Position numbers and translations under genes: made by a program
In this document: positions 1 to 62,727 of the stretch, piece by piece
Layout: each line of letters opens with the position of its first letter
How positions within the stretch are numbered: the first letter of the stretch is position 1
DNA from: Psychroflexus maritimus
Lineage (GTDB): Bacteria; Bacteroidota; Bacteroidia; Flavobacteriales; Flavobacteriaceae
Direction of reading: 5' to 3'
Length of the DNA: 62,727 nt
NCBI RefSeq assembly: GCF_011089875.1
Contig: NZ_JAANAS010000034.1
Span: 1-62,727 of the forward strand
Notes under the pieces: generated by a model
Told to the model about the DNA's origin: nothing
Seen by the model: the letters and a program-made list of their open reading frames with translations, nothing else
Databases searched by the model: none

Positions 1-1
1 C

Positions 2-115
2 GTAGCTATGGTTTCTTTTTATAATGAAACAGAAAGGGAAAAAGGGCGTTTTATTGCGGTAATTTCAATTGATAAATGGTATAACCAAAGACATGTTCAG
101 AATTCCAATCCATAA
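2..115 (+). CDS. possible C-terminal end of a gene cut by the window edge
   Basis: An open frame runs from the window edge to a TAA at 113-115 and reads as about 37 plausible residues, starting VAMVSFYNETEREKGRF and ending in HVQNSNP. The balanced, charged and aromatic composition suits a real C-terminus, but it is too short to recognise. It stops just before the hairpin repeat at 117-147, which would fit a transcript end. It could equally be a chance open frame. Confidence 0.3.
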   Translation, partial: VAMVSFYNETEREKGRFIAVISIDKWYNQRHVQNSNP

Positions 116-116
116 G

Positions 117-147
117 ATTCCGCATCTCGTTATCGCTCGTGCGGAAT
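117..147. repeat. intergenic hairpin repeat
   Basis: Arms ATTCCGCA (117-124) and TGCGGAAT (140-147) are perfect inverted repeats around a loop with further partial pairing. G+C is higher than in the surrounding DNA. The wording, with CTCG..CGCTCGTGCGGAAT, resembles dispersed intergenic hairpins I associate with Bacteroidota genomes. Only one copy lies in this window, so dispersal cannot be shown here. Confidence 0.5.
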
Positions 148-234
148 GACAAAAAAGTAAAGGGGGTATGCGGTATCTCCCTGTAATGAGAACAAAACTA
201 TCAATTCAAAAATAATCCCGCATTTTATTGTAAA

Positions 235-253
235 GGCGTTTGATCCAAACGCC
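235..253 (-). terminator. terminator hairpin after the TonB receptor
   Basis: GGCGTTTG (235-242) and CAAACGCC (246-253) form a perfect 8-bp stem with a 3-nt loop. On the minus strand it comes 6 nt after the receptor stop and is followed by a short T-rich stretch. Confidence 0.65.
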
Positions 254-259
254 AATACT

Positions 260-2332
260 TTAAAAATCATACACAAAATTTATGCTTCCAAAATAATTTC
301 TAGGTAAGCCAGGATAGAAGGAACGCGGCGCTGCTCCTCCAAAACCTACGGCATTAGGAAGCACGCTAGCTACATAATTTTGGTCTAATAAATTATTCAC
401 ACCAAGGCTAATTAACGACTTAAGTTGGGGGTGAATTTGCCACTGATAATCCAATTTCAAATTAATGAGTTGATAGCTTGGAGCAAATTGAGAATTTGAG
501 TCATTTACTGGAGTGTTCCCTACGTAACTCCAGTTAGAAAAAAAGCGCCAATGCCTAAATAATAAGGCATCTAAACCTAAGTTAATCTGTTCGCTTGGTA
601 TTCCCGTAAGGTCATTGCCTGAAAAATCTTCCTCTCCGTCAACAAAGTCTCTAAATTTAAAAAAATTAAAAGCTCCAGAAAGATAAGGTTCTATGTAAAT
701 TTGAGAAGCAATTCCTACAAAAGATTTTAAAACAACTTCAATTCCGTCATGTCTTGTTGATCCAGCATTTTTTCCTACAAACCTGTCCTCTTCTATGCGT
801 TCAGCTACAATTAGGTTATTCACATTCATTCGGTAAACATTTACTTCAGAAGTAAGTTGATTGCTCAACCAATTTGCTTTCCAGGCTAGCTCATAATTCC
901 AAGCTTTTTCAGGGCTTAAGTCTGTATTAAACAAGCCTTCTTCCGTTAGGCTTTCAGCAACCGTAGGCACAGAAAAACCTTTACTTACTGAAGCTTGAAT
1001 GTTTTGGTTTTTGCTCAGCAAATAACTGAGCCCAACTTTGGGTAAAAATTGAGTACCATACGAAAAGTTTCCTGAGGTATCGCTACCATCATTTAAAAAT
1101 AAATCTTCCAAGAGATATTGGGTAGAATTAACAGCGAAGCCAAAATCTAAATACCACTTTTCACTAACCTCATAATTAGCATCAACAAAATAATCAATAT
1201 AAAAGCGTTCTTGTCCGAAGTTTGTAAGCAAATCGCCACGCACACTTCCTTGATTATTATAATCTTTGTATAGGTTTTCGGAAGTTGAACTTGAATAAAA
1301 CTCTTGCATAAATTCTGTTCCAAACTGAAGTTTTAGTTCATTTCCAAAAAGTTTCTGATGGTAATCAAAAACACTTCGCACTCCAAAAGAAAAATTAGCT
1401 TCAGCAAGGATATCAAACGGGCGAGGTTCATAGCTGTCTCTAAAATTCATGAAAATTGAAGTGGAATTTTTTAAATTAGCTAAAAATTGATGCTTTAAAT
1501 TTGAACCCAAATTAAGGCGATTGTAGGACTCAAAACCACGAGATTCTAACCAATTGCTGAGCGCAATTTCTGGGTTATTTTGAAAATCTGTTGGAGTAAT
1601 AGAGCTTGGAATATAGGCTTTGAGTTTTGTATATACACCTAGAAAACTAAGGCTGGTATTCTGACTAGAAGCAAGCCTAGCTTTAAAATTGATTGATTCT
1701 CTTTCATATTCGCTATTTTGCCTAAAACCATCCAATTGCATAGTGGAATAACTCACTAAATAATTTGTATTCTCATCCTGAATAGTAGCTATTGCATTAT
1801 AGCGTTGGAGCCCAAAACTTCCAGTGGTGTAATTTACTTTTGCTTGACTTCCAGTTTTAATGGATTCTTTATGTTTTAATTGAAGTACACCCCCTAGTCC
1901 GCTGCCATAAATTGTAGCATTGGGGCCTTTTATCACTTTCAACTCAGCTAAGTTTTCTAAATCTATATCTTCAAATATACTTTCGCCATTTCCAAAAGTA
2001 ATGGGGATGTCATCCAAGTAAACCTTCAATCGGTTTGTAGAAAACTGTGATCTTGCTCCAATACCTCGTATAGTAATACGATTCGTATTAGTACTACCCT
2101 CTTGCATATAGATCCCTGGAATACGATTTAAAACTGGAGTTAATAAAACATTATTAGCTCTATTGATTTCCTTTTCGTTAACCAAATAAATAGGTGAAGT
2201 AGTTTTTCTGGGGTCTAATTCTAATTTTGTAGCTAATTGAATGGTATCTAATAAAGTAGTATCTTTTTGTGAAAAACAAAATTGTAAATTGAATAAAAGA
2301 AGTATTCCTATAAGTAAGAATCTATTTTTCAT
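260..2332 (-). CDS. TonB-dependent outer-membrane receptor
   Basis: Outer-membrane active transporter of 690 residues. A signal peptide covers about residues 1-21, ending at FCFSQ. The plug domain lies at about 45-160, with IPGIYMQEGS, ITIRGIGARSQFS and YGSGLGGVLQLKH-type motifs. A long beta-barrel follows and ends in the aromatic residues of NFVYDF. There is no N-terminal carboxypeptidase-regulatory domain and no SusD partner, so it resembles iron, siderophore or vitamin receptors more than SusC glycan porters. The substrate cannot be read from the sequence. It is transcribed away from the M14 peptidase and has its own terminator, so it looks monocistronic. Confidence 0.9.
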   Translation of the reverse strand: MKNRFLLIGILLLFNLQFCFSQKDTTLLDTIQLATKLELDPRKTTSPIYLVNEKEINRANNVLLTPVLNRIPGIYMQEGSTNTNRITIRGIGARSQFSTNRLKVYLDDIPITFGNGESIFEDIDLENLAELKVIKGPNATIYGSGLGGVLQLKHKESIKTGSQAKVNYTTGSFGLQRYNAIATIQDENTNYLVSYSTMQLDGFRQNSEYERESINFKARLASSQNTSLSFLGVYTKLKAYIPSSITPTDFQNNPEIALSNWLESRGFESYNRLNLGSNLKHQFLANLKNSTSIFMNFRDSYEPRPFDILAEANFSFGVRSVFDYHQKLFGNELKLQFGTEFMQEFYSSSTSENLYKDYNNQGSVRGDLLTNFGQERFYIDYFVDANYEVSEKWYLDFGFAVNSTQYLLEDLFLNDGSDTSGNFSYGTQFLPKVGLSYLLSKNQNIQASVSKGFSVPTVAESLTEEGLFNTDLSPEKAWNYELAWKANWLSNQLTSEVNVYRMNVNNLIVAERIEEDRFVGKNAGSTRHDGIEVVLKSFVGIASQIYIEPYLSGAFNFFKFRDFVDGEEDFSGNDLTGIPSEQINLGLDALLFRHWRFFSNWSYVGNTPVNDSNSQFAPSYQLINLKLDYQWQIHPQLKSLISLGVNNLLDQNYVASVLPNAVGFGGAAPRSFYPGLPRNYFGSINFVYDF

Positions 2333-2357
2333 TTTTTTAAATACAAAAAAAGGACTT

Positions 2358-2372
2358 CAACATGAACTGTTG
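2358..2372. promoter_or_regulatory. short palindrome upstream of the TonB receptor
   Basis: CAACA (2358-2362) and TGTTG (2368-2372) form a symmetric 5-5-5 element about 26 bp before the receptor start. It could bind a dimeric regulator, but at this length it may be chance. It does not look like a Fur box. Confidence 0.2.
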
Positions 2373-2526
2373 TCTTATTTTGAGATAAAAATAACGATTT
2401 GAATTTTACTGACTTTTTAGACTAGTCAAATTAAATAATAAAGCTTGCAAATCATTTTAAATAGCAAACTTAAAAACAATTAATAATTTTTTATAGTTTA
2501 GTAAGCTCTAAGAAATACTAAAAACT

Positions 2527-4224
2527 ATGAATAAACTATTTTACTTAATTGTAGGATTTATTATGAGCTTTCCAGTTTTGAGTCAGTCGAAGCTTGAAAT
2601 AGCTAATCTTGCAAATAACAAAACAGCAACTTATCAAGAATTCATTGGTTTTTTAGAAGAAATGGCTTCTAAACATCTGTTTATAAATTTAGATACCATT
2701 GGAAACACGGATGCTGGTATGCCCATTCATTTAATTCAAATTGAACCCAGAAAAAGTAGTTTGTCAAAAATATTGATTAATAACAATATTCATCCTGGTG
2801 AAAGCGATGGTATTGAAGCGACTATACGTTTACTTAAAAATTATTCAGAAGAAAAATTAAACCGTCCAGCACACACGCAAATTAATATCATTGCTTGCTA
2901 TAATATTGGTGGTATGCTAAATAGAAATAGCACCACAAGGGTTAATCAGAATGGGCCAGAAGCCTACGGGTTTAGAGGTAACGCAAGAAACTATGATTTG
3001 AATAGAGATTTTGTAAAAGCAGATACTAAAAACGCCTTTGCTTTTTATAAAATATTTCATTTGGTCAAGCCCGATATTTTTATAGATAATCATGTAAGTA
3101 ATGGAGCAGATTACCAATATACACTAACCCATTTATTTAGTCAGCACAATAAGCTTGGTGGGCCCTTAGCCGATTATCAAGAAAAAAAAATGATTCCGTA
3201 TATTACTAAAGAATTAAATAAAAAAGGAATTCCATCAACTCCTTACGTTAATGTTTACAATGCCCCACCAAATAATGGCTTTTCTCAATATTTAGACACA
3301 CCTAGATATTCTAGTGGCTATACCTCACTTTGGCATACGCTTAGTTTTATGATTGAAACACATATGCTTAAAAACTATGAAAAACGTGTTATGGCCACCT
3401 ATGAAACATTAATAGAAAGTATTAACTTTTTAGACGCTAACTATCAAACGATAAAAACAAAAAGAAGAGCACAAAAAGATTATTGGCAAAAGCAAGAATT
3501 ATACCCCCTGCATTGGAAAATTGACTCAACTAAAATCACCAATTTTGAATTTAAAGGTTATAAATACACTTACGAAAATAGCCAAGTAACTGGATTTAAG
3601 CGATTAAAATACTTGAACCACCAACCTGATAATTTTGAAATAGACTATTACAATAATTACAAAAGCAGTAAGCATGTAAAGCTTCCAAAATTTTATTTAG
3701 TTCCCCAGGCTTGGGAAAGAGTTGTTGAGCGCTTAAAAGCAAATGAAGTTGAGCTTATTAAATTGAAAAAAGATAGCCTAATTGAAGTGACTGAAGTGAA
3801 AATAAAAGACTACAAAACATTAAAAAATCCTTATGAAGGTCATTACCTTCACTACCATACTAAAACCGAGGAAAACCAAAACAAACTTACTTTTAAGAAG
3901 GGGGATATTTTAGTGGACCCTAAGCAATCCGCAATTAGATATATCGTTGAAGTTTTGGAACCAGAGGCCACCGATTCATTTTTTAATTGGAATTTTTTTG
4001 ATACTATTTTACAAAGAAAAGAAGGCTTTTCTCCCTATGTTTTTGAAGACTTAGCTTATGAAATACTGATGAAAAATTCAAGCTTAAGAAAAGAATTTGA
4101 AATACTGAAAAGTAAAGACGAATCTTTTGCAAAAGACCCGAACGCTCAATTAAATTGGATTTATAAAACAGCGGAGCTACAAGAAAAAGAATATTTGCGT
4201 TACCCTATTTTTAAGATTTATTAG
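2527..4224 (+). CDS. secreted M14-family zinc carboxypeptidase-like protein
   Basis: 565 residues with a signal peptide (about 1-19, ending FPVLSQ), so it is probably periplasmic or exported. The M14 zinc site is visible: HPGE supplies H89 and E92, and DNHVSNG supplies H189. FMIETHM gives the likely catalytic Glu, E277. NYDLNRDF carries the substrate-binding Asn-Arg pair. The C-terminal half beyond about residue 310 is an extra region without recognised motifs. The 3' end overlaps the convergent NUDIX gene by 14 bp. Substrate is unknown; many flavobacterial relatives are annotated simply as M14 peptidases. Confidence 0.85.
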   Translation: MNKLFYLIVGFIMSFPVLSQSKLEIANLANNKTATYQEFIGFLEEMASKHLFINLDTIGNTDAGMPIHLIQIEPRKSSLSKILINNNIHPGESDGIEATIRLLKNYSEEKLNRPAHTQINIIACYNIGGMLNRNSTTRVNQNGPEAYGFRGNARNYDLNRDFVKADTKNAFAFYKIFHLVKPDIFIDNHVSNGADYQYTLTHLFSQHNKLGGPLADYQEKKMIPYITKELNKKGIPSTPYVNVYNAPPNNGFSQYLDTPRYSSGYTSLWHTLSFMIETHMLKNYEKRVMATYETLIESINFLDANYQTIKTKRRAQKDYWQKQELYPLHWKIDSTKITNFEFKGYKYTYENSQVTGFKRLKYLNHQPDNFEIDYYNNYKSSKHVKLPKFYLVPQAWERVVERLKANEVELIKLKKDSLIEVTEVKIKDYKTLKNPYEGHYLHYHTKTEENQNKLTFKKGDILVDPKQSAIRYIVEVLEPEATDSFFNWNFFDTILQRKEGFSPYVFEDLAYEILMKNSSLRKEFEILKSKDESFAKDPNAQLNWIYKTAELQEKEYLRYPIFKIY

Positions 4225-4816
4225 TTTGGTAAAGTGAAAATAGTTGCTTGATATTGGCATAGGAGTTTTCTAAAGCTTTTTCTGTCTTTTTTTTAGCTTT
4301 CCACTTAGCTTCTGTAATACCTTCTTCAAGTTGAGGCGTTAACTTCGTATCAGAATCGGAATACATCTCAAACCAAAAAGTTTCTTTCAACCTATATTTT
4401 CCTTTGCGTTTCATAATGTGATAGGTGACGGTTAGAAATTTTGTGATTTCCAACTGATCTATGCCTGTTTCCTCTTTCACTTCTCTTATAGCACACTCTT
4501 CCATAGTCTCACGTCTTTTTTTTCCACCTTTAGGCAAATCCCAACGCTGATTCCTGAAAATGAATAAAATTTCGTTTTTAGAATTAACAACTAATCCCCC
4601 CCCGGCAGAAATAGTCTTTAATTTTTTCTTTAAGTGCTTTAAAAGCTTTTTTTCTTTTTTATGGTAAAGGTTAATATAAAAATATTTGCCATTTTTTATA
4701 TCTTTAATTAAAGATTTGATTTTCACTTTCTTGATTGGGAAATTAACATATCCCGTACCAAAATTTTCTTCAGTAGAAAGAATTATTGGAATGTCGTTAA
4801 GAAAAACTTTGTACAT
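4211..4816 (-). CDS. NUDIX hydrolase
   Basis: Hydrolase of nucleoside-diphosphate-linked compounds, cytoplasmic. A full Nudix box GX5EX7REVxEExGI is present, starting at LPKGGKKRRETMEE and ending REVKEETGI at about residues 98-120. A lysine-rich N-terminal extension of about 65 residues precedes the domain. I place the start at the ATG ending at 4816; an upstream GTG (to 4822) would add two codons. The gene diverges from pyrE with almost no spacer, so the pyrE promoter lies inside its 5' end. The exact substrate is not predictable. Confidence 0.85.
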   Translation of the reverse strand: MYKVFLNDIPIILSTEENFGTGYVNFPIKKVKIKSLIKDIKNGKYFYINLYHKKEKKLLKHLKKKLKTISAGGGLVVNSKNEILFIFRNQRWDLPKGGKKRRETMEECAIREVKEETGIDQLEITKFLTVTYHIMKRKGKYRLKETFWFEMYSDSDTKLTPQLEEGITEAKWKAKKKTEKALENSYANIKQLFSLYQTNKS

Positions 4817-4819
4817 TTG
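4812..4819 (+). promoter_or_regulatory. -7 element of pyrE (TACATTTG)
   Basis: Exact TAnnTTTG match only 5 nt before the pyrE ATG. Transcription from it should start at or beside the start codon, giving a leaderless mRNA. A TTG at 4786-4788 (23-nt spacer) is a possible -33 element. The box overlaps the first codons of the divergent NUDIX gene. Confidence 0.65.
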
Positions 4820-4824
4820 CACTT

Positions 4825-5472
4825 ATGATTTTAGATGAACAAACCGCCAAAAAAACAGCCGAATTACTATTGCAAATTAAAGCAATAAAATTGAATCCTC
4901 AAACCCCTTTTACATGGGCAAGTGGATGGAAGTCTCCAATTTATTGTGACAATAGAATTATTCTTTCTTACCCAAGTATAAGAAATTATGTTGCTCATGA
5001 AATAGCCAAAGGTATTGAAACCAAATGGGGAAAACCCGATGTTGTTGCAGGAGTTGCCACAGGTGCAATTGGTATTGGGGCATTGGTTGCAGACGTGCTA
5101 GGCTTGCCTTTTGTTTATGTACGTCCAGAACCTAAAAAACACGGTAGAAAAAATCAAATTGAAGGTCACTTAGAGCAACACCAAAATGTAGTGGTGGTTG
5201 AAGATTTAATTAGTACTGGTAATAGCAGTATTAACGCTGTTAATGCTTTAAAAAGTGAGGCAAATGCTAGAATTAAAGGAATGTTTGCAATTTTTACATA
5301 CGGGTTCAATACTTCTGTTGAAAATTTACAAAATGCCGAAATTGATTTTTTAAGTTTAAGCAATTATGAATTTTTAATTCAGCAAGCTTTTGATACCAAC
5401 TATTTAAATAACAAAGAATTAAACACCTTAAAAAGTTGGCGATTAGATCCCGCAAACTGGAATAACAAATAA
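4825..5472 (+). CDS. pyrE: orotate phosphoribosyltransferase
   Basis: Converts orotate and PRPP to orotidine 5'-phosphate in pyrimidine synthesis; cytoplasmic. 215 residues is normal length. The PRPP-binding loop VVVVEDLISTGNSS is at about residues 121-134, and RPEPKKHGRKNQIEG matches the flexible catalytic loop. The start ATG lies directly after a -7 box, predicting leaderless translation. It is followed after 8 bp by an SRPBCC protein, apparently in the same transcript. pyrG for the end of the pathway lies 15 kb away. Confidence 0.95.
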   Translation: MILDEQTAKKTAELLLQIKAIKLNPQTPFTWASGWKSPIYCDNRIILSYPSIRNYVAHEIAKGIETKWGKPDVVAGVATGAIGIGALVADVLGLPFVYVRPEPKKHGRKNQIEGHLEQHQNVVVVEDLISTGNSSINAVNALKSEANARIKGMFAIFTYGFNTSVENLQNAEIDFLSLSNYEFLIQQAFDTNYLNNKELNTLKSWRLDPANWNNK

Positions 5473-5480
5473 ATAAAAAA

Positions 5481-5873
5481 ATGCATTTAGAAAGCCCAGA
5501 AGTAAAAATTAGCAAAAGCCAAAAAGAGATATTTGACTTTTTAATTAGTGTAGAAAATTTTGAAAAAATAATGCCAGAAAGCATTGAAAAGTTTGAACTT
5601 CTTGATCAAGAAAGCTTTTTGTTTCAACTTAAAGGAATGCCTGTTTTAAAATCACAACTTAAAGAAAAAACTGATTACTCGAAGATTATCTTGGGGGCAA
5701 AGAGTGATAAATTACCTTTTACATTAACCGCAAACATTGAAGAAATTGCTGAAAATTCTTCGAAATTCCAGTTGATTTTTGAAGGAGAGTTTAATGCAAT
5801 GATGAGTATGATGATTAAATCGCCCATTAAAAAATTCATCAATACATTAACTGAAAATATTCAAAAACTTTAA
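5481..5873 (+). CDS. SRPBCC (START-like) family protein
   Basis: Small cytoplasmic protein of 130 residues. The N-terminus (SKSQKEIFDFLISVENFEKIMPESI) matches the opening helix-strand of polyketide-cyclase/START-like folds, and a long C-terminal helix closes the domain. These folds bind hydrophobic ligands, but no ligand or reaction can be inferred. It follows pyrE by 8 bp, suggesting cotranscription. Confidence 0.7.
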   Translation: MHLESPEVKISKSQKEIFDFLISVENFEKIMPESIEKFELLDQESFLFQLKGMPVLKSQLKEKTDYSKIILGAKSDKLPFTLTANIEEIAENSSKFQLIFEGEFNAMMSMMIKSPIKKFINTLTENIQKL

Positions 5874-6025
5874 AAATAAATTTACTCCTTTATAATTGTC
5901 AAATTGGTTTGGCTTAAAATGGGCTCAATAAAAACATGAAATAAACTTTGCGCTTTTTAACGCTAAAGAACATGCACTATAATTTAGTTTTCAAAAATTA
6001 AATAATTGTGTAGTCCATTGATTTT

Positions 6026-6754
6026 TTAATAAATTAATTTGATTTCTTTTACATCAAAATCTTGTATTAACCGATCTTCAAACTCAACTACCAACCTACC
6101 GTTTTTATTTACTTTTCTAATTATTCCTGGAAGAAATGATTCGTTAAGTTCAAACATAGAAGTTTTACCAAGCCTAAAAAGAAGTTGATGATAAGCTTGA
6201 AGAAGAAAATTAAAAGACATGGCATGTAATTGTTCCTCAAAGTCTTCAAAATGAAGAATTATTTGCCTAAAAAATTGATCTATATCAAAAGGACGTTGGC
6301 AAATACGTTTTAATGAACTTGCTTTTGGATGACTTTTAAAATCGGTTTGATTAAGATTAATACCTATTCCTATTACACTTCTTTTAATAAGATTAGCTTG
6401 TAAAATATTTTCAATAAGAATTCCTCCAATTTTTTTATTTTGAAGAATTAAATCGTTAGGCCATTTAAAAAGCAAATTAGTAATATCTTGAGATTTAAAA
6501 GCTTCATTTAGCTTCAAGATAGTTAGTAAATTGATTTTAAAAGTTTCTTCTATGCTTAAATTAATGTTCGGAAATAAAAATGAAAAAGTTAGGTTTTTAT
6601 TAGGCAAACTAGACCATTTTGCGCCGAGTTGCCCTTTTCCTCCATATTGATTATCGGTAATTAAACAAACAGGAGTCGGTGTACTAATTTGATTAAAATA
6701 ACGCTTGATTTCATCGTTGGTTGAAGCGCATTTTTTATGTCTAATAACTTTCAA
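6026..6754 (-). CDS. birA: biotin-[acetyl-CoA-carboxylase] ligase
   Basis: Attaches biotin to carrier proteins of biotin-dependent carboxylases via biotinyl-AMP. 242 residues. The N-terminal CASTNDE matches the family's xxSTNd motif, GGKGQLGAKWSS is the nucleotide/biotin loop (usually GRGRxGRxW), and FKWPNDL carries the catalytic Lys. There is no N-terminal helix-turn-helix, so it is an enzyme only and not a repressor. The start appears to be TTG (6752-6754), since no ATG precedes the STN motif. A likely client here is the acyl-CoA carboxylase system represented at 42-43.5 kb. It diverges from rsfS. Confidence 0.9.
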   Translation of the reverse strand: MKVIRHKKCASTNDEIKRYFNQISTPTPVCLITDNQYGGKGQLGAKWSSLPNKNLTFSFLFPNINLSIEETFKINLLTILKLNEAFKSQDITNLLFKWPNDLILQNKKIGGILIENILQANLIKRSVIGIGINLNQTDFKSHPKASSLKRICQRPFDIDQFFRQIILHFEDFEEQLHAMSFNFLLQAYHQLLFRLGKTSMFELNESFLPGIIRKVNKNGRLVVEFEDRLIQDFDVKEIKLIY

Positions 6755-6817
6755 AATCTGTACTATTTTTGAAGATAAATCTTTTGTTAAGAACCCCTAT
6801 TATACAACAAAAAAACA

Positions 6818-6825
6818 TAACTTTG
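6818..6825 (+). promoter_or_regulatory. -7 element of rsfS-ftsH (TAACTTTG)
   Basis: Exact TAnnTTTG match. It lies downstream of the longest possible rsfS start (6769), so that start cannot be used by this transcript. It favours the TTG at 6853. Confidence 0.6.
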
Positions 6826-6852
6826 CGTAAAATTTTAAAAATTATACAAGCA

Positions 6853-7218
6853 TTGAACAATAATCATACTGATCAACTTATTACGCAGGTTATAAAGGGA
6901 ATAGAAGAAGTAAAAGGTGAAGATATTGCCATTTTAGATTTAAGAAAATTAGACAATACCGTGTCTGATTATTTTATCGTTTGTAGCGGAAGCTCGAATA
7001 CCCAAGTAGATGCTATTACTAACTCCATTAAAAAAACAGCAAGTAAAGCGCTTCAAGACAAGCCGTTTAGCGTAGAAGGTGCAGAAAATTCTGAGTGGGT
7101 AATTATGGATTACATCAATCTAGTAGTGCATGTTTTTCAAAAACAGATTAGAGAATATTACGCAATAGAAGACCTTTGGGGCGATGCTGAAATAACAAAT
7201 ATATCAACAAATTACTAA
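6853..7218 (+). CDS. rsfS: ribosomal silencing factor RsfS
   Basis: Binds ribosomal protein uL14 (L14) and blocks subunit joining when nutrients are scarce. Core motifs are visible: KGEDIAILDLRKLDNT, DYFIVCSGSSNTQVDAI, VEGAENSEWV and REYYAIEDLWGDA. I choose TTG 6853 as start: it gives about 121 residues, the family's usual size. The -7 box at 6818-6825 lies inside the longer 149-codon frame, whose extra N-terminus is lysine/isoleucine-rich and unlike the family. ftsH follows after 11 bp, so the two form an operon. Confidence 0.9.
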   Translation: MNNNHTDQLITQVIKGIEEVKGEDIAILDLRKLDNTVSDYFIVCSGSSNTQVDAITNSIKKTASKALQDKPFSVEGAENSEWVIMDYINLVVHVFQKQIREYYAIEDLWGDAEITNISTNY

Positions 7219-7229
7219 TTGAAATTTAG

Positions 7230-9365
7230 ATGAGTTCTACTAATAAGAAAAGTAACAACAAAAATTCGGGCAAGAAATCTATTAATAATAAATCAGGTAA
7301 ACCCAAAAAACCAAAGTTTAGTTCATGGTGGATATATATTGGGATTATTGCCATATTTATAGGTGTACAACTATTTGGTGGCAGCGGTTTTAGCAAAATT
7401 CAAGAAACAAGTCCAAGCGAATTTGAAAGTTTTTTGAAAAATGGTGATATTGAACGTGTAGTTATTATTAAAAACAATCGTGTTGCTGAAGTTTACTTGA
7501 GCCCAGAAGCAAAAGAACAACCTCAGCACCAACGAGTAACAGATAATGAAGTTTTCCCTTCTCCTAACACTCCTCACTACGAATTTGAATTTGGAGATTT
7601 ACAAAATTTTGAAAATAAAGTAAATTCAACTATTAGGGAAAATAACTTAGAAACTAAAGTTTCATTTGATACACGAACTAATGTTTGGGGTGATGTATTA
7701 ATTGGGCTTCTTCCTTTTGTTTTGATTATTGGAATTTGGATTTTTATCATGCGAAGAATGAGCGGTGGAGCCGGTGGTGGAGCTGGTGGTCAATTATTCA
7801 ATATCGGAAAATCAAAAGCTAAACTCTTTGATGAAAAAACTGATGTAAAAACATCATTTAAAGACGTTGCTGGCCTTGAAGGGGCTAAGGATGAAGTTCA
7901 AGAAATTGTAGATTTCTTGAAAAAACCTGATAAATACACCAACTTAGGCGGTAAAATTCCTAAAGGAGCTATACTTGTTGGTCCTCCAGGTACAGGTAAG
8001 ACCTTATTAGCAAAAGCAGTTGCAGGAGAGGCAGGAGTACCTTTCTTCTCTTTGTCGGGTTCAGATTTTGTTGAAATGTTTGTAGGGGTAGGAGCTTCAC
8101 GAGTTAGAGATTTGTTTAAACAAGCTAAAGACAAATCTCCCGCAATCATTTTCATTGACGAAATTGACGCCATAGGTAGAGCCCGTGGAAAAAATAATTT
8201 TTCTGGTTCAAATGATGAAAGAGAAAATACACTTAACCAACTGCTCACCGAAATGGATGGGTTTGGAAGTAAAACTAATGTTATTGTGCTTGCTGCTACC
8301 AACCGTGCAGACGTTCTTGACAAAGCTTTAGTGAGGGCGGGAAGATTTGACCGACAAATTTATGTTGATTTACCCGATTTAAACGAAAGAAAAGAAATTT
8401 TTGAAGTTCACCTGAAACCTTTGAAAAAAATTGATGATGAACTAGATACCGATTTCCTAGCTAAACAAACCCCAGGCTTTTCTGGTGCAGATATTGCTAA
8501 TGTGTGTAATGAAGCTGCTTTAATTGCGGCTAGAAATGATCACAAAGCAGTTGGAAAACAAGACTTCTTAGATGCTGTTGACCGTATTATTGGTGGTCTT
8601 GAAAAAAAGAACAAAATCATGACTATAGACGAGAAAAAGGCAATTGCTTATCACGAAGCTGGTCATGCCACTGTAAGTTGGTTATTAGAGCACGCCGCTC
8701 CATTAGTAAAAGTCACCATAGTGCCTAGAGGACAATCGTTGGGTGCTGCTTGGTATTTACCTGAAGAACGACTAATTGTTAGGACTGAACAAATGCTTGA
8801 CGAAATGTGTGCTACCATGGGAGGTAGAGCTGCAGAGAAAGTTATGTTTGATAAAATTTCTACTGGAGCTTTGAGCGATTTAGAGAAAGTGACCAAACAA
8901 GCAAAAGCTATGGTTACCATCTACGGCTTGAATGAAAAAGTAGGAAACCTAACTTATTACGATTCTCAGGGCCAAGAACCTAATTTCACAAAGCCTTACA
9001 GTGAAAAAACCTCTGAACTTATCGATCAAGAAATTTCGAAAATTATTGAAGAGCAATACAATAGAGCAATTAACATCCTTAAAGACAATAAAGATAAGTT
9101 GGTTAATTTAGCTGAAAAATTGCTAGAGAAGGAAGTAATTTTTAAAGATGATATGGAAAAAATCTTCGGAAAAAGACCCTTTAAGAAAAAGGAAATGGTT
9201 GAAAATAAAGCTTCAAAAGCTTCTCGATTAACTTCCGAAAAAAAGAAAGCTGAAGAAGACAGAAAAACTCCAACTACAAATGAAGAAGTTAAGGATGATA
9301 AAAATGGAGCTGAAGCTGAAGAAAATCTAAAAGAAAAGCCCGATAATAAGGCAGATAACAATTAA
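7230..9365 (+). CDS. ftsH: ATP-dependent zinc metalloprotease FtsH
   Basis: Membrane-anchored AAA+ protease that degrades misassembled membrane proteins and regulatory targets. 711 residues: a basic, Asn/Lys-rich N-tail (1-32), TM1 at about 33-50, a periplasmic domain, TM2 at about 153-173, then the AAA module with Walker A GPPGTGKT (residues 251-258), Walker B IIFIDEIDAIG and the SRH. The protease zinc site HEAGH is at 475-479. The C-terminus (from about residue 650) is a charged, low-complexity tail typical of Bacteroidota FtsH. It forms an operon with rsfS and is followed by a terminator. Confidence 0.97.
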   Translation: MSSTNKKSNNKNSGKKSINNKSGKPKKPKFSSWWIYIGIIAIFIGVQLFGGSGFSKIQETSPSEFESFLKNGDIERVVIIKNNRVAEVYLSPEAKEQPQHQRVTDNEVFPSPNTPHYEFEFGDLQNFENKVNSTIRENNLETKVSFDTRTNVWGDVLIGLLPFVLIIGIWIFIMRRMSGGAGGGAGGQLFNIGKSKAKLFDEKTDVKTSFKDVAGLEGAKDEVQEIVDFLKKPDKYTNLGGKIPKGAILVGPPGTGKTLLAKAVAGEAGVPFFSLSGSDFVEMFVGVGASRVRDLFKQAKDKSPAIIFIDEIDAIGRARGKNNFSGSNDERENTLNQLLTEMDGFGSKTNVIVLAATNRADVLDKALVRAGRFDRQIYVDLPDLNERKEIFEVHLKPLKKIDDELDTDFLAKQTPGFSGADIANVCNEAALIAARNDHKAVGKQDFLDAVDRIIGGLEKKNKIMTIDEKKAIAYHEAGHATVSWLLEHAAPLVKVTIVPRGQSLGAAWYLPEERLIVRTEQMLDEMCATMGGRAAEKVMFDKISTGALSDLEKVTKQAKAMVTIYGLNEKVGNLTYYDSQGQEPNFTKPYSEKTSELIDQEISKIIEEQYNRAINILKDNKDKLVNLAEKLLEKEVIFKDDMEKIFGKRPFKKKEMVENKASKASRLTSEKKKAEEDRKTPTTNEEVKDDKNGAEAEENLKEKPDNKADNN

Positions 9366-9388
9366 TAAAAAAAAAATTTAACCCATAG

Positions 9389-9433
9389 GAGCTTATATTT
9401 TCCAGCAAGACGGAATATATAAGCTCTTTTCTT
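9389..9433 (+). terminator. rho-independent terminator after ftsH
   Basis: Arms at 9389-9403 (GAGCTTATATTTTCC) and 9412-9426 (GGAATATATAAGCTC) pair at 14 of 15 positions with an 8-nt loop, followed by TTTTCTT. Confidence 0.8.
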
Positions 9434-9553
9434 ATTAGCTAACTAGAAGTTTTTTAGCTTTTTATCCAAAAAAAATGTAATACCGCGCTTTTCAGTAGCT
9501 TGAAAGATAAATTAGAATCGATTTTACAAGAAGGAATTTAAAAGTTGAAGAAT

Positions 9554-9615
9554 AAAAAAATTGCTTAAAAATGAATGCTTTCAGCTATGAGCAATATTCA
9601 TTTCTAAGCAATTTT
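9554..9615 (-). terminator. terminator after rocD
   Basis: Arms at 9557-9576 and 9596-9615 pair at 19 of 20 positions with a 19-nt loop. On the minus strand the stem is followed by a run of T (complement of the A-run at 9554-9560). The rest of the ftsH-rocD gap shows nothing else. Confidence 0.75.
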
Positions 9616-9636
9616 AGAAAATGCTAAACTATAACA

Positions 9637-10917
9637 TTATTTTTCAAATTCTTTTAAAGTATTCTTAATTATTGAAACACAATCTAATAACTGCTCTTTG
9701 TTAATCACTAAAGGAGGAGCAAAACGAATGATATTTCCGTGAGTTGGCTTTGCTAACAGCCCATTTTCCTTCAATGCCATACAAATTTTCCATGCTGTTG
9801 AAGAGTCTTCGGTATCGTTAATTACGATCGCATTTAGTAACCCTCGTCCGCGAACTAAATTCACAATTGAAGATTGATCTATATATTTTTGCAATTCAGA
9901 ACGAAACAAATTACCTAAAGCTCTTGCATTTTGGGCAAGTTGTTCATCTTTTACAACTTCTAAAGCTTCCATTGCAACCGCAGCGGCAACTGGATTACCT
10001 CCAAAAGTAGAACCATGTTGTCCAGGTTGAATTACTTCCATAATAGTATCATCGGCTAAAACCGCAGAAACTGGATAAGCTCCACCAGATAAAGCTTTAC
10101 CCAAAATGAGTAAATCGGGTCTTGAATAAGTAGGTTGTCGCTCACAGTGTCCTTGGCAATTACATTTACCACAAACGGCTAATAAAGCACCGGTCCTTGC
10201 AATACCGGTCTGAATCTCATCGGCCATAAAAAGCACTTCATTTTCATTACAAAGTCTTTTTACTTCAGGAATAAACGAATCTTGAGGTGTATAAACCCCA
10301 GCTTCACCTTGAATTGGTTCTACTAAAACACCCGCTATATTTTTATTATCACTTAAAACTTTTTCTAATGAAGCTGTATCATCATAAGCAATTTTAATAA
10401 ATCCCGGTGTATAGGGGCCAAAGTTCTTTCTAGCTCCTTCGTCATTACTAAATGAAATTATTGTAGTTGTTCTTCCGTGAAAGTTATTTTCAAAAACTAC
10501 AATCTGAGCTTCAGTTTCAGCAATTCCTTTTTTCTCGTACGCCCATTTTCTACAAATTTTAATCGCAGTTTCTACAGCTTCTGCTCCTGTATTCATAGGT
10601 AAAAGCTTATCAAAATTAAAGTATTCAGTAGCGTATTTTTCGAAAACACCTAATACATTATTATGAAAAGCACGAGAAGTTAGGGTAATCGTTCCAGCTT
10701 GTTTAGACATAGCACCAACAATTCTTGGATGACAATGCCCTTGATTTACAGCTGAATAAGCAGAAAGAAAATCGTAGTATTTTTTGCCTTCAACGTCCCA
10801 AACAAAAACACCTTCACCTTTTTTTAGCACTGCTGGTAAGGGGTGGTAATTATGAGCACCGTATTTATCTTCTAAGTCTATTGCTTGTTGAGAACTTTTA
10901 ACGTCTTCTACTTTCAT
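9637..10917 (-). CDS. rocD: ornithine--oxo-acid aminotransferase
   Basis: PLP enzyme that converts ornithine and 2-oxoglutarate to glutamate semialdehyde and glutamate; cytoplasmic. 426 residues. LILGKALSGG carries the PLP lysine (K274), FMADEIQTGIARTG the cofactor Asp, and HGRTTTIISFS a substrate loop. Odd feature: a short insertion just before the PLP lysine holds four cysteines (C249, C252, C254, C258; CGKCNCQGHC) in a spacing that could bind a metal. A -7 box lies 38 nt upstream and a strong terminator follows, so it is monocistronic. Confidence 0.93.
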   Translation of the reverse strand: MKVEDVKSSQQAIDLEDKYGAHNYHPLPAVLKKGEGVFVWDVEGKKYYDFLSAYSAVNQGHCHPRIVGAMSKQAGTITLTSRAFHNNVLGVFEKYATEYFNFDKLLPMNTGAEAVETAIKICRKWAYEKKGIAETEAQIVVFENNFHGRTTTIISFSNDEGARKNFGPYTPGFIKIAYDDTASLEKVLSDNKNIAGVLVEPIQGEAGVYTPQDSFIPEVKRLCNENEVLFMADEIQTGIARTGALLAVCGKCNCQGHCERQPTYSRPDLLILGKALSGGAYPVSAVLADDTIMEVIQPGQHGSTFGGNPVAAAVAMEALEVVKDEQLAQNARALGNLFRSELQKYIDQSSIVNLVRGRGLLNAIVINDTEDSSTAWKICMALKENGLLAKPTHGNIIRFAPPLVINKEQLLDCVSIIKNTLKEFEK

Positions 10918-10955
10918 AGTTTTTTTGTTTTATAATCTTTAAAATTCAATTTTCG

Positions 10956-10963
10956 CAAAAATA
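10956..10963 (-). promoter_or_regulatory. -7 element of rocD (TATTTTTG)
   Basis: Exact TAnnTTTG match on the minus strand, 38 nt before the rocD start. Confidence 0.5.
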
Positions 10964-11197
10964 ACGAACTTCTAATCAATTATTCGTAAACCTATTTTAA
11001 TTCAAACATTTTCGTCTTATTTATTTTAATTTTAAATAAGCTAGTTCAGTCAATTTCAGGAATATTATTTACTTCTCGAATACTTTACAATAACTTAAAG
11101 TTTAGACAAAATGATTTAACTGGTGTTTAGCAACATTTGTCAATTAAAAATTTGATGGTTTTTTAGTCAATTTAGTTTGTTTTTTTAATAATAGCAG

Positions 11198-12265
11198 ATG
11201 ACTTACATACTATTTATCGCCTTGTTTCAGTTTGCTGTTTTACTTCTGTTGCTGCTTACTTCTGGAAAACTGAAGAATACAGAACGCATAATTGCACTTT
11301 TCTTTTCATTTGCTATAGCTCATTTTCTCTTAAAGTTTTTGATCCTAACAGTTTTCCACAGAGTAGATTTATTCAGAAACCTAACTACCTGCTTCACCTT
11401 AGGCTATGGTCCTATTTTGTACCTCTATATCCTAAAGTTTTACAACTTGAAGCAAGCTCTTAAGAATTGGATACATTTCTTAGTTTTCTTTTTGGCTTCA
11501 GCTGTATATATTTATTTGATATTGTTTAGCTTTCTATACAATCAAATTCCTGAAACACTCTTATTTTATTACAGGATCTCTACAATCCTTGCTTATTACC
11601 TATCTATAACAACATATGGTATCCTTAATTTGAGAATTATTTACAAAAACAAACACCGCTACCAGGGTTTTGAATGGAAAAGGCTATTCATCATCAATTT
11701 ACTTCTGTTTATACCGCCAATCATTAGCTTTGCATTAGGAGCATTGTTAAGTTCTGATGCCAATGAGCACTTTATCCCACGATCTATTATTTATATTTCG
11801 CTCATATCCATATCCGTGTTGCTCATGCAGCATTTGTATATTTTAAATAAAAAGAAAGAGGTTTTAAGAAAAAAAGAAATTACCTCAGGAAAATATTATA
11901 AGTCGGCACTTTCTAATGAGCAATTAAAACGCATTGCTGAACAACTAGAAACTTATATTAAAAATTCTAAACCATGGCTTAATGAAGACCTTTCTTTAGA
12001 AGTCTTATCCAAAAAAGCTGGAATACCAAAACATCACCTCACACAAGTTTTTAATTCGTACTACCACAAAAACTTCTATCAGTACATCAACAAATTCAGA
12101 GTAGAAAAGGCTAAAGAAATCATCATGGAAACCAACTCAAAAAAATCATTCATAGATATAGCTCATGAATGTGGTTTTAATTCTAAATCTTCATTCAATC
12201 GGTACTTTAAATCGTTTACACAGCAAACACCTTCAGAATTTAAAAAGAAAGCTCTTGCTTCTTGA
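11198..12265 (+). CDS. membrane-anchored AraC-family transcriptional regulator
   Basis: 355 residues in two parts. Residues 1 to about 215 contain around seven hydrophobic segments (e.g. FIALFQFAVLLLLLL, FLVFFLASAVYIYLILF, SIIYISLISISVLLM). Residues about 255-350 form an AraC/XylS DNA-binding domain: LSLEVLSKKAGIPKHHLTQVFN is the first helix-turn-helix and FIDIAHECGFNSKSSFNRYFK the second, ending in QTPSEFKKKA. It probably senses a signal at the inner membrane and activates nearby genes. The next gene, in the same direction after 372 bp, is a large TonB receptor followed by a phosphatase, the likely targets. Confidence 0.88.
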   Translation: MTYILFIALFQFAVLLLLLLTSGKLKNTERIIALFFSFAIAHFLLKFLILTVFHRVDLFRNLTTCFTLGYGPILYLYILKFYNLKQALKNWIHFLVFFLASAVYIYLILFSFLYNQIPETLLFYYRISTILAYYLSITTYGILNLRIIYKNKHRYQGFEWKRLFIINLLLFIPPIISFALGALLSSDANEHFIPRSIIYISLISISVLLMQHLYILNKKKEVLRKKEITSGKYYKSALSNEQLKRIAEQLETYIKNSKPWLNEDLSLEVLSKKAGIPKHHLTQVFNSYYHKNFYQYINKFRVEKAKEIIMETNSKKSFIDIAHECGFNSKSSFNRYFKSFTQQTPSEFKKKALAS

Positions 12266-12637
12266 AGCATTTAATTTAATATCTAATTAAATCGACTAGT
12301 ACTGGTTATTCATTTCAATTTAGAGAAAAAACTTTTTCAAAATGAATTATGTTTCACAAGAAGAGCTTTGAGCTGAAGATATTTTTAGGTGTGAATTATG
12401 ACTATAAAATTCATTCCAGCTCATTTTCTATTTGCTTAACCTGAATTAATGTTTTATTTACTTATTGATTGTAATTTATTAATAACAAACAAAGTATTCA
12501 TAATCAACTATTTAAACAAATAAAAAGTGTCATATAATTGGGTAAAACTGTAAAATGGGTCAGGAAAATGGGTGTGACTTAAAATTTGATTTTCATGTGA
12601 ATATTTGTGGAATAATAATTAAACAAATTAAGAAAAC
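12266..12637. other. long intergenic region before the second TonB receptor
   Basis: It holds no gene I can support. It contains an interrupted inverted repeat, TGAGCTG (12369-12375) with CAGCTCA (12417-12423), enclosing a smaller TGAATT/AATTCA pair, and the GGGT-type direct repeats at 12536-12573. A 7-of-8 match to the -7 element (AATATTTG) lies about 30 nt before the receptor start. Confidence 0.5.
12552..12573. promoter_or_regulatory. direct repeats AAAATGGGT, candidate AraC-type operator
   Basis: AAAATGGGT occurs at 12552-12560 and again at 12565-12573. A weaker copy, AATTGGGT, is at 12536-12543. AraC-type proteins commonly bind tandem direct repeats just upstream of the promoter, and this array lies 65-100 bp before the receptor start, next to an AraC gene. 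Binding is inferred. Confidence 0.35.
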
Positions 12638-15568
12638 ATGAGAAAAAAGCATTTTTTGAAACTTACTAAAAATAATAGATTGGGTATTTTAATCTTCGCG
12701 CTATTCATTTTTGGAACGTTTATGAATTACGCACAGAGCAACACCTCTAAATTAGAAGGTGTGGTTATAGACAGCTATGGCACTGTGCCTGGAGCTGAAA
12801 TAAAATTGGAAGGCACCGAAATAGGAACAGTAACAGATTTGTCTGGTCGGTTTTCAATTAAAAATGTACCATCGGGTGAAACGACACTTAGCATAACTTT
12901 CTTAGGCTATCAGACTTATGAAAAAACCTTGAACCTAGAGGCGGGAGTTTCAATGGATTTAGGTGAAATTACCTTAAAAGAGGATTATAGCGAACTAAAA
13001 GAGGTAGTTGTAAAAAGTACCTACAGACCATCGCAAGCAAGAGCCTTATCAATTCAAAAGAAATCTGCAGCCATTATGAATGTTCTGGCAGCAGATGCTA
13101 TTGGAAAACTACCCGACCGAAATGCAGCCGAAGCGGTTCAGAGGATTCAAGGTGTCTCAATAGAAAGAGACCATGGGGAAGGAAGATATGTAAGTGTGCG
13201 AGGTGCTCCTCTAAAATGGAACTCCAATCTTATCAATGGCAACCGACTACCAGCTGCTGTGGGGACGTCTGATGGCTTAGGGACAGGATCAGACCGATCA
13301 GTTCCTTTGGATATTTTTCCTTCAGAATTAATTCAATATGTTCAGTTGTCCAAAGCAATAACTCCAGATATGGAAGGTGATGCTATTGGAGGTTCGGTCA
13401 ATTTTATTACAAGAACTGCGCCTTATGAAAGAACACTGAACGTAAACCTAGCTGGTGGATACAACAACCAGGCTCAAGACGGAAGCTATAACGCTTCTGT
13501 ACTTTATGGCGATCGATTTTTTAACGATAAGCTAGGCATCATAATTTCAGGTGCCGCATGGGAGCGCAACTGGGGTACAGACAATTATGAAGTGGGATAT
13601 AATGCTGATTTGGAAGACCCTAACCAGCAATTTTCTGTTAGTCAATTAGAGCTTAGAGATTATATAGGGAAACGCTCAACGTTAGGACTAAATGTTGGGG
13701 CAGAATACAATTTTAATGATGATCATAAAATCTTCTTTAGAGGAATTTCGACAAGTTTTGAAGATGATGAAAGATCTAGAGAATTCTTATTTTTATTCAA
13801 TGAAGATGCTGCTCAAATCAGACAAAGAAAAGCCATTTGGGGCACCTACCTTAGCGGAGGAGAATTTGGTGGGGAGCATCAACTTACTGAAAAGACATCT
13901 TTGAGCTGGAAAGGGGCTACTTATAGAACTAAAGCTAATTTAGGATCTACTCCTACTCCAAATCCAGATGAAGGTGCAGGACTTTTATTAGGAATTTTCA
14001 GACAGCAAAATGTTGGCTTCCAAGGCCTTTCTCCTGATGGATATAAATACCTAGAGGGTGACGCTCCACAAGGGGTTGCCGGTGATCCTTTCAATAATAT
14101 TCAGCCAAATATGGCAAATCCTCTTTCTCCAGACCAACTGTTTATTGAAAACTTATTGAATTTTGAACAGTCTAGTGAAGAACAAGATTATATAGGTCAG
14201 CTAGATGTAGAGCATGAAGCTTCAGATAAGTTGACATTCAAATTTGGTGGAAAATTTAGATCGAAAACCAGAAGTGAAGCCTCTCCCCTCACCATATTTG
14301 TCCCTGGTGCGCTTGTAGGGGTTCCAGATTCTCCTTTTCCATTCCTAAATAATTATGAAACTGAAGCATTTCCTAGCAACGGTGGCTTCTTAACAGAATT
14401 AGGTGAAAATTATAACGACCAGTTAGTCGATCAAGTAACACAAGATGAACTTCTTAACTTGTTCAGACCAGAATCTATCGATGAACTAAACGCCATAAGA
14501 ATTCGCCAAGACGAAAATAACCCATCTTCAGCGGCAAGTTTTTTTGAAGGAACAGAAAATGTCTTTGCAGGATATGCAATGCTAACTTACAATATCAACG
14601 AAAAGCTTTCCTTCATTGGTGGTTTTAGAAACGAAATGACAAGCATAGATTATACGGGTAACAAAGTTATTTTAGATGAAGATGAGAATCCAAGTATTGT
14701 AGTGGCAGAAGGAAATAGAACCACAAACGCCTTTTTACCAATGGCGCATCTTAAATATTCGCCTGAAGACAACATCAATATTAGGGCAGCCTACACAAGA
14801 ACTTTTGCTAGACCAAGTTTTGGTAGCTTAAACCCAGGCACAACTCAAAATGATGCTTTCCAGGTTATTTCTAGAGGTAATCCTGACCTGAACCCTACTT
14901 TTTCAGATAATTTTGATTTGATGGGTGAATACTTTTTTGATAACGTGGGTGTGCTTTCTGGAGGCGTTTTTTATAAGCGAATCACAGATGATATTTTCAA
15001 CAGTACAAGTCAACAAAACATTAATGGCTTATTATACACCATTACAGAGCCAAGAAACTTAGAAAACGGTTATTTGGTAGGTTTTGAAGCAGGTTTATCT
15101 AAGCGACTTGATTTTCTGCCAGGAGTCTTGAGTGGTTTTGGTATAGATGTGAATTATACCTACACAGACTCTGAAGTAGATGTTCCTGTTTTTAATGTGA
15201 ATGGCGCTGGCACTATTGAAAAATCAATTCTAAAACAACCTTTACCTAATCAATCTCAGCACCTTTACAATGCCTCTTTATTTTATGAAAAATACGGAAT
15301 TCTAGCCCGTATTGCAGCAAACTACAAAGGAAAAAATGTTGTAGGGTTTTCAGAATTCGGCCCAGAACACAACCGCTGGTATGATGAAAATTTAACCATT
15401 GATTTTTCTGCCGCTTATGCCTTCAATAACAAAGTAAGGGTATTCTTGGAGTTGAATAATTTGACCAATGAACCACTGCGTTATTTCCATGGCAACGTTA
15501 ACCGACCTGAACAAGTTGAGTACTACTCATTGAGAGGTCAACTAGGTATTTCTTATCAATTATTTTAA
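12638..15568 (+). CDS. TonB-dependent receptor with N-terminal carboxypeptidase-regulatory domain
   Basis: Outer-membrane transporter of 976 residues. Signal peptide at about 1-33 (IFGTFMNYAQ), a carboxypeptidase-D regulatory-like domain at about 38-115 (LEGVVIDSYGTVPGAEIKLEG), a plug at about 130-260, then a beta-barrel ending GISYQLF. The plug signature LPDRNAAEAVQRIQGVSIER matches the TonB receptor subfamily first described in Xanthomonas and Caulobacter, often linked to uptake of polymers or complex nutrients. No SusD-like partner follows. The downstream gene, 12 bp away, encodes a lipoprotein phosphatase, suggesting a phosphorylated substrate is processed and imported. Confidence 0.9.
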   Translation: MRKKHFLKLTKNNRLGILIFALFIFGTFMNYAQSNTSKLEGVVIDSYGTVPGAEIKLEGTEIGTVTDLSGRFSIKNVPSGETTLSITFLGYQTYEKTLNLEAGVSMDLGEITLKEDYSELKEVVVKSTYRPSQARALSIQKKSAAIMNVLAADAIGKLPDRNAAEAVQRIQGVSIERDHGEGRYVSVRGAPLKWNSNLINGNRLPAAVGTSDGLGTGSDRSVPLDIFPSELIQYVQLSKAITPDMEGDAIGGSVNFITRTAPYERTLNVNLAGGYNNQAQDGSYNASVLYGDRFFNDKLGIIISGAAWERNWGTDNYEVGYNADLEDPNQQFSVSQLELRDYIGKRSTLGLNVGAEYNFNDDHKIFFRGISTSFEDDERSREFLFLFNEDAAQIRQRKAIWGTYLSGGEFGGEHQLTEKTSLSWKGATYRTKANLGSTPTPNPDEGAGLLLGIFRQQNVGFQGLSPDGYKYLEGDAPQGVAGDPFNNIQPNMANPLSPDQLFIENLLNFEQSSEEQDYIGQLDVEHEASDKLTFKFGGKFRSKTRSEASPLTIFVPGALVGVPDSPFPFLNNYETEAFPSNGGFLTELGENYNDQLVDQVTQDELLNLFRPESIDELNAIRIRQDENNPSSAASFFEGTENVFAGYAMLTYNINEKLSFIGGFRNEMTSIDYTGNKVILDEDENPSIVVAEGNRTTNAFLPMAHLKYSPEDNINIRAAYTRTFARPSFGSLNPGTTQNDAFQVISRGNPDLNPTFSDNFDLMGEYFFDNVGVLSGGVFYKRITDDIFNSTSQQNINGLLYTITEPRNLENGYLVGFEAGLSKRLDFLPGVLSGFGIDVNYTYTDSEVDVPVFNVNGAGTIEKSILKQPLPNQSQHLYNASLFYEKYGILARIAANYKGKNVVGFSEFGPEHNRWYDENLTIDFSAAYAFNNKVRVFLELNNLTNEPLRYFHGNVNRPEQVEYYSLRGQLGISYQLF

Positions 15569-15580
15569 TTAAAAAATCTT

Positions 15581-16648
15581 ATGAAACTTAATTTTATAGT
15601 ATTTCTTATCGCCATTTCTCTCGCTTCATGCGCAGATTATGAAAAAGGGGAGCAACCCCCAAAAACACTTACTACTGAAATAGACATTGTTCAAAATGAG
15701 ACTGGTGAGTATGCCATGAATTTTCAAGATGAAAAAGAATGGAAAATGAGCGTGGCATCTTCTGCTGAAGAATTGGATTGGAACACTTTAGTTCCTGTGA
15801 AAGATTACCAACAAAATCCAGAAGCCACCACTAGACAATTTTTTGGATTTGTGAACAAGGAAGGTGATTCCTTAGTCTTCAGTAATAAAAAAATCATGCT
15901 TGAAGGTGCGCATAACTTTAGAGATTTAGGCGGTATGAAAACTGAAGATGGAAAACGAGTAAAGTTTGGAATGATTTATAGAGCTGATAAGCTTTCAGAT
16001 ATCACAGAAAATGATGTAGAAAAATTACAAAATTTAGGCATTAAAACCATTTGTGATTTAAGAACCACTTCTGAAACCACTGAAGAACCAGACCGTATCA
16101 CAAGCAATGCCTCTTTTGCTTACTTCCATCTTCCTGTTGGCAAAGACAGCCTCATGGGTGGTGGTGGAGAAAAGGAAATGATAAAAGAAATCAAAAAATT
16201 TGATGCTGAAAAAAGCGCCGCATTTATGGCAGAAGCTACACGAGATTTTGCTGTTAAATTTAAAGATAGTTACAAGTCGTTGTATCAAAAACTAAACAAA
16301 AATGAAACACCACTGGTATATCATTGTACCGCTGGAAAAGACAGAACTGGCGTGGCCTCAGCTTTACTTTTAGATGTACTAGGCGTTAGCAAGGAAGACA
16401 TTTATGCAGACTATCTGATGTCTAACTATTATCGCTACGCAGAAAACGAAGAAACGCTAGAAAAAGCTGCAGTTTACGGCATAGACCACACCACACTAAG
16501 ACCCTTCATGGAAGTGAGAGAAAGCTATCTAGATGAAGCTTATGCTCAGATAAACAAGGAGTACTCTAGCGTCGAAAATTATTTTATAGAAGGTTTAGGG
16601 TTCACCCAAGACGACCTAGAAAAATTAAGAAGTCTTTTACTGTATTGA
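15581..16648 (+). CDS. lipoprotein tyrosine/serine phosphatase (Y_phosphatase3-type)
   Basis: 355 residues with a lipoprotein signal (LASC, Cys at about residue 17), so it is membrane-anchored outside the cytoplasm. The N-terminal ~100 residues look like a beta-rich accessory domain. The catalytic domain begins at LEGAHNFRDLGG, a hallmark of this phosphatase family, and contains IYRADKLSDIT and the P-loop HCTAGKDRTG with nucleophile C249 and R255. Substrates of relatives include phosphotyrosine peptides, phosphoinositides and other phosphoesters; which applies here is unknown. It follows the TonB receptor by 12 bp and precedes a terminator, so the two genes form an operon. Confidence 0.88.
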   Translation: MKLNFIVFLIAISLASCADYEKGEQPPKTLTTEIDIVQNETGEYAMNFQDEKEWKMSVASSAEELDWNTLVPVKDYQQNPEATTRQFFGFVNKEGDSLVFSNKKIMLEGAHNFRDLGGMKTEDGKRVKFGMIYRADKLSDITENDVEKLQNLGIKTICDLRTTSETTEEPDRITSNASFAYFHLPVGKDSLMGGGGEKEMIKEIKKFDAEKSAAFMAEATRDFAVKFKDSYKSLYQKLNKNETPLVYHCTAGKDRTGVASALLLDVLGVSKEDIYADYLMSNYYRYAENEETLEKAAVYGIDHTTLRPFMEVRESYLDEAYAQINKEYSSVENYFIEGLGFTQDDLEKLRSLLLY

Positions 16649-16682
16649 TTTTCATCTGAATTCAATTGTTTTTTTTTACGCC

Positions 16683-16717
16683 AAAGCCTTTCCAAAATTC
16701 GGAAAGGCTTTTTTTAT
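16683..16717 (+). terminator. terminator after the receptor-phosphatase operon
   Basis: AAAGCCTTTCC (16683-16693) and GGAAAGGCTTT (16701-16711) form a perfect 11-bp stem with a 7-nt loop followed by a T-run. Classic intrinsic terminator. Confidence 0.9.
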
Positions 16718-16854
16718 CGAATTAAGTAACTTTTGAACTCGTGAATAGAATCTATAGAAGTGACCCTATATTTTTGAAATTGTATTTGAGGGCTCTTTAA
16801 AAAATTAAATCCATTCTAAAATAATGCTTTTAAGCTACGCTGAGTACTTAATGA

Positions 16855-17865
16855 TTAGCCCCTCATTACTTGGACCAAAAATGACTTAAGCAGATCACCA
16901 TGAGGCATAACAGTAGAATTAACTCCTTTAGACTTTACATCGATTTCCCTTAACAATGAAATAGCTTTACTCACTTTTTTAAGGGGATAGTTTTTGGCTG
17001 CAATACTGTAATCTTTCGTAAAAAATGGATGCACACCAAGTTGTTTAGCTACATTAGTATTGGATTTGTCCTTTAAGGAATGATATATAAGTAGTTTTTC
17101 AAAATAACCAAAAAGCACTCCTACCGTAAATGGCAAAGGATTATTTTTTGAATTCTGCGCAAAGTAATGAATGATTTTAAAAGCTTTAATTTCATCTTTT
17201 AAACCTATAGCATTGGTTAATTCAAAATTATTAAAGTCTTTACTTATTCCTATATTTTCTTCAACAGCCTCAGGGGTAATTCTACTTCCTTGAGGTAAAA
17301 TTTGCATTAATTTTTCTAATTCTTTATAAATCTTAGACAAGCTTGCTCCAAGAAATTCAACCAACATAGAACTTGCCTTTGGGTCTATGCTAAATTGATG
17401 TTGAGCCAAGGTTTGAACTATCCATTCAGGTACTTTATTATCATAAATCTTCGCTGTTTCATAATAAACACCTGTTTTTTTTATGGTTTTAATCACTTTC
17501 TTTCTCCCATCTGGTTTTTTGTATTTGTAACAAAAAACTAGAATTGTTGAGGGTTGAGGCTGTTCTGCATAAGCTTCTAAATGATCTAGTTGCCTGGATA
17601 AATCTTGGGCTTCTCTAATTATAATTACTTGGTATTCTGCCATCATAGGATATCGCTTAGCAGCTTCAACAATTTCATTCATGCTCACGTCTTTAGCATA
17701 CAAGACACTTTGGTTAAAACCTTTTTCTTCCTCAGTAAGCACATGGTTTTCAATATATTTTGCAATTTGATCTACAAAAAAAGTTTCGTGCTCTCCTACC
17801 AAAAAATAGATAGGCGCGTATTTTTTTTGTTGTAAATCATTAAGTAATTGAGCTGCTTTCTTCAT
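16855..17865 (-). CDS. holA: DNA polymerase III subunit delta
   Basis: Clamp-loader subunit that opens the sliding clamp. 336 residues, normal for the family. YFLVGEHETFFVDQIAKYIE at the N-terminus corresponds to the degenerate nucleotide-binding start of HolA proteins, and NFELTNAIGLKDEIKAFKIIHYF matches the domain III helices that contact partner subunits. It diverges from the HsdR_N-like gene. The partner tau/gamma subunit, dnaX, lies at 59.3 kb. Confidence 0.88.
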   Translation of the reverse strand: MKKAAQLLNDLQQKKYAPIYFLVGEHETFFVDQIAKYIENHVLTEEEKGFNQSVLYAKDVSMNEIVEAAKRYPMMAEYQVIIIREAQDLSRQLDHLEAYAEQPQPSTILVFCYKYKKPDGRKKVIKTIKKTGVYYETAKIYDNKVPEWIVQTLAQHQFSIDPKASSMLVEFLGASLSKIYKELEKLMQILPQGSRITPEAVEENIGISKDFNNFELTNAIGLKDEIKAFKIIHYFAQNSKNNPLPFTVGVLFGYFEKLLIYHSLKDKSNTNVAKQLGVHPFFTKDYSIAAKNYPLKKVSKAISLLREIDVKSKGVNSTVMPHGDLLKSFLVQVMRG

Positions 17866-17876
17866 TATAGAACACT

Positions 17877-17884
17877 TATATTTG
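17877..17884 (+). promoter_or_regulatory. -7 element (TATATTTG) before the HsdR_N-like gene
   Basis: Exact TAnnTTTG match 19 nt before the ATG at 17904. It lies in the 38-bp gap between holA and this gene. Confidence 0.6.
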
Positions 17885-17903
17885 CAATAAACTTAAAAAA
17901 TCA

Positions 17904-18347
17904 ATGCAAAAATTGAATTTTCCCGCTTTTGAATTTAGGGTCAAAAATAGAGAAAATAAAACAGCTATATTCTCTATTTTGCGTAAAAAATTCTTGGTAC
18001 TCACCCCTGAAGAATGGGTAAGACAACATTGTGTTCAATTTTTGCACAAACATTTAGCTTATCCGCTTACTTTGCTTAGTGAAGAGCGTAAAATTGTAAT
18101 TAATGGCCGAATTAAGCGATATGATATTGTTGCCTTTGAACCCAATGGAGAAATTAATTTAATCGTTGAATGTAAAGCTCCTTCTATTCCTATTTCTCAG
18201 GCTACATTTGATCAAATAGCGAAATACAATATGGAATTAAACGCTAGGTATTTAATGATTACTAATGGAATTAATCACTATTTTTGTGAAATGAACAAAG
18301 AACTACAGGAATATACATTTTTACCCAAATTACCTACGTATAAATGA
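17904..18347 (+). CDS. HsdR N-terminal-domain-like putative nuclease
   Basis: 147 residues resembling the N-terminal domain of type I restriction R subunits, a PD-(D/E)XK nuclease fold: EWVRQHCVQFL at the N-terminus, then the core RYDIVAFEPNGEINLIVECKAP with Asp and the E-x-K pair, followed by QIAKYNMELNARYLMITNG. No helicase domain and no hsdM/hsdS genes lie nearby, so it is not a restriction system as it stands. It overlaps the next glycosyltransferase by 4 bp (ATGA). It may act in DNA repair or processing, given its holA neighbour, but that is inference. Confidence 0.75.
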   Translation: MQKLNFPAFEFRVKNRENKTAIFSILRKKFLVLTPEEWVRQHCVQFLHKHLAYPLTLLSEERKIVINGRIKRYDIVAFEPNGEINLIVECKAPSIPISQATFDQIAKYNMELNARYLMITNGINHYFCEMNKELQEYTFLPKLPTYK

Positions 18348-19318
18348 TTACCACCGCCGTAGTTATATTGAATTGGAATGGGCTAAAATTACTCAAGGAG
18401 TTTTTACCTTCGGTGGCAAATTTTAGCAGGCCCGCTCAAGTTTACTTAGCAGATAATGCTTCAAACGATACTTCAGTAGCTTGGACAACAGCAAACTTTC
18501 CTCAGGTAAAAATTATTCAGTTATCTAAAAACTTTGGTTATGCAGGTGGTTATAATCAAGCTTTAAAAGAAGTTAAAGAAGAATTTTGCATCTTGTTAAA
18601 CAACGACGTAAAAGTGCCTAAAAATTGGATTTTACCTATTATTCAACTTATAGAAGAAAACAACAATATAGCTGCCGTTCAACCAAAAATTAAAGATTAT
18701 AAAAAGCCAGATTATTTTGAATACGCTGGAGCAGCTGGTGGCCTCATTGATTATTTTGCTTACCCTTATTGCCGAGGACGAATGTTTAATCAAATTGAAA
18801 AAGATGAAGGTCAGTACAATCAAATTCAAGAAATTTTTTGGGCTTCAGGTGCTTGTTTAGGAATTAGAAAATCAGTTTTTTATGAAGTAGGAGGATTTGA
18901 TGAAGACTATTTTGCTCACATGGAAGAAATTGACTTGTGTTGGCGAATGCGCAATGCTGGTTTCCTTACTTATTACACGCCTAAAAGTGAAATCTTTCAT
19001 TTAGGAGGAGGCACTTTAAATACCTTAAATCCTAGAAAAACATTTTTAAACTTTAGAAATTCGCTCTATAATTTAGTAAAGAATGCCCCTTCAAGAAATA
19101 TTTATATCAAATTATTACTTCGCCTAATCCTGGATGGTTTTGCAGCATTTTATTTCTTATTTCAACTAAAACCAATGCATTTTTTGGCGGTAATTAAAGC
19201 TCACTTTAGTTTCTACAATAGCTTTAGTAAAATAAAGAATAAACGAGTCATAAAAACACCAAGAAAATACTATTCAAAATTTAGTATTGTGTTAGAAAAG
19301 TTCTCTTTTAAAAATTAA
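18344..19318 (+). CDS. glycosyltransferase family 2
   Basis: Transfers a sugar from a nucleotide-sugar donor, probably to surface polysaccharide. 324 residues. The GT-A core is visible: VVILNWNGLKLLKEFLPSV, LADNASNDTS, KNFGYAGGYNQALKE and the metal-binding LLNNDVKVP. EEIDLCWRMRNAGF is the usual acceptor-side motif, resembling rhamnosyltransferases. A hydrophobic stretch near residues 265-285 may bind the membrane. The start ATG overlaps the upstream stop by 4 bp, indicating translational coupling. Confidence 0.88.
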   Translation: MITTAVVILNWNGLKLLKEFLPSVANFSRPAQVYLADNASNDTSVAWTTANFPQVKIIQLSKNFGYAGGYNQALKEVKEEFCILLNNDVKVPKNWILPIIQLIEENNNIAAVQPKIKDYKKPDYFEYAGAAGGLIDYFAYPYCRGRMFNQIEKDEGQYNQIQEIFWASGACLGIRKSVFYEVGGFDEDYFAHMEEIDLCWRMRNAGFLTYYTPKSEIFHLGGGTLNTLNPRKTFLNFRNSLYNLVKNAPSRNIYIKLLLRLILDGFAAFYFLFQLKPMHFLAVIKAHFSFYNSFSKIKNKRVIKTPRKYYSKFSIVLEKFSFKN

Positions 19319-19320
19319 AC

Positions 19321-19338
19321 TAATTAAGCTAATTAAGC
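19321..19338. repeat. tandem 9-bp repeat (TAATTAAGC x2)
   Basis: TAATTAAGC occurs twice in tandem directly after the glycosyltransferase, with a third partial copy. Probably a simple-sequence expansion; no function inferred. Confidence 0.6.
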
Positions 19339-19397
19339 TAATTTTAAGTTAAGCAAAAAGAAGTTTATATCAATGTTATAAATTAGAATTTTATCTT

Positions 19398-19405
19398 TAA
19401 ATTTG
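19398..19405 (+). promoter_or_regulatory. -7 element (TAAATTTG) before the PEGA lipoprotein
   Basis: Exact TAnnTTTG match 24 nt before the ATG at 19430. An in-frame TTG at 19403 lies inside this box and is therefore not the start. Confidence 0.6.
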
Positions 19406-19429
19406 TTTAAATCTTATTTTTACAATAGT

Positions 19430-19921
19430 ATGAAAAAACAAGTTCAGCTTACAGCAATTTTTTTGGCAACTATTATCCTATTAGCAAGTTGCTCTAGCAC
19501 AACTACTATTAATTCTACCCCTTCTAAAGCAAAGGTATATTTGAATGGAGAATATGTTGGCACAACTCCATACACCCATAGAGATACTAAGATTGTAGGC
19601 TCATCTACTCTAGTGAAGTTAAAAAAGGAAGGTTACCAAGATTTTGAAAACTCCTTTTCTAGAGATGAAGAAACTGATGTAGGTGCTATTATTGGTGGTA
19701 TATTTTTCTTATTTCCATTTTTATGGACAATGAAATACAAGCCATCAAGAACTTACGAAATGCAAGCCATTGAAGGCCATCAAAAAAAGATAGAAGGAGA
19801 AAAAAAGAAATCAATCTTATCAAAAGCCGATCAACTTAGAGAATTAAAAGCCTTGTACGACGATGGCTTAATTACTAAAGAAGAATACGAAAAAGAGCGT
19901 AAACGAATCTTAGAAATGTAG
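19430..19921 (+). CDS. PEGA/SHOCT-domain lipoprotein
   Basis: About 163 residues from ATG 19430. Lipoprotein signal LLASCSS, then a PEGA domain (STPSKAKVYLNGEYVGTTPYTH), common in surface-layer and envelope proteins. One hydrophobic segment follows (AIIGGIFFLFPFLWTM). A C-terminal SHOCT motif (KADQLRELKALYDDGLITKEEYEKER) is probably oligomerising. The start is set by the -7 box and by position of the signal peptide. Role unknown; likely an envelope structural or stress protein. Confidence 0.82.
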   Translation: MKKQVQLTAIFLATIILLASCSSTTTINSTPSKAKVYLNGEYVGTTPYTHRDTKIVGSSTLVKLKKEGYQDFENSFSRDEETDVGAIIGGIFFLFPFLWTMKYKPSRTYEMQAIEGHQKKIEGEKKKSILSKADQLRELKALYDDGLITKEEYEKERKRILEM

Positions 19922-20038
19922 TGCTTAATTTTCTTGAAGTTTTATCGAAATTTTGAGTAAAACAATCTGTTTTAAAAAAACAAACTAGCCATTTGTTTCC
20001 ACATATTGCATTATAAATAGTTAGATTAATACTTCTAA

Positions 20039-21703
<1,665 letters not shown>

Positions 21704-21775
21704 AGTAAAGCTAAAAATTAACTAAAGTTGATTACTCAATTTTTAATCACGTTGAAGACGTATTAACTTTACCAA

Positions 21776-23227
21776 ATGGTAAATATAGTATGGTTTAAAC
21801 GTGATTTAAGATTAGAAGATAACCAAGCATTACATGCAGCGCTTCAGCAAAACGAACAGATTCTTTTGCTCTATGTATTTGAACCTATCATTGAAAAAGA
21901 CCCCCACTATAGTCAACGACACTTCAGGTTCATTTATCAATCTATTGAAGAACTCCAGCTTCAATTAAAAAATCATCAAACCGAAATTCTTTGTATTCAC
22001 GGAGAAGCTATTCAATGTTTTAGAAGCATTCATCAAATCCTTGGAATTAAGCACGTATTTAGTCATCAAGAAACTGGATTGGATAAAACCTACCAAAGAG
22101 ATCTTGATGTAAAGAAGTATTTTCATTCAGAGAAAATAGCCTGGAAAGAATTTATAAATAATGGAGTAATAAGAAGATTAAAATCAAGAAAAAGTTGGGT
22201 GAATTCTTGGGAAAATCACATGAATAAAACGCGTTTAATTTTTCATGGAAATAGCTCCTCTTTTGTGAGCCTAAATGATATCAATGGTTTATATAATCAT
22301 TTATCACGATGGAATCCAAACTATTCACCTAACTCAAATTTTCAACATGGAGGCAGAAGTTTTGGATTGAGGTACTTGAATAGTTTTCTAAATAAAAGAC
22401 ATATTAACTATCCATCTAACATTTCAAAACCTTTACTGGCCAGAACCTCCTGTAGTAGGCTTTCTCCTTATATTGCTTGGGGCAATATTTCAATAAGGGA
22501 AGTACTTCAAAAGTTAGAAGAACAAAAAAGTAATTTAAAAAACAAAAATGCTATTCATCAATTTTCTAGCCGTTTACGCTGGCAAGCTCATTTCATTCAA
22601 AAGTTTGAAATGGAAGAACGTATTGAATTTGAGAACTTCAATTCGGCTTTCAATAAACTTCAGCAAAAACAAAATCCTTATTTAATAGAAGCTTGGAAAA
22701 AAGGAAAAACAGGTTTTCCATTAGTTGATGCAAGCATGCGCTGCCTAGAACAAACGGGCTATCTCAACTTTAGGATGCGTGCTTTATTGGTTTCGTTCTT
22801 TTGTCATTTACTTTGGCAAAAATGGCAGTTAGCTTCAAATCATCTAGCCTCTTTATTCTTAGATTTTGAACCAGGAATACATTATCCACAGTTACAAATG
22901 CAAGCTGGTACAACGGGAATACATACATTACGTATTTACAACCCAATTAAAAATTCGTATAAACATGACCCAGAAGGTGAATTTATTATGAAGTATGTTC
23001 CAGAATTAAATAAGATTCCAAAAGAATTTATCCATGAACCATGGAAATTAACCCCAATGGAACAAAAAATGTATGGTTTTGAATTCGGGATTGACTATCC
23101 TAAACCGATTATAGACTTAGAGAAGGCACGAAAAAAAGCTTCTGATAAATTATGGGAAATTATTCAGTCACAAGAATCAATAGAGAAAGGGAAAAAAATA
23201 ACTAAAAAACATACAATCAGCGCTTAA
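21776..23227 (+). CDS. divergent photolyase/cryptochrome-like flavoprotein
   Basis: 483 residues. The N-terminal alpha/beta domain opens [17 protein letters not shown]. The FAD domain has [16 protein letters not shown] (about 224-239), RLRWQAHF (266-273) and [27 protein letters not shown] in family order. The usual FAD-pocket stretch around WQW and DAAPYF is instead LQM (373-375) followed by [13 protein letters not shown], so one Trp of the electron-transfer triad is Leu; the middle Trp appears kept (W350). It could be a DNA repair enzyme of a divergent class or a light sensor. It lies beside blh and proteorhodopsin. Its stop overlaps the convergent lipoprotein gene by 4 bp. Confidence 0.8.
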
Positions 23228-23508
23228 TCTTTTTTAGACAGTAACACCTCTTTTACTTGGTTAATTGATGCTCTTTGAAATTCATAACCTTCCTTATTAA
23301 AAATCAACTCCTCTCCTCTGCTTTTTGTATCAATTTTAAAATAGCCGTCCTCGTTGGTATATTCAAATAAGTCGGTTCCCATCACTTGCACAAGAACGTC
23401 TTCTACTGGATCATCATTTGCATTAACCACCTTACCTTCAATAATTTGATGTTCTGATGAACAACTTACAAAAAAAACGAATAAAACAAGTATTAAATAA
23501 TTTTTCAT
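23224..23508 (-). CDS. small lipoprotein with carboxypeptidase-regulatory-like domain
   Basis: 94 residues: lipoprotein signal ending in FVSCSS, then one beta-sandwich of the carboxypeptidase-D regulatory type ([29 protein letters not shown]). It is translationally coupled to blh: its ATG overlaps the blh stop (ATGA, 23505-23508). The coupling places it in the retinal-production transcript. No function is known to me; a structural or docking role at the membrane is possible. Confidence 0.75.
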
Positions 23509-24422
23509 TGATTTAAATTTTTAGAATTATACTTTTCAAACATACGCTCAATAACAATTACATGTGGAAAAGTTACTGCTGCTATAAAGGCAAACATAAT
23601 ACTTAAATACAAATTATCATTACCAAAAAGGTAATAAAGGAGAAAAAGACCAAGGATTGAAATGAGCCATATAGGAAGTGATTTTTTTAGGTAAGTAAGC
23701 CAAGTTGCTTTTGAATTTTCTCCATAAAGAAATTTTATTTGATCATTTAAGGAAGGAAGAGTATGCCAAAACACAAAATAGATTGCAAAGCCAAACAGCA
23801 ATTCAGAAAAGTAAAAAACTGAAAATACTAATACCAAATCGAATATTTTCTTGAGAACAAAAATTAACTTTAGTTCATTTCGAAGTAAAACTAGTAAAAA
23901 TGATATCATGAGTAGAGTTAATGCAAAAAACAATGCGTATTGATAAAAGTAAGCAGGAATTGAGTAGTTAGTTATATCACTTATAATTTCTGATGTAGAT
24001 GCTGAATTGAAGAAAAACAGACCTATCAATATACTTAGTCCAAAAGTAAAATAAATAAATTTAAACAATGGCTTAGTGAACTTCCTATTCATTTGAAGGT
24101 GTTGTTCTCCAAAGTGATAAGCGCTAATCAGAATAAAAGCTACCAAAATTATTACTGGGATAAAGTAAAAAGCACCAAGTACAAGAAGCACTAAACTCAA
24201 ATAGACTAGGGTATAACTTGTAATTTTTTGTGAATAATTTAATTTAATTTTTTTTATAAGAGATAAATCGTTTGCTCCATGAAGTAATCCAAGACTTAGA
24301 ACTAAAAAAAGACCTGAAATATCGAGCAAATAATTTTTTAACAAAAAATTTAACATTATAGCTAAAAAGCTTGACACAATTGAGATTACATAAATTTTCA
24401 CCTTGATAAATTCAATTTTCAT
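23505..24422 (-). CDS. blh: Brp/Blh-type beta-carotene 15,15'-dioxygenase
   Basis: Cleaves beta-carotene to two retinal molecules, the rhodopsin chromophore. Integral membrane protein of 305 residues with many hydrophobic segments. Conserved histidines are present: LLHGANDL (H48), AYHFGEQH (H103, H108), FWHTLPSLNDQ (H220) and FPHVIVIERM (H287). I start at ATG 24422; a TTG one codon upstream is less likely and falls in a -7-like box. It diverges from proteorhodopsin, an arrangement well suited to joint expression. Beta-carotene synthesis genes are not in the window. Confidence 0.93.
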   Translation of the reverse strand: MKIEFIKVKIYVISIVSSFLAIMLNFLLKNYLLDISGLFLVLSLGLLHGANDLSLIKKIKLNYSQKITSYTLVYLSLVLLVLGAFYFIPVIILVAFILISAYHFGEQHLQMNRKFTKPLFKFIYFTFGLSILIGLFFFNSASTSEIISDITNYSIPAYFYQYALFFALTLLMISFLLVLLRNELKLIFVLKKIFDLVLVFSVFYFSELLFGFAIYFVFWHTLPSLNDQIKFLYGENSKATWLTYLKKSLPIWLISILGLFLLYYLFGNDNLYLSIMFAFIAAVTFPHVIVIERMFEKYNSKNLNQ

Positions 24423-24440
24423 CAAAGATAGTCAAAAATA
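24423..24440 (-). promoter_or_regulatory. two -7-type elements upstream of blh
   Basis: On the minus strand TATTTTTG (24433-24440) lies 10 nt before the blh ATG, and TATCTTTG (24423-24430) directly abuts it. Both match TAnnTTTG. The outer box predicts a leader of only a few nucleotides; the inner one may be fortuitous. Confidence 0.55.
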
Positions 24441-24476
24441 TTTCTTAATAATAATTTTTGTTGTTTAAGTTTTCAC

Positions 24477-24484
24477 TACATTTG
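24477..24484 (+). promoter_or_regulatory. -7 element of proteorhodopsin (TACATTTG)
   Basis: Exact TAnnTTTG match 23 nt before the ATG at 24508. TTTTTG ending at 24460 gives a possible -33 element at a slightly short 16-nt spacing. It lies 36 bp from the blh -7 box on the other strand. Confidence 0.65.
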
Positions 24485-24507
24485 ATTGAACAAAAATTTT
24501 TAAAGCT

Positions 24508-25272
24508 ATGAGTAATTTTATGTATTTATTAGCCGATGTTGCCAAAATCGCCAATGACGATTACACCGGTTTTACGTTTTTCATTGGAAGCATGGCCATG
24601 ATGGCAGCTTCTGCATTTTTCTTTTTATCACTTAGTCAGTTTGACAATAAGTGGCGGACCTCTGTGTTAGTTTCAGGTTTAATTACCTTTATTGCCGCAG
24701 TACATTACTTCTACATGAGAGATTATTGGGATGCTTATGGCGAATCTCCAACATTTTTTAGATATGTAGATTGGATTTTAACAGTACCATTAATGTGTGT
24801 TGAGTTCTTCCTTATTTTAAGAGTTGCAGGAGCTAAACAATCTTTAATGTGGAAACTGATTTTTTGGTCAGTTGTAATGTTAGTTACAGGATATTTTGGA
24901 GAAGCTATGTCTATGGATAGTCCAACTATGCAATGGGTATGGGGATTAGTTTCGGGTATTGCTTACTTCATTATTGTTTACATTGTTTGGTTTGGTGAGG
25001 CTAAGAAATTAGCAGAATCCGCAGGTGGAAATGTATTAACTGCTCACAAAATCTTATGTTGGTTTGTGTTAGTAGGTTGGGCAATTTACCCAGTAGGTTA
25101 CATTTTAGGAACTGAAGGTGGATTGTTTGGAGTTCAATTAGTAGAGAACATTGATGCTGCTCAAGGAGCTATGAATGTAGTTTACAATATTGGTGACTCT
25201 GTAAACAAAATTGGATTTGGTTTAGTAGTATTTGCTTTAGCAATGAAATCTACATCAACTTCAAGTAAGTAA
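24508..25272 (+). CDS. proteorhodopsin, light-driven proton pump
   Basis: Seven-helix retinal protein of 254 residues. Helix C reads RYVDWILTVPLMCVE, giving the DTE proton-pump motif: D88 (acceptor), T92, E99 (donor). These correspond to D97, T101 and E108 of the reference marine proteorhodopsin. M96 sits at the spectral-tuning position 105, where Leu or Met means green absorption and Gln blue. H66 is the partner of the acceptor Asp and K234 (SVNKIGFG) binds retinal. It has its own -7 box and a perfect terminator, and diverges from blh. It should supply proton-motive force in sunlit water. Confidence 0.97.
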   Translation: MSNFMYLLADVAKIANDDYTGFTFFIGSMAMMAASAFFFLSLSQFDNKWRTSVLVSGLITFIAAVHYFYMRDYWDAYGESPTFFRYVDWILTVPLMCVEFFLILRVAGAKQSLMWKLIFWSVVMLVTGYFGEAMSMDSPTMQWVWGLVSGIAYFIIVYIVWFGEAKKLAESAGGNVLTAHKILCWFVLVGWAIYPVGYILGTEGGLFGVQLVENIDAAQGAMNVVYNIGDSVNKIGFGLVVFALAMKSTSTSSK

Positions 25273-25296
25273 ATTTATAAAAAATTGCTATGAAAT

Positions 25297-25331
25297 AAAA
25301 AGGCTGTCTTGAATAAGACAGCCTTTTTATT
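25297..25331 (+). terminator. terminator after proteorhodopsin
   Basis: Arms 25297-25310 and 25315-25328 form a perfect 14-bp stem around AAGGCTGTCTT with a 4-nt loop (GAAT), then T-rich sequence. A very strong intrinsic terminator, as expected for a highly expressed gene. Confidence 0.92.
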
Positions 25332-25773
25332 GTTTCAAAAATGAGTTTATACATTATAATTAATGAGTTCTAAGTTGAAAAAAGTCATTAAGAATGCTAA
25401 TGCATCACTTAAAATTATTTAAAATTGAAGCTTCCATCTTCAAAAAAATTAGTTGTAGAAAATGTAAACAAGAACTATTTGAAAATATAAGCTTTAAGTA
25501 AAATACCTCTAAACAATTCAATAATATACTCACCTAAATCTTTCTTATAGAGATCTTATAAATTTACTATTTACAACAATCTAAAACAACTCTTTTAAAA
25601 ATTATTAAGATGAAGCTCAATCTAAGTTTAAATCAAGACTATGTTTTATGCAAAACAATAGATGAAGTAAGCCTCATACTTTTTGGCTTTTTCATATTGC
25701 AATAACTGATCTATTATTTTCTCTCTAAACTGGATTTAATACCTATTTATCAGAGAATTATTTTTTTATATCC

Positions 25774-25804
25774 AAAAAAAAAGCCACACTGATTAAGTGC
25801 GGCT
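25774..25804 (-). terminator. terminator after secDF
   Basis: AGCCACACT and AAGTGCGGCT (25782-25804) pair with one mismatch. On the minus strand a run of about nine T follows. Confidence 0.8.
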
Positions 25805-25828
25805 CTAATTATTAAGTGATAAACAAAA

Positions 25829-28800
25829 TTAAGCTTGGCCAGTTGCTAAGCCTTCTGCTTCCTCTTTTTCCTCTTGTGTTCTTAGGTCTATTCCATTTTT
25901 CTTAGCTGTATCGTACATTACAGGAGTTGCAATAAATACCGATGAATAAGTACCAACAAGCACACCAATAATAAGTGCAAACATAAAGCCTCTAATGCTC
26001 TCTCCTCCAAAGATAAAGATTGCAATTAAAACCACTAAAGTAGTGAGGGAGGTATTTATAGTTCTACTTAAAGTACTACTAATACCATCATTAATTACTC
26101 CTTTAAGAACTCCGTCTGGTTTTAATTTCAGTACTTCTCTAACGCGGTCAAATACAACTACCGTATCATTAAGGGAGTAACCAATTACCGTAAGAATAGC
26201 CGCAATAAATGCCTGATTAATTTCCATATTAAAAGGCATGAAATTGTAAGTTAGTGAGAATACTCCTAAAACAATTAAAACATCGTGAGTTACAGCTGCC
26301 ACAGCCCCTAAACTAAACTGCCACTTTCTAAATCGCAATAAAATATAAATAAATACAACTAATAAAGATCCAAAAATAGCATAATAAGATGCTCGTTTAA
26401 TATCCTCAGCAATAGTTGGTCCTACTTTCATAGAGGACATAATACCATATTCTTCATTTTCTCCACCAACTTGGAAATCTTCAAAAGTAAATCCTGCAGG
26501 TAGAATGTCTTTAAACTCTTCAAATAAAATAGTTTGAATTTCTTGATCTACGCCTTGTCCTTCAACGTCAATTTTATAATTAGTAGTAACTCTCACTTGG
26601 TTGTTAGCTCCAAAAGTTTTAACTTCAGGAGAACCTAGGCGTTCATTAATTTTACTTTTCAACTCAACTGCGTTAACAGATTGGTCAAATCTTACTGTAT
26701 ATGTTCTACCTCCAACAAAATCGACTCCTTGATTAAGACCATTAGTAGTTAAAGAAAAAATACTTACTGCAATTATAATTCCTGAAATGATATAAGCAAC
26801 TTTACGTTTTTCTAAAAACTTCACATAAATATCCACTAAGAAATTTTTAGTCATTTTAGTAGCAAAATCGATAGGTTTATTTTTAACAGCGTACTTATCA
26901 ATAAACATTCTAGTAATAAAAATAGCGGTAAACAAGGATGTACCTATACCTATTAATAAGGTTGTAGCGAAACCTTTCACTGGACCAGTTCCAAAAACTA
27001 ATAAAATAATTCCCGTTAATCCCGTAGTGATATTCGCATCCAAAATAGAAGATAATGAATTTTTAAATCCATCATTAATAGCCATTTTAGTGTCTTTTTC
27101 GGGATCTCTTAATTCTTCTCTGATACGTTCAAAGATAAGAACGTTAGCATCAACCGACATACCAATGGTAAGTACAATACCAGCTATACCAGGTAAAGTA
27201 AGTACGGCGCCTAGTCCTGCAAGAATACCGAAGATAAATAAGATGTTGATTACCAAAGCTACATCTGCATAAACACCTGCTCTACCGTAGTAGAAAATCA
27301 TCCAAAGCAAAACGAAAATTAAGGCAATAATAAATGAGTATATTCCTGCTTCAATAGCCTCTTGTCCTAGTGAAGGCCCTACAATTTCACTTTGAATAAT
27401 CTCTGCTTTTGCTGGAAGTTTACCTGCTCTAAGTACGTTGGCCAAATCTTGAGCTTCTTTAACACTAAACTCACCTGTAATTTCAGAACGACCACCAGAG
27501 ATAGCTTGTGAAGCTCCTGGTGCAGAGTAAACAATATTATCTAAAACAATAGCAATTTGACTTCTGTTTTGAGCTGCATTTTTGGTCATTTCTTCCCATT
27601 TTTTAGCTCCTCGTCGGTCCATTTGCATGGTTACAGCAACACGCCCCATTTGATCGAAGCTTTGCTGTGCGTTGGTGACTACCGAACCACTTAATTGCGG
27701 TTCTTTGTTTCGATTAGATTTAAGAGCGTAAAGCTCTACTATATTAGACTCTTTCGCTGGTTTTCCCCAAACAAATTCGGCATAGCGAAGCTCTGCTGGT
27801 AATTTAGCACGAACGGCATCTTTTCTTAAGTATGCTCCAACAGTGGCTGTATCTCTTTCAGAAAAGTAAGCAATCACTGGTCCTTCGGGATTTCCTAAAG
27901 ATTCCAACCTACTTAATAGAGGTTTCTTATCTGCTAAGTTTTCTTCGTCAATATCGTCTGAAGCTAATAAATCGTCTATATCTGCATCAACGTCATCAAT
28001 CTCATCTTCCTCCTTCTCTTGTTTAGAAGAATCTTTATTTAATTCAGCTGCAATAACTTGGTCAGCTTCAAATAAAAACTCCTGAAATTCACTTCCTTTA
28101 AACACATCCCAAAACTCTAATTGGGCTGTACTTTGAAGTAAATTTTGCACACGACTAATATCTTTTGCACCAGGTAATTCAACTAAAATTCTTCCTGAAT
28201 TTCCTAAACGCTGAATATTAGGTTGGGTTACACCAAATTTATCAATACGCTCTCTAATAACTTCAAAGGCAGAAGTTATACTTTCGTCAATTCTTCTTCT
28301 TAGGGTGGGCCTAACATCAGAATTTTCGGCATCAAAATCAACTTCTTCAAGAGTTCTGTTGGCAAAAATACTTGGTGAAGCCAATCTTGCTCCTTCAATT
28401 TTTTCAAATTCATCAAAGAAGGTTTCCAAGTAATTTTCTGCACTTGTTTTGAAAGCTTCATCGGTAGCTTCAAGCGCCTGTAAGAATTTTTCATCTTTCG
28501 AATTATTAGACAAACCAACCAACAATTCTTTTACAGAAATCTGAAGAATTACATTAATCCCTCCTTTTAAGTCAAGACCTCTGTTTAATTCTTTTTCTTT
28601 GGCAACATTGTAGGTTATTCCAGCAATGTAAGGTTCATTAGCTATTGAATCTAAATAACGTTGTGCTTTCAAATCACGCTGCTCGGGGTAATTTTCAAGT
28701 TGGTCGCTTACAGCTTGAACAGCAAAATTTTCAGCATCGCCCTCAATTTTATTAGCAATGTAGGTAAACGAAAGCTGATAAATACTTACTACAGCAAACA

Positions 28801-28837
28801 GTATTGCAAATAATTTGATTAATCCTTTGTTGTGCAT
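25829..28837 (-). CDS. secDF: fused protein-export membrane protein SecDF
   Basis: Uses proton-motive force to pull secreted proteins out of the Sec channel. At 1002 residues, SecD and SecF are fused, as is usual in Bacteroidota. The SecD half has the periplasmic head (LNRGLDLKGGINVILQI, ILVELPGAKD) and a six-helix block with GIAGIVLTIGMSVDANVLIFERIREEL. The SecF half starts near residue 660, with GVDFVGGRTYTV and GYSLNDTVVVFDRVRE. An acidic linker near residues 270-300 is an insertion. Proteorhodopsin next door supplies the same proton gradient, though no direct link is implied. Confidence 0.95.
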   Translation of the reverse strand: MHNKGLIKLFAILFAVVSIYQLSFTYIANKIEGDAENFAVQAVSDQLENYPEQRDLKAQRYLDSIANEPYIAGITYNVAKEKELNRGLDLKGGINVILQISVKELLVGLSNNSKDEKFLQALEATDEAFKTSAENYLETFFDEFEKIEGARLASPSIFANRTLEEVDFDAENSDVRPTLRRRIDESITSAFEVIRERIDKFGVTQPNIQRLGNSGRILVELPGAKDISRVQNLLQSTAQLEFWDVFKGSEFQEFLFEADQVIAAELNKDSSKQEKEEDEIDDVDADIDDLLASDDIDEENLADKKPLLSRLESLGNPEGPVIAYFSERDTATVGAYLRKDAVRAKLPAELRYAEFVWGKPAKESNIVELYALKSNRNKEPQLSGSVVTNAQQSFDQMGRVAVTMQMDRRGAKKWEEMTKNAAQNRSQIAIVLDNIVYSAPGASQAISGGRSEITGEFSVKEAQDLANVLRAGKLPAKAEIIQSEIVGPSLGQEAIEAGIYSFIIALIFVLLWMIFYYGRAGVYADVALVINILFIFGILAGLGAVLTLPGIAGIVLTIGMSVDANVLIFERIREELRDPEKDTKMAINDGFKNSLSSILDANITTGLTGIILLVFGTGPVKGFATTLLIGIGTSLFTAIFITRMFIDKYAVKNKPIDFATKMTKNFLVDIYVKFLEKRKVAYIISGIIIAVSIFSLTTNGLNQGVDFVGGRTYTVRFDQSVNAVELKSKINERLGSPEVKTFGANNQVRVTTNYKIDVEGQGVDQEIQTILFEEFKDILPAGFTFEDFQVGGENEEYGIMSSMKVGPTIAEDIKRASYYAIFGSLLVVFIYILLRFRKWQFSLGAVAAVTHDVLIVLGVFSLTYNFMPFNMEINQAFIAAILTVIGYSLNDTVVVFDRVREVLKLKPDGVLKGVINDGISSTLSRTINTSLTTLVVLIAIFIFGGESIRGFMFALIIGVLVGTYSSVFIATPVMYDTAKKNGIDLRTQEEKEEAEGLATGQA

Positions 28838-28873
28838 TATGCTTTATTTAATTATGTTAATTTAAAAAACGGA

Positions 28874-28881
28874 CAAATATA
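28874..28881 (-). promoter_or_regulatory. -7 element of secDF (TATATTTG) with -33 TTG
   Basis: Exact TAnnTTTG match on the minus strand, 36 nt before the start. A TTG (plus-strand CAA at 28902-28904) lies 20 nt upstream, the preferred Bacteroidota spacing. Confidence 0.65.
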
Positions 28882-28935
28882 GGTTTTGTGAAGTGAAATG
28901 ACAATTATTCTACACATATAATTTCATCCTAAAAG

Positions 28936-28993
28936 AAAAAACCTTCAGCCAACAAAAAACCAGTTATGGATTGATGCTTACTGAAGGTTTTAA
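28936..28993 (-). terminator. terminator after mdh
   Basis: AAAACCTTCAG (28938-28948) and CTGAAGGTTTT (28981-28991) form a perfect 11-bp stem with a 32-nt loop. On the minus strand a T-rich run follows. Confidence 0.75.
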
Positions 28994-29009
28994 TTATAAT
29001 TATACTATA

Positions 29010-29933
29010 CTACTCTAGGAGTGAGTTTGTTTTCTTAACGGCTTCTGCACTTTCTTGAAGTGCTTTTTGATCGGCTTCAGCTAGGTCTAATTCTACAACT
29101 TTTTCTATACCGTCTTTTCCTAAAATCACAGGAACTCCAATACATAAATCATTTAAGCCATATTCTCCTTCAAGGTAAGTTGAACAAGGAAACATTTTCT
29201 TCTGGTCACAAGCAATTGAATGAACCAAAGAAGAAACTGCTGCACCTGGTGCATACCAAGCGGAAGTTCCTAACATTTTTGTTAATGTTGCACCACCAAC
29301 GCGTGTTTCGGCAGCTACTTCGTCTAAGCGATTATCAGACAAAAATTCTGTTACTCTAACACTGTTTCTTGTTGCCAAGCTAGTTAGTGGCACCATACCA
29401 GTATCACTATGACCTCCAATTACCATTCCGTCAACATCTGAAGCTGGACATTCTAGGGCTTCAGCTAAACGGTACTTGAAACGAGCGCTATCTAAAGCAC
29501 CTCCCATTCCTATAATTCGATTTTTAGGTAAACCTAATTCTTTATGAGCTAAATAGGTCATGGTGTCCATTGGGTTACTTACCACAATTAAAATCACATT
29601 TGGCGAATGTTTAATGATGTTTTGGGCAACTTCTTTTACAATACCTGCATTTATTCCAATTAATTCTTCACGTGTCATTCCTGGTTTTCTCGGAATACCA
29701 CTGGTAATTACAGCTACATCAGAATTGGCTGTTTTAGTATAATCGTTTGTGCTTCCAACAATTTTTGTATCAAAACCATTTAATGAGGCGGTTTGCATTA
29801 AGTCCATTGCTTTACCTTCTGCAAAGTTTTCTTTAATATCGACTAAAACTACCTCCGACGCAAAATTTTTGATGGCAATATATTCGGCACAACTTGCACC
29901 TACTGCTCCTGCTCCTACTACTGTTACTTTCAT
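29010..29933 (-). CDS. mdh: malate dehydrogenase (LDH-like type)
   Basis: Interconverts malate and oxaloacetate with NAD in the TCA cycle. 307 residues. The Rossmann motif VVGAGAVGASCA opens the protein. SGIPRKPGMTREE is the mobile substrate loop with its arginines, VSNPMDTMTY follows the cofactor site, and GGHSDTGMVP carries the catalytic His. It is monocistronic, with its own -7 box and terminator. Confidence 0.96.
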   Translation of the reverse strand: MKVTVVGAGAVGASCAEYIAIKNFASEVVLVDIKENFAEGKAMDLMQTASLNGFDTKIVGSTNDYTKTANSDVAVITSGIPRKPGMTREELIGINAGIVKEVAQNIIKHSPNVILIVVSNPMDTMTYLAHKELGLPKNRIIGMGGALDSARFKYRLAEALECPASDVDGMVIGGHSDTGMVPLTSLATRNSVRVTEFLSDNRLDEVAAETRVGGATLTKMLGTSAWYAPGAAVSSLVHSIACDQKKMFPCSTYLEGEYGLNDLCIGVPVILGKDGIEKVVELDLAEADQKALQESAEAVKKTNSLLE

Positions 29934-30257
29934 TGAATTTGATTTGTTTGATTAAACATTAAATTATTGGTTTACAAAAATATAATTTTAAGTGGATTTT
30001 TATACTAAAAATTAAAATAAGCTTGTACTTTAAATTGATTCTAGGCGATTTAGGGCAGAAAAGAACGGATTGAAAAAGATGGATTATGGTCGTAAAATGC
30101 AATTTTACAATTGAACAGCGTTTTTTTAAATGAAAAGCTTAATTATTAGGATCAGTTTTTCAATATTCTTCAACTTTTATAGAGTCCTTATTAATGCTTA
30201 TTTGATAAGCAAAGTTATTTGAGGGTTTAGCATTAGTATAATATCCAAAGCTATGTG
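29934..30257. other. gap between mdh and the IS remnant
   Basis: It contains the mdh promoter box and one small perfect hairpin, GTAAAAT/ATTTTAC at 30092-30108, without a following T-run. No gene can be supported. Confidence 0.45.
29975..29982 (-). promoter_or_regulatory. -7 element of mdh (TATTTTTG)
   Basis: Exact TAnnTTTG match on the minus strand, 41 nt before the mdh start. Confidence 0.5.
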
Positions 30258-30282
30258 TATAATACCCTCATTTCTTTAAACC
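30258..30282. repeat. terminal inverted repeat of the IS remnant, orfB side
   Basis: Reads TATAATACCCTCATTTC inwards and pairs with 30660-30684. Confidence 0.6.
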
Positions 30283-30308
30283 ACTTTTAGTTTTTTCTTA
30301 GTTGAATT

Positions 30309-30434
30309 TTAAGCTGCATTTTTATATTTTTCTATAGGCTTTTTGTTTATACCCTGATGGTTTCTATTATGATATCTTTCCATCCATTTTTTTATGCCAC
30401 GGTACAAGGTTATTCCGTCTTCTGCTGGGTTTAG
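30309..30434 (-). pseudogene. IS3-family transposase orfB, C-terminal fragment
   Basis: A 41-residue frame ending in a stop at 30309-30311 reads LNPAEDGITLYRGIKKWMERYHNRN-type sequence, then HQGINKKPIEKY. This is the C-terminal end of IS3/IS150-type orfB, with the usual 'Y-N-x-R-x-H-Q' motif. The catalytic core is absent. It overlaps the tail of the orfA fragment in another frame, marking the deletion junction near 30434. Confidence 0.7.
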
Positions 30435-30624
30435 GTGATTTTTTGTCAAAAACATCCTTTGATTTTTCTAAAAACTCTTGCTTCCATTGACTAATTTGGT
30501 TCGGGTGCAATTCAAAACGCTCTGCTAGTTCTGATAAACTATAACGCTCTTTTAAAGCCTCTAAGGCGACTTTTGTTTTAAATTCTGAAGTGAATTTTCT
30601 TCGTGATTTTCGCATTGTTTCCAT
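30367..30624 (-). pseudogene. IS3-family transposase orfA fragment
   Basis: The first ~65 residues are a transposase helix-turn-helix domain (RRKFTSEFKTKVALEALKER, LAERFELHPNQISQWKQEF). After SPKPSRR the frame runs into sequence belonging to orfB in another frame and ends by chance after 85 residues. Full-length orfA is usually about 90-100 residues with a leucine zipper; that part is missing. Confidence 0.8.
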
Positions 30625-30659
30625 TGTTTAAAGTTAATATTTTTTTCAACTTAACAAAT

Positions 30660-30684
30660 GGTCTAAATTTGTAGAGGTATTATA
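30660..30684. repeat. terminal inverted repeat of the IS remnant, orfA side
   Basis: Reads TATAATACCTCTACAAATTT inwards on the minus strand and pairs with 30258-30282. Confidence 0.6.
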
Positions 30685-30702
30685 TGATAAGGCTATAAAA
30701 TC

Positions 30703-31098
30703 TTAATAGTCTTCATTTAAACGATCTTTTACAAATTCAATTTTTGTTTTTCCGTGAGGTTTTGGGTTTCCGTGTTCATCTAGGCCAACCATTACAATTT
30801 TTCCAATTTTAATAATGGTTTTTCTTGTCATTTTGTTCCTTACTTCGCAGGTGAGTGTAACAGAGGATTTTCCAAATTTAACTACATCAATACCAATTTC
30901 AACAATATCTCCTTGCTTGGCTGAGCTTACAAATTCAATCTCACTCATATATTTCGTCACCATTCGATGGTTTTCAGTTTGAATAGTTGAATACAACGCG
31001 GCTTCTTCATCTATCCACTCTAAAAGCCGGCCTCCAAAAAGTGATGAATTTGGATTTAAATCGTTTGGTTTTATCCATTTTCTTGTGTGAAATCTCAT
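30703..31098 (-). CDS. acyl-CoA thioesterase, hotdog fold
   Basis: Hydrolyses acyl-CoA to free acid and CoA; cytoplasmic. 131 residues, single hotdog domain. NPNSSLFGGRLLEWIDEEAAL contains the conserved Asn...GG...D motif of YciA/BACH-type thioesterases, and EIEFVSSAKQGDIVEIG is the second half of the fold. It stands alone between the IS remnant and the photolyase gene. Confidence 0.87.
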   Translation of the reverse strand: MRFHTRKWIKPNDLNPNSSLFGGRLLEWIDEEAALYSTIQTENHRMVTKYMSEIEFVSSAKQGDIVEIGIDVVKFGKSSVTLTCEVRNKMTRKTIIKIGKIVMVGLDEHGNPKPHGKTKIEFVKDRLNEDY

Positions 31099-31197
31099 TG
31101 TTTATGTTTTAAAAAGTTGATAGCCTCCTCAATAGTTTGCTAGTAATTGACAAAAAATCAAAATTAAACTAATTAATTCATTACTTGAATTTAAAGA

Positions 31198-32505
31198 TTA
31201 ACTTTTCAATGCTAATTTATAGGTAGCTAAACAGCGTTGTCTAGCCATTTTATGCTCAACCATAGGTTCGGGGTAAGTTGATGTATTGATCTCTGCCACC
31301 CATTTATTGATGTATTTCTTTTGCTTGTCAAATTTATCGGTTTGAGAATAAGGATTAAACACCCTAAAATAAGGTGCTGCATCTACTCCACTTCCTGCTA
31401 TCCACTGCCAACCGCCAATATTGGAAGACATTTCATAATCCAACAGCTTTTCTGCAAAATAAGCTTCTCCCCACCGCCAATCAATAAGCAAATGTTTACA
31501 TAAAAAACTTCCAACTATCATTCTAATTCGGTTGTGCATCCAACCGGTTTCATTAAGTTGGCGCATACCAGCATCAACTATTGGGTAGCCTGTTTTTCCT
31601 TGTTTCCATTTTTCAAATTCATCTTCGTTATTTCGCCATTCAATTTGATCGTATTTCGGCTTAAATGAACGGTTTACAGTTTCAGGAAAATGGTATAGAA
31701 TAGCCTTATAAAATTCTCTCCAAATCAACTCATTCCAAAAAATTTCATTTTTGCTTTTCATGGCTTGTTGAAGTATTTTTCGATAACCTACAGTACCAAA
31801 TCGCAAATGAGGACTTAATCTTGAGGTTCCCTCAATTGAAGGAATATCTCTGGTTGATTCATAATCTTCAATAAAATTTTTATTCAATTGATAGTTGGGA
31901 ACCTGAATTTCAGATTTTTCAAAATCCATATCAGCTAAACTAAGATTGGGTAATCGACTATTTTTATATAACTTATTCAGGTGATTTTCTGAAGAAGCTA
32001 GTGTTAATTTTGAATCCTCAAATATTTTTTTCCACTGCTTCATGTAGGGCGTATAAACCAAATACATGCCGCCGTCTTGCTTTTGCACTTCATTAGGTTC
32101 AAAAAAAACCTGATCTTTATAAGTATGGAATTCAACTCCATTTTGAGCTAACAAAGCTTCTATCTTAGCATCTCTCTTTTTTGCGTAGGGTTCGTAATCT
32201 CGGTTGGTGTGCACTTCTGCTATTGAAAATTCAGAGATTAGCTGCGAAAAAACTTCCTCAGGATAACCATGATACATGGCAATGGAAGAAGCAAATTTTT
32301 CTTGAGCAGTATTCCTCATTTTCTGCAATTCATCAAAAATAAAACTCACTCGTGCATCATTCTTTGGAAGTTTGTTTAATATGTGTTTATCAAAAATAAA
32401 AAGAGGGATGACGGGGTAATCCGACTGAAGCGCGTTATACAGACCAACATTATCTTCCCAACGTAAATCTCTTCTGAACCAAAATATTGAAACTTTTTCT
32501 TTCAT
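31198..32505 (-). CDS. phrB: deoxyribodipyrimidine photolyase
   Basis: Blue-light enzyme that splits UV-induced pyrimidine dimers using FAD. 435 residues. VSIFWFRRDLRWEDNVGL opens the antenna domain. The FAD domain has TSRLSPHLRFGTV, ELIWREFYKAI, GKTGYPIVDAGMRQLNETGWMHN-type sequence and GGWQWIAGSGVDAAPYFRV. The canonical Trp and Asp residues that the other photolyase-like protein (21776-23227) lacks are all present. It appears to be the last gene of an SRPBCC-SDR-photolyase group on the minus strand, though a 105-bp gap separates it from the SDR gene. Confidence 0.93.
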   Translation of the reverse strand: MKEKVSIFWFRRDLRWEDNVGLYNALQSDYPVIPLFIFDKHILNKLPKNDARVSFIFDELQKMRNTAQEKFASSIAMYHGYPEEVFSQLISEFSIAEVHTNRDYEPYAKKRDAKIEALLAQNGVEFHTYKDQVFFEPNEVQKQDGGMYLVYTPYMKQWKKIFEDSKLTLASSENHLNKLYKNSRLPNLSLADMDFEKSEIQVPNYQLNKNFIEDYESTRDIPSIEGTSRLSPHLRFGTVGYRKILQQAMKSKNEIFWNELIWREFYKAILYHFPETVNRSFKPKYDQIEWRNNEDEFEKWKQGKTGYPIVDAGMRQLNETGWMHNRIRMIVGSFLCKHLLIDWRWGEAYFAEKLLDYEMSSNIGGWQWIAGSGVDAAPYFRVFNPYSQTDKFDKQKKYINKWVAEINTSTYPEPMVEHKMARQRCLATYKLALKS

Positions 32506-32610
32506 CGTTTATTTTTAAACTCTAGCATATAAAAAATCGACCTAAATTAATTCATCTAAGGCGATAATATAAAATCAAATTTTAAATTTATTCATTAAAA
32601 TCTGAATCAT

Positions 32611-33309
32611 CTAGCTTACATTCAACGAAGACATTCCTCCATCTACGCCCAACACCTGACCAGTAATCCAACTACTGTCATCAGAAAGTAAAAAGGCCGT
32701 TACTTTAGCTAAATCAATTGCTTCACCAACCCGTTTTAGAGGATGACGCTCATCCATTTTCTCTTTTTTCTTTTCGTTACCAAGAAGCTTTCCTGCTAAT
32801 GGTGTATTAGTTAATGAAGGTGCAATCACATTTACTCTTAATGAAGGTGCATACTCGGCCGCCAGAGATCTAGCAAATCCTTCAATAGCGCCTTTTGCTG
32901 CTGCTACACTAGTATGGAAAGGCATTCCAGTTTGCACAGCAACAGTACTGTAATACACAATACTGGCTTGTTCAGAATTTTTCAACTGCTTCAAAACAGC
33001 TTTAGTCGATTTAACCAGTCCCATAAAATTAAGCTGAAAGTCTTCTTCAAAAACTTCAGTTTTCATCATCTTAAAAGGTTTTAAATTGATAGATCCCGGT
33101 AAATAAACCAAACCGTCAATCTGTTCTGGCAAGTCTAATTCGCTTAAATCGTCTGTCATAACATCAAATTTATGATGGGTAACATTGAGGCTTGCCAGCT
33201 CTCCTTGATTTCTTGAAGCAACAATTATGTGGTGATTTTCATGAAGGAGTTTTGCGGTTTCATAGCCAATTCCAGTACTCCCTCCTATTAATAAAATATT
33301 CTTTTTCAT
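32611..33309 (-). CDS. SDR-family protein lacking the catalytic tyrosine
   Basis: 232-residue Rossmann protein. The cofactor motif GGSTGIG (9-15) and structural Asn (N94) are present, as is the C-terminal SSWITGQVLGVDGG typical of FabG-like SDRs. In the active-site block, STVAVQTGMPFHTSVAAAKG, the Lys is kept (K139) but the Tyr position is V135, and the Ser position aligns with T122. Normal SDR catalysis therefore seems unlikely. It may bind NAD(P)(H) without classical activity, or use another mechanism. It lies 8 bp after the SRPBCC gene and upstream of the photolyase. Confidence 0.85.
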   Translation of the reverse strand: MKKNILLIGGSTGIGYETAKLLHENHHIIVASRNQGELASLNVTHHKFDVMTDDLSELDLPEQIDGLVYLPGSINLKPFKMMKTEVFEEDFQLNFMGLVKSTKAVLKQLKNSEQASIVYYSTVAVQTGMPFHTSVAAAKGAIEGFARSLAAEYAPSLRVNVIAPSLTNTPLAGKLLGNEKKKEKMDERHPLKRVGEAIDLAKVTAFLLSDDSSWITGQVLGVDGGMSSLNVS

Positions 33310-33317
33310 AGCAAAAT

Positions 33318-33773
33318 TTATTTAAATAATTGATTCATTTTTTCTACTCGATTCGTGAAAATTTCTTCTAATTTAGGTCGTATAATAAAAGGGTGCAATG
33401 CGCTTCCCAACCAACCAAAAGGCACAGCGTAATGAACGATGTCTTCAATAATAACACCTTGGTCTGTAGGGTGAATAAAATGCTTGTGATGCCAAAGTTT
33501 ATAGGGGCCATCGAGCTGAATATCTACAAAATAAAAAGGCTTTTTAACCTGAGTAATTTCAGTCACCCACTTAGTTTTAAACCCAGGCAATGGAGTTACT
33601 TTATACTGAATAATTTGCCCCGCATACATAGTTTGGTTGGCTCCAGAGACAATTTGAAAACCCATACTTGAAGGCATAATTTTCTGAAGGTTTTTAGGAT
33701 TTGATAAAAATTCCCAAGCTTCTTCTTGACTTATAGGTAATTCTTGTTTTGCCTTAAATTCGTATATTTTCAT
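33318..33773 (-). CDS. SRPBCC family ligand-binding protein
   Basis: 151 residues of START/polyketide-cyclase-like fold: ELPISQEEAWEFLSNPKNLQKIMP at the N-terminus, strands around FKTKWVTEITQV, and a long C-terminal helix. Relatives are often loosely annotated as cell-division inhibitors, with little support. It is first in the group with the SDR-like gene and photolyase, with a -7 box 18 nt upstream. It could be part of a light or UV response; the ligand is unknown. Confidence 0.8.
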   Translation of the reverse strand: MKIYEFKAKQELPISQEEAWEFLSNPKNLQKIMPSSMGFQIVSGANQTMYAGQIIQYKVTPLPGFKTKWVTEITQVKKPFYFVDIQLDGPYKLWHHKHFIHPTDQGVIIEDIVHYAVPFGWLGSALHPFIIRPKLEEIFTNRVEKMNQLFK

Positions 33774-33791
33774 TAATCATTTTTGTTAATT

Positions 33792-33799
33792 CAAAAGTA
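33792..33799 (-). promoter_or_regulatory. -7 element (TACTTTTG) of the SRPBCC-SDR-photolyase group
   Basis: Exact TAnnTTTG match on the minus strand, 18 nt before the SRPBCC start. Confidence 0.55.
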
Positions 33800-33969
33800 G
33801 GAAAGATTTTGTTTAAGCTAAAAGAATTAAAGTTAAACAAGTGTTACAAATTGAAAGTCGATTTTTATATTGGCGAACAAACAAATTTATTCACGATTAA
33901 AAAAACTCATTTTTCTAGAATTGGCGGTCTATTAAGACATCATTTTAAGCTCATTTAGATTTAATTGAT

Positions 33970-33977
33970 TAAATTTG
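33970..33977 (+). promoter_or_regulatory. -7 element (TAAATTTG) of the 2OG oxygenase
   Basis: Exact TAnnTTTG match 23 nt before the ATG at 34001. Confidence 0.6.
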
Positions 33978-34000
33978 CTAATCTTTAAAATTTAGAACCT

Positions 34001-34957
34001 ATGGCAATGACAAATATACCCAGTGTTGATTTGGCAGATTTTTTATCAGAAGACCCCGAAAGAAAACAAAAGTTTGTAGATGAAATTGGAAGTGCATATG
34101 AAGAAATTGGGTTTGTTTCCCTAAAAAATCATTTCCTAAGTGATGACTTAGTTGAAAAACTATATGTTGAAGTTAAAAAATTTTTTGATCTTCCTACGAA
34201 AACCAAAGAAAAATACGAGAGAAACGACATAGGTGGTCAAAGAGGTTATGTGTCTTTTGGAAAAGAACATGCAAAGGGAAAGAAAGAAGGTGATTTAAAA
34301 GAGTTTTGGCATTTTGGCCAAGCACCTGATACAGACGCTAATTTGCAAGAAAAATACCCAGATAATGTGATTGTTGAAGAAGTTCCTGATTTTAATCACA
34401 CGGGTATGCAAGCCTACAAAATGCTAGAAAAGACAGGAATTTACGTACTTAGAGCTTTAGCCTTACACATTGGTGTAAAGGAAACTTATTTTGATTATTG
34501 GGCAAGCAACGGAAATTCCATTTTAAGACCTATTCATTATCCGCCCATAACAGAAGAGCCTAAAGGAGCCGTTAGAGCAGGTGCACATGGAGACATTAAT
34601 TTAATTACGCTTTTAATGGGAGCTTCTACAGGTGGCTTACAAGTTCAAAATCGTGATGGAGATTGGATAGATGCTAAACCAGGGGAAGATGAATTAGTAA
34701 TAAATGTAGGAGATATGCTTGAACGCCATACCAATAATAAATTACGTTCAACGATTCATCGAGTTGTCAACCCACCTAAAGAAGAATGGGATAAACCAAG
34801 GTATTCTATTCCATTTTTTATGCACCCTAGAAGCGAAATGAAACTAGATTGCTTAGAAGAATGTATTGATGAAAACAACCCAAAACAATACGAAAATATT
34901 ACCGCCGGTGAATTTTTACACCAACGATTAGTAGAAATTGGTTTAGTTAAAAAATAA
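34001..34957 (+). CDS. 2-oxoglutarate/Fe(II)-dependent oxygenase, isopenicillin-N-synthase-like
   Basis: 318 residues. The non-haem iron triad is H196, D198 (AHGDINLITLL) and H253 (STIHRVVNPP). The 2-oxoglutarate-binding R267 and S269 lie in RYSIPFF. The N-terminal DIOX_N domain (IPSVDLADFLSED, GFVSLKNHFL) is complete. Bacterial members oxidise varied small molecules, and the substrate here is unknown. It has its own promoter and is followed by a stem-loop at 34974-35004. Confidence 0.9.
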   Translation: MAMTNIPSVDLADFLSEDPERKQKFVDEIGSAYEEIGFVSLKNHFLSDDLVEKLYVEVKKFFDLPTKTKEKYERNDIGGQRGYVSFGKEHAKGKKEGDLKEFWHFGQAPDTDANLQEKYPDNVIVEEVPDFNHTGMQAYKMLEKTGIYVLRALALHIGVKETYFDYWASNGNSILRPIHYPPITEEPKGAVRAGAHGDINLITLLMGASTGGLQVQNRDGDWIDAKPGEDELVINVGDMLERHTNNKLRSTIHRVVNPPKEEWDKPRYSIPFFMHPRSEMKLDCLEECIDENNPKQYENITAGEFLHQRLVEIGLVKK

Positions 34958-34973
34958 AACCGCAATTAAAAAG

Positions 34974-35004
34974 TTTCTTAGGTCAATTTGAAAACCTTAA
35001 GAAA
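34974..35004. other. stem-loop between the oxygenase and the eIF1-like gene
   Basis: TTTCTTAGGT (34974-34983) pairs with ACCTTAAGAAA (34994-35004) with one bulged base and a 10-nt loop. No T-run follows on the plus strand, so it is a weak terminator at best. Confidence 0.4.
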
Positions 35005-35019
35005 AAATAAAAACACGCT

Positions 35020-35349
35020 ATGGATTTAAAAGATCAATTGAAAGATTTATTTCCTGAACACGCTACTTCAGAACCCGTAAATGAAGAAAATGAAAAAAAC
35101 GGACTATGGATTCAAGATGAACCATTGTACTGTCATTTTGAAAAAAGAAAAGGAAAAGTAAACACCATAATTAAAGGCTATAATGGTGCTAAAAAAGATT
35201 TTAAAGAATTAGCTAAAATCTTTAAAACTGAGCTTGGAGTTGGAGGTTCAGTTAAAAATGAAGAGATTATTATTCAAGGAAACACAAGGGAAGAAATTAT
35301 AGATATTCTTGAAGATTTAGGGTTTAACACAAAAAAAGTTGGGGGCTAA
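35020..35349 (+). CDS. eIF1/SUI1-like translation initiation protein
   Basis: 109 residues with the SUI1 core in the second half: CHFEKRKGKVNTIIKGYNG, ELAKIFKTELGVGGSVKNEEIIIQG and the terminal IIDILEDLGF. Bacterial YciH-type relatives bind the small ribosomal subunit and are thought to affect initiation fidelity or stress translation. It starts a tight run with the PhnA-like and nucleoside phosphorylase genes (gaps of 1 bp each). Confidence 0.9.
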   Translation: MDLKDQLKDLFPEHATSEPVNEENEKNGLWIQDEPLYCHFEKRKGKVNTIIKGYNGAKKDFKELAKIFKTELGVGGSVKNEEIIIQGNTREEIIDILEDLGFNTKKVGG

Positions 35350-35350
35350 A

Positions 35351-35566
35351 ATGAATGAAGTAAAAGACGCTAACGGAAACCCGCTTAATGAAGGAGACAC
35401 CGTTGTTTTAACCAAAGATTTGAAAGTGAAAGGAACTTCAGTTAACCTAAAAAGAGGAACTAGTTTTAAAAACATTAGCCTTACCGCCAATGCAGATGAA
35501 ATTGAATGCAGAAGCAAAAAAGTGAAAGGCTTGGTTTTGAAAACTACCTTTGTAAAGAAAAAATAA
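35351..35566 (+). CDS. PhnA/YjdM-like small protein
   Basis: About 71 residues from ATG 35351. KDANGNPLNEGDTVVLTKDLKVKGTS-type sequence, followed by LKRGTSFKNISL, matches the C-terminal domain of PhnA (YjdM). The N-terminal zinc ribbon of the longer form is absent. The historic link of this family to phosphonate use is not established, so I infer no function. A TTG frame start at 35339 overlaps the upstream gene and is less likely than the ATG one base after its stop. Confidence 0.8.
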   Translation: MNEVKDANGNPLNEGDTVVLTKDLKVKGTSVNLKRGTSFKNISLTANADEIECRSKKVKGLVLKTTFVKKK

Positions 35567-35567
35567 T

Positions 35568-36449
35568 ATGGGAATTAAAAACTCTGAGCTTATCCTAAAC
35601 ACAGATGCTAGTATTTATCATCTTAATTTAAAGGAAGAGAATATTGCCGATATTATAATTACAGTTGGTGACCAAGACCGTGTAGCTAAGGTTACCTCTT
35701 TTTTTGATGAAGTGATTTTTGAAACACAAAAACGCGAATTCAAAACACAAACAGGATTTTACAAGGGTAAGAAAATGACTGTAATTTCAACAGGAATTGG
35801 AGTTGATAATATTGACATTGTACTCAATGAATTAGATGCTTTGGTTAATATTAATTTTGAAACTAGAAAGCCAAAAAAACAATTGAAAAAACTCAAGTTT
35901 GTAAGAATAGGGACTTCTGGAAGTATTCAAAAAGAAATTGACGTTGATCAATTCGTGATTTCTTCAGCTGGTCTAGGTTTTGACGGTTTAATCCATTTTT
36001 ATAAGCATCAAAACATTATTGAGGAGGAAGCTTCTAGTCAACTTATTAAGCATTTAGATTTATCACCAAACATTGGTCAACCTTATTTTATAAAAGCAGA
36101 CCAAGAATTGTTAAATCATTTTAATGATTCTTCTAACAGTCGAATAAATACTGGGTTTACAGGTACAAATATTGGTTTTTATGGCCCTCAGGGTAGGGTG
36201 CTGAGAATACCGCTTTCGCATCCTGATTTTATTGATCGTTTAGCTAAATTTGAATATAAAAATGAAAAGCTAACCAACTTAGAAATGGAAACTTCTGCCA
36301 TTTATGGCTTAGCTAAACTTTTAGGACATCAAGCTTTGTCTATTAATGCAATAATTGCGAATCGTGCCACAGGAAATTTTAGTAAACGGCCTAAAGAAAC
36401 TATTATGGAGTTGATTGAATTTAGCTTGAATCACTTAGCCAAAATTTAA
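35568..36449 (+). CDS. nucleoside phosphorylase
   Basis: Phosphorolysis of a nucleoside to base and sugar-1-phosphate, in nucleoside salvage. 293 residues. IIITVGDQDRVAKVTSFFDE, TGFYKGKKMTVISTGIGVDNIDI and VRIGTSGSIQKEI are characteristic of the uridine/purine phosphorylase superfamily, and NLEMETSAIYGLAKLLGH is the ribose-binding Glu-Met-Glu region. It looks closest to uridine phosphorylases. It begins 1 bp after the PhnA-like gene. Confidence 0.88.
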   Translation: MGIKNSELILNTDASIYHLNLKEENIADIIITVGDQDRVAKVTSFFDEVIFETQKREFKTQTGFYKGKKMTVISTGIGVDNIDIVLNELDALVNINFETRKPKKQLKKLKFVRIGTSGSIQKEIDVDQFVISSAGLGFDGLIHFYKHQNIIEEEASSQLIKHLDLSPNIGQPYFIKADQELLNHFNDSSNSRINTGFTGTNIGFYGPQGRVLRIPLSHPDFIDRLAKFEYKNEKLTNLEMETSAIYGLAKLLGHQALSINAIIANRATGNFSKRPKETIMELIEFSLNHLAKI

Positions 36450-36458
36450 TTTACTAAG

Positions 36459-37298
36459 ATGAAGAAGATAAAAATTGGCGGTGTACCGGAACACTTTAAC
36501 TATCCTTGGAAAATTGGCATTAAAAAAGGCTTATTTAAACAAGCTGGAATTGATTTAACATGGATAGATTTTCACGGAGGAACTGGCGAAATGAGTGAAG
36601 CGCTTGAAACGGGAGAAGTTGATTTGGCAATTATGCTAACCGAAGGTAGTATAAAACAAATTGCCGATCATAAACCCTTTAAAATACTCCAAAAATATAT
36701 TGAAACTCCTTTATACTGGGGAATCTATGTAAAAGCAGGATCAATAAAAAATAAAATTGAAGACCTTAAAAATGATACTATTGGTGTAAGCAGACTTGGG
36801 TCTGGTTCGCATTTAATGGCATATATAAACGCCAAAAGTCATAACTGGAATTACAACGAGCTTGATTTTACTATTGCAAATAATCTTGAAGGACTTAAAA
36901 AAAGTATTCACTCAGAATCTAGTGATTATTTTATGTGGGAGCATTTTACAACCAAACCACTAGTTGACCAAGGAGAGTTAAAGCATATTGAAGACGTTCC
37001 TACTCCTTGGCCTTGTTTCGTAATTGTTACCACAAAACAATTTTATAACCAAAACAAAAAAATAGCAGAAGACCTATTACAAATAATTAATCAAATTACT
37101 AAAAAAGTAAAAAGCCAAAAAAACTTAGCTTCAGAAATTGCTCAAAACTACCAACAAAAAGAAAATGACGTTATTCAATGGCTTAATCAAACTGAGTGGT
37201 CTCAACATCCAATAAAAATCAATGAGTTTGCTAAAGTAAAAAACGAACTTGTTAACCTCAATCTCATTGATACGAAAATTGAATTTGAAAATATTTAA
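36459..37298 (+). CDS. cytoplasmic NMT1/THI5-like substrate-binding protein
   Basis: 279 residues with the fold of periplasmic binding proteins for nitrate, sulfonate or thiamine precursors: GVPEHFNYPWKIGIKKGLFKQ, GTGEMSEALETGEVDLAIMLTEG, IGVSRLGSGSHLMAYINA. Unusually there is no signal peptide or lipobox, since the domain starts at residue 3, and no ABC transporter genes adjoin. A cytoplasmic sensor or carrier role is possible. It follows the nucleoside phosphorylase by 9 bp. Confidence 0.8.
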   Translation: MKKIKIGGVPEHFNYPWKIGIKKGLFKQAGIDLTWIDFHGGTGEMSEALETGEVDLAIMLTEGSIKQIADHKPFKILQKYIETPLYWGIYVKAGSIKNKIEDLKNDTIGVSRLGSGSHLMAYINAKSHNWNYNELDFTIANNLEGLKKSIHSESSDYFMWEHFTTKPLVDQGELKHIEDVPTPWPCFVIVTTKQFYNQNKKIAEDLLQIINQITKKVKSQKNLASEIAQNYQQKENDVIQWLNQTEWSQHPIKINEFAKVKNELVNLNLIDTKIEFENI

Positions 37299-37366
37299 AA
37301 AAAATCTTTGCTCACGCAACCAATTCAACTTATCAACGTCTTATAAATGACTATTAACTGAAATCA

Positions 37367-37567
37367 ATGCTCGTATTAATTGCCATTTTATCCTCACTAG
37401 TTTTAGTAAACGTACTTTTACTAAAATTTTCATGTAATGAACCCAAGCGGCCTGAGCAATCAGCACCGCTCAATAAAACAGTAAAAATAGTTCGATTAGA
37501 GCCAAAATTTTCAGAAAATCAAATAGGTAATACTGAAGATAAAAAACTAAAAGTTTCTTCTAAGTAA
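37367..37567 (+). CDS. small single-pass membrane protein, unknown
   Basis: 66 residues: an N-terminal hydrophobic helix (LVLIAILSSLVLVNVLLL) followed by a short polar tail with one Cys. I do not recognise it. It fills the gap before the convergent phosphoesterase and has a sensible ATG. It could be a real small membrane protein or a chance frame. Confidence 0.45.
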   Translation: MLVLIAILSSLVLVNVLLLKFSCNEPKRPEQSAPLNKTVKIVRLEPKFSENQIGNTEDKKLKVSSK

Positions 37568-37601
37568 TTTCTCAATACACAAATAATCAACACTTAATCA
37601 G

Positions 37602-38102
37602 TTAACTTTTGCCTCGCTTCCCAAAATCAACTACGGCAAGGTTTTCTAATTTTCCATTATTTATTTCAAACTGAAGCATGGTTCGTTTTGCATGAAATCC
37701 GTGAATACCTACAGCACCAGGATTCATGTGTAATAAATCTAATTTTGGGTCTCGCATTACTTTCAAAATATGCGAATGTCCACTTATAAATAAATCTGGA
37801 CTTTGATGTATTAGTTTAGCCCTTACTTCCTTACTATATCGATTTGGATAACCACCAATATGTGTAATCCAAACAGACAAACCATCAATAACAAATTGTT
37901 GATGCAGAGGAAACTCACCTCTTATTTTGTAACTATCAATATTGCCATAAACTGCTCTAAGCAAAGCTACTTTTTGTAATTCATCAGTAACTTTTAAATC
38001 ACCTATATCTCCTGCATGCCAAACCTCGTCTGCCTGAGCAGCATAAGACAGAATTTTATCGTCTATATAAGAATGGGTATCGCTAAGCAATAATATTTTC
38101 AT
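37602..38102 (-). CDS. YfcE/MJ0936-type metallophosphoesterase
   Basis: Metal-dependent phosphodiesterase of 166 residues. All motifs are present: LLSDTHS, WHAGDIGD, YGNIDS, ITHIGGYP and SGHSH, which bind the two-metal centre. The natural substrate is unknown for most bacterial members. It is at the end of the minus-strand group dapF-GNAT-mltG, separated from mltG by 34 bp. Confidence 0.92.
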   Translation of the reverse strand: MKILLLSDTHSYIDDKILSYAAQADEVWHAGDIGDLKVTDELQKVALLRAVYGNIDSYKIRGEFPLHQQFVIDGLSVWITHIGGYPNRYSKEVRAKLIHQSPDLFISGHSHILKVMRDPKLDLLHMNPGAVGIHGFHAKRTMLQFEINNGKLENLAVVDFGKRGKS

Positions 38103-38136
38103 TTGAGTGATTTTAGTAAACTTACTGGTGTTCAGT

Positions 38137-39180
38137 TTATCTATAAATTTTTTGCTTATTTACCCAATTCCTGTATTGATTAGCATATTGGTTATGCTGT
38201 CTCAAGTTTTTAGCAAATTTATGATAACCTGGATTTTGTACATCAGCAACAAAATAATAATATTGATGATCTTCATAATTCAAAACCGCATCTATACTTG
38301 AAATATCAGGCATAGCAATGGGGCCAGGAGGTAAACCAGCATATAAATAAGTATTGTATTTTGATTGAATCAGTTTATCTTTGTTCAAGACCCGTTTTAC
38401 AATAGTATCGAAATTCTGAGTACTTTCTTTTAACGCGAAAATTAAAGTAGGGTCTGCTTGAAGTTTCATATTAGCCTTTAGCCGATTTACATAAACACCT
38501 GCTACCCTTGGTCGTTCATCTACTTTAGCTGTTTCATTTTGAACAATTGAAGCCAATGTACTTACTTCAAAAGTACTAAGATTTAAGGCTTTTGCTTTTT
38601 CTCTGCGTTTACTTGTCCAAAAAATTTGGTACTCTTTCAACATTCGATCTCTAAATTCTTCCGCATTAGTATTCCAAAAAAACTGATAGGTATTAGGTAC
38701 AAAAATGCTCATTAAATTTTCTTCAGTAAGCTGATTTTTTGCTAAGAATTCTTGGTCCATAAAAGCATTAATTAAGGCTGTGCTATCGGCTTCAATTTGC
38801 TTAGAAATTTTACCTGCTAATAAAGGAAGATGGTGTTGATTATTAAATTTTACTTGAACAGGAATATTATTAACACGCAGAGCGTTAACTAACTCATTAT
38901 TATTCATTCCATTTGTTATTCTATATTTCCCAGGCCTAAGGTTTTGTGGATAACTCTTTTTTTCGGCTACTTGATGAAAACCTCCACTATCGGCTAAATA
39001 AGGTTTTAACTGCTGAAAAACATCTTCATAGGTGGCTTCAGTTTCAATAAAAATATACATCTCTTCTTCTTCAAAAGAAGTATTAGGACCAAAAATAGTT
39101 TGGTAAATAGTATAGCTAATAAAGCCCATAACTACTAACCCAATTAATAAAACAGCTAAAACAATTCTTCTAATGTACAT
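38137..39180 (-). CDS. mltG: endolytic murein transglycosylase MltG
   Basis: Cuts nascent glycan strands in peptidoglycan and so sets their length. 347 residues: one N-terminal membrane helix (about 5-28), a LysM-like region, then the YceG catalytic domain. ASIVQNETAKVDERPRVAGV holds the catalytic Glu (E216), and QADPTLIFAL and AGLPPGPIAMP are conserved blocks. It overlaps the GNAT gene by 11 bp, giving a coupled dapF-GNAT-mltG set, two of which serve the cell wall. Confidence 0.94.
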   Translation of the reverse strand: MYIRRIVLAVLLIGLVVMGFISYTIYQTIFGPNTSFEEEEMYIFIETEATYEDVFQQLKPYLADSGGFHQVAEKKSYPQNLRPGKYRITNGMNNNELVNALRVNNIPVQVKFNNQHHLPLLAGKISKQIEADSTALINAFMDQEFLAKNQLTEENLMSIFVPNTYQFFWNTNAEEFRDRMLKEYQIFWTSKRREKAKALNLSTFEVSTLASIVQNETAKVDERPRVAGVYVNRLKANMKLQADPTLIFALKESTQNFDTIVKRVLNKDKLIQSKYNTYLYAGLPPGPIAMPDISSIDAVLNYEDHQYYYFVADVQNPGYHKFAKNLRQHNQYANQYRNWVNKQKIYR

Positions 39181-39697
39181 AATTAATTTTTTGATAAAAA
39201 TATTCGTCGTAAAATTTACCTCCTATAAAATTCCATTCTTTTTTTACTGAAGTTTGAGAAAAACCTGCCTGCTCAAAAAGATGTTTACTCGATTCGTTTC
39301 CGTGATTAATTGAAGCAAATAGTTGATGTAACTCTAACCTTGTAAAGGCATACTTACAAACTAGGTTTAGTGCTTCTATGGCATAACCTTTTCGGCGATG
39401 ATTCAGGTCAACTATAATACCAACGCCAGCGCGTTTATTCTGAAAATCGAAGTCGTATAAATCAATTAGCCCAAGGGGAGTATTTTTTTCGTCAGAAATT
39501 ACTAATCGCAATTGCTTAGCTTGGTAAATATCTTGGTTAGCATTTTCAATATACTTCATTAAAATATGTCTTGAAAAAGGCTGATTAGTATAACTTAAAT
39601 GCCATAAATCTTCGTTATTTTCTATAGCTAAAAGAAAATCGATATCACTTGGCTCTAAGGCTCTTAATTTAATATGTTCGCCTGATAATGTTAACAT
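39170..39697 (-). CDS. GNAT-family acetyltransferase (RimJ/RimL type)
   Basis: 175 residues. IKLRALEPSDIDFLLAIENNEDLW opens the fold, and HRRKGYAIEALNLVCKYAF is the acetyl-CoA pyrophosphate loop. The target amine is unknown. It overlaps dapF by 7 bp and mltG by 11 bp, so it is translated within the same operon. Confidence 0.88.
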   Translation of the reverse strand: MLTLSGEHIKLRALEPSDIDFLLAIENNEDLWHLSYTNQPFSRHILMKYIENANQDIYQAKQLRLVISDEKNTPLGLIDLYDFDFQNKRAGVGIIVDLNHRRKGYAIEALNLVCKYAFTRLELHQLFASINHGNESSKHLFEQAGFSQTSVKKEWNFIGGKFYDEYFYQKINYVH

Positions 39698-40470
39698 TGT
39701 ATATAAGCTTCAAAAACAAATTTAGCTGGTCCGCTAAGCCAAATATCATAATATTTTTTTTGAGATTCATCCCACTTAAAATCGACTTTCAGGTTTCCTC
39801 CTTGCGCCTTGACCTCAATTGAGGTCAATTTGGTTTTGGCTTGGTGATGTGATGCCAAAGCTGCGGCGGTGACACCAGTTCCACAAGCCAAAGTTTCTGC
39901 TTCAACGCCACGTTCATAAGTTCGTAGGGCGATTGAATTACCATCAGTTTCTACAAAATTAACATTGCTTCCAGCTTTACCATAAAGTGCGGAGTTTCTA
40001 ATTTTAGCTCCTTCCACATTTACATCCACCAAGGACACATCATCTACAAATAAAATATGGTGAGGAGAGCCCGTATCCAGAAATAACTGATTATCGTTCA
40101 CTACAATCGCATTAACATTTTGCATTTCAAGCTTCACTCCATCTGTGAGCATAGTTGCTTTGTGCAAGCCGTCAATAGCTTCAAACTGACATTGTTTTGA
40201 AACTATTCCCAGTTGTTGTGCAAAAGCTACAATACACCTGCCTCCATTTCCACACATTGTACTTTCCTTACCATCGGCGTTAAAATAAAGCATTTTGAAG
40301 TCGTATTGCTCTGCGTTTTGTAACAAAATGAGTCCATCAGCCCCTACACCAAATCGCCTATGGCATAAAAATGAAATTTGTTCTGAAGTTAGTTGATGTG
40401 TTTGATTTCTATCATCAATCATTATAAAATCATTTCCTGCTCCATGGTATTTATAAAAATGAATTTTCAT
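39691..40470 (-). CDS. dapF: diaminopimelate epimerase
   Basis: Converts LL- to meso-diaminopimelate for lysine and peptidoglycan. 259 residues. The two catalytic cysteines are C73 (MCGNGGRC) and C196 (ACGTGVTAA), and YHGAGNDFIMIDD opens the protein. A -7 box lies 17 nt upstream. It heads the dapF-GNAT-mltG operon. Confidence 0.96.
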   Translation of the reverse strand: MKIHFYKYHGAGNDFIMIDDRNQTHQLTSEQISFLCHRRFGVGADGLILLQNAEQYDFKMLYFNADGKESTMCGNGGRCIVAFAQQLGIVSKQCQFEAIDGLHKATMLTDGVKLEMQNVNAIVVNDNQLFLDTGSPHHILFVDDVSLVDVNVEGAKIRNSALYGKAGSNVNFVETDGNSIALRTYERGVEAETLACGTGVTAAALASHHQAKTKLTSIEVKAQGGNLKVDFKWDESQKKYYDIWLSGPAKFVFEAYIQC

Positions 40471-40487
40471 TAGTTCAAGATATTTTA

Positions 40488-40495
40488 CAAATATA
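40488..40495 (-). promoter_or_regulatory. -7 element of dapF (TATATTTG)
   Basis: Exact TAnnTTTG match on the minus strand, 17 nt before the dapF start. Confidence 0.6.
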
Positions 40496-40542
40496 GCTAA
40501 TGCTAGATAAAATTTAGAAAAGTATGAAAAGAGAAAGCTTAA

Positions 40543-41109
40543 TTACTTCAGCTTAAAATTATCAAAGACACTTTTCACTATTTCAATTTGCTCTTTAAAA
40601 GTGGTATTTTGAGCTGAAAATGTAAGTATAAAAGCCTGTTTGTTGTATATTTCGTAATGTTGATAAAAGAATAATTCTCGTTGATCTAAACTACCCTTAT
40701 ACGTTATTCTATGGAAATCATTGTGTGAATTACTCGTTACAATTTCTGAATCTTTTATCAAATTAAGTATTTGTTTTTCAGATAACTCTACATAATCCTT
40801 CAACGTATAATTTAAATTTGAAATGTCTTGAACAAGTAAATTTATATTAGGACGAAAGCCTTTTTTTTCATCTGAAGTTGAATCGTTAACATATAAGAAA
40901 AATTCTGCTTGTTGAAGCATCTGATCTCCTTTTTCATCATATTGTCCTTTTTTTACAAACTCAAATTTCTCTGGATAAGTTATTTGATAGTAAGGAGTTC
41001 TGTAGGTATTCCAGCCTTGTTTTGTTGTTTCGTTTTTACAAGCTAAAAAACTTAAAAAGACAACTATTAGTAGCGCTGAAAAATTAAAATGAGATACATT
41101 ATTTTTCAT
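40543..41109 (-). CDS. lipoprotein of PsbP/DcrB-like fold, unknown role
   Basis: 188 residues: lipobox FLACKNE, then a domain beginning WNTYRTPYYQITYPEKFEF and ending in IEIVKSVFDNFKLK. This pattern is typical of PsbP/DUF1795-like proteins. It overlaps the secreted rhodanese by 11 bp and probably shares its transcript. The function is not known to me. Confidence 0.72.
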   Translation of the reverse strand: MKNNVSHFNFSALLIVVFLSFLACKNETTKQGWNTYRTPYYQITYPEKFEFVKKGQYDEKGDQMLQQAEFFLYVNDSTSDEKKGFRPNINLLVQDISNLNYTLKDYVELSEKQILNLIKDSEIVTSNSHNDFHRITYKGSLDQRELFFYQHYEIYNKQAFILTFSAQNTTFKEQIEIVKSVFDNFKLK

Positions 41110-41512
41110 TATCCTTTTCAGCTGATTTAGAAGAAGTATTTTTCAACTTAGTTGATGTGGGTTTCCCTTCAAAAATCCACTGATCTAATCCATCTTCAAG
41201 TTCCATTACTTTCTTGAATCCGTTTTCAAGTAAGATTGAGGAACAATCTTTACTTCTATTTCCTGTTTGACAATAAACTACAACCGGTTTCGATTTATCT
41301 AATTCCTGAATATTACTTTCAAAATCTTCATTATAAATTATATTCTGAGCTCCTTTTACAAAATTTTCATTAAACTCTTCAACGCTTCGCACATCAATTA
41401 ATTGAACGCTTTCTTGCTGAAGTATCTCCTGCATTTCATCAGCAGAAATTAATTTAGTTTGCCCCCAACTAACTGCATTTATCAATATAAAAAAAACATA
41501 TATATAACGCAT
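41099..41512 (-). CDS. exported rhodanese-like domain protein
   Basis: 137 residues from ATG 41512. Signal peptide (YIYVFFILINAVSWG), then a rhodanese domain with active-site loop VVYCQTGNRS (one Cys). It probably handles sulfane sulfur or acts in thiol chemistry outside the cytoplasm. The ATG lies one base after the stop of the upstream cytoplasmic rhodanese, so the longer frame start at 41536 is unlikely. It overlaps the following lipoprotein gene. Confidence 0.85.
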   Translation of the reverse strand: MRYIYVFFILINAVSWGQTKLISADEMQEILQQESVQLIDVRSVEEFNENFVKGAQNIIYNEDFESNIQELDKSKPVVVYCQTGNRSKDCSSILLENGFKKVMELEDGLDQWIFEGKPTSTKLKNTSSKSAEKDNEK

Positions 41513-41513
41513 G

Positions 41514-41825
41514 TTAAGCTTGTTTAACTTCGCCATCCCAATCTAATATTCCTCCCTCAAGATTAGCTAAGTTGGTAAAGCCCATATTTTCCATAACTTG
41601 GCAAGCTAACGTACTTCGTTTACCTGAACTACAATACACGTAGTATTTTTTTGATTGGTCTAGTTTTTCAATCTCTTCGGTAAACTTAGCAGGATCTTGA
41701 ATATCTATTAATACTGAATTAGGAATGAATCCATTATTGTATTCTTCAATTGTTCTTACATCCAAAATAACAGCATTTTCGTCTGCTAATTCGCTTTTCC
41801 AGTCGGTTGTTGATAAATTTCGCAT
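41514..41825 (-). CDS. cytoplasmic rhodanese-like protein
   Basis: 103 residues, single rhodanese domain: ENAVILDVRTIEEYNNGFI at the N-terminus and catalytic loop YVYCSSGKRS. No signal peptide. It is first in a three-gene run with the exported rhodanese and the PsbP-like lipoprotein, under a -7 box 15 nt upstream. Confidence 0.88.
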   Translation of the reverse strand: MRNLSTTDWKSELADENAVILDVRTIEEYNNGFIPNSVLIDIQDPAKFTEEIEKLDQSKKYYVYCSSGKRSTLACQVMENMGFTNLANLEGGILDWDGEVKQA

Positions 41826-41840
41826 ACTTTAAATTTTGTA

Positions 41841-41848
41841 CAAAAGTA
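41841..41848 (-). promoter_or_regulatory. -7 element of the rhodanese operon (TACTTTTG)
   Basis: Exact TAnnTTTG match on the minus strand, 15 nt before the rhodanese start. Confidence 0.6.
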
Positions 41849-41901
41849 AGCTTTTATCTTGAAAACACTTCAGCCTTGTCTTTAAAACTGATTAGGAAAT
41901 A

Positions 41902-43530
41902 TTAGGTTTGAATCACTCCTAAATTAAAGTCTTTTTCAATTGGAGCATGGTTGGCAACTTCAATTCCATTAGAAATCCATTTTCTTGTATCTAGTGGATT
42001 AATCACAGCATCAGTCCAAATTCTTGCTGCTGCAAAATACGGACTTGTTTGCTCATCGTAATTATTCTTTATTTTATCGAATAATTCTTTTTCTTTAGTT
42101 TCATCAATTTTTTCACCTTTTGCTTTTAGCCTAGCAGTCTCAATTTGCAATAAAACTTTAGCTGCTGAATTTCCGCTCATTACTGCTAACTCGGCACTTG
42201 GCCAGGCAACAATCAATCGAGGATCATAAGCTTTTCCGCACATGGCATAATTTCCAGCACCGTAAGAATTTCCAATAACAACAGTAAATTTTGGTACTAC
42301 CGAGTTGCTTACTGCGTTTACCATTTTAGCACCGTCTTTAATAATTCCGCCATGTTCACTTTTACTTCCCACCATAAAACCAGTAACATCTTGTAAGAAA
42401 ACCAATGGAATTTTCTTCTGATTACAATTGGCTATAAAGCGCGTTGCCTTGTCTGCTGAATCACTATAAATTACCCCGCCAAATTGCATTTCTCCTTTTT
42501 TGGTTTTTACAATTTTGCGTTGATTAGCCACAATTCCTACAGCCCAGCCGTCAATTCTAGCATAACCTGTAATAATGGTTTGCCCAAAACCTGCTTTGTA
42601 TTCCTCAAAATCAGAATCATCTACCAAGCGAAGGATTATTTCATTCATATCGTATTGGTCGCTTCGTTTTTCAGGCAGCAAGCCAAAAATATCCTCGGGA
42701 TTGAGTTTTGGTTGAGTCGGTTTTTTTCTGTTGAAACCGGCTAAGTCAAAATCACCTATTTTATCTACTATATTTTTAATTTTGTTTAGCGCGTCTTGGT
42801 CGTCTTTAGCTTTATAATCAGTTACACCACTAATTTCACAATGTGTAGAAGCACCTCCAAGCGTTTCATTATCTACACTTTCTCCAATAGCGGCTTTTAC
42901 TAAATAGCTCCCTGCCAAGAAAATACTTCCTGTTTTCTCAACAATAAGAGCTTCATCACTCATAATAGGTAAATAAGCACCTCCTGCAACACAACTTCCC
43001 ATCACTGCTGCAATTTGGGTAATTCCCATACTGCTCATAATGGCGTTATTTCTAAAAATCCTACCAAAGTGTTCTTTATCTGGAAAAATTTCATCTTGCA
43101 TAGGAAGATAAACACCTGCACTATCTACTAGGTAAATAATAGGAAGCTTATTTTCTATGGAAATTTCTTGCGCCCGTAGGTTTTTCTTTCCTGTAATTGG
43201 AAACCATGCCCCTGCTTTTACAGTAGCATCATTTGCTACAACAATCACTTTTTTTCCTGAAACACTTCCAATTTTCACAACCACTCCTCCACTAGGGCAA
43301 CCGCCGTGCTCTTGGTACATTCCATCACCAGCAAAAGCACCAATTTCAATGGCTTCTTTAGAATCATCTAACAGAAAATCAATGCGTTCTCTAGCGGTCA
43401 TTTTACCTTTAGCATGCAATTTTTCAATTCGCTTTTCGCCTCCACCTAAATAAACCTTTTTAAGTTTAGAGTTTAATTCTGAAACTTTAAGTTTATTGAA
43501 GTCCTCGTTTCTGTTAAATTTTATATCCAT
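41902..43530 (-). CDS. acyl-CoA carboxylase beta (carboxyltransferase) subunit
   Basis: Moves CO2 from carboxybiotin to an acyl-CoA. 542 residues from ATG 43530; a TTG start at 43542 is less likely. LHAKGKMTARERIDFLLDD, GGCPSGGVVVKIGSVSG and SCVAGGAYLPIMSDEA mark the N-terminal crotonase-like half. IPLVFLQDVTGFMVG, KMVNAVSNSVVPKFTVVIGNSYGAGNYAM and the GNSAAKVL block mark the C-terminal half. These resemble methylcrotonyl-CoA carboxylase beta, used in leucine breakdown. The biotin-carrying alpha subunit is not adjacent. Confidence 0.9.
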   Translation of the reverse strand: MDIKFNRNEDFNKLKVSELNSKLKKVYLGGGEKRIEKLHAKGKMTARERIDFLLDDSKEAIEIGAFAGDGMYQEHGGCPSGGVVVKIGSVSGKKVIVVANDATVKAGAWFPITGKKNLRAQEISIENKLPIIYLVDSAGVYLPMQDEIFPDKEHFGRIFRNNAIMSSMGITQIAAVMGSCVAGGAYLPIMSDEALIVEKTGSIFLAGSYLVKAAIGESVDNETLGGASTHCEISGVTDYKAKDDQDALNKIKNIVDKIGDFDLAGFNRKKPTQPKLNPEDIFGLLPEKRSDQYDMNEIILRLVDDSDFEEYKAGFGQTIITGYARIDGWAVGIVANQRKIVKTKKGEMQFGGVIYSDSADKATRFIANCNQKKIPLVFLQDVTGFMVGSKSEHGGIIKDGAKMVNAVSNSVVPKFTVVIGNSYGAGNYAMCGKAYDPRLIVAWPSAELAVMSGNSAAKVLLQIETARLKAKGEKIDETKEKELFDKIKNNYDEQTSPYFAAARIWTDAVINPLDTRKWISNGIEVANHAPIEKDFNLGVIQT

Positions 43531-43608
43531 AGTTGAAACCAAATTTTTTAAATCTGTTCAAAAATAAGCAAAACTAGACTTTTGAAAAATTATTAATATA
43601 CTTTATTT

Positions 43609-43767
43609 TTATTTAAATTCAGGCAAAATAAGTATCCTAAAAGCATTTCGAATTAAACAATCTGCAATGATTTTAGCTTCAGGATGTTGATTCACTGCTA
43701 AGTAAACTAAAGGAAGAAATAGGTTTAATAAACTAATAACAATCAAAATCCAAGAACTGAAAAAAAC
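43609..43767 (-). pseudogene. possible remnant of a small membrane protein gene
   Basis: A 52-residue frame ending at TAA 43609-43611 reads WILIVISLLNLFLPLVYLAV and then NQHPEAKIIADCLIRNAFRI, which looks coding. It has no ATG. Just upstream another frame reads NLLPVVLVLFVLSFFQ, so a frameshift may have broken one short membrane protein. I do not recognise it. Alternatively it may be translated from TTG. Confidence 0.35.
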
Positions 43768-43834
43768 TCAAGACAAACAAAACTAAAACAACGGGTAACA
43801 AATTAGCTTCTGTTGAATTTGAGTTAGTTTATCT

Positions 43835-45196
43835 CTATTTATTGGTGTTGATATATACAGTTTTTATGTTGGCAAATTCTACTAATGCTTCTGTTGAAAG
43901 TTCTCTTCCGTAGCCAGATTTTTTAACTCCTCCAAAAGGAAGCCTTGGGTCGCTTTTTACTAATTCATTTACAAAAACAGCACCTTCATTAAACTTTGGA
44001 ATATACTTTTTTAGCGCTTGAACATTTTCTGTAAAAATAGAAACACCTAGTCCGTATTCAGATTTATTCACCTCATCAATAGCTTCTTCTATTTCCTTAA
44101 ATTTTGCGATTCCTAGCAATGGACCAAAAGTTTCCTCTTTAAAAACTGGCATTTCCATGTGGCAATTTTCAACTAAAGTAGGCTCAAAATAAGTACCCTT
44201 AGAACTACCGCCTAATAGTAGTTGAGCGCCCATTTCAATTGATTTTTCTAATTGTTTATTCAAGTTTTTGGCTAAATCTTTTCTGGCTAAAACTCCAATA
44301 TAAGTAGCATCCTCTTCAGGGTTTCCTACTTTTAATTGCTTTACTTTTGCTTTTAATTCAGTTACAAATTCCTTGTAAATTGCTTCATGCACATAAAGTC
44401 GTTTCCCTGCAATACAACTTTGTCCAGTATTTTGAAACCTAGCTTGAACGCAAGTATCTACGGTTTTAGCAATAGGTGCATCTTTCATTACCAATAGGGC
44501 GTTATTTCCGCCGAGTTCAAGGACTGTTTTTTTAATTTCAGCTCCAGCAATTTTAGCAACCTCAGCCCCTGCTTTTGTGCTTCCTGTTAAAGTTACAGCT
44601 TTAATAGAAGGATGCCTGATGAGTTGGGCTGTAGCTTTTATATCAATGAAAAGTGACTTAAAAAACCCTTTGGTTAAACTGGTTTTTTGGAGTAAATTTT
44701 CAATGTTTTGAGCTGATAAAAAGGTATTAGGCGCGTGTTTTAAAAGCACCGCATTGCCAACAACAATAGCCGGAATTAAAAATCGAAAAACTTGCCATAG
44801 TGGGTAATTCCATGGCATAATTCCTAACAAAACCCCTAAAGGTTCAAGAGTTTTATAAGACTCGTTAGCGTCTGTTGTTAGGTGTTGTGGATGTAGAATA
44901 GCGTAATCAATAGCTGCATAATGTTTGCATAACCAAGCACATTTTTCTACTTCAGCAATAGACTGAGAAATAGGTTTTCCTATTTCTTGGGTAATGCTGT
45001 GCGCTAAATACTGCTTATTGTTTTCAAGTTGGTTAGCTATTTCTAACAGAATTTTTCGCTTTTCATCATCTGTTAGTTGCTTGTGCAGATGAACTGCCGT
45101 TTCAGCTTCCTTTAAAAAAATAGTGAGTTTAGCTTCGGTATGAGCTTTAAATGTAGCTATTTCTTTTTGGTTGTAAGGGTTGTTTAATTGAAACAT
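43835..45196 (-). CDS. NAD(P)-dependent aldehyde dehydrogenase, succinate-semialdehyde type
   Basis: Oxidises an aldehyde to its acid. 453 residues. Catalytic C261 lies in FQNTGQSCIAGKR, general base E227 in LELGGNNALL, and the cofactor loop is VTLTGSTKAG. MPWNYPLWQVFRF and FGGVKKSGYGRELS are conserved. The sequence is closest in style to the short succinate-semialdehyde dehydrogenase (Sad/GabD) group. It stands alone between the membrane-protein remnant and rhomboid. Confidence 0.9.
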   Translation of the reverse strand: MFQLNNPYNQKEIATFKAHTEAKLTIFLKEAETAVHLHKQLTDDEKRKILLEIANQLENNKQYLAHSITQEIGKPISQSIAEVEKCAWLCKHYAAIDYAILHPQHLTTDANESYKTLEPLGVLLGIMPWNYPLWQVFRFLIPAIVVGNAVLLKHAPNTFLSAQNIENLLQKTSLTKGFFKSLFIDIKATAQLIRHPSIKAVTLTGSTKAGAEVAKIAGAEIKKTVLELGGNNALLVMKDAPIAKTVDTCVQARFQNTGQSCIAGKRLYVHEAIYKEFVTELKAKVKQLKVGNPEEDATYIGVLARKDLAKNLNKQLEKSIEMGAQLLLGGSSKGTYFEPTLVENCHMEMPVFKEETFGPLLGIAKFKEIEEAIDEVNKSEYGLGVSIFTENVQALKKYIPKFNEGAVFVNELVKSDPRLPFGGVKKSGYGRELSTEALVEFANIKTVYINTNK

Positions 45197-45272
45197 GTGT
45201 AGTATTGTTTATGCGAAAAATAAGAAAAAGAAAAGCAATCGAGCTTATAAAAAAGTTAAAGGAAATTGAGGT

Positions 45273-45920
45273 TTATATCACTCCCCGCTTCTGTAAAATA
45301 AACAATAACACAATGGGTATGGCCAATAAAATAACCATATACAAACTTTGTTCAATAATACTAGGTTGTAGCAAAATAGTAAAAAAGTAGCCTCCCATTG
45401 CTCCCCCAAAATGGGCATCATGGCCAATATTATCGGTTCTGGATTTCATGCCCCAAATGGAATACAATAAATAACCTATTCCAAATACATAGGCTGGAAT
45501 TGGAATAATAAAAAACAAACCTAACATCATGTCGGGTTGAAGCAAAATAGCTGAATACAAAATTCCCATTACCGCTCCACTAGCCCCAACAGCCTGGTAT
45601 TGAGGTTCGTCTTTATGAAATTGATAGGACAAAAAATTCCCCAATAATAAACTTGCAAAATAAACTAACAGAAAGCCAAAAGGACCTAATGCCTGACTTA
45701 CAATACCACCAAAAAAATAAAGCGTTAGCATATTAACTAATAAGTGGGTAGTGTCTATATGAAGAAAGCCAGAAGAAATAAAGGCTATTTTGTTTCCTCG
45801 ATTAATAGCCTCTATATTAAACTTATATTTATGGAAAAATCCGTAATCTTGGAAACCTTTATAAGAAAATAGCACATTTGCTGCTATGATAATTAAAGTT
45901 AATAAATCAATACCAAGCAT
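45273..45920 (-). CDS. rhomboid-family intramembrane serine protease
   Basis: 215 residues with six transmembrane helices. Catalytic S114 (GASGAV, 112-117) and H170 (HDAHFGG) form the dyad; H59 and N63 (HLLVNM) line the oxyanion site. It cleaves membrane proteins within or near the membrane; substrates are unknown. A -7 box lies 17 nt upstream. Confidence 0.92.
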   Translation of the reverse strand: MLGIDLLTLIIIAANVLFSYKGFQDYGFFHKYKFNIEAINRGNKIAFISSGFLHIDTTHLLVNMLTLYFFGGIVSQALGPFGFLLVYFASLLLGNFLSYQFHKDEPQYQAVGASGAVMGILYSAILLQPDMMLGLFFIIPIPAYVFGIGYLLYSIWGMKSRTDNIGHDAHFGGAMGGYFFTILLQPSIIEQSLYMVILLAIPIVLLFILQKRGVI

Positions 45921-45937
45921 AAATAAAATTTTGTTTT

Positions 45938-45945
45938 CAAATTTA
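45938..45945 (-). promoter_or_regulatory. -7 element of the rhomboid gene (TAAATTTG)
   Basis: Exact TAnnTTTG match on the minus strand, 17 nt before the start. Confidence 0.6.
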
Positions 45946-46208
45946 GGCTTTTAATTCGAAATATACATTCAAAAAACATCCTCATCTTATTACGACTATA
46001 AAAAGCAAGTATTTACAAGCCAAAACCCCACTTAAATACAATTGTCCAGCTTACACTTCAACTTTTATTCTGAAAGACCTCACTGCTTCGACGTTCTAGA
46101 GAGAAAGACATGCATTGGTAGTTAAGATAAATTAAGGCAAAAAGCATTAAAAAATACAGCAGAAAAACCTCCTGTCCTTTTGCTTGATAAAAACCGATTA
46201 ATTTTACT

Positions 46209-46216
46209 TACTTTTG
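46209..46216 (+). promoter_or_regulatory. -7 element of the LpxL-like-ddl operon (TACTTTTG)
   Basis: Exact TAnnTTTG match 16 nt before the TTG start at 46233, which supports that non-ATG start. Confidence 0.6.
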
Positions 46217-46232
46217 AAAAAAATTACATCGA

Positions 46233-47117
46233 TTGAATGCACTGATTTTTTATCTCGTATATCCTATATTATGGCTTATTTCTAAGCTGCCTTTTAGAGC
46301 TATTTATGTATTTTCTGATGCTGTCTTTGTGTTGATATATCATATTTTTGGCTTCCGAAGAAAAGTAGTAAGAAGTAATTTAAAATTATGCTTCCCAGAA
46401 AAATCTATAGCAGAATTAAAATCAATTGAAGTTAAATTTTATCATCATCTCTGTGACATCTTCCTTGAAATGATCAAAACTCTTGATCTTAAACCAGAAG
46501 ATTTAAAAAAACGCTTTATCATTACTAATCCAGAAGCTATCAAGGAAATTGATCACAGCGGTAAAAGCGCTATCATCATGTGCGCTCATTACGCAAGTTA
46601 CGAGTGGATTACTGCAATTAAAACCTACGATGCCGATTTAAAAGCCTTTGGTATTTACAAGAAAATAAAGAATCCATATTTTGATAATATGGTGAAAAAA
46701 ATAAGAACTCGCTTTAATACTGATATCATTGACAAAAACGAAGCTACCAAAACAATGCTTAGAAATAAAGTAAATCACATAGGAGGCTATTATGGAATGG
46801 TAGCAGACCAATCTCCAAAAGCCGCTAAAATTACTTATTGGGGAAATTTTATGGGACAAGAAACCCCCATGTTTGTGGGGTCTGAAATTATGGCCAAAAG
46901 ACTAGATTTTAGTGTGTATTATTTCCAAATAAACAAAGTAAAACGCGGTGTTTACCAAGCTGAATTAATTCAATTAGCAGAAAAACCAAAATCCATAGAA
47001 AATTTTAAAATCACTGATCAATATTTTGAATTAGTTGAAGCGCAAATAAGAAAAGCACCCGAATTTTACTTTTGGATTCACAAGCGCTGGAAACATAAAA
47101 AAGAGGATTTTCAATAA
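46233..47117 (+). CDS. LpxL/HtrB-like lipid A acyltransferase
   Basis: Adds a secondary acyl chain to lipid A at the inner membrane. 294 residues. An N-terminal membrane anchor (IFYLVYPILWLISKLPF) is followed by the HX4E active-site motif in CAHYASYEW and by ADQSPK, a further conserved block. The start is TTG, because the hydrophobic N-terminus begins there and no in-frame ATG precedes it. Its stop overlaps the ddl start, so the two are coupled. Confidence 0.88.
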   Translation: MNALIFYLVYPILWLISKLPFRAIYVFSDAVFVLIYHIFGFRRKVVRSNLKLCFPEKSIAELKSIEVKFYHHLCDIFLEMIKTLDLKPEDLKKRFIITNPEAIKEIDHSGKSAIIMCAHYASYEWITAIKTYDADLKAFGIYKKIKNPYFDNMVKKIRTRFNTDIIDKNEATKTMLRNKVNHIGGYYGMVADQSPKAAKITYWGNFMGQETPMFVGSEIMAKRLDFSVYYFQINKVKRGVYQAELIQLAEKPKSIENFKITDQYFELVEAQIRKAPEFYFWIHKRWKHKKEDFQ

Positions 47118-48094
47118 TGAAGAAGAACATTGCCATTGCCATGGGAGGCTACTCCACCGAATTTGATATTTCAATTAAAAGTGGTGAGACCGTTTACAAA
47201 AATATAGACACTAACCAATTTGTGCCTTATCAGATTCATATTACCAAAGAAAATTGGTGGTTAGTGGATGACAATAATAATAAGCATCTGATAGATAAAT
47301 CTAATTTTACGGCTAAAGTAGATGGCCAACTCATTCAATTTGATGCTGTTTTTAATACAATACATGGAACTCCCGGTGAAGATGGCCTGCTACAAGCTTA
47401 TCTAAACGTAATGGAAATTCCGCAAACAGCTTGTAATTTTTATGAAGCTGCCCTCACCTTCAATAAACGTGATTGCATTTCTGTACTTCAAGCCTACGGA
47501 ATTAAAACGGCTAAAAACTACTTTGTGAATCAAGGAGATGAAATTAAGCCCGAAGAAATAGTGCAAAAGCTTGGCTTACCCTGCTTTGTAAAAGCCAATA
47601 GAGCTGGAAGTAGCTTTGGAATTTCAAAAGTTAAAAAGACCGAAGACTTAGAAGAAGCTATCAACCACTCATTTAAGGAAGATGATCAGGTGATTATTGA
47701 ATCTTTTCTTGACGGAAGAGAGGTTTCAGTAGGGGTCATTAATTATAACGGCGAAACTACCGCTTTACCAGTTACTGAAATTATTTCTGAAAATGAATTC
47801 TTTGATTACGATGCTAAATACTTAGGAAAATCGAAAGAAATTACGCCTGCACAACTTACTGAACAACAAACTAATGAAGTTCAACAAGAAGCTATAAAAG
47901 TTTTTAACGTGCTAAATCTAAAAGGATTTACCCGCGCTGAATTTATTTTTCACGATAACCAACCTCACTTTTTAGAAGTCAATACCTGTCCAGGGCTAAC
48001 TGAAGCTAGTTTATTGCCTCAACAAGCAGAAGCCGCAGGAATCCAGCTCCAAGATTTGTTTACCGAAGCAATTAATGCGTGTTTTAAAAAATAA
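47117..48094 (+). CDS. ddl: D-alanine--D-alanine ligase
   Basis: Makes D-Ala-D-Ala for peptidoglycan using ATP. 325 residues. NTIHGTPGEDGLLQAYL, CFVKANRAGSSFGISKVK (ATP lysine and serine loop) and EVNTCPGLTEASLLPQQ (metal and substrate site) are all typical. It overlaps the acyltransferase gene by one base and is followed by coaD, which has its own promoter. Confidence 0.96.
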   Translation: MKKNIAIAMGGYSTEFDISIKSGETVYKNIDTNQFVPYQIHITKENWWLVDDNNNKHLIDKSNFTAKVDGQLIQFDAVFNTIHGTPGEDGLLQAYLNVMEIPQTACNFYEAALTFNKRDCISVLQAYGIKTAKNYFVNQGDEIKPEEIVQKLGLPCFVKANRAGSSFGISKVKKTEDLEEAINHSFKEDDQVIIESFLDGREVSVGVINYNGETTALPVTEIISENEFFDYDAKYLGKSKEITPAQLTEQQTNEVQQEAIKVFNVLNLKGFTRAEFIFHDNQPHFLEVNTCPGLTEASLLPQQAEAAGIQLQDLFTEAINACFKK

Positions 48095-48111
48095 AGAAGT
48101 TTAAATTTTCA

Positions 48112-48119
48112 TACCTTTG
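48112..48119 (+). promoter_or_regulatory. -7 element of coaD (TACCTTTG)
   Basis: Exact TAnnTTTG match 16 nt before the ATG at 48136. Confidence 0.6.
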
Positions 48120-48135
48120 AAGAAATAGAATTCCT

Positions 48136-48588
48136 ATGAAAAAAGCAGTTTTCCCAGGATCTTTTGATCCAATTACAAATGGTCACCTTGATATTATCCT
48201 ACGTGGACTTACGCTTTTTGATGAAATTATTTTGGCTGTTGGAGTTAATGCTGAAAAAAAATACATGTTTAGTTTAGAGCAACGAAAAGCTTTTTTACAG
48301 GAAACTTTTAAAGACGAAAAAAAAATAAAAGTATCCACATATCAAGGCTTAACAGTTGATTATTGTAAAAAAATGAAGGCTAATTTTATTTTAAGAGGCT
48401 TGAGAAATCCAGCCGATTTTGAGTTTGAAAAAGCCATTGCTCACACCAATCGTAAGTTAGAAAAAATTGAAACGGTATTTTTGCTTACCTCTTCTGGCAA
48501 AAGCTATATTTCCTCTTCTATTGTAAGGGATGTAATTAGAAATAATGGCGATTATACTTCGCTTGTCCCTAGTGCTGTTCGAATTTAA
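48136..48588 (+). CDS. coaD: pantetheine-phosphate adenylyltransferase
   Basis: Fourth step of coenzyme A synthesis. 150 residues. GSFDPITNGHLDII carries the nucleotidyltransferase T/HxGH motif, RGLRNPADFEFE the substrate loop, and SYISSSIVRD the C-terminal ISSTxVR motif. Normal length. Confidence 0.96.
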   Translation: MKKAVFPGSFDPITNGHLDIILRGLTLFDEIILAVGVNAEKKYMFSLEQRKAFLQETFKDEKKIKVSTYQGLTVDYCKKMKANFILRGLRNPADFEFEKAIAHTNRKLEKIETVFLLTSSGKSYISSSIVRDVIRNNGDYTSLVPSAVRI

Positions 48589-48646
48589 ATTATATTTTTT
48601 ATTAGAGCGGGATTATACCATTTAAGACCGTTGCAAGGAAAAAAAT

Positions 48647-48937
48647 ATGAAAGCACATAAAAACCCAACCCTTGCCGATTGTATTTGTGATTTACGAACA
48701 AGAAAGATTAAAAAAATTACCCAAATAGATGCTCTTTTAGATTGGGGTAAAATTAGTAAAGTGATGGAGAAGCATTACAAAAAAGGGAAAGCACAATTTA
48801 AAATGTCTCAAAATAAAACCAAAAGTCATTTTTTAAAAGCTATTAAGGTGCTTAAATACAAGGAGCAAGAACGAATAACACAATTATTAGATTTATTAAC
48901 TGAATTTAAAATCTCACACAATTACTACAAAAAATAG
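48647..48937 (+). pseudogene. IS5-like transposase N-terminal fragment fused to unrelated tail
   Basis: 96-codon frame. Residues about 22-50 (ITQIDALLDWGKISKVMEKHYKKGKA) match the N-terminus of IS5/IS1182-type transposases, which read IDxLIDW..I...IEKHY.KG. The expected continuation with the DDE core is missing. The rest (NKTKSHFLKAIKVLKYKEQ onwards) is lysine-rich and unrecognised. Probably an IS relic with a deletion or fusion; a domesticated short protein cannot be excluded. Confidence 0.6.
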
Positions 48938-48955
48938 AAGGTGTTGGTTACAGAA

Positions 48956-49954
48956 TTATTTTCCTTTAATTCTTTCCCACAATTGTATCATTAAGGCTTT
49001 TCCATCCTCAGGAGTTTTCCTGAATTCTTCCACTTGAAAGTTATTTTCGTCATGATAAAGTCGATAGCTGAATACAAATCGATTTTCCTCAGGTTCAAAA
49101 CTTAATAAACCAAACCTAAGGTCATTAAAAAATAACTCATTAGCATCATTTAAAGTAAAAGTGTACCAACCTTCGCTAATTGACTTAAGTCGTTGTACAT
49201 CTGATTCTTGAACAATATCTTCAGCTAGATGATTGTTCATCGGATAGAACTTAAAATCTATTTCTTTAGTATCAAAAAAAGAATAATCGCCTATATAAAA
49301 TCCTTCTTCTGTTTTTACATTAGCCGACCAAAGTAAAGTAGTAAGTGGCGCGGGTCTATTTTGTAATTCAATATAACTCATATTTTGTTCCTCTAAGGCA
49401 TTCTGAAAAGCCTGGTAAGAGAAAAATTTCAAAACTATGCCTATTAATAAGTAAGTAGAGCTCAATCCAATTCCCCAGTAATTCCATTTTCTCCTTTGTA
49501 ATGAAGCTTTTGGTTTTCGCATAGCCACAATCAAACAAAACAAAAATGGAAGCGTGTATATAGGATCTATGACAAATATACTTTTAAAGGCTAACTGAAT
49601 ATCTAGTGGCCAAAATAATTGAGTTCCCCAGGTAGTAAACGCATCTAATAACGGGTGAGTAAAAAGCCCCCAAAACATCAACCAACTCAATTCTTTCCAG
49701 CTTGCTTTAGATTCAAAAAAAGAAAGTAAATAGCCAAATAATGGAGCAGCTAAAACGCTAAAAACTATGGAATGAGAAAAACCACGATGTACCTCTATAG
49801 CAGTTACCGTATCTAAAAAATAACCTGTTATTACGTCTAAGTCAGGAATAGTTCCAGCAATAGCTCCGTAAAGTGGTGCTCGATTACCAATTTTTCTACC
49901 CAAGACCACCTCCCCTACTGAAGCACCAAGTACAATTTGAGTTAATGAATCCAT
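48956..49954 (-). CDS. YdjM-like membrane-bound metal-dependent hydrolase
   Basis: 332-residue inner-membrane protein of the YdjM/DUF457 family. It opens MDSLTQIVLGASVGEVVLG, with AGTIPDLDVITG (metal-binding Asp), EVHRGFSHSIVFSVL (His pair) and LFTHPLLDAFTTWGTQLFWP (His and Asp). About four transmembrane helices are followed by a soluble C-terminal domain. Biochemical function is poorly known. Confidence 0.87.
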   Translation of the reverse strand: MDSLTQIVLGASVGEVVLGRKIGNRAPLYGAIAGTIPDLDVITGYFLDTVTAIEVHRGFSHSIVFSVLAAPLFGYLLSFFESKASWKELSWLMFWGLFTHPLLDAFTTWGTQLFWPLDIQLAFKSIFVIDPIYTLPFLFCLIVAMRKPKASLQRRKWNYWGIGLSSTYLLIGIVLKFFSYQAFQNALEEQNMSYIELQNRPAPLTTLLWSANVKTEEGFYIGDYSFFDTKEIDFKFYPMNNHLAEDIVQESDVQRLKSISEGWYTFTLNDANELFFNDLRFGLLSFEPEENRFVFSYRLYHDENNFQVEEFRKTPEDGKALMIQLWERIKGK

Positions 49955-50028
49955 AGTTGTTGCTGCTTAAAAATTGATGAATTTTAAAAATCTGTTTAGA
50001 AATAATACGGTTTAAGCTTGCTCTTTTA

Positions 50029-51384
50029 CTAAGCAATCCAGGACTTTAGTTGTTCAAAATCTAGTCCTCCATAATTACCACTACTCATCAATAGTAAAAT
50101 ATCGTTTTGGTAATGTTTTATCTTAAGATAATTTTGAAAATCTTCTGCTTGTGTAAAAACAGTAATTCCACTTAAATTAAAAGCGGCTTCTATTTGTTCT
50201 TTAGAAATAGGTGGCATTTTTTTAATTTCTAAAGCTTTAGAAGAATAATAAACTACTACTTCATCGGCATAAGTAAGACTTCCCTTATACTGCTTTAGGA
50301 AATCTTTATTTAAACTAGAATACGTGTGCAATTCTAAGCAAGCGATTAAATTTTTATCTTCAAATTGTTTTTTTACGGCTTGGGTAGTTGCATTGACCTT
50401 TGATGGACTGTGAGCATAATCTTTAAAAACTTTCACTCGATCTGACTCATACAAAAACTCAAGTCGTTTAGAGGCGCCTTTAAAACTGGCAATAGCTTCA
50501 TAAAAGTCATCTTCATCTACGCCCATGTGTTGGCAAATCCATTTTGCACCAGCTAAGTTTTGTAAATTATGCTTACCAAAAATTTCAATTGGCATGGGTC
50601 CTTCAGGAGTTTCTAAAAAAGTTTCTCCATCTTCAATAAAATGGGCAGGTATAGAATAAGGATGTTTGCGTGTTGGGTTAGTAGCTTTTTCGGCAATTTC
50701 CTTAACCTCAACATCGTCTTCATTATAAACCAAGGTACTGCCTCTAGTCATTCCATCTACAAAAAGTTCAAATTGTTTCACATAATTTTCAAAAGTTGGA
50801 AAGACATTGATATGGTCCCAAGCAATTCCGCTAATTAAAGCTATATTGGCTTGGTACCAGTGGAATTTTGGTTTTAAATCGATAGGAGATGATAAATATT
50901 CATCTCCCTCTAATAAAATAAAATCGTTTTCTTTAGTAAGATGCACCATATTATCAAAGCCTTCTAATTGAGCACCAACCATAAAATCTACTTCTTTATT
51001 ATGGTAATTCAACACATGAAGTATCATTGAGGTAATGCTTGTTTTACCGTGAGAACCGCCAATAACAACTCTAGTTTTATATTTTGATTGCTCAAAAATA
51101 AATTCTGGATAAGAATAAATTTTCAATCCTAATTCTTGAGCTTTAAGTAGTTCAGGGTTGTCTTTCTTAGCATGCATTCCTAAAATTATAGCATCTATTT
51201 GGGTGGTGATTTTTTCTGGAAACCAACCAAATTCATGAGGCAACAAACCTTTTTGCCCTAACCTTGACTTAGAAGGTTCAAAAATTTCATCATCGCTTCC
51301 TGTTACTTCATATCCCTTTTCAAGTAAAGCTAAAGCTAAGTTATGCATTGCACTTCCGCCAATGGCTATAAAATGTACTTTCAT
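50029..51384 (-). CDS. mpl: UDP-N-acetylmuramate:murein-peptide ligase Mpl
   Basis: Recycles cell-wall tripeptide by joining it to UDP-N-acetylmuramate. 451 residues. HFIAIGGSAMHNLALAL is the UDP-binding start, VIGGSHGKTSITSMILHVL the ATP P-loop, and EGDEYLSSPID the metal site. KDYAHSPSKVNATTQAV is typical of the C-terminal domain. It fits with the wall genes dapF, mltG and ddl in this window. A -7 box lies 30 nt upstream. Confidence 0.93.
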   Translation of the reverse strand: MKVHFIAIGGSAMHNLALALLEKGYEVTGSDDEIFEPSKSRLGQKGLLPHEFGWFPEKITTQIDAIILGMHAKKDNPELLKAQELGLKIYSYPEFIFEQSKYKTRVVIGGSHGKTSITSMILHVLNYHNKEVDFMVGAQLEGFDNMVHLTKENDFILLEGDEYLSSPIDLKPKFHWYQANIALISGIAWDHINVFPTFENYVKQFELFVDGMTRGSTLVYNEDDVEVKEIAEKATNPTRKHPYSIPAHFIEDGETFLETPEGPMPIEIFGKHNLQNLAGAKWICQHMGVDEDDFYEAIASFKGASKRLEFLYESDRVKVFKDYAHSPSKVNATTQAVKKQFEDKNLIACLELHTYSSLNKDFLKQYKGSLTYADEVVVYYSSKALEIKKMPPISKEQIEAAFNLSGITVFTQAEDFQNYLKIKHYQNDILLLMSSGNYGGLDFEQLKSWIA

Positions 51385-51414
51385 ATATGTATATCTATTC
51401 TAATTTAATGAATT

Positions 51415-51422
51415 CAAAATTA
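51415..51422 (-). promoter_or_regulatory. -7 element of mpl (TAATTTTG)
   Basis: Exact TAnnTTTG match on the minus strand, 30 nt before the mpl start. Confidence 0.55.
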
Positions 51423-51465
51423 CAAAAAGCTAAAGTAATTATCCTACAAGTAAGCATGAAGTTAA

Positions 51466-52371
51466 TTACAAAATTCGCTTTATAAAAACGTCTAAATCGA
51501 TCAACAAAATGCAAAATACGCCAAAAACTATTATAAATTTTAAAAGGTTGTGCAACAGCAAATAATGGATTTTCTTTTTAGCATACCAAACACTAATTGT
51601 AAATAGGAGTAAGAGCAACAAACTTAAAATAAAATAGTATTTCATGTAACCAACTTCAAAAAAATTAAGTAAAATATAAACAGGTATTAAACTTAATACG
51701 CTAGAGAAGGTTAGCAGCTTTTTTGAGAGTTTAGCCCCGTATTTTACAGGGATAGTTTGATAATTTTGTGCAAAATCGCCACGTAAATTTTCTAAATCTT
51801 TAACCAATTCACGCATACTGATTATAGTAAATAAGAAGAGGGCATGCACAAAAATAACCAAGTCAAAATTAATGTAATATATAAAAATAACGAAAAAAGG
51901 AGTTACGGCCAGGAGTGCAGCAGCAAAATTTCCTATAAAAGCATATTTTTTTAAACGATGTGAATACAACCAAATAGTAAAGATATAGATTGAGAAAAAG
52001 ATTACCGAATTAAATGAAACATAACTAGCTATAATTACAGCCAAAAGATTAAGAATAAAGTAGAAAGAGAGTTTAGTTTGAGAACTAACCAAATTATCGA
52101 TATGTGTTTTAAGCGGACGATTAATTAAGTCTTTTTCTGAATCGTAGAAATTATTAATAATGTACCCGGAAGCAATTACCAACGAACTAGACAAGATTAA
52201 CAAAAATAAATTAACGTCTAACAGGATTTCTTCTGTACTTAGATAATTAGGTGCAATAATAAAAATTGAAGCCAGGTATTGAGCAAGAATAATCATCAAA
52301 ATATTATAGCCTCTAACTACTGAAAAAAGACCAGCTAATTTCAGTAAAAGCTTTGATGATTTTTTGGGCAT
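51466..52371 (-). CDS. UbiA-family prenyltransferase
   Basis: Integral membrane enzyme of 301 residues that joins an isoprenyl chain to an acceptor. NNFYDSEKDLINRPLKTHI is the first Asp-rich motif and RELVKDLENLRGDFAQNYQTIP the second, between eight or nine hydrophobic segments. Relatives are often annotated as geranylgeranylglycerol-phosphate geranylgeranyltransferase, but the acceptor is uncertain. It follows the GHMP kinase by 10 bp, linking it to isoprenoid supply. Confidence 0.88.
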   Translation of the reverse strand: MPKKSSKLLLKLAGLFSVVRGYNILMIILAQYLASIFIIAPNYLSTEEILLDVNLFLLILSSSLVIASGYIINNFYDSEKDLINRPLKTHIDNLVSSQTKLSFYFILNLLAVIIASYVSFNSVIFFSIYIFTIWLYSHRLKKYAFIGNFAAALLAVTPFFVIFIYYINFDLVIFVHALFLFTIISMRELVKDLENLRGDFAQNYQTIPVKYGAKLSKKLLTFSSVLSLIPVYILLNFFEVGYMKYYFILSLLLLLLFTISVWYAKKKIHYLLLHNLLKFIIVFGVFCILLIDLDVFIKRIL

Positions 52372-52381
52372 TGATAAAAGT

Positions 52382-53320
52382 TTAAAAAGTATAAACTACT
52401 TCTAATTTATGATTTTTTAATAACTCTTTAGCTTTGGCGTAGTCTTCTGTGAATCCAAGTATGTAACCACCACCACCTGATCCACAAAGCTTTAAGTAGT
52501 AGGCATTGGTTTCGATTCCCTTTTTCCAAAGTTGGTGAAAGGGTTTTGGAATCATTGGTTTAAAATTGTCTAAAACGATATTTGATAATTGTTTCACATT
52601 GCTAAGAAGTGATTTAAGGTCGCCTTTCAGAAAATCATCAATACAAGCATCTGTTTTCTTGATAAAAGAATCTTTGATAACTTTCCTAAAAGCTTCTTGT
52701 TTCATGTTTTCCATAAAAATATTTACCATTGGTGCAGTTTCTCCAATAATACCGCTATCCAATAAAAACACCGCTCCTTTTCCATCGGCTGTTTGCGAAG
52801 GAATACCTGCTGGTTCAATATTTTCCTTAGAATTAATTAAAATTGGTAAACTTAAGTAAGAGTTTAGCGGATCTAGACCTGAAGATTTACCATGAAAAAA
52901 AGACTCCATAGCAGCAAAAATATGCTTAAGCTTAGTCAGTTTAGACTTTTCTAAGTTTTCTAGTACAGTTATTTTGTTAAAAGCATATTTGTCATAGATA
53001 GCGGCAACTAAAGCCCCACTACTCCCTACTCCATAGCCTTGAGGAATAGAACTATCAAAATACATACCTTTAGCAACATCGGTTTTCAAAGCCTCTAAAT
53101 CAAACCTAACCAATTCAGGTTGTTCTTCTTGAAGTTGGTCTAAATGAGTTACAAAACGATTCAACTCAGAATTTGATTTGATATTTTCTTGACTTGGCTC
53201 ATCATCAATTTTTAAAGCTCCATTATAAAAATTGTAAGGAATTGATAAGCCTTTAGAATCTTTTATAATACCGTATTCACCAAACAATAAGATTTTAGAA
53301 TAAAATAAAGGTCCTTTCAT
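52382..53320 (-). CDS. GHMP kinase, probably mevalonate kinase
   Basis: Phosphorylates mevalonate in the mevalonate route to isoprenoids. 312 residues. KILLFGEYGIIKDSKGLSIP is motif 1, PQGYGVGSSGALVAAIYDKY the ATP-binding motif 2, and LCGSGGGGYILGF motif 3. The pathway supplies precursors for carotenoids and hence retinal, and for the UbiA enzyme next to it. Other mevalonate genes are not in the window, so the exact substrate is inferred. Confidence 0.87.
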   Translation of the reverse strand: MKGPLFYSKILLFGEYGIIKDSKGLSIPYNFYNGALKIDDEPSQENIKSNSELNRFVTHLDQLQEEQPELVRFDLEALKTDVAKGMYFDSSIPQGYGVGSSGALVAAIYDKYAFNKITVLENLEKSKLTKLKHIFAAMESFFHGKSSGLDPLNSYLSLPILINSKENIEPAGIPSQTADGKGAVFLLDSGIIGETAPMVNIFMENMKQEAFRKVIKDSFIKKTDACIDDFLKGDLKSLLSNVKQLSNIVLDNFKPMIPKPFHQLWKKGIETNAYYLKLCGSGGGGYILGFTEDYAKAKELLKNHKLEVVYTF

Positions 53321-53488
53321 GAAATTAGTTTATTAAAGATTACGAATTCAATCTAAATGTAAAATAACAAAAATTTTTAAAGTCATGTATTAATTTTAAG
53401 AAAAGACTAAGATTTTGTCTAACTTAACAAGACCTTAAATTAAACAATATATGATTAATGATTGCAAAAGTAAGTATTTATTAGAAGT

Positions 53489-54487
53489 TTATGCAGTAAT
53501 AAAATCATAATCTGCAAATTTTTTCTCAACTTCATCTAGCGCTTTAAAAACATCAACAGCCTGATCTTCGGTTACCATTTTCATGCGATAGGGTTTAATT
53601 CCAGGAATTCCTTTAAAATAATTGGTATAATGTCTTCTCGTTTCAAAAACTCCTAATTTCTCTCCTTTCCAATCAATAGCCATTTGTAAGTGTCTTTTTG
53701 CTACATAAACACGTTCTTGAATACTTGGAGGAGGTAAGTGTTGTCCAGTTTCAAAAAAATGTTTTACTTCTTTAAAAAACCACGGATAACCAATACTTGC
53801 TCTTCCAATCATAGCTCCATCTAAGCCATACTCATCTCTCATCAACATGGCTTTTTCAGGCGTATTAACATCGCCATTTCCAAAGACAGGAATATGCATT
53901 CTAGGATTGTTTTTTACGGCTGCAATTGGTTGCCAATCAGCTTCTCCTTTATACATTTGAGCCCGTGTTCTTCCGTGAATAGAAATAGCTTTACAACCTA
54001 CATCCTGAAGACGTTCAGCTACTTCAATTATTTTAATGTGGTCATGGTCCCATCCCAAACGTGTTTTAACGGTAATAGGTAAATTAGTATGTTTCACCAT
54101 GGCTTCAGTAAGTGAAACCATTTTATCGATGTCTTTTAAAATACCTGCTCCTGCTCCTTTAGATACAACTTTTTTTACAGGACATCCAAAGTTAATATCG
54201 ATGATATCTGGTTTTGTAGCTTCAACAATTTCAACAGACTTCAGCATTGAATCTAAGTTAGCTCCAAAAATCTGAATACCAACAGGTCGTTCTTTTTCGT
54301 AGATATCTAGTTTAATCACACTTTTAGCGGCGTCTCTTATCAAACCTTCAGAAGAAATAAATTCTGTATAAACAACATCTGCCCCTTGTTCCTTGCACAA
54401 AGCTCTAAAAGGTGGGTCACTAACATCTTCCATTGGGGCTAATAACAATGGAAAATCTCCTACATCAATATCTCCTATTTTTGCCAC
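53489..54487 (-). CDS. dusB: tRNA-dihydrouridine synthase B
   Basis: Flavin enzyme that reduces uridines in the tRNA D-loop. 332 residues. PLLLAPMEDVSDPPFRALC opens the barrel, DINFGCPVKKVVSKGAGAG carries the catalytic Cys, and SIHGRTRAQMYKGEADW and FGNGDVNTPEKA bind FMN. The start is GTG (54485-54487), as the family N-terminus MAKIGDI begins there. A -7 box is 16 nt upstream. Confidence 0.94.
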   Translation of the reverse strand: MAKIGDIDVGDFPLLLAPMEDVSDPPFRALCKEQGADVVYTEFISSEGLIRDAAKSVIKLDIYEKERPVGIQIFGANLDSMLKSVEIVEATKPDIIDINFGCPVKKVVSKGAGAGILKDIDKMVSLTEAMVKHTNLPITVKTRLGWDHDHIKIIEVAERLQDVGCKAISIHGRTRAQMYKGEADWQPIAAVKNNPRMHIPVFGNGDVNTPEKAMLMRDEYGLDGAMIGRASIGYPWFFKEVKHFFETGQHLPPPSIQERVYVAKRHLQMAIDWKGEKLGVFETRRHYTNYFKGIPGIKPYRMKMVTEDQAVDVFKALDEVEKKFADYDFITA

Positions 54488-54908
54488 TTAATTTATTTTT
54501 TTGCAAAAATACAATAAATAAATAACTCGTTCAATTAGTTGAAGTCGCTAAAAAAACTGAACACTAAAAAACAATAAGGCTTTACTTATTTTTAGTGAAA
54601 TTTAGGTTTTGACGAGTAAAAAGATAAATGCGCTGTCTGATACCTGACCTAAATTAAGAAAATTGAGTCTAATTCTTCGTTCAATTTATAAGTCTCGTTG
54701 TAAAAAGTCTGAAGTATAAAAAAAAGACTTTGACTTAAATTAAGCTTGATTTGTTTTAATTTTACAAAGATTTTAAAACCTGATGAATTTTAAAAATTAG
54801 TATAAGTTGTCATTTTCAAAAATAATGTGTTCTTTTGCTTAAATTACAATGCATAATTTTTTTTTGGAAAGTAATAAAAACATTTTTTCCCATTAAAACC
54901 GTTTGAGA
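54488..54908. other. long gap between dusB and the membrane-protein gene
   Basis: It contains the dusB promoter box and an inverted repeat pair, AATTTAGGT with ACCTAAATT, separated by about 40 nt near 54600-54660. No gene or convincing RNA signal is visible. Confidence 0.45.
54504..54511 (-). promoter_or_regulatory. -7 element of dusB (TATTTTTG)
   Basis: Exact TAnnTTTG match on the minus strand, 16 nt before the GTG start. Confidence 0.6.
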
Positions 54909-55550
54909 ATGAATAAAAAACTTAGCGATTTAACTTCCATTTACCTTAGACTTCCACTCTATGTAGCAGTTATGCTAACAATTACACAAATTATAAAGTT
55001 TGATTTTATTGACGGAGAATTTAATGAAGATGGTTATGTAGAAAGCTTTCAACTAGTTTTCTTAGGTTTGTCAATAGTTTTGCTTTTTTTTAGTTCTTAT
55101 AAATTCAGCATATTTAAGATTTATACTAGTATTTTAGGCTTATTTTTAGCTACTCATTTTATAAGAGAAAACGATGCTTTTTTTGACGAATATTTAATGG
55201 AGCACGCATGGAAAATTTTTGCCTATAGTTTTGTTGCTATTGCTGTTTATGTACTTATTAAAAATTGGAATAATTTTTTAAATCAAGTTTATCAAATAAA
55301 AGAACACTTAAGTTTCGGGGTGTTTATTAGTGGATTGACAGTACTTCACGTTTTTTCGAGACTCTATGGAAAAAAAGATAATTGGATTAATTTATTTGAA
55401 AAAATAGATGCTCCTGCAGAGCAATACAGAAGTATAAAAGATGCTTCAGAAGAAAGTATTGAACTGCTGGGTTATGCCATTATTTTTATCAGCATAGTAG
55501 AATTAATAATCTATGCAAAAAAACAACAAATAAAACTAAAAGATGCTTGA
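54909..55550 (+). CDS. polytopic membrane protein, unknown
   Basis: 213 residues from ATG 54909, with about six hydrophobic segments (e.g. LYVAVMLTITQIIKF, LVFLGLSIVLLFFSS, AYSFVAIAVYVLI, LGYAIIFISIVELIIYA). I recognise no family. It overlaps the PAP2 phosphatase gene by 8 bp and precedes two glycosyltransferases, so a role in envelope lipid or glycan metabolism is plausible. Confidence 0.72.
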   Translation: MNKKLSDLTSIYLRLPLYVAVMLTITQIIKFDFIDGEFNEDGYVESFQLVFLGLSIVLLFFSSYKFSIFKIYTSILGLFLATHFIRENDAFFDEYLMEHAWKIFAYSFVAIAVYVLIKNWNNFLNQVYQIKEHLSFGVFISGLTVLHVFSRLYGKKDNWINLFEKIDAPAEQYRSIKDASEESIELLGYAIIFISIVELIIYAKKQQIKLKDA

Positions 55551-56106
55551 ATGGATTAATGAAATAGATTCAAATTTATTCCTTTATCTCAATCAATTAG
55601 GTAGTAGAAAGTGGGATTGGTTCTGGATAATTATGACTGAAAAATGGACTTCTATTCCTGTTTTTTTGGTCTTATTACTACTTATTTATAAAAATTACAA
55701 TCTTAAAAAAGTAGGTGTTTTTTGTCTGTCCATTTTCTTTGTGATTTTAATAAGTGATCAATTAGCTAATTTATCTAAACACTTTTTTGAACGACCAAGG
55801 CCATGCAATGAAGATTTTATGAAGTACGGTAGATTTTTAGCAAAAAGATGTGGAAGTTTTGGTTTCTACTCTGCGCATGCCTCAACAACTTTTGCCCTAG
55901 CTACTTTTTTTATTTTACAAGTAAAAAAGAAACTGCCAAAAATTCATTATTGGTTGATTCCATGGGCGATTATTGTTACTTATAGTAGAATTTACATAGG
56001 CGTTCATTACCCCGGTGATATTATTGTGGGCTGTACTATTGGAATAAGTATAGGCACTTTAATAGCTAGCCTATCTAATAAAATTAAATTTTTAAAAGTA
56101 GAATAG
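55543..56106 (+). CDS. PAP2-family membrane phosphatase
   Basis: 187 residues with five or six membrane helices. The three-part PAP2 site is complete: KHFFERPRP, YSAHASTT and YSRIYIGVHYPGD. It probably dephosphorylates an isoprenyl diphosphate or phospholipid head group. It overlaps the upstream gene by 8 bp; the next glycosyltransferase starts 11 bp later, suggesting a three-gene operon. Confidence 0.91.
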   Translation: MLEWINEIDSNLFLYLNQLGSRKWDWFWIIMTEKWTSIPVFLVLLLLIYKNYNLKKVGVFCLSIFFVILISDQLANLSKHFFERPRPCNEDFMKYGRFLAKRCGSFGFYSAHASTTFALATFFILQVKKKLPKIHYWLIPWAIIVTYSRIYIGVHYPGDIIVGCTIGISIGTLIASLSNKIKFLKVE

Positions 56107-56117
56107 TTGATAAGCTT

Positions 56118-56939
56118 ATGAAACTAAAACAACTTCCTAGTTCATTGTACAAAAGTCTTAAGTTAAGACTTTCTGATGCCAAAAGCGAAGCAGGAAAAAG
56201 AGAAAAAGCGAATGTAGTGGTTTCTTTAACTTCCATTCCTTCAAGATTTAATATTTTAGACCTTACCTTAAAAAGCGTACTTACTCAAAGTTTATGTCCT
56301 AAGACTATTTATTTATGGATTAATGTTAATGATTGGAACCTAATTCCAAAAAAGGTGTTAGATTTAGAAGGTGATATTTTAAAAATAAAAAAAACAAAAT
56401 TAAAAACAGCTCATAAAAAATTAATCCATACCCTTTTAGAAGAAAAAGAATCTCCTATCATTACTTGTGATGATGATGTGATTTATCATAAAAACTGGTT
56501 GGAGTCACTTTATGAAACACATGTAAACTATCCAAACTCCATAATAGGACATCGACTAAGAACGATTCAATTTGATGAAAATGGAAAAGCTCTTCCTTAT
56601 GATTCTTGGAAATACAAGCAAAAAGCTCCTTCAGAAAATCAAATGACCATTGGCGTAAATGGTGTTTTGTACCCTCCAAAAATATTTTCTGAAGCCATTC
56701 AAAATGAAGCGCTTTTTATGAAACTAGCACCTAAAAATGACGATTTATGGTTCAAAGCTATTGAATTAGTTGAAGGAATTAAAATAAGAAAATCAGAACA
56801 TACTCCTCCCCCACCAATTCCCATACCTGGAACACAAAAAATATCACTGAAAAAAGAAAATGTTGACCAAAAAATGAACGATTCTCAGTGGTCTGAACTT
56901 ACCGAGTATTACAACCTAAATCAATACCTTAAGCGCTAA
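56118..56939 (+). CDS. GT-A-type glycosyltransferase
   Basis: 273 residues. VVVSLTSIPSRFNILDLTLKSVLTQSL is the donor-side start, IITCDDDVIYHKNW the metal-binding DxD, and APKNDDLWFKAIEL a late acidic motif. It resembles enzymes annotated as glycosyltransferases in polysaccharide loci. It is third in the run with the membrane protein and PAP2 phosphatase. Confidence 0.8.
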   Translation: MKLKQLPSSLYKSLKLRLSDAKSEAGKREKANVVVSLTSIPSRFNILDLTLKSVLTQSLCPKTIYLWINVNDWNLIPKKVLDLEGDILKIKKTKLKTAHKKLIHTLLEEKESPIITCDDDVIYHKNWLESLYETHVNYPNSIIGHRLRTIQFDENGKALPYDSWKYKQKAPSENQMTIGVNGVLYPPKIFSEAIQNEALFMKLAPKNDDLWFKAIELVEGIKIRKSEHTPPPPIPIPGTQKISLKKENVDQKMNDSQWSELTEYYNLNQYLKR

Positions 56940-57127
56940 TTACTTACAACAAGAAAACCTTATTAGCTTGAAATTGTTTTTGTTTTTCATAGGCTTTAGT
57001 TTAATAACTATAAAAAAAATTAGTTTGTTAGTACCTATTCACTTTTAAAAACAAGTGTTTTAATTCTGTTTTTCGTTGAAAATTAAAAAGCTAGAATCAA
57101 TTAAGTTCTGAGTTTTTAAAATAAGTG

Positions 57128-57135
57128 TATTTTTG
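57128..57135 (+). promoter_or_regulatory. -7 element (TATTTTTG) of the M28 peptidase
   Basis: Exact TAnnTTTG match 21 nt before the ATG at 57157. A longer frame's TTG start at 57133 lies inside the box. Confidence 0.65.
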
Positions 57136-57156
57136 TTTAAATTAAAATTAGAAATC

Positions 57157-58188
57157 ATGAAAAATATATTTTTTTTAAGTATAGCCATCGCTTTCATCTT
57201 TACCGGGTGTAAAAGTAATATGCAAAACAATGAAGAGCAACAAAGCACAAAGGAGCCTTTAGAAGAAGTTGCTGAAATGATTTCTCCAGAGGCCTTAAGT
57301 GATTTGCTTCATGAAATTTCATCAGATAAGTACCAAGGAAGGATGACAGGCGAAGAAGGACAAAAATTAGCCGCTGATTTTATTGTTGATTTCTTCACCG
57401 AAAATACTATTCCAGCTGGTAACAATGGTGAATTTTTTCAAGCTATCCCCGCTTCAAACTTCAACAACCAATACAATGATTCAGAAAACATATTAGCCTT
57501 TATTGAAGGAACTGAAAAACCCGAAGAAGTAATTGTGGTGTCTGCACATTATGACCATGTAGGCATGGATGATGAAGGTAATATTATGAATGGTGCCGAT
57601 GATGATGGCTCTGGAACAGTTGCCGTTATGCAACTAGCTAAAGCTTTTAAAAAAGCTAAAGAGGAAGGTTTAGGACCAAAAAGAAGCCTATTGTTTTTGT
57701 TAGTAACCGCTGAAGAAATTGGCTTACTTGGTTCTAAATTTTACACTGAAAACCCAGTGTACCCTCTTGAACAAACAGTAGCTAACCTAAATTTAGATAT
57801 GATTGGACGAATTGATAAAGAATATGAAACAAAGGAAAATCAAAACTATCTTTATTTAATTGGTGCCGATAGAATTAGTCAAGAATTTCACGATATTTCT
57901 CTAGCTCAAAATGATAAGTATTCAGATTTATACCTCGATTTTAAATACAATGCAGAAGACGAACCTATGAATTTGTACTACCGAAGTGACCATTACAACT
58001 TTGCAAAAAACGGCATTCCGTCTATATTTTTCTTTTCTGGATTACACGATGATTATCACCAACCCACCGATACGGCCGATAAAATTGAATATGATTTATT
58101 AGCTAAAAGAGCACAATTAATTTTTCATATTGCTTGGGAAGTAGCCAACAAAGAAGAACGCTTAATAATTGATACGCAAGAAGAATAA
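57157..58188 (+). CDS. M28-family zinc aminopeptidase, lipoprotein
   Basis: 343 residues from ATG 57157. Lipobox FTGCKS places it on the membrane facing out. The two-zinc site is visible: SAHYDHVG (His), NGADDDGSG (bridging Asp), TAEEIGLLGS (catalytic Glu and ligand), DMIGR (Asp) and DDYHQPTDT (His). Probably an exported aminopeptidase for peptide scavenging. Monocistronic, with its own -7 box. Confidence 0.92.
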   Translation: MKNIFFLSIAIAFIFTGCKSNMQNNEEQQSTKEPLEEVAEMISPEALSDLLHEISSDKYQGRMTGEEGQKLAADFIVDFFTENTIPAGNNGEFFQAIPASNFNNQYNDSENILAFIEGTEKPEEVIVVSAHYDHVGMDDEGNIMNGADDDGSGTVAVMQLAKAFKKAKEEGLGPKRSLLFLLVTAEEIGLLGSKFYTENPVYPLEQTVANLNLDMIGRIDKEYETKENQNYLYLIGADRISQEFHDISLAQNDKYSDLYLDFKYNAEDEPMNLYYRSDHYNFAKNGIPSIFFFSGLHDDYHQPTDTADKIEYDLLAKRAQLIFHIAWEVANKEERLIIDTQEE

Positions 58189-58268
58189 TCTCAGTATAAA
58201 AATTTCGTAATTATGTAGCATTTTAAAAAAATCCTTTACAACTAAAATGCGCTTTTAAATTAAAAATT

Positions 58269-59216
58269 GTGAAAACAGAGCAACCTATATCACCCCCTTT
58301 TTTTAGTGTTGTCATTCCGCTGTACAATAAAGAGAATTTCATCCAAAATTGCTTAAAAAGTGTTCTTAATCAAAGCTTTACCAACTTTGAAGTAATTATT
58401 ATAGATGATGGAAGCACAGACGAAAGCTTTACCAAAGCAAAACAAATAAAAGACCCAAGATTTAGCCTCTATCAACAAAAAAATCATGGCGTATCTGTTG
58501 CAAGAAACAAAGGGGTAAAAAAATCAAAAGCTGCATTTATTGCTTTTTTAGATGCCGATGACCAATGGTATCCTGAACACTTAGCAATGATTTATTCCAT
58601 GATAAAAAATCACCCTAAACAACAACTATTTGCAACTAATTACCAAATAGAAATTGCACCTAAACAGTATAGAAACACAAAATTTAGTGTTGCAGTTACT
58701 AAACCAACTCAAGTTATCAACAACTTTTTTGAAGCTAGCTTAAAAGACTCTTTACTACATACCATTACTACAGTGATTAGAAAATCTGTTTTTATTGAAG
58801 AAGGAGGTTTTAATCCATCTATCCCCTCTGGTCAAGATACTGATTTATTTATTCGACTCGGACTTAAATATGCCATTGTATTTACCCCAAAACTAGGAGC
58901 TAAGTATAATATTTTTTCAGAAAATAATCTTTCAAAAACCAAGCATTTTAAAATCCGACTTCAACTGCTTAAAGCTTATGAAAACATAGAAAACGAATAC
59001 TTACAACAGTACATTAACTTAAATCGTTACGCTATTGGTTTGGGTGCAAAACTAGCTAAAAACAAAGCCTTTTATTCGGCTAAAAAAGACCTTAATTTTA
59101 ACTTACTAAGTACAAAGCAAAAAATTCTGTTTTTACTTCCTAGCCGCTTACTAAAGGTTTTAAAAAAAATACAGGACATCATGACCAAAAAAGGAATATA
59201 CATTACTTCAATATAG
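58269..59216 (+). CDS. glycosyltransferase family 2
   Basis: 315 residues. FFSVVIPLYNKENFIQNCLKSVL, EVIIIDDGSTDES, NHGVSVARNKGVK and AFLDADDQWYPEHL are the standard GT2 blocks; GGFNPSIPSGQDTDLFIRLG is the acceptor-side motif. The start is GTG, directly before the domain. It likely builds surface glycan. dnaX follows from its own promoter. Confidence 0.9.
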   Translation: MKTEQPISPPFFSVVIPLYNKENFIQNCLKSVLNQSFTNFEVIIIDDGSTDESFTKAKQIKDPRFSLYQQKNHGVSVARNKGVKKSKAAFIAFLDADDQWYPEHLAMIYSMIKNHPKQQLFATNYQIEIAPKQYRNTKFSVAVTKPTQVINNFFEASLKDSLLHTITTVIRKSVFIEEGGFNPSIPSGQDTDLFIRLGLKYAIVFTPKLGAKYNIFSENNLSKTKHFKIRLQLLKAYENIENEYLQQYINLNRYAIGLGAKLAKNKAFYSAKKDLNFNLLSTKQKILFLLPSRLLKVLKKIQDIMTKKGIYITSI

Positions 59217-59285
59217 GTTGGGCTTACTGCATCAAGTCATCAATTTATTTATCTTATATTTTAAATTAAATTTCTTTTAATTGTG

Positions 59286-59293
59286 TAAATTTG
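59286..59293 (+). promoter_or_regulatory. -7 element of dnaX (TAAATTTG)
   Basis: Exact TAnnTTTG match 18 nt before the ATG at 59312. A longer frame's TTG start at 59291 lies within it. Confidence 0.65.
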
Positions 59294-59311
59294 TGGGTCA
59301 AACTAAGTTGC

Positions 59312-61159
59312 ATGGAACATTTTGTAGTATCGGCCAGAAAATATAGACCAGAGAATTTTGAGGATGTAGTTGGGCAAAAAGCAATCACCAATACTTTGCT
59401 GAAAGCTATTGATAGCAACCACCTAGCCCAAGCCCTATTATTTACAGGCCCAAGGGGAGTTGGTAAAACATCTTGTGCCAGAATTTTAGCTAAAAAAATC
59501 AACCAAGATGCCAATTCGTCAGATGATCAAGATTTTTCATTCAACATATTTGAATTAGATGCTGCATCAAATAATTCTGTTGATGATATTAGAAACCTTA
59601 CCGACCAAGTGAGAATTCCGCCGCAAACTGGGAAGTATAAAGTCTATATCATTGATGAAGTACACATGCTTTCGCAATCGGCTTTTAATGCCTTTCTAAA
59701 AACCTTAGAAGAACCTCCAAAACACGCCATCTTTATCCTAGCTACTACCGAAAAACACAAAATTATTCCAACGATTTTATCCCGTTGTCAGATTTTTGAT
59801 TTTAAACGAATAACTGTTTTTGACATCAAAGAACACTTGGCTAGTATCGCACAAAAAGAAGGTATTACAGCAGAAGATGACGCCCTTCATATTATTGCAC
59901 AAAAAGCAGATGGAGCTATGCGTGACGCCCTCTCTACTTACGATCGTGTAGTGAGTTATTGCGGAAATCAACTTACTAGAAAAGCAGTAGCAGAAAACCT
60001 AAATGTTCTTGATTACGATAGTTTTTTTGATTCTACAGACTATATTTTAGCTGGTGATATTCCTAACTTATTAGTCTATTTTAATCAAATTTTATCAAAA
60101 GGTTTTGATGGCCAACATTATGTAGCGGGTCTTGCTTCTCATTTTAGGGATTTATTAGTGAGTAAAAACCCGGCTACAGTTGAATTACTCGAGGTGGGGG
60201 ATCAAACAAAGCAACGTTATTTAGAACAAGCAAAAGCAATTGACTATAACCAATTAATGACCTGTATTGATTTGGCTAGTGAGTGTGATTTTAACTATAA
60301 AAATTCCCAAAATCAGCGCCTGCTTGTTGAATTATGTTTAATGAAAATGGCGTCAATTTCTTCTGGAAATTTACCTCAAAAAAAAAAATGTGATGTAAGC
60401 ATCAAACCCGCTTCAGAAGTTACTTACCAAGTTCAACATAAACAAATTGATGAAACTGAAACATCTAAAAAAGAGGCTATTCATTCTGCTGAAACTCATT
60501 CAGATTTAGTAAATAATAAAAAAAACCTTTACCCGAATAATCATCAGCAAGAAGAACTTAGCGTAAAAATTTCAACTGAAACAGAAAATCAAGCAGATGA
60601 CCAACAAAGAGTTTCAAACAATGCTAATTATGCCTTAGATGCTAATGAAAAAGAATTGATTTCTTCAGAAGAAAAAAAAGTGAAAGTAGAAAATCAAAGC
60701 ATTAAAAAAACTTCAGGATTTTCGTTGAAGGCTATTCAAAAGAAAAAAGAATTAATAGCTGCAAAGGAAAAAAATAAACCCAAAGAAATTGAACGCTTTT
60801 CAGAATTTACCGAAGAAGATGTGCAAAAAGCTTGGATCGCCTATTCAAACAAAATTGAAAAAAGAGGAAATAAAATTTTAGCTTCAGTATATAATAGCGA
60901 TATACCCAAGCTTAATGGAAAAGAGATTTGTATTGAGTTGCCTAACGAAACCATGAAAATTTCTGTTTTGCAAGACCAATCTAGTTTAATGAAGTTCCTT
61001 AAAGAAGAATTAGATAATACTGAAATTTCATTAGAAATTAAAGTTAATCACGTGCAAGAAAAAAAGTATGCATTTACCCCAAGAGAAAAATACCAAAAGC
61101 TTGCTGAAACCAACCCTGCTATTGAAAACTTAAGAAAAACCTTTGAATTAGATATATAA
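59312..61159 (+). CDS. dnaX: DNA polymerase III subunits gamma and tau
   Basis: Clamp-loader ATPase. 615 residues from ATG 59312. SARKYRPENFEDVVGQ opens the protein; Walker A GPRGVGKT is at 46-53, DEVHMLSQSAFNAFLKTLEEPP follows, and ILSRCQIFDFKRI is the sensor region. The four-cysteine zinc insertion usual just after Walker A is absent; that stretch reads INQDANSSDDQDFSFNIFEL instead. The segment from about residue 360 to 480 is a charged linker, followed by a C-terminal tau-like domain. The stop overlaps the miaE start by one base. Confidence 0.94.
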   Translation: MEHFVVSARKYRPENFEDVVGQKAITNTLLKAIDSNHLAQALLFTGPRGVGKTSCARILAKKINQDANSSDDQDFSFNIFELDAASNNSVDDIRNLTDQVRIPPQTGKYKVYIIDEVHMLSQSAFNAFLKTLEEPPKHAIFILATTEKHKIIPTILSRCQIFDFKRITVFDIKEHLASIAQKEGITAEDDALHIIAQKADGAMRDALSTYDRVVSYCGNQLTRKAVAENLNVLDYDSFFDSTDYILAGDIPNLLVYFNQILSKGFDGQHYVAGLASHFRDLLVSKNPATVELLEVGDQTKQRYLEQAKAIDYNQLMTCIDLASECDFNYKNSQNQRLLVELCLMKMASISSGNLPQKKKCDVSIKPASEVTYQVQHKQIDETETSKKEAIHSAETHSDLVNNKKNLYPNNHQQEELSVKISTETENQADDQQRVSNNANYALDANEKELISSEEKKVKVENQSIKKTSGFSLKAIQKKKELIAAKEKNKPKEIERFSEFTEEDVQKAWIAYSNKIEKRGNKILASVYNSDIPKLNGKEICIELPNETMKISVLQDQSSLMKFLKEELDNTEISLEIKVNHVQEKKYAFTPREKYQKLAETNPAIENLRKTFELDI

Positions 61160-61740
61160 TGTTAGGATTAAAATTACCCACCGACCCAAGATGGGCAGAT
61201 ATTGCCAACAAAAACATTAAAGAAATTTTAATTGACCATGCGTGGTGTGAACAAAAGGCTGCTTCTACGGCTATTTCATTAATTGTAAGTTTTCCTGAAT
61301 ATAGCGAACTTGTGGAGGAAATGCATGATTTAGTGCAAGAAGAAATGAGTCATTTTAAAATGGTGCACGATTTACTTAAAGAGCGAAATATAGAACTTGG
61401 AAGAGACCGAAAAGATTTATATGTTGTAGAACTAATGAAGTTTTTCCCTAAAGGGGGAAGCCGAACCAATCAATTAACTCACAGATTAATGTATGCTGCC
61501 TTAATTGAAGCTAGAAGTTGCGAACGTTTTAGGTTGCTTTCTGAAAATTTAGAAGACCAAAAGCTAGCCCGTTTCTATAGAAAGTTAATGATTTCTGAAG
61601 CTGGACATTACACCCTATTCTTAAAACTAGCCAGAAAATATGGAGAGGAAAATATAGTCAACGAAAAATGGAACAAACTACTGATTTATGAGGCGCAAAT
61701 AATGAAAGATTTAAGCAAGAATGAAACTGTTCATGGCTAA
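61159..61740 (+). CDS. miaE: tRNA 2-methylthio-N6-isopentenyladenosine-37 hydroxylase
   Basis: Diiron enzyme that hydroxylates the isopentenyl group of A37 in tRNA. 193 residues. Metal ligands appear in DHAWCEQKAAS, EEMSHFKMVH, IEARSCERF and SEAGHYTLF. It is coupled to dnaX by a one-base overlap and ends 3 bp from the convergent metallopeptidase. With dusB it makes two tRNA-modification genes in this window. Confidence 0.9.
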   Translation: MLGLKLPTDPRWADIANKNIKEILIDHAWCEQKAASTAISLIVSFPEYSELVEEMHDLVQEEMSHFKMVHDLLKERNIELGRDRKDLYVVELMKFFPKGGSRTNQLTHRLMYAALIEARSCERFRLLSENLEDQKLARFYRKLMISEAGHYTLFLKLARKYGEENIVNEKWNKLLIYEAQIMKDLSKNETVHG

Positions 61741-61743
61741 TTT

Positions 61744-62391
61744 TTAAGGCTGAATTTCATTATCATCATCAACAAGCATCAAAATTTCATTAGGAGATAA
61801 ATAGAGTTTTTTTATATTTACCTTGTAGTGCTCAGGTAATTCAGTGTGGTTCAAAATAAAATTTTTGGTAGCTATAATGTAATTCCCCATTCCTTTCTGA
61901 ACAGCAAAAGTATCTGCTCTTTTTTCAGCTTTTCTGATATAATTTTTAGATAAAGAGTAGCCAATGCCAAAACCAATTAAATTAAATGAACTTCTGTGTT
62001 GGTAATCCAAAATATGACCTAATTCATGACCTAACCAACCAATCATTACTTTTGAAGGTATTTCATCTATTGAAAACTTTTCATTGTCAATGATAAATTT
62101 TGAACTAATGTTTATAAAATAAGACCTGTTCTTTTTTGACTTAAAAAAGTCTGAAAATCTTGGTTGAGCATTCATAAATGACTTTTTAAGGCCTTTAAAT
62201 CTAATTTCAATAACCACATCATTTAGTTCTGGAAAATGGTCGAATGCTATTTTAGCCTCCTCTTCTATTAATTTTGGAATCACTTTATTACTATAATGTA
62301 CCGTGTCCTCGTTCATTTGTTCAAAGTTTTGATATGCGTGAGTTTTTATCGACAGGATAATAAAAAGCGATAAAAATACTTTTAATAACAT
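61744..62391 (-). CDS. exported HExxH metallopeptidase-like protein
   Basis: 215 residues with a signal peptide (1 to about 19, ending IKTHAY). The zinc motif is HELGH (H122, E123, H126), and EKRAD (E156, A159, D160) matches the third-ligand ExxAD motif of M48-type peptidases. No membrane helices beyond the signal. The substrate is unknown. Upstream, at 62490-62600, lies a small transcription unit in the same direction that could be an independent RNA or this gene's leader. Confidence 0.78.
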   Translation of the reverse strand: MLLKVFLSLFIILSIKTHAYQNFEQMNEDTVHYSNKVIPKLIEEEAKIAFDHFPELNDVVIEIRFKGLKKSFMNAQPRFSDFFKSKKNRSYFINISSKFIIDNEKFSIDEIPSKVMIGWLGHELGHILDYQHRSSFNLIGFGIGYSLSKNYIRKAEKRADTFAVQKGMGNYIIATKNFILNHTELPEHYKVNIKKLYLSPNEILMLVDDDNEIQP

Positions 62392-62489
62392 TTAATTTTT
62401 TTTTATAACTTAAAAAATAAATTTAAATCTGTGGTCGGCTTTACAAAACTTTAAGCCTAAAAGTAAAATTTAGTAAGTGCTATAGGTAC

Positions 62490-62528
62490 TAAAAAAGTAG
62501 AGTCCTTACCGGGCGGTAAGAACTCTAC
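62490..62528 (-). terminator. strong intrinsic terminator of the small RNA/leader
   Basis: GTAGAGTCCTTACC (62497-62510) and GGTAAGAACTCTAC (62515-62528) pair at 13 of 14 positions with a 4-nt loop. On the minus strand six T follow (plus-strand A-run 62491-62496). The plus side lacks a T-run, so the direction is minus. Confidence 0.88.
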
Positions 62529-62559
62529 AAATTAACCAATCTATTATGAAAAACTTCAT
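62506..62559 (-). CDS. possible 17-residue leaderless peptide inside the small RNA
   Basis: Reads MKFFIIDWLICRVLTAR, then TAA at 62506-62508. The ATG lies 6 nt past the -7 element, where transcription should begin, so translation would be leaderless. The last codons and the stop lie inside the terminator stem, so a translating ribosome could affect termination. At this length a chance frame remains possible. Confidence 0.35.
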   Translation of the reverse strand: MKFFIIDWLICRVLTAR

Positions 62560-62565
62560 CCACTA

Positions 62566-62598
62566 CAAATATAAGATAGATGTAAACAACTACCAAAA
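62566..62598 (-). promoter_or_regulatory. full Bacteroidota-type promoter of the small RNA
   Basis: On the minus strand, -33 TTTTG (plus CAAAA, 62594-62598), a 20-nt spacer, and -7 TATATTTG (62566-62573). Both elements and the spacing are optimal for the Bacteroidota primary sigma factor. Confidence 0.75.
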
Positions 62599-62727
62599 TA
62601 GAAAATCATTTTAATAACTTTTTATCACTTTCTTGTTTTAGCCCCTATAAAACAAGAGTAATCTTTTAAATTTCGATTAGTATTCATTTTTTGTTTTTTC
62701 TTCAAGTTTTGAGTAAGCTGTAAAGTT
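62599..62727. other. window-end sequence without a supported feature
   Basis: A+T-rich sequence beyond the small-RNA promoter. I see no gene, repeat or hairpin that can be supported up to the edge. Confidence 0.5.

Follow-up and report, generated by a model that had tools for sequence, protein, structure and literature searches.

A multicopy small RNA gene of Psychroflexus, probably acting in trans, with homologues in other genera of Flavobacteriaceae

Results

A short RNA gene with its own promoter and terminator

Close to the end of the window (the whole 62,727-nt stretch of Psychroflexus maritimus DNA analysed here) lies a short element that very probably represents a regulatory RNA gene with four copies in this genome and homologues in other Flavobacteriaceae genera. 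We take it for a free-standing, multicopy gene whose product would probably act in trans, in the manner of FopS, an RNA of gut Bacteroides that governs the uptake of sugars. As read from the sequence, the element consists of a promoter, a short RNA and a strong terminator at 62598-62491 of the minus strand. The layout given in the initial annotation (TTTTG, 20 nt, TATATTTG, 6 nt, an ATG opening 17 codons, a 14-pair hairpin and T6) was found complete at its positions, as was the gene announced some 100 nt downstream. The features, all on the minus strand, are as follows.

62594-62598, minus: TTTTG, presumably the -33 element of a sigma-A (ABfr-type) promoter, going by the consensus as we know it; 20-nt spacing to the -7 box
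62566-62573, minus: TATATTTG, -7 box (TAnnTTTG), a pattern found directly upstream of the core in 26 of 36 genus copies; 6 nt separate it from the ATG at 62559
62490-62562, minus: small RNA gene of about 72 nt by covariance model R2, with a predicted 5′ end and the 3′ end taken from the T run
62533-62561, minus: conserved 5′ core GGATGAAGTTTTTCATAATAGATTGGTTA, the proposed seed region, delimited by column identity across copies
62497-62528, minus: intrinsic terminator hairpin of 14 pairs with loop GCCC (5′ arm 62528-62515, loop 62514-62511, 3′ arm 62510-62497), from fold and covariation
62491-62496, minus: T6 run of the terminator, from sequence
62506-62559, minus: 17-codon open frame plus stop, judged to be no gene as its length varies across copies; the stop (62508-62506) lies within the 3′ arm of the hairpin
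61744-62391, minus: downstream gene of 215 aa with a HELGH motif, starting at 62391, 105 nt past the stem

The RNA (62561-62490) folds at -24 kcal/mol (z = -4.31; none of 200 shuffles equal), and a weak 5-pair hairpin is also predicted inside the core of the window copy. Pattern scans of the window, weak evidence when taken alone, returned 6 terminators against 3.7 ± 1.9 expected and 31 promoters of sigma-70 type against 32.5 expected; the element is regarded as more than chance because the genome holds three paralogues of the core and because it is conserved through the genus. A Pfam search of the 215-aa HELGH protein gave nothing at E 0.01. A similar HELGH gene follows an sRNA copy at 109 nt in a second species (L055).

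Paralogues and conservation within the genus

A genome search with the 328 terminal bases returned seven matches, namely the query, three more cores (contigs 49, 82 and 40) and three repeat pieces. The covariance model R2, built from 17 copies (alignment A3), likewise gave four matches in this Psychroflexus-group genome; the window copy ranked top of the four with 95.1 bits, R2 being built partly from it. Between the end of the contig 82 copy and a convergent tyrS there are 4 nt; the contig 40 copy lies behind a LuxE-like gene and that of contig 49 behind a GTPase gene, these neighbours being named by likeness except where Pfam was run. The repeat next to the window copy (62634-62727, 94 bases) recurs with 96% identity at 1348-1441 of contig 49, next to an integrase-like gene, which we take to be an IS3-type transposase, with shorter pieces on contigs 34 and 42; it is probably an insertion-sequence remnant at the contig end.

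All 16 genomes searched within the genus, here the "Psychroflexus" grouping used by the search tool, carry 1-6 model matches each, 45 in total, including a single weak one (37.3 bits) in one genome and some cut by contig ends in another (G015). Some copies stand in tandem, spaced 139-216 nt apart. The model found nothing in 10 genomes from other families of the order. With up to three mismatches allowed, the 28-nt core was detected in 18 of 40 relatives (18 of the 25 in the genus) and in 3 of 296 genomes of the order, every carrier belonging to this genus; exact cores were seen in 22 named stretches, belonging to Psychroflexus species, Mesohalobacter, a Flavobacteriaceae isolate and MAGs.

After one of the 39 distinct core copies found was dropped (a contig end cuts it), 38 were analysed, and the 28-nt core GATGAAGUUUUUCAUAAUAGAUUGGUUA is exact in 31 of them. 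Mean column identity over 37 copies falls from 0.97 in the core to 0.50 on its upstream side and 0.48 beyond the terminator. Twelve further copies were fetched, of which 11 lie at a LuxE-like and/or tyrS gene and one (L242) elsewhere. Of five papers that mention both Psychroflexus and sRNA, none has such an RNA as its subject judging by title.

The terminator stem was examined in 17 sequences of fitting geometry, picked from the 38 copies. Their stems diverge in sequence, yet 97% of cells are paired, and both partners vary at 11 of the 14 pairs, a number equalled by 1 of 500 shuffles. The covariation score of 0.612 lies far above slid controls and compares with 0.297 in shuffles, none of 500 reaching it; further pair types show no excess in this stem (464 of 500 shuffles).

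Homologues in other genera

A lack of conservation beyond close strains had been named beforehand as an outcome that would refute the claim; homologues turned up in other genera of the family, and the claim stands. At E ≤ 0.01 the model found matches, many of them weak, in 61 of 249 Flavobacteriaceae genomes, two of which belong to the same genus. We read 28 loci from other genera and analysed the neighbours of 20 in which the core or the TTGGTT motif was recognised by eye. Fourteen of the 20 share the LuxE/tyrS locus, and in 13 of these the tyrS gene is convergent with the sRNA; the neighbours were assigned by Pfam for L169 alone (LuxE, tRNA-synt_1b) and otherwise by likeness of the protein ends. 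Five others share a second locus before a DUF3108-like gene, in four cases after an HPPD-like gene (Pfam run for L186 only), and one (L193) lies elsewhere. From the remaining eight of the 28, L189 has the motif and the others resemble terminators or chance.

Two local features were noted at these loci. At the second locus (L178, L184, L185, L186 and L190, near 1500-1620) an inverted repeat, AAGGGGTGGTTCCCTT, precedes ATTGGTTTTTCATAATTTAAAGTTTGGTTGGTTATTTAGG and the terminator, and a possible stem of ACTTTAA with TTTAAAGT, read from the sequence, would have GUUUUUCAU in its loop. At L169 (1517-1597) part of the sRNA core (AGATTGGTT) is matched by complementary sequence at the 3′ end of the convergent tyrS, which makes a long inverted repeat around the terminator and triggers a spurious mir-548 match.

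Weak matches also occur in 44 of 121 genomes of a presumed Flavobacterium group (E ≤ 0.05, best 47.7 bits). These were set aside; by eye, most of the 20 loci listed look like plain terminators. Five of the loci (L198, L206, L208, L211 and L212) show TTGGTTGGTT followed by a terminator directly after apparent protein-coding genes, and such units are perhaps 3′-UTR-derived RNAs with the same motif.

The 17-codon frame

Two readings had been offered at the outset, an sRNA of about 70 nt or a translation-sensitive terminator acting on the downstream gene. The former agrees with the element's own promoter and terminator, its paralogues and its conserved 5′ core; terminator control agrees with neither the frame nor the loci. 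Over the 38 copies the ATG-opened frame runs from 1 to 50 codons with no shared stop. The check proposed for it, synonymous codon substitution, found none in the invariant core across these copies, and the frame itself is not conserved. A T run is 5 or 6 long among loci and the sixth T shifts the frame, as in the contig 40 copy of P. maritimus (6 instead of 5 T); 6 T are present in 11 of the 12 further copies, two of which also miss the ATG. The expectation that the unit always precedes the same gene failed as well: downstream genes differ between loci, and since the LuxE/tyrS locus mostly faces a convergent tyrS, there is no gene to attenuate there. The frame is thus probably not a leader peptide.

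Two promoter types

Promoters were counted in the 36 genus copies with enough upstream sequence (2 of the 38 lacked it). TAnnTTTG occurs in 26 of them (0.039 in shuffles) and an ECF-like motif in 6 (0.005 in shuffles), one copy having both and five having neither in strict form. Of the 12 further copies, 10 present TAnnTTTG and one the ECF-like motif. The other-genus homologues at the LuxE/tyrS locus show TGTAAG-N15/16-CG[AT]C in 11 of 14 cases (0.006 in shuffles), a pattern that was read off the same sequences before being counted, and TAnnTTTG in none of the 14.

As the mark of a genome-wide regulon the ECF pattern was rejected, four genomes giving 24 matches against 40 for the reversed pattern. 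Behind its strict form only bacilliredoxin genes and spondin genes with a secretion tail recur in these four genomes: the former (BrxC) in three, at 9, 23 and 203 nt, and the latter in two, where a third gene (L261) only resembles one of this kind. Occurrences of TGTAAG-N15/16-CGAC were noted at L252, L265, L269, L262, L271 and L257, including a DM13 gene in one of the four genomes. It is possible that the genes behind this motif form a small alternative-sigma regulon. In PMC9723704 the SM6 promoters of Flavobacterium psychrophilum, which carry a CGT box and are ascribed to an ECF sigma factor, are described as driving T9SS genes and the sRNA Rfp11, which is conserved in other species.

Complementarity to mRNA starts

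Core pairing was computed against 400 start regions of the same genome, taken from 462,727 bases (20 stretches and the window). The mean energy is -10.1 kcal/mol versus -9.4 kcal/mol for shuffled cores (4 of 80 equal), and the best site reaches -24.1 kcal/mol (1 of 80 shuffles). Counts of start regions under -15 or -18 kcal/mol are ordinary, 22 and 12 of the 80 shuffled cores giving at least as many, and the mean for mid-gene windows is slightly more favourable than that for start regions (-10.6 versus -10.1 kcal/mol). Contiguous core matches of 8-10 nt are found in 49 of 400 start regions versus 14 of 1200 mid-gene windows, mostly because of the common ATGAAAAA. Core complementarity to mRNA starts is only weakly above chance.

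The best site, at the start of a 161-aa protein that looks exported, was discarded as a target: the gene is present in 3 of 26 genomes and the homologues inspected lack the site (-13.8 and -15.4 kcal/mol). For SusC mRNAs, 39 of 40 fetched TIGR04056 start regions were usable (one is cut by a contig end). As a group they average -11.9 versus -10.3 kcal/mol for shuffled cores (5 of 200 equal). No strong target stands out among them, the best of the 39 starts, at -16.8 kcal/mol, being matched by 107 of 200 shuffled cores.

Comparison with FopS and other named sRNAs

The statement that the RNA fits no named family holds at Rfam cut-offs, none of which was reached in a scan of the window, and needs qualifying in that FopS comes close in design and perhaps in descent. 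FopS (BTncRNA_FopS, RF04319) is the best match at relaxed thresholds, covering the full length with 23.8 bits against a gathering score of 56 (E 0.055 for 121 bases). RF04319 had no match at E ≤ 0.01 in genomes G000 and G013, and FopS was missing from the Rfam results for 16 loci, a scan whose filters tighten as more sequence is entered. According to PMC11697453, FopS has 12-15 copies in Bacteroides and a 5′ seed that pairs at start codons; through pairing near the start codon it represses translation of SusC, an effect that RbpB counteracts.

Several traits of FopS from Bacteroides thetaiotaomicron recur here: an RNA of about 70 nt, multicopy (1-6 matches per genome against the 12-15 reported for Bacteroides), with an unpaired 5′ region followed by a terminator hairpin, as indicated by fold and covariation, and sigma-ABfr promoters of the TAnnTTTG type. 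The core elements GUUUUUCA, UAUUAGAUU and GGUUA stand in shared order, and the core alignment places GUUUUUCA, UAAUAGAUU and GGUUA with two 3-nt gaps between them; aligned letters are identical at 21 of 22 positions for Psychroflexus and at 22 of 22 for L169. Among 3000 shuffled FopS cores, 22-30 score as well with Psychroflexus, 2-3 with L169, 4-14 with L174 and 206-501 with the form found at the HPPD locus; the corresponding numbers for 400 reverse-complemented start regions are 1, 0, 1 and 11-68.

Other observations set the two RNAs apart. Besides the core gaps and a score far under the gathering score, L169 reaches only 16.6 bits with RF04319, below unrelated families, though its core aligns better. 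In the reverse search, R2 run on 10 loci scored the FopS locus L063 in the same register at 13.1 bits, under the off-register L066 (18.6) and L068 (17.1). Two sub-threshold FopS matches in other families, L065 (antisense to an apparent gene start) and L066, were not regarded as homologues. RRM_1 (PF00076), the domain of the partner RbpB, was absent from all 16 genus genomes; the same search detected it in 2 of the 10 genomes from other families and in Bacteroides ihuae, the control. There is, moreover, no strong site at SusC starts, and in other genera the homologues have their place at the LuxE/tyrS locus, behind an ECF-like promoter. Because the cut-off was missed, the RRM partner is absent, the reverse search stays at background and no strong SusC site was found, the RNA is not filed as FopS: it would work like FopS at most in design, and membership is not claimed.

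Comparison with other sRNAs is by published description. GibS of Bacteroides shares the R1 seed of FopS and differs in having a second seed, R2 (PMC11697453). Rfp11 is a conserved sRNA with the ECF-attributed SM6 promoter (PMC9723704), and its membership in the Psychroflexus family is only a lead. Rfp18 of F. psychrophilum is likewise conserved in its genus, but pairs through a third stem-loop where one strong hairpin is present here (PMC9723704).

Discussion

In the mechanism we propose, a sigma-A promoter would yield an RNA some 72 nt long that starts near 62562, ends near 62490 and is composed of a mostly unpaired, nearly invariant 5′ core and an intrinsic terminator that may also shield the 3′ end. 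This RNA would act in trans, its core GUUUUUCAUAAUAGAUUGGUUA base-pairing with mRNAs, probably around start codons, a position proposed because the complement of the core reads CUAUUAUGAAAAAC. Having several paralogues would raise the dose and allow separate promoter control. The ancestral copy may have stood with a LuxE-like gene on one side and tyrS on the other, probably under the control of an ECF-type sigma factor; it would then have been duplicated in Psychroflexus, partly in tandem, most copies now carrying housekeeping promoters.

The conservation of the core could equally come from a protein-binding site, and the main rival to base-pairing is an RNA that titrates a protein, in which the core, above all UUGGUUGGUUAGUUAG beside the terminator, docks an RNA-binding protein and the copies sponge it. 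Across genera no part is better conserved than the motif UUGGUUGGUUAGUUAG; in Flavobacterium, UUGGUUGG with a terminator behind it is also seen by eye after other genes (L198, L206, L208, L211 and L212); and complementarity to mRNA starts exceeds chance only weakly. Psychroflexus copies, however, keep just part of the motif (GAUUGGUUAGUUA), FopS RNAs of the same layout do pair with mRNAs and the docking protein is purely hypothetical; we hold titration to be unlikely. A cis-acting attenuator or leader peptide for the downstream gene is largely refuted and very improbable. It draws on the window copy, the contig 49 copy and the copies of another clade, each with a co-directional gene of signal-peptide-like start 80-111 nt downstream, and on the recurrence of the HELGH pairing in the second species; against this stand the convergent gene at the tyrS locus, the unconserved frame and the change of downstream genes from locus to locus. 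Least credible is a mobile or repetitive element (REP or MITE-like) with an accidental promoter and terminator. The copies are multiple, tandem in places, and the window copy adjoins the repeat at 62634-62727, but the core is kept while its flanks are not, the loci are common to several species and the stem covaries.

A trans-acting sRNA remains our preferred reading, and within it the RNA might be a true if distant FopS member, sharing descent with the Bacteroides sRNAs and repressing translation of surface-nutrient transporters. The end-to-end match in register, the Psychroflexus and L169 core alignments that beat most shuffles, the multicopy state with TAnnTTTG promoters on both sides and the slightly better pairing of SusC starts as a group point that way; the low scores of both Psychroflexus and L169 with RF04319, the background-level reverse search, the missing matches in G000 and G013, the absence of RRM_1 from the genus and a second-locus form that resembles FopS no better than chance point the other way. 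On balance we consider membership possible but rather doubtful. More speculatively still, FopS and the Psychroflexus RNA could be one ancient Bacteroidota sRNA family, in which the single tyrS-locus copy of Flavobacteriaceae would be the sRNA branch of a stress regulon that is governed by an ECF sigma factor and includes bacilliredoxin and surface spondin genes, and would work independently of RbpB, and duplication with promoter exchange would have turned it into a constitutive multicopy regulator in Psychroflexus.

To our knowledge, few base-pairing sRNAs have been characterised in Flavobacteriaceae. Present in many genera, with a seed that can be recognised, the tyrS locus as common home and two promoter types, such an sRNA would be open to deletion or mapping in any culturable genus that carries it. 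If it does share descent with FopS, sRNA regulation of this kind would predate the split between Bacteroides and the flavobacteria and would need no RbpB.
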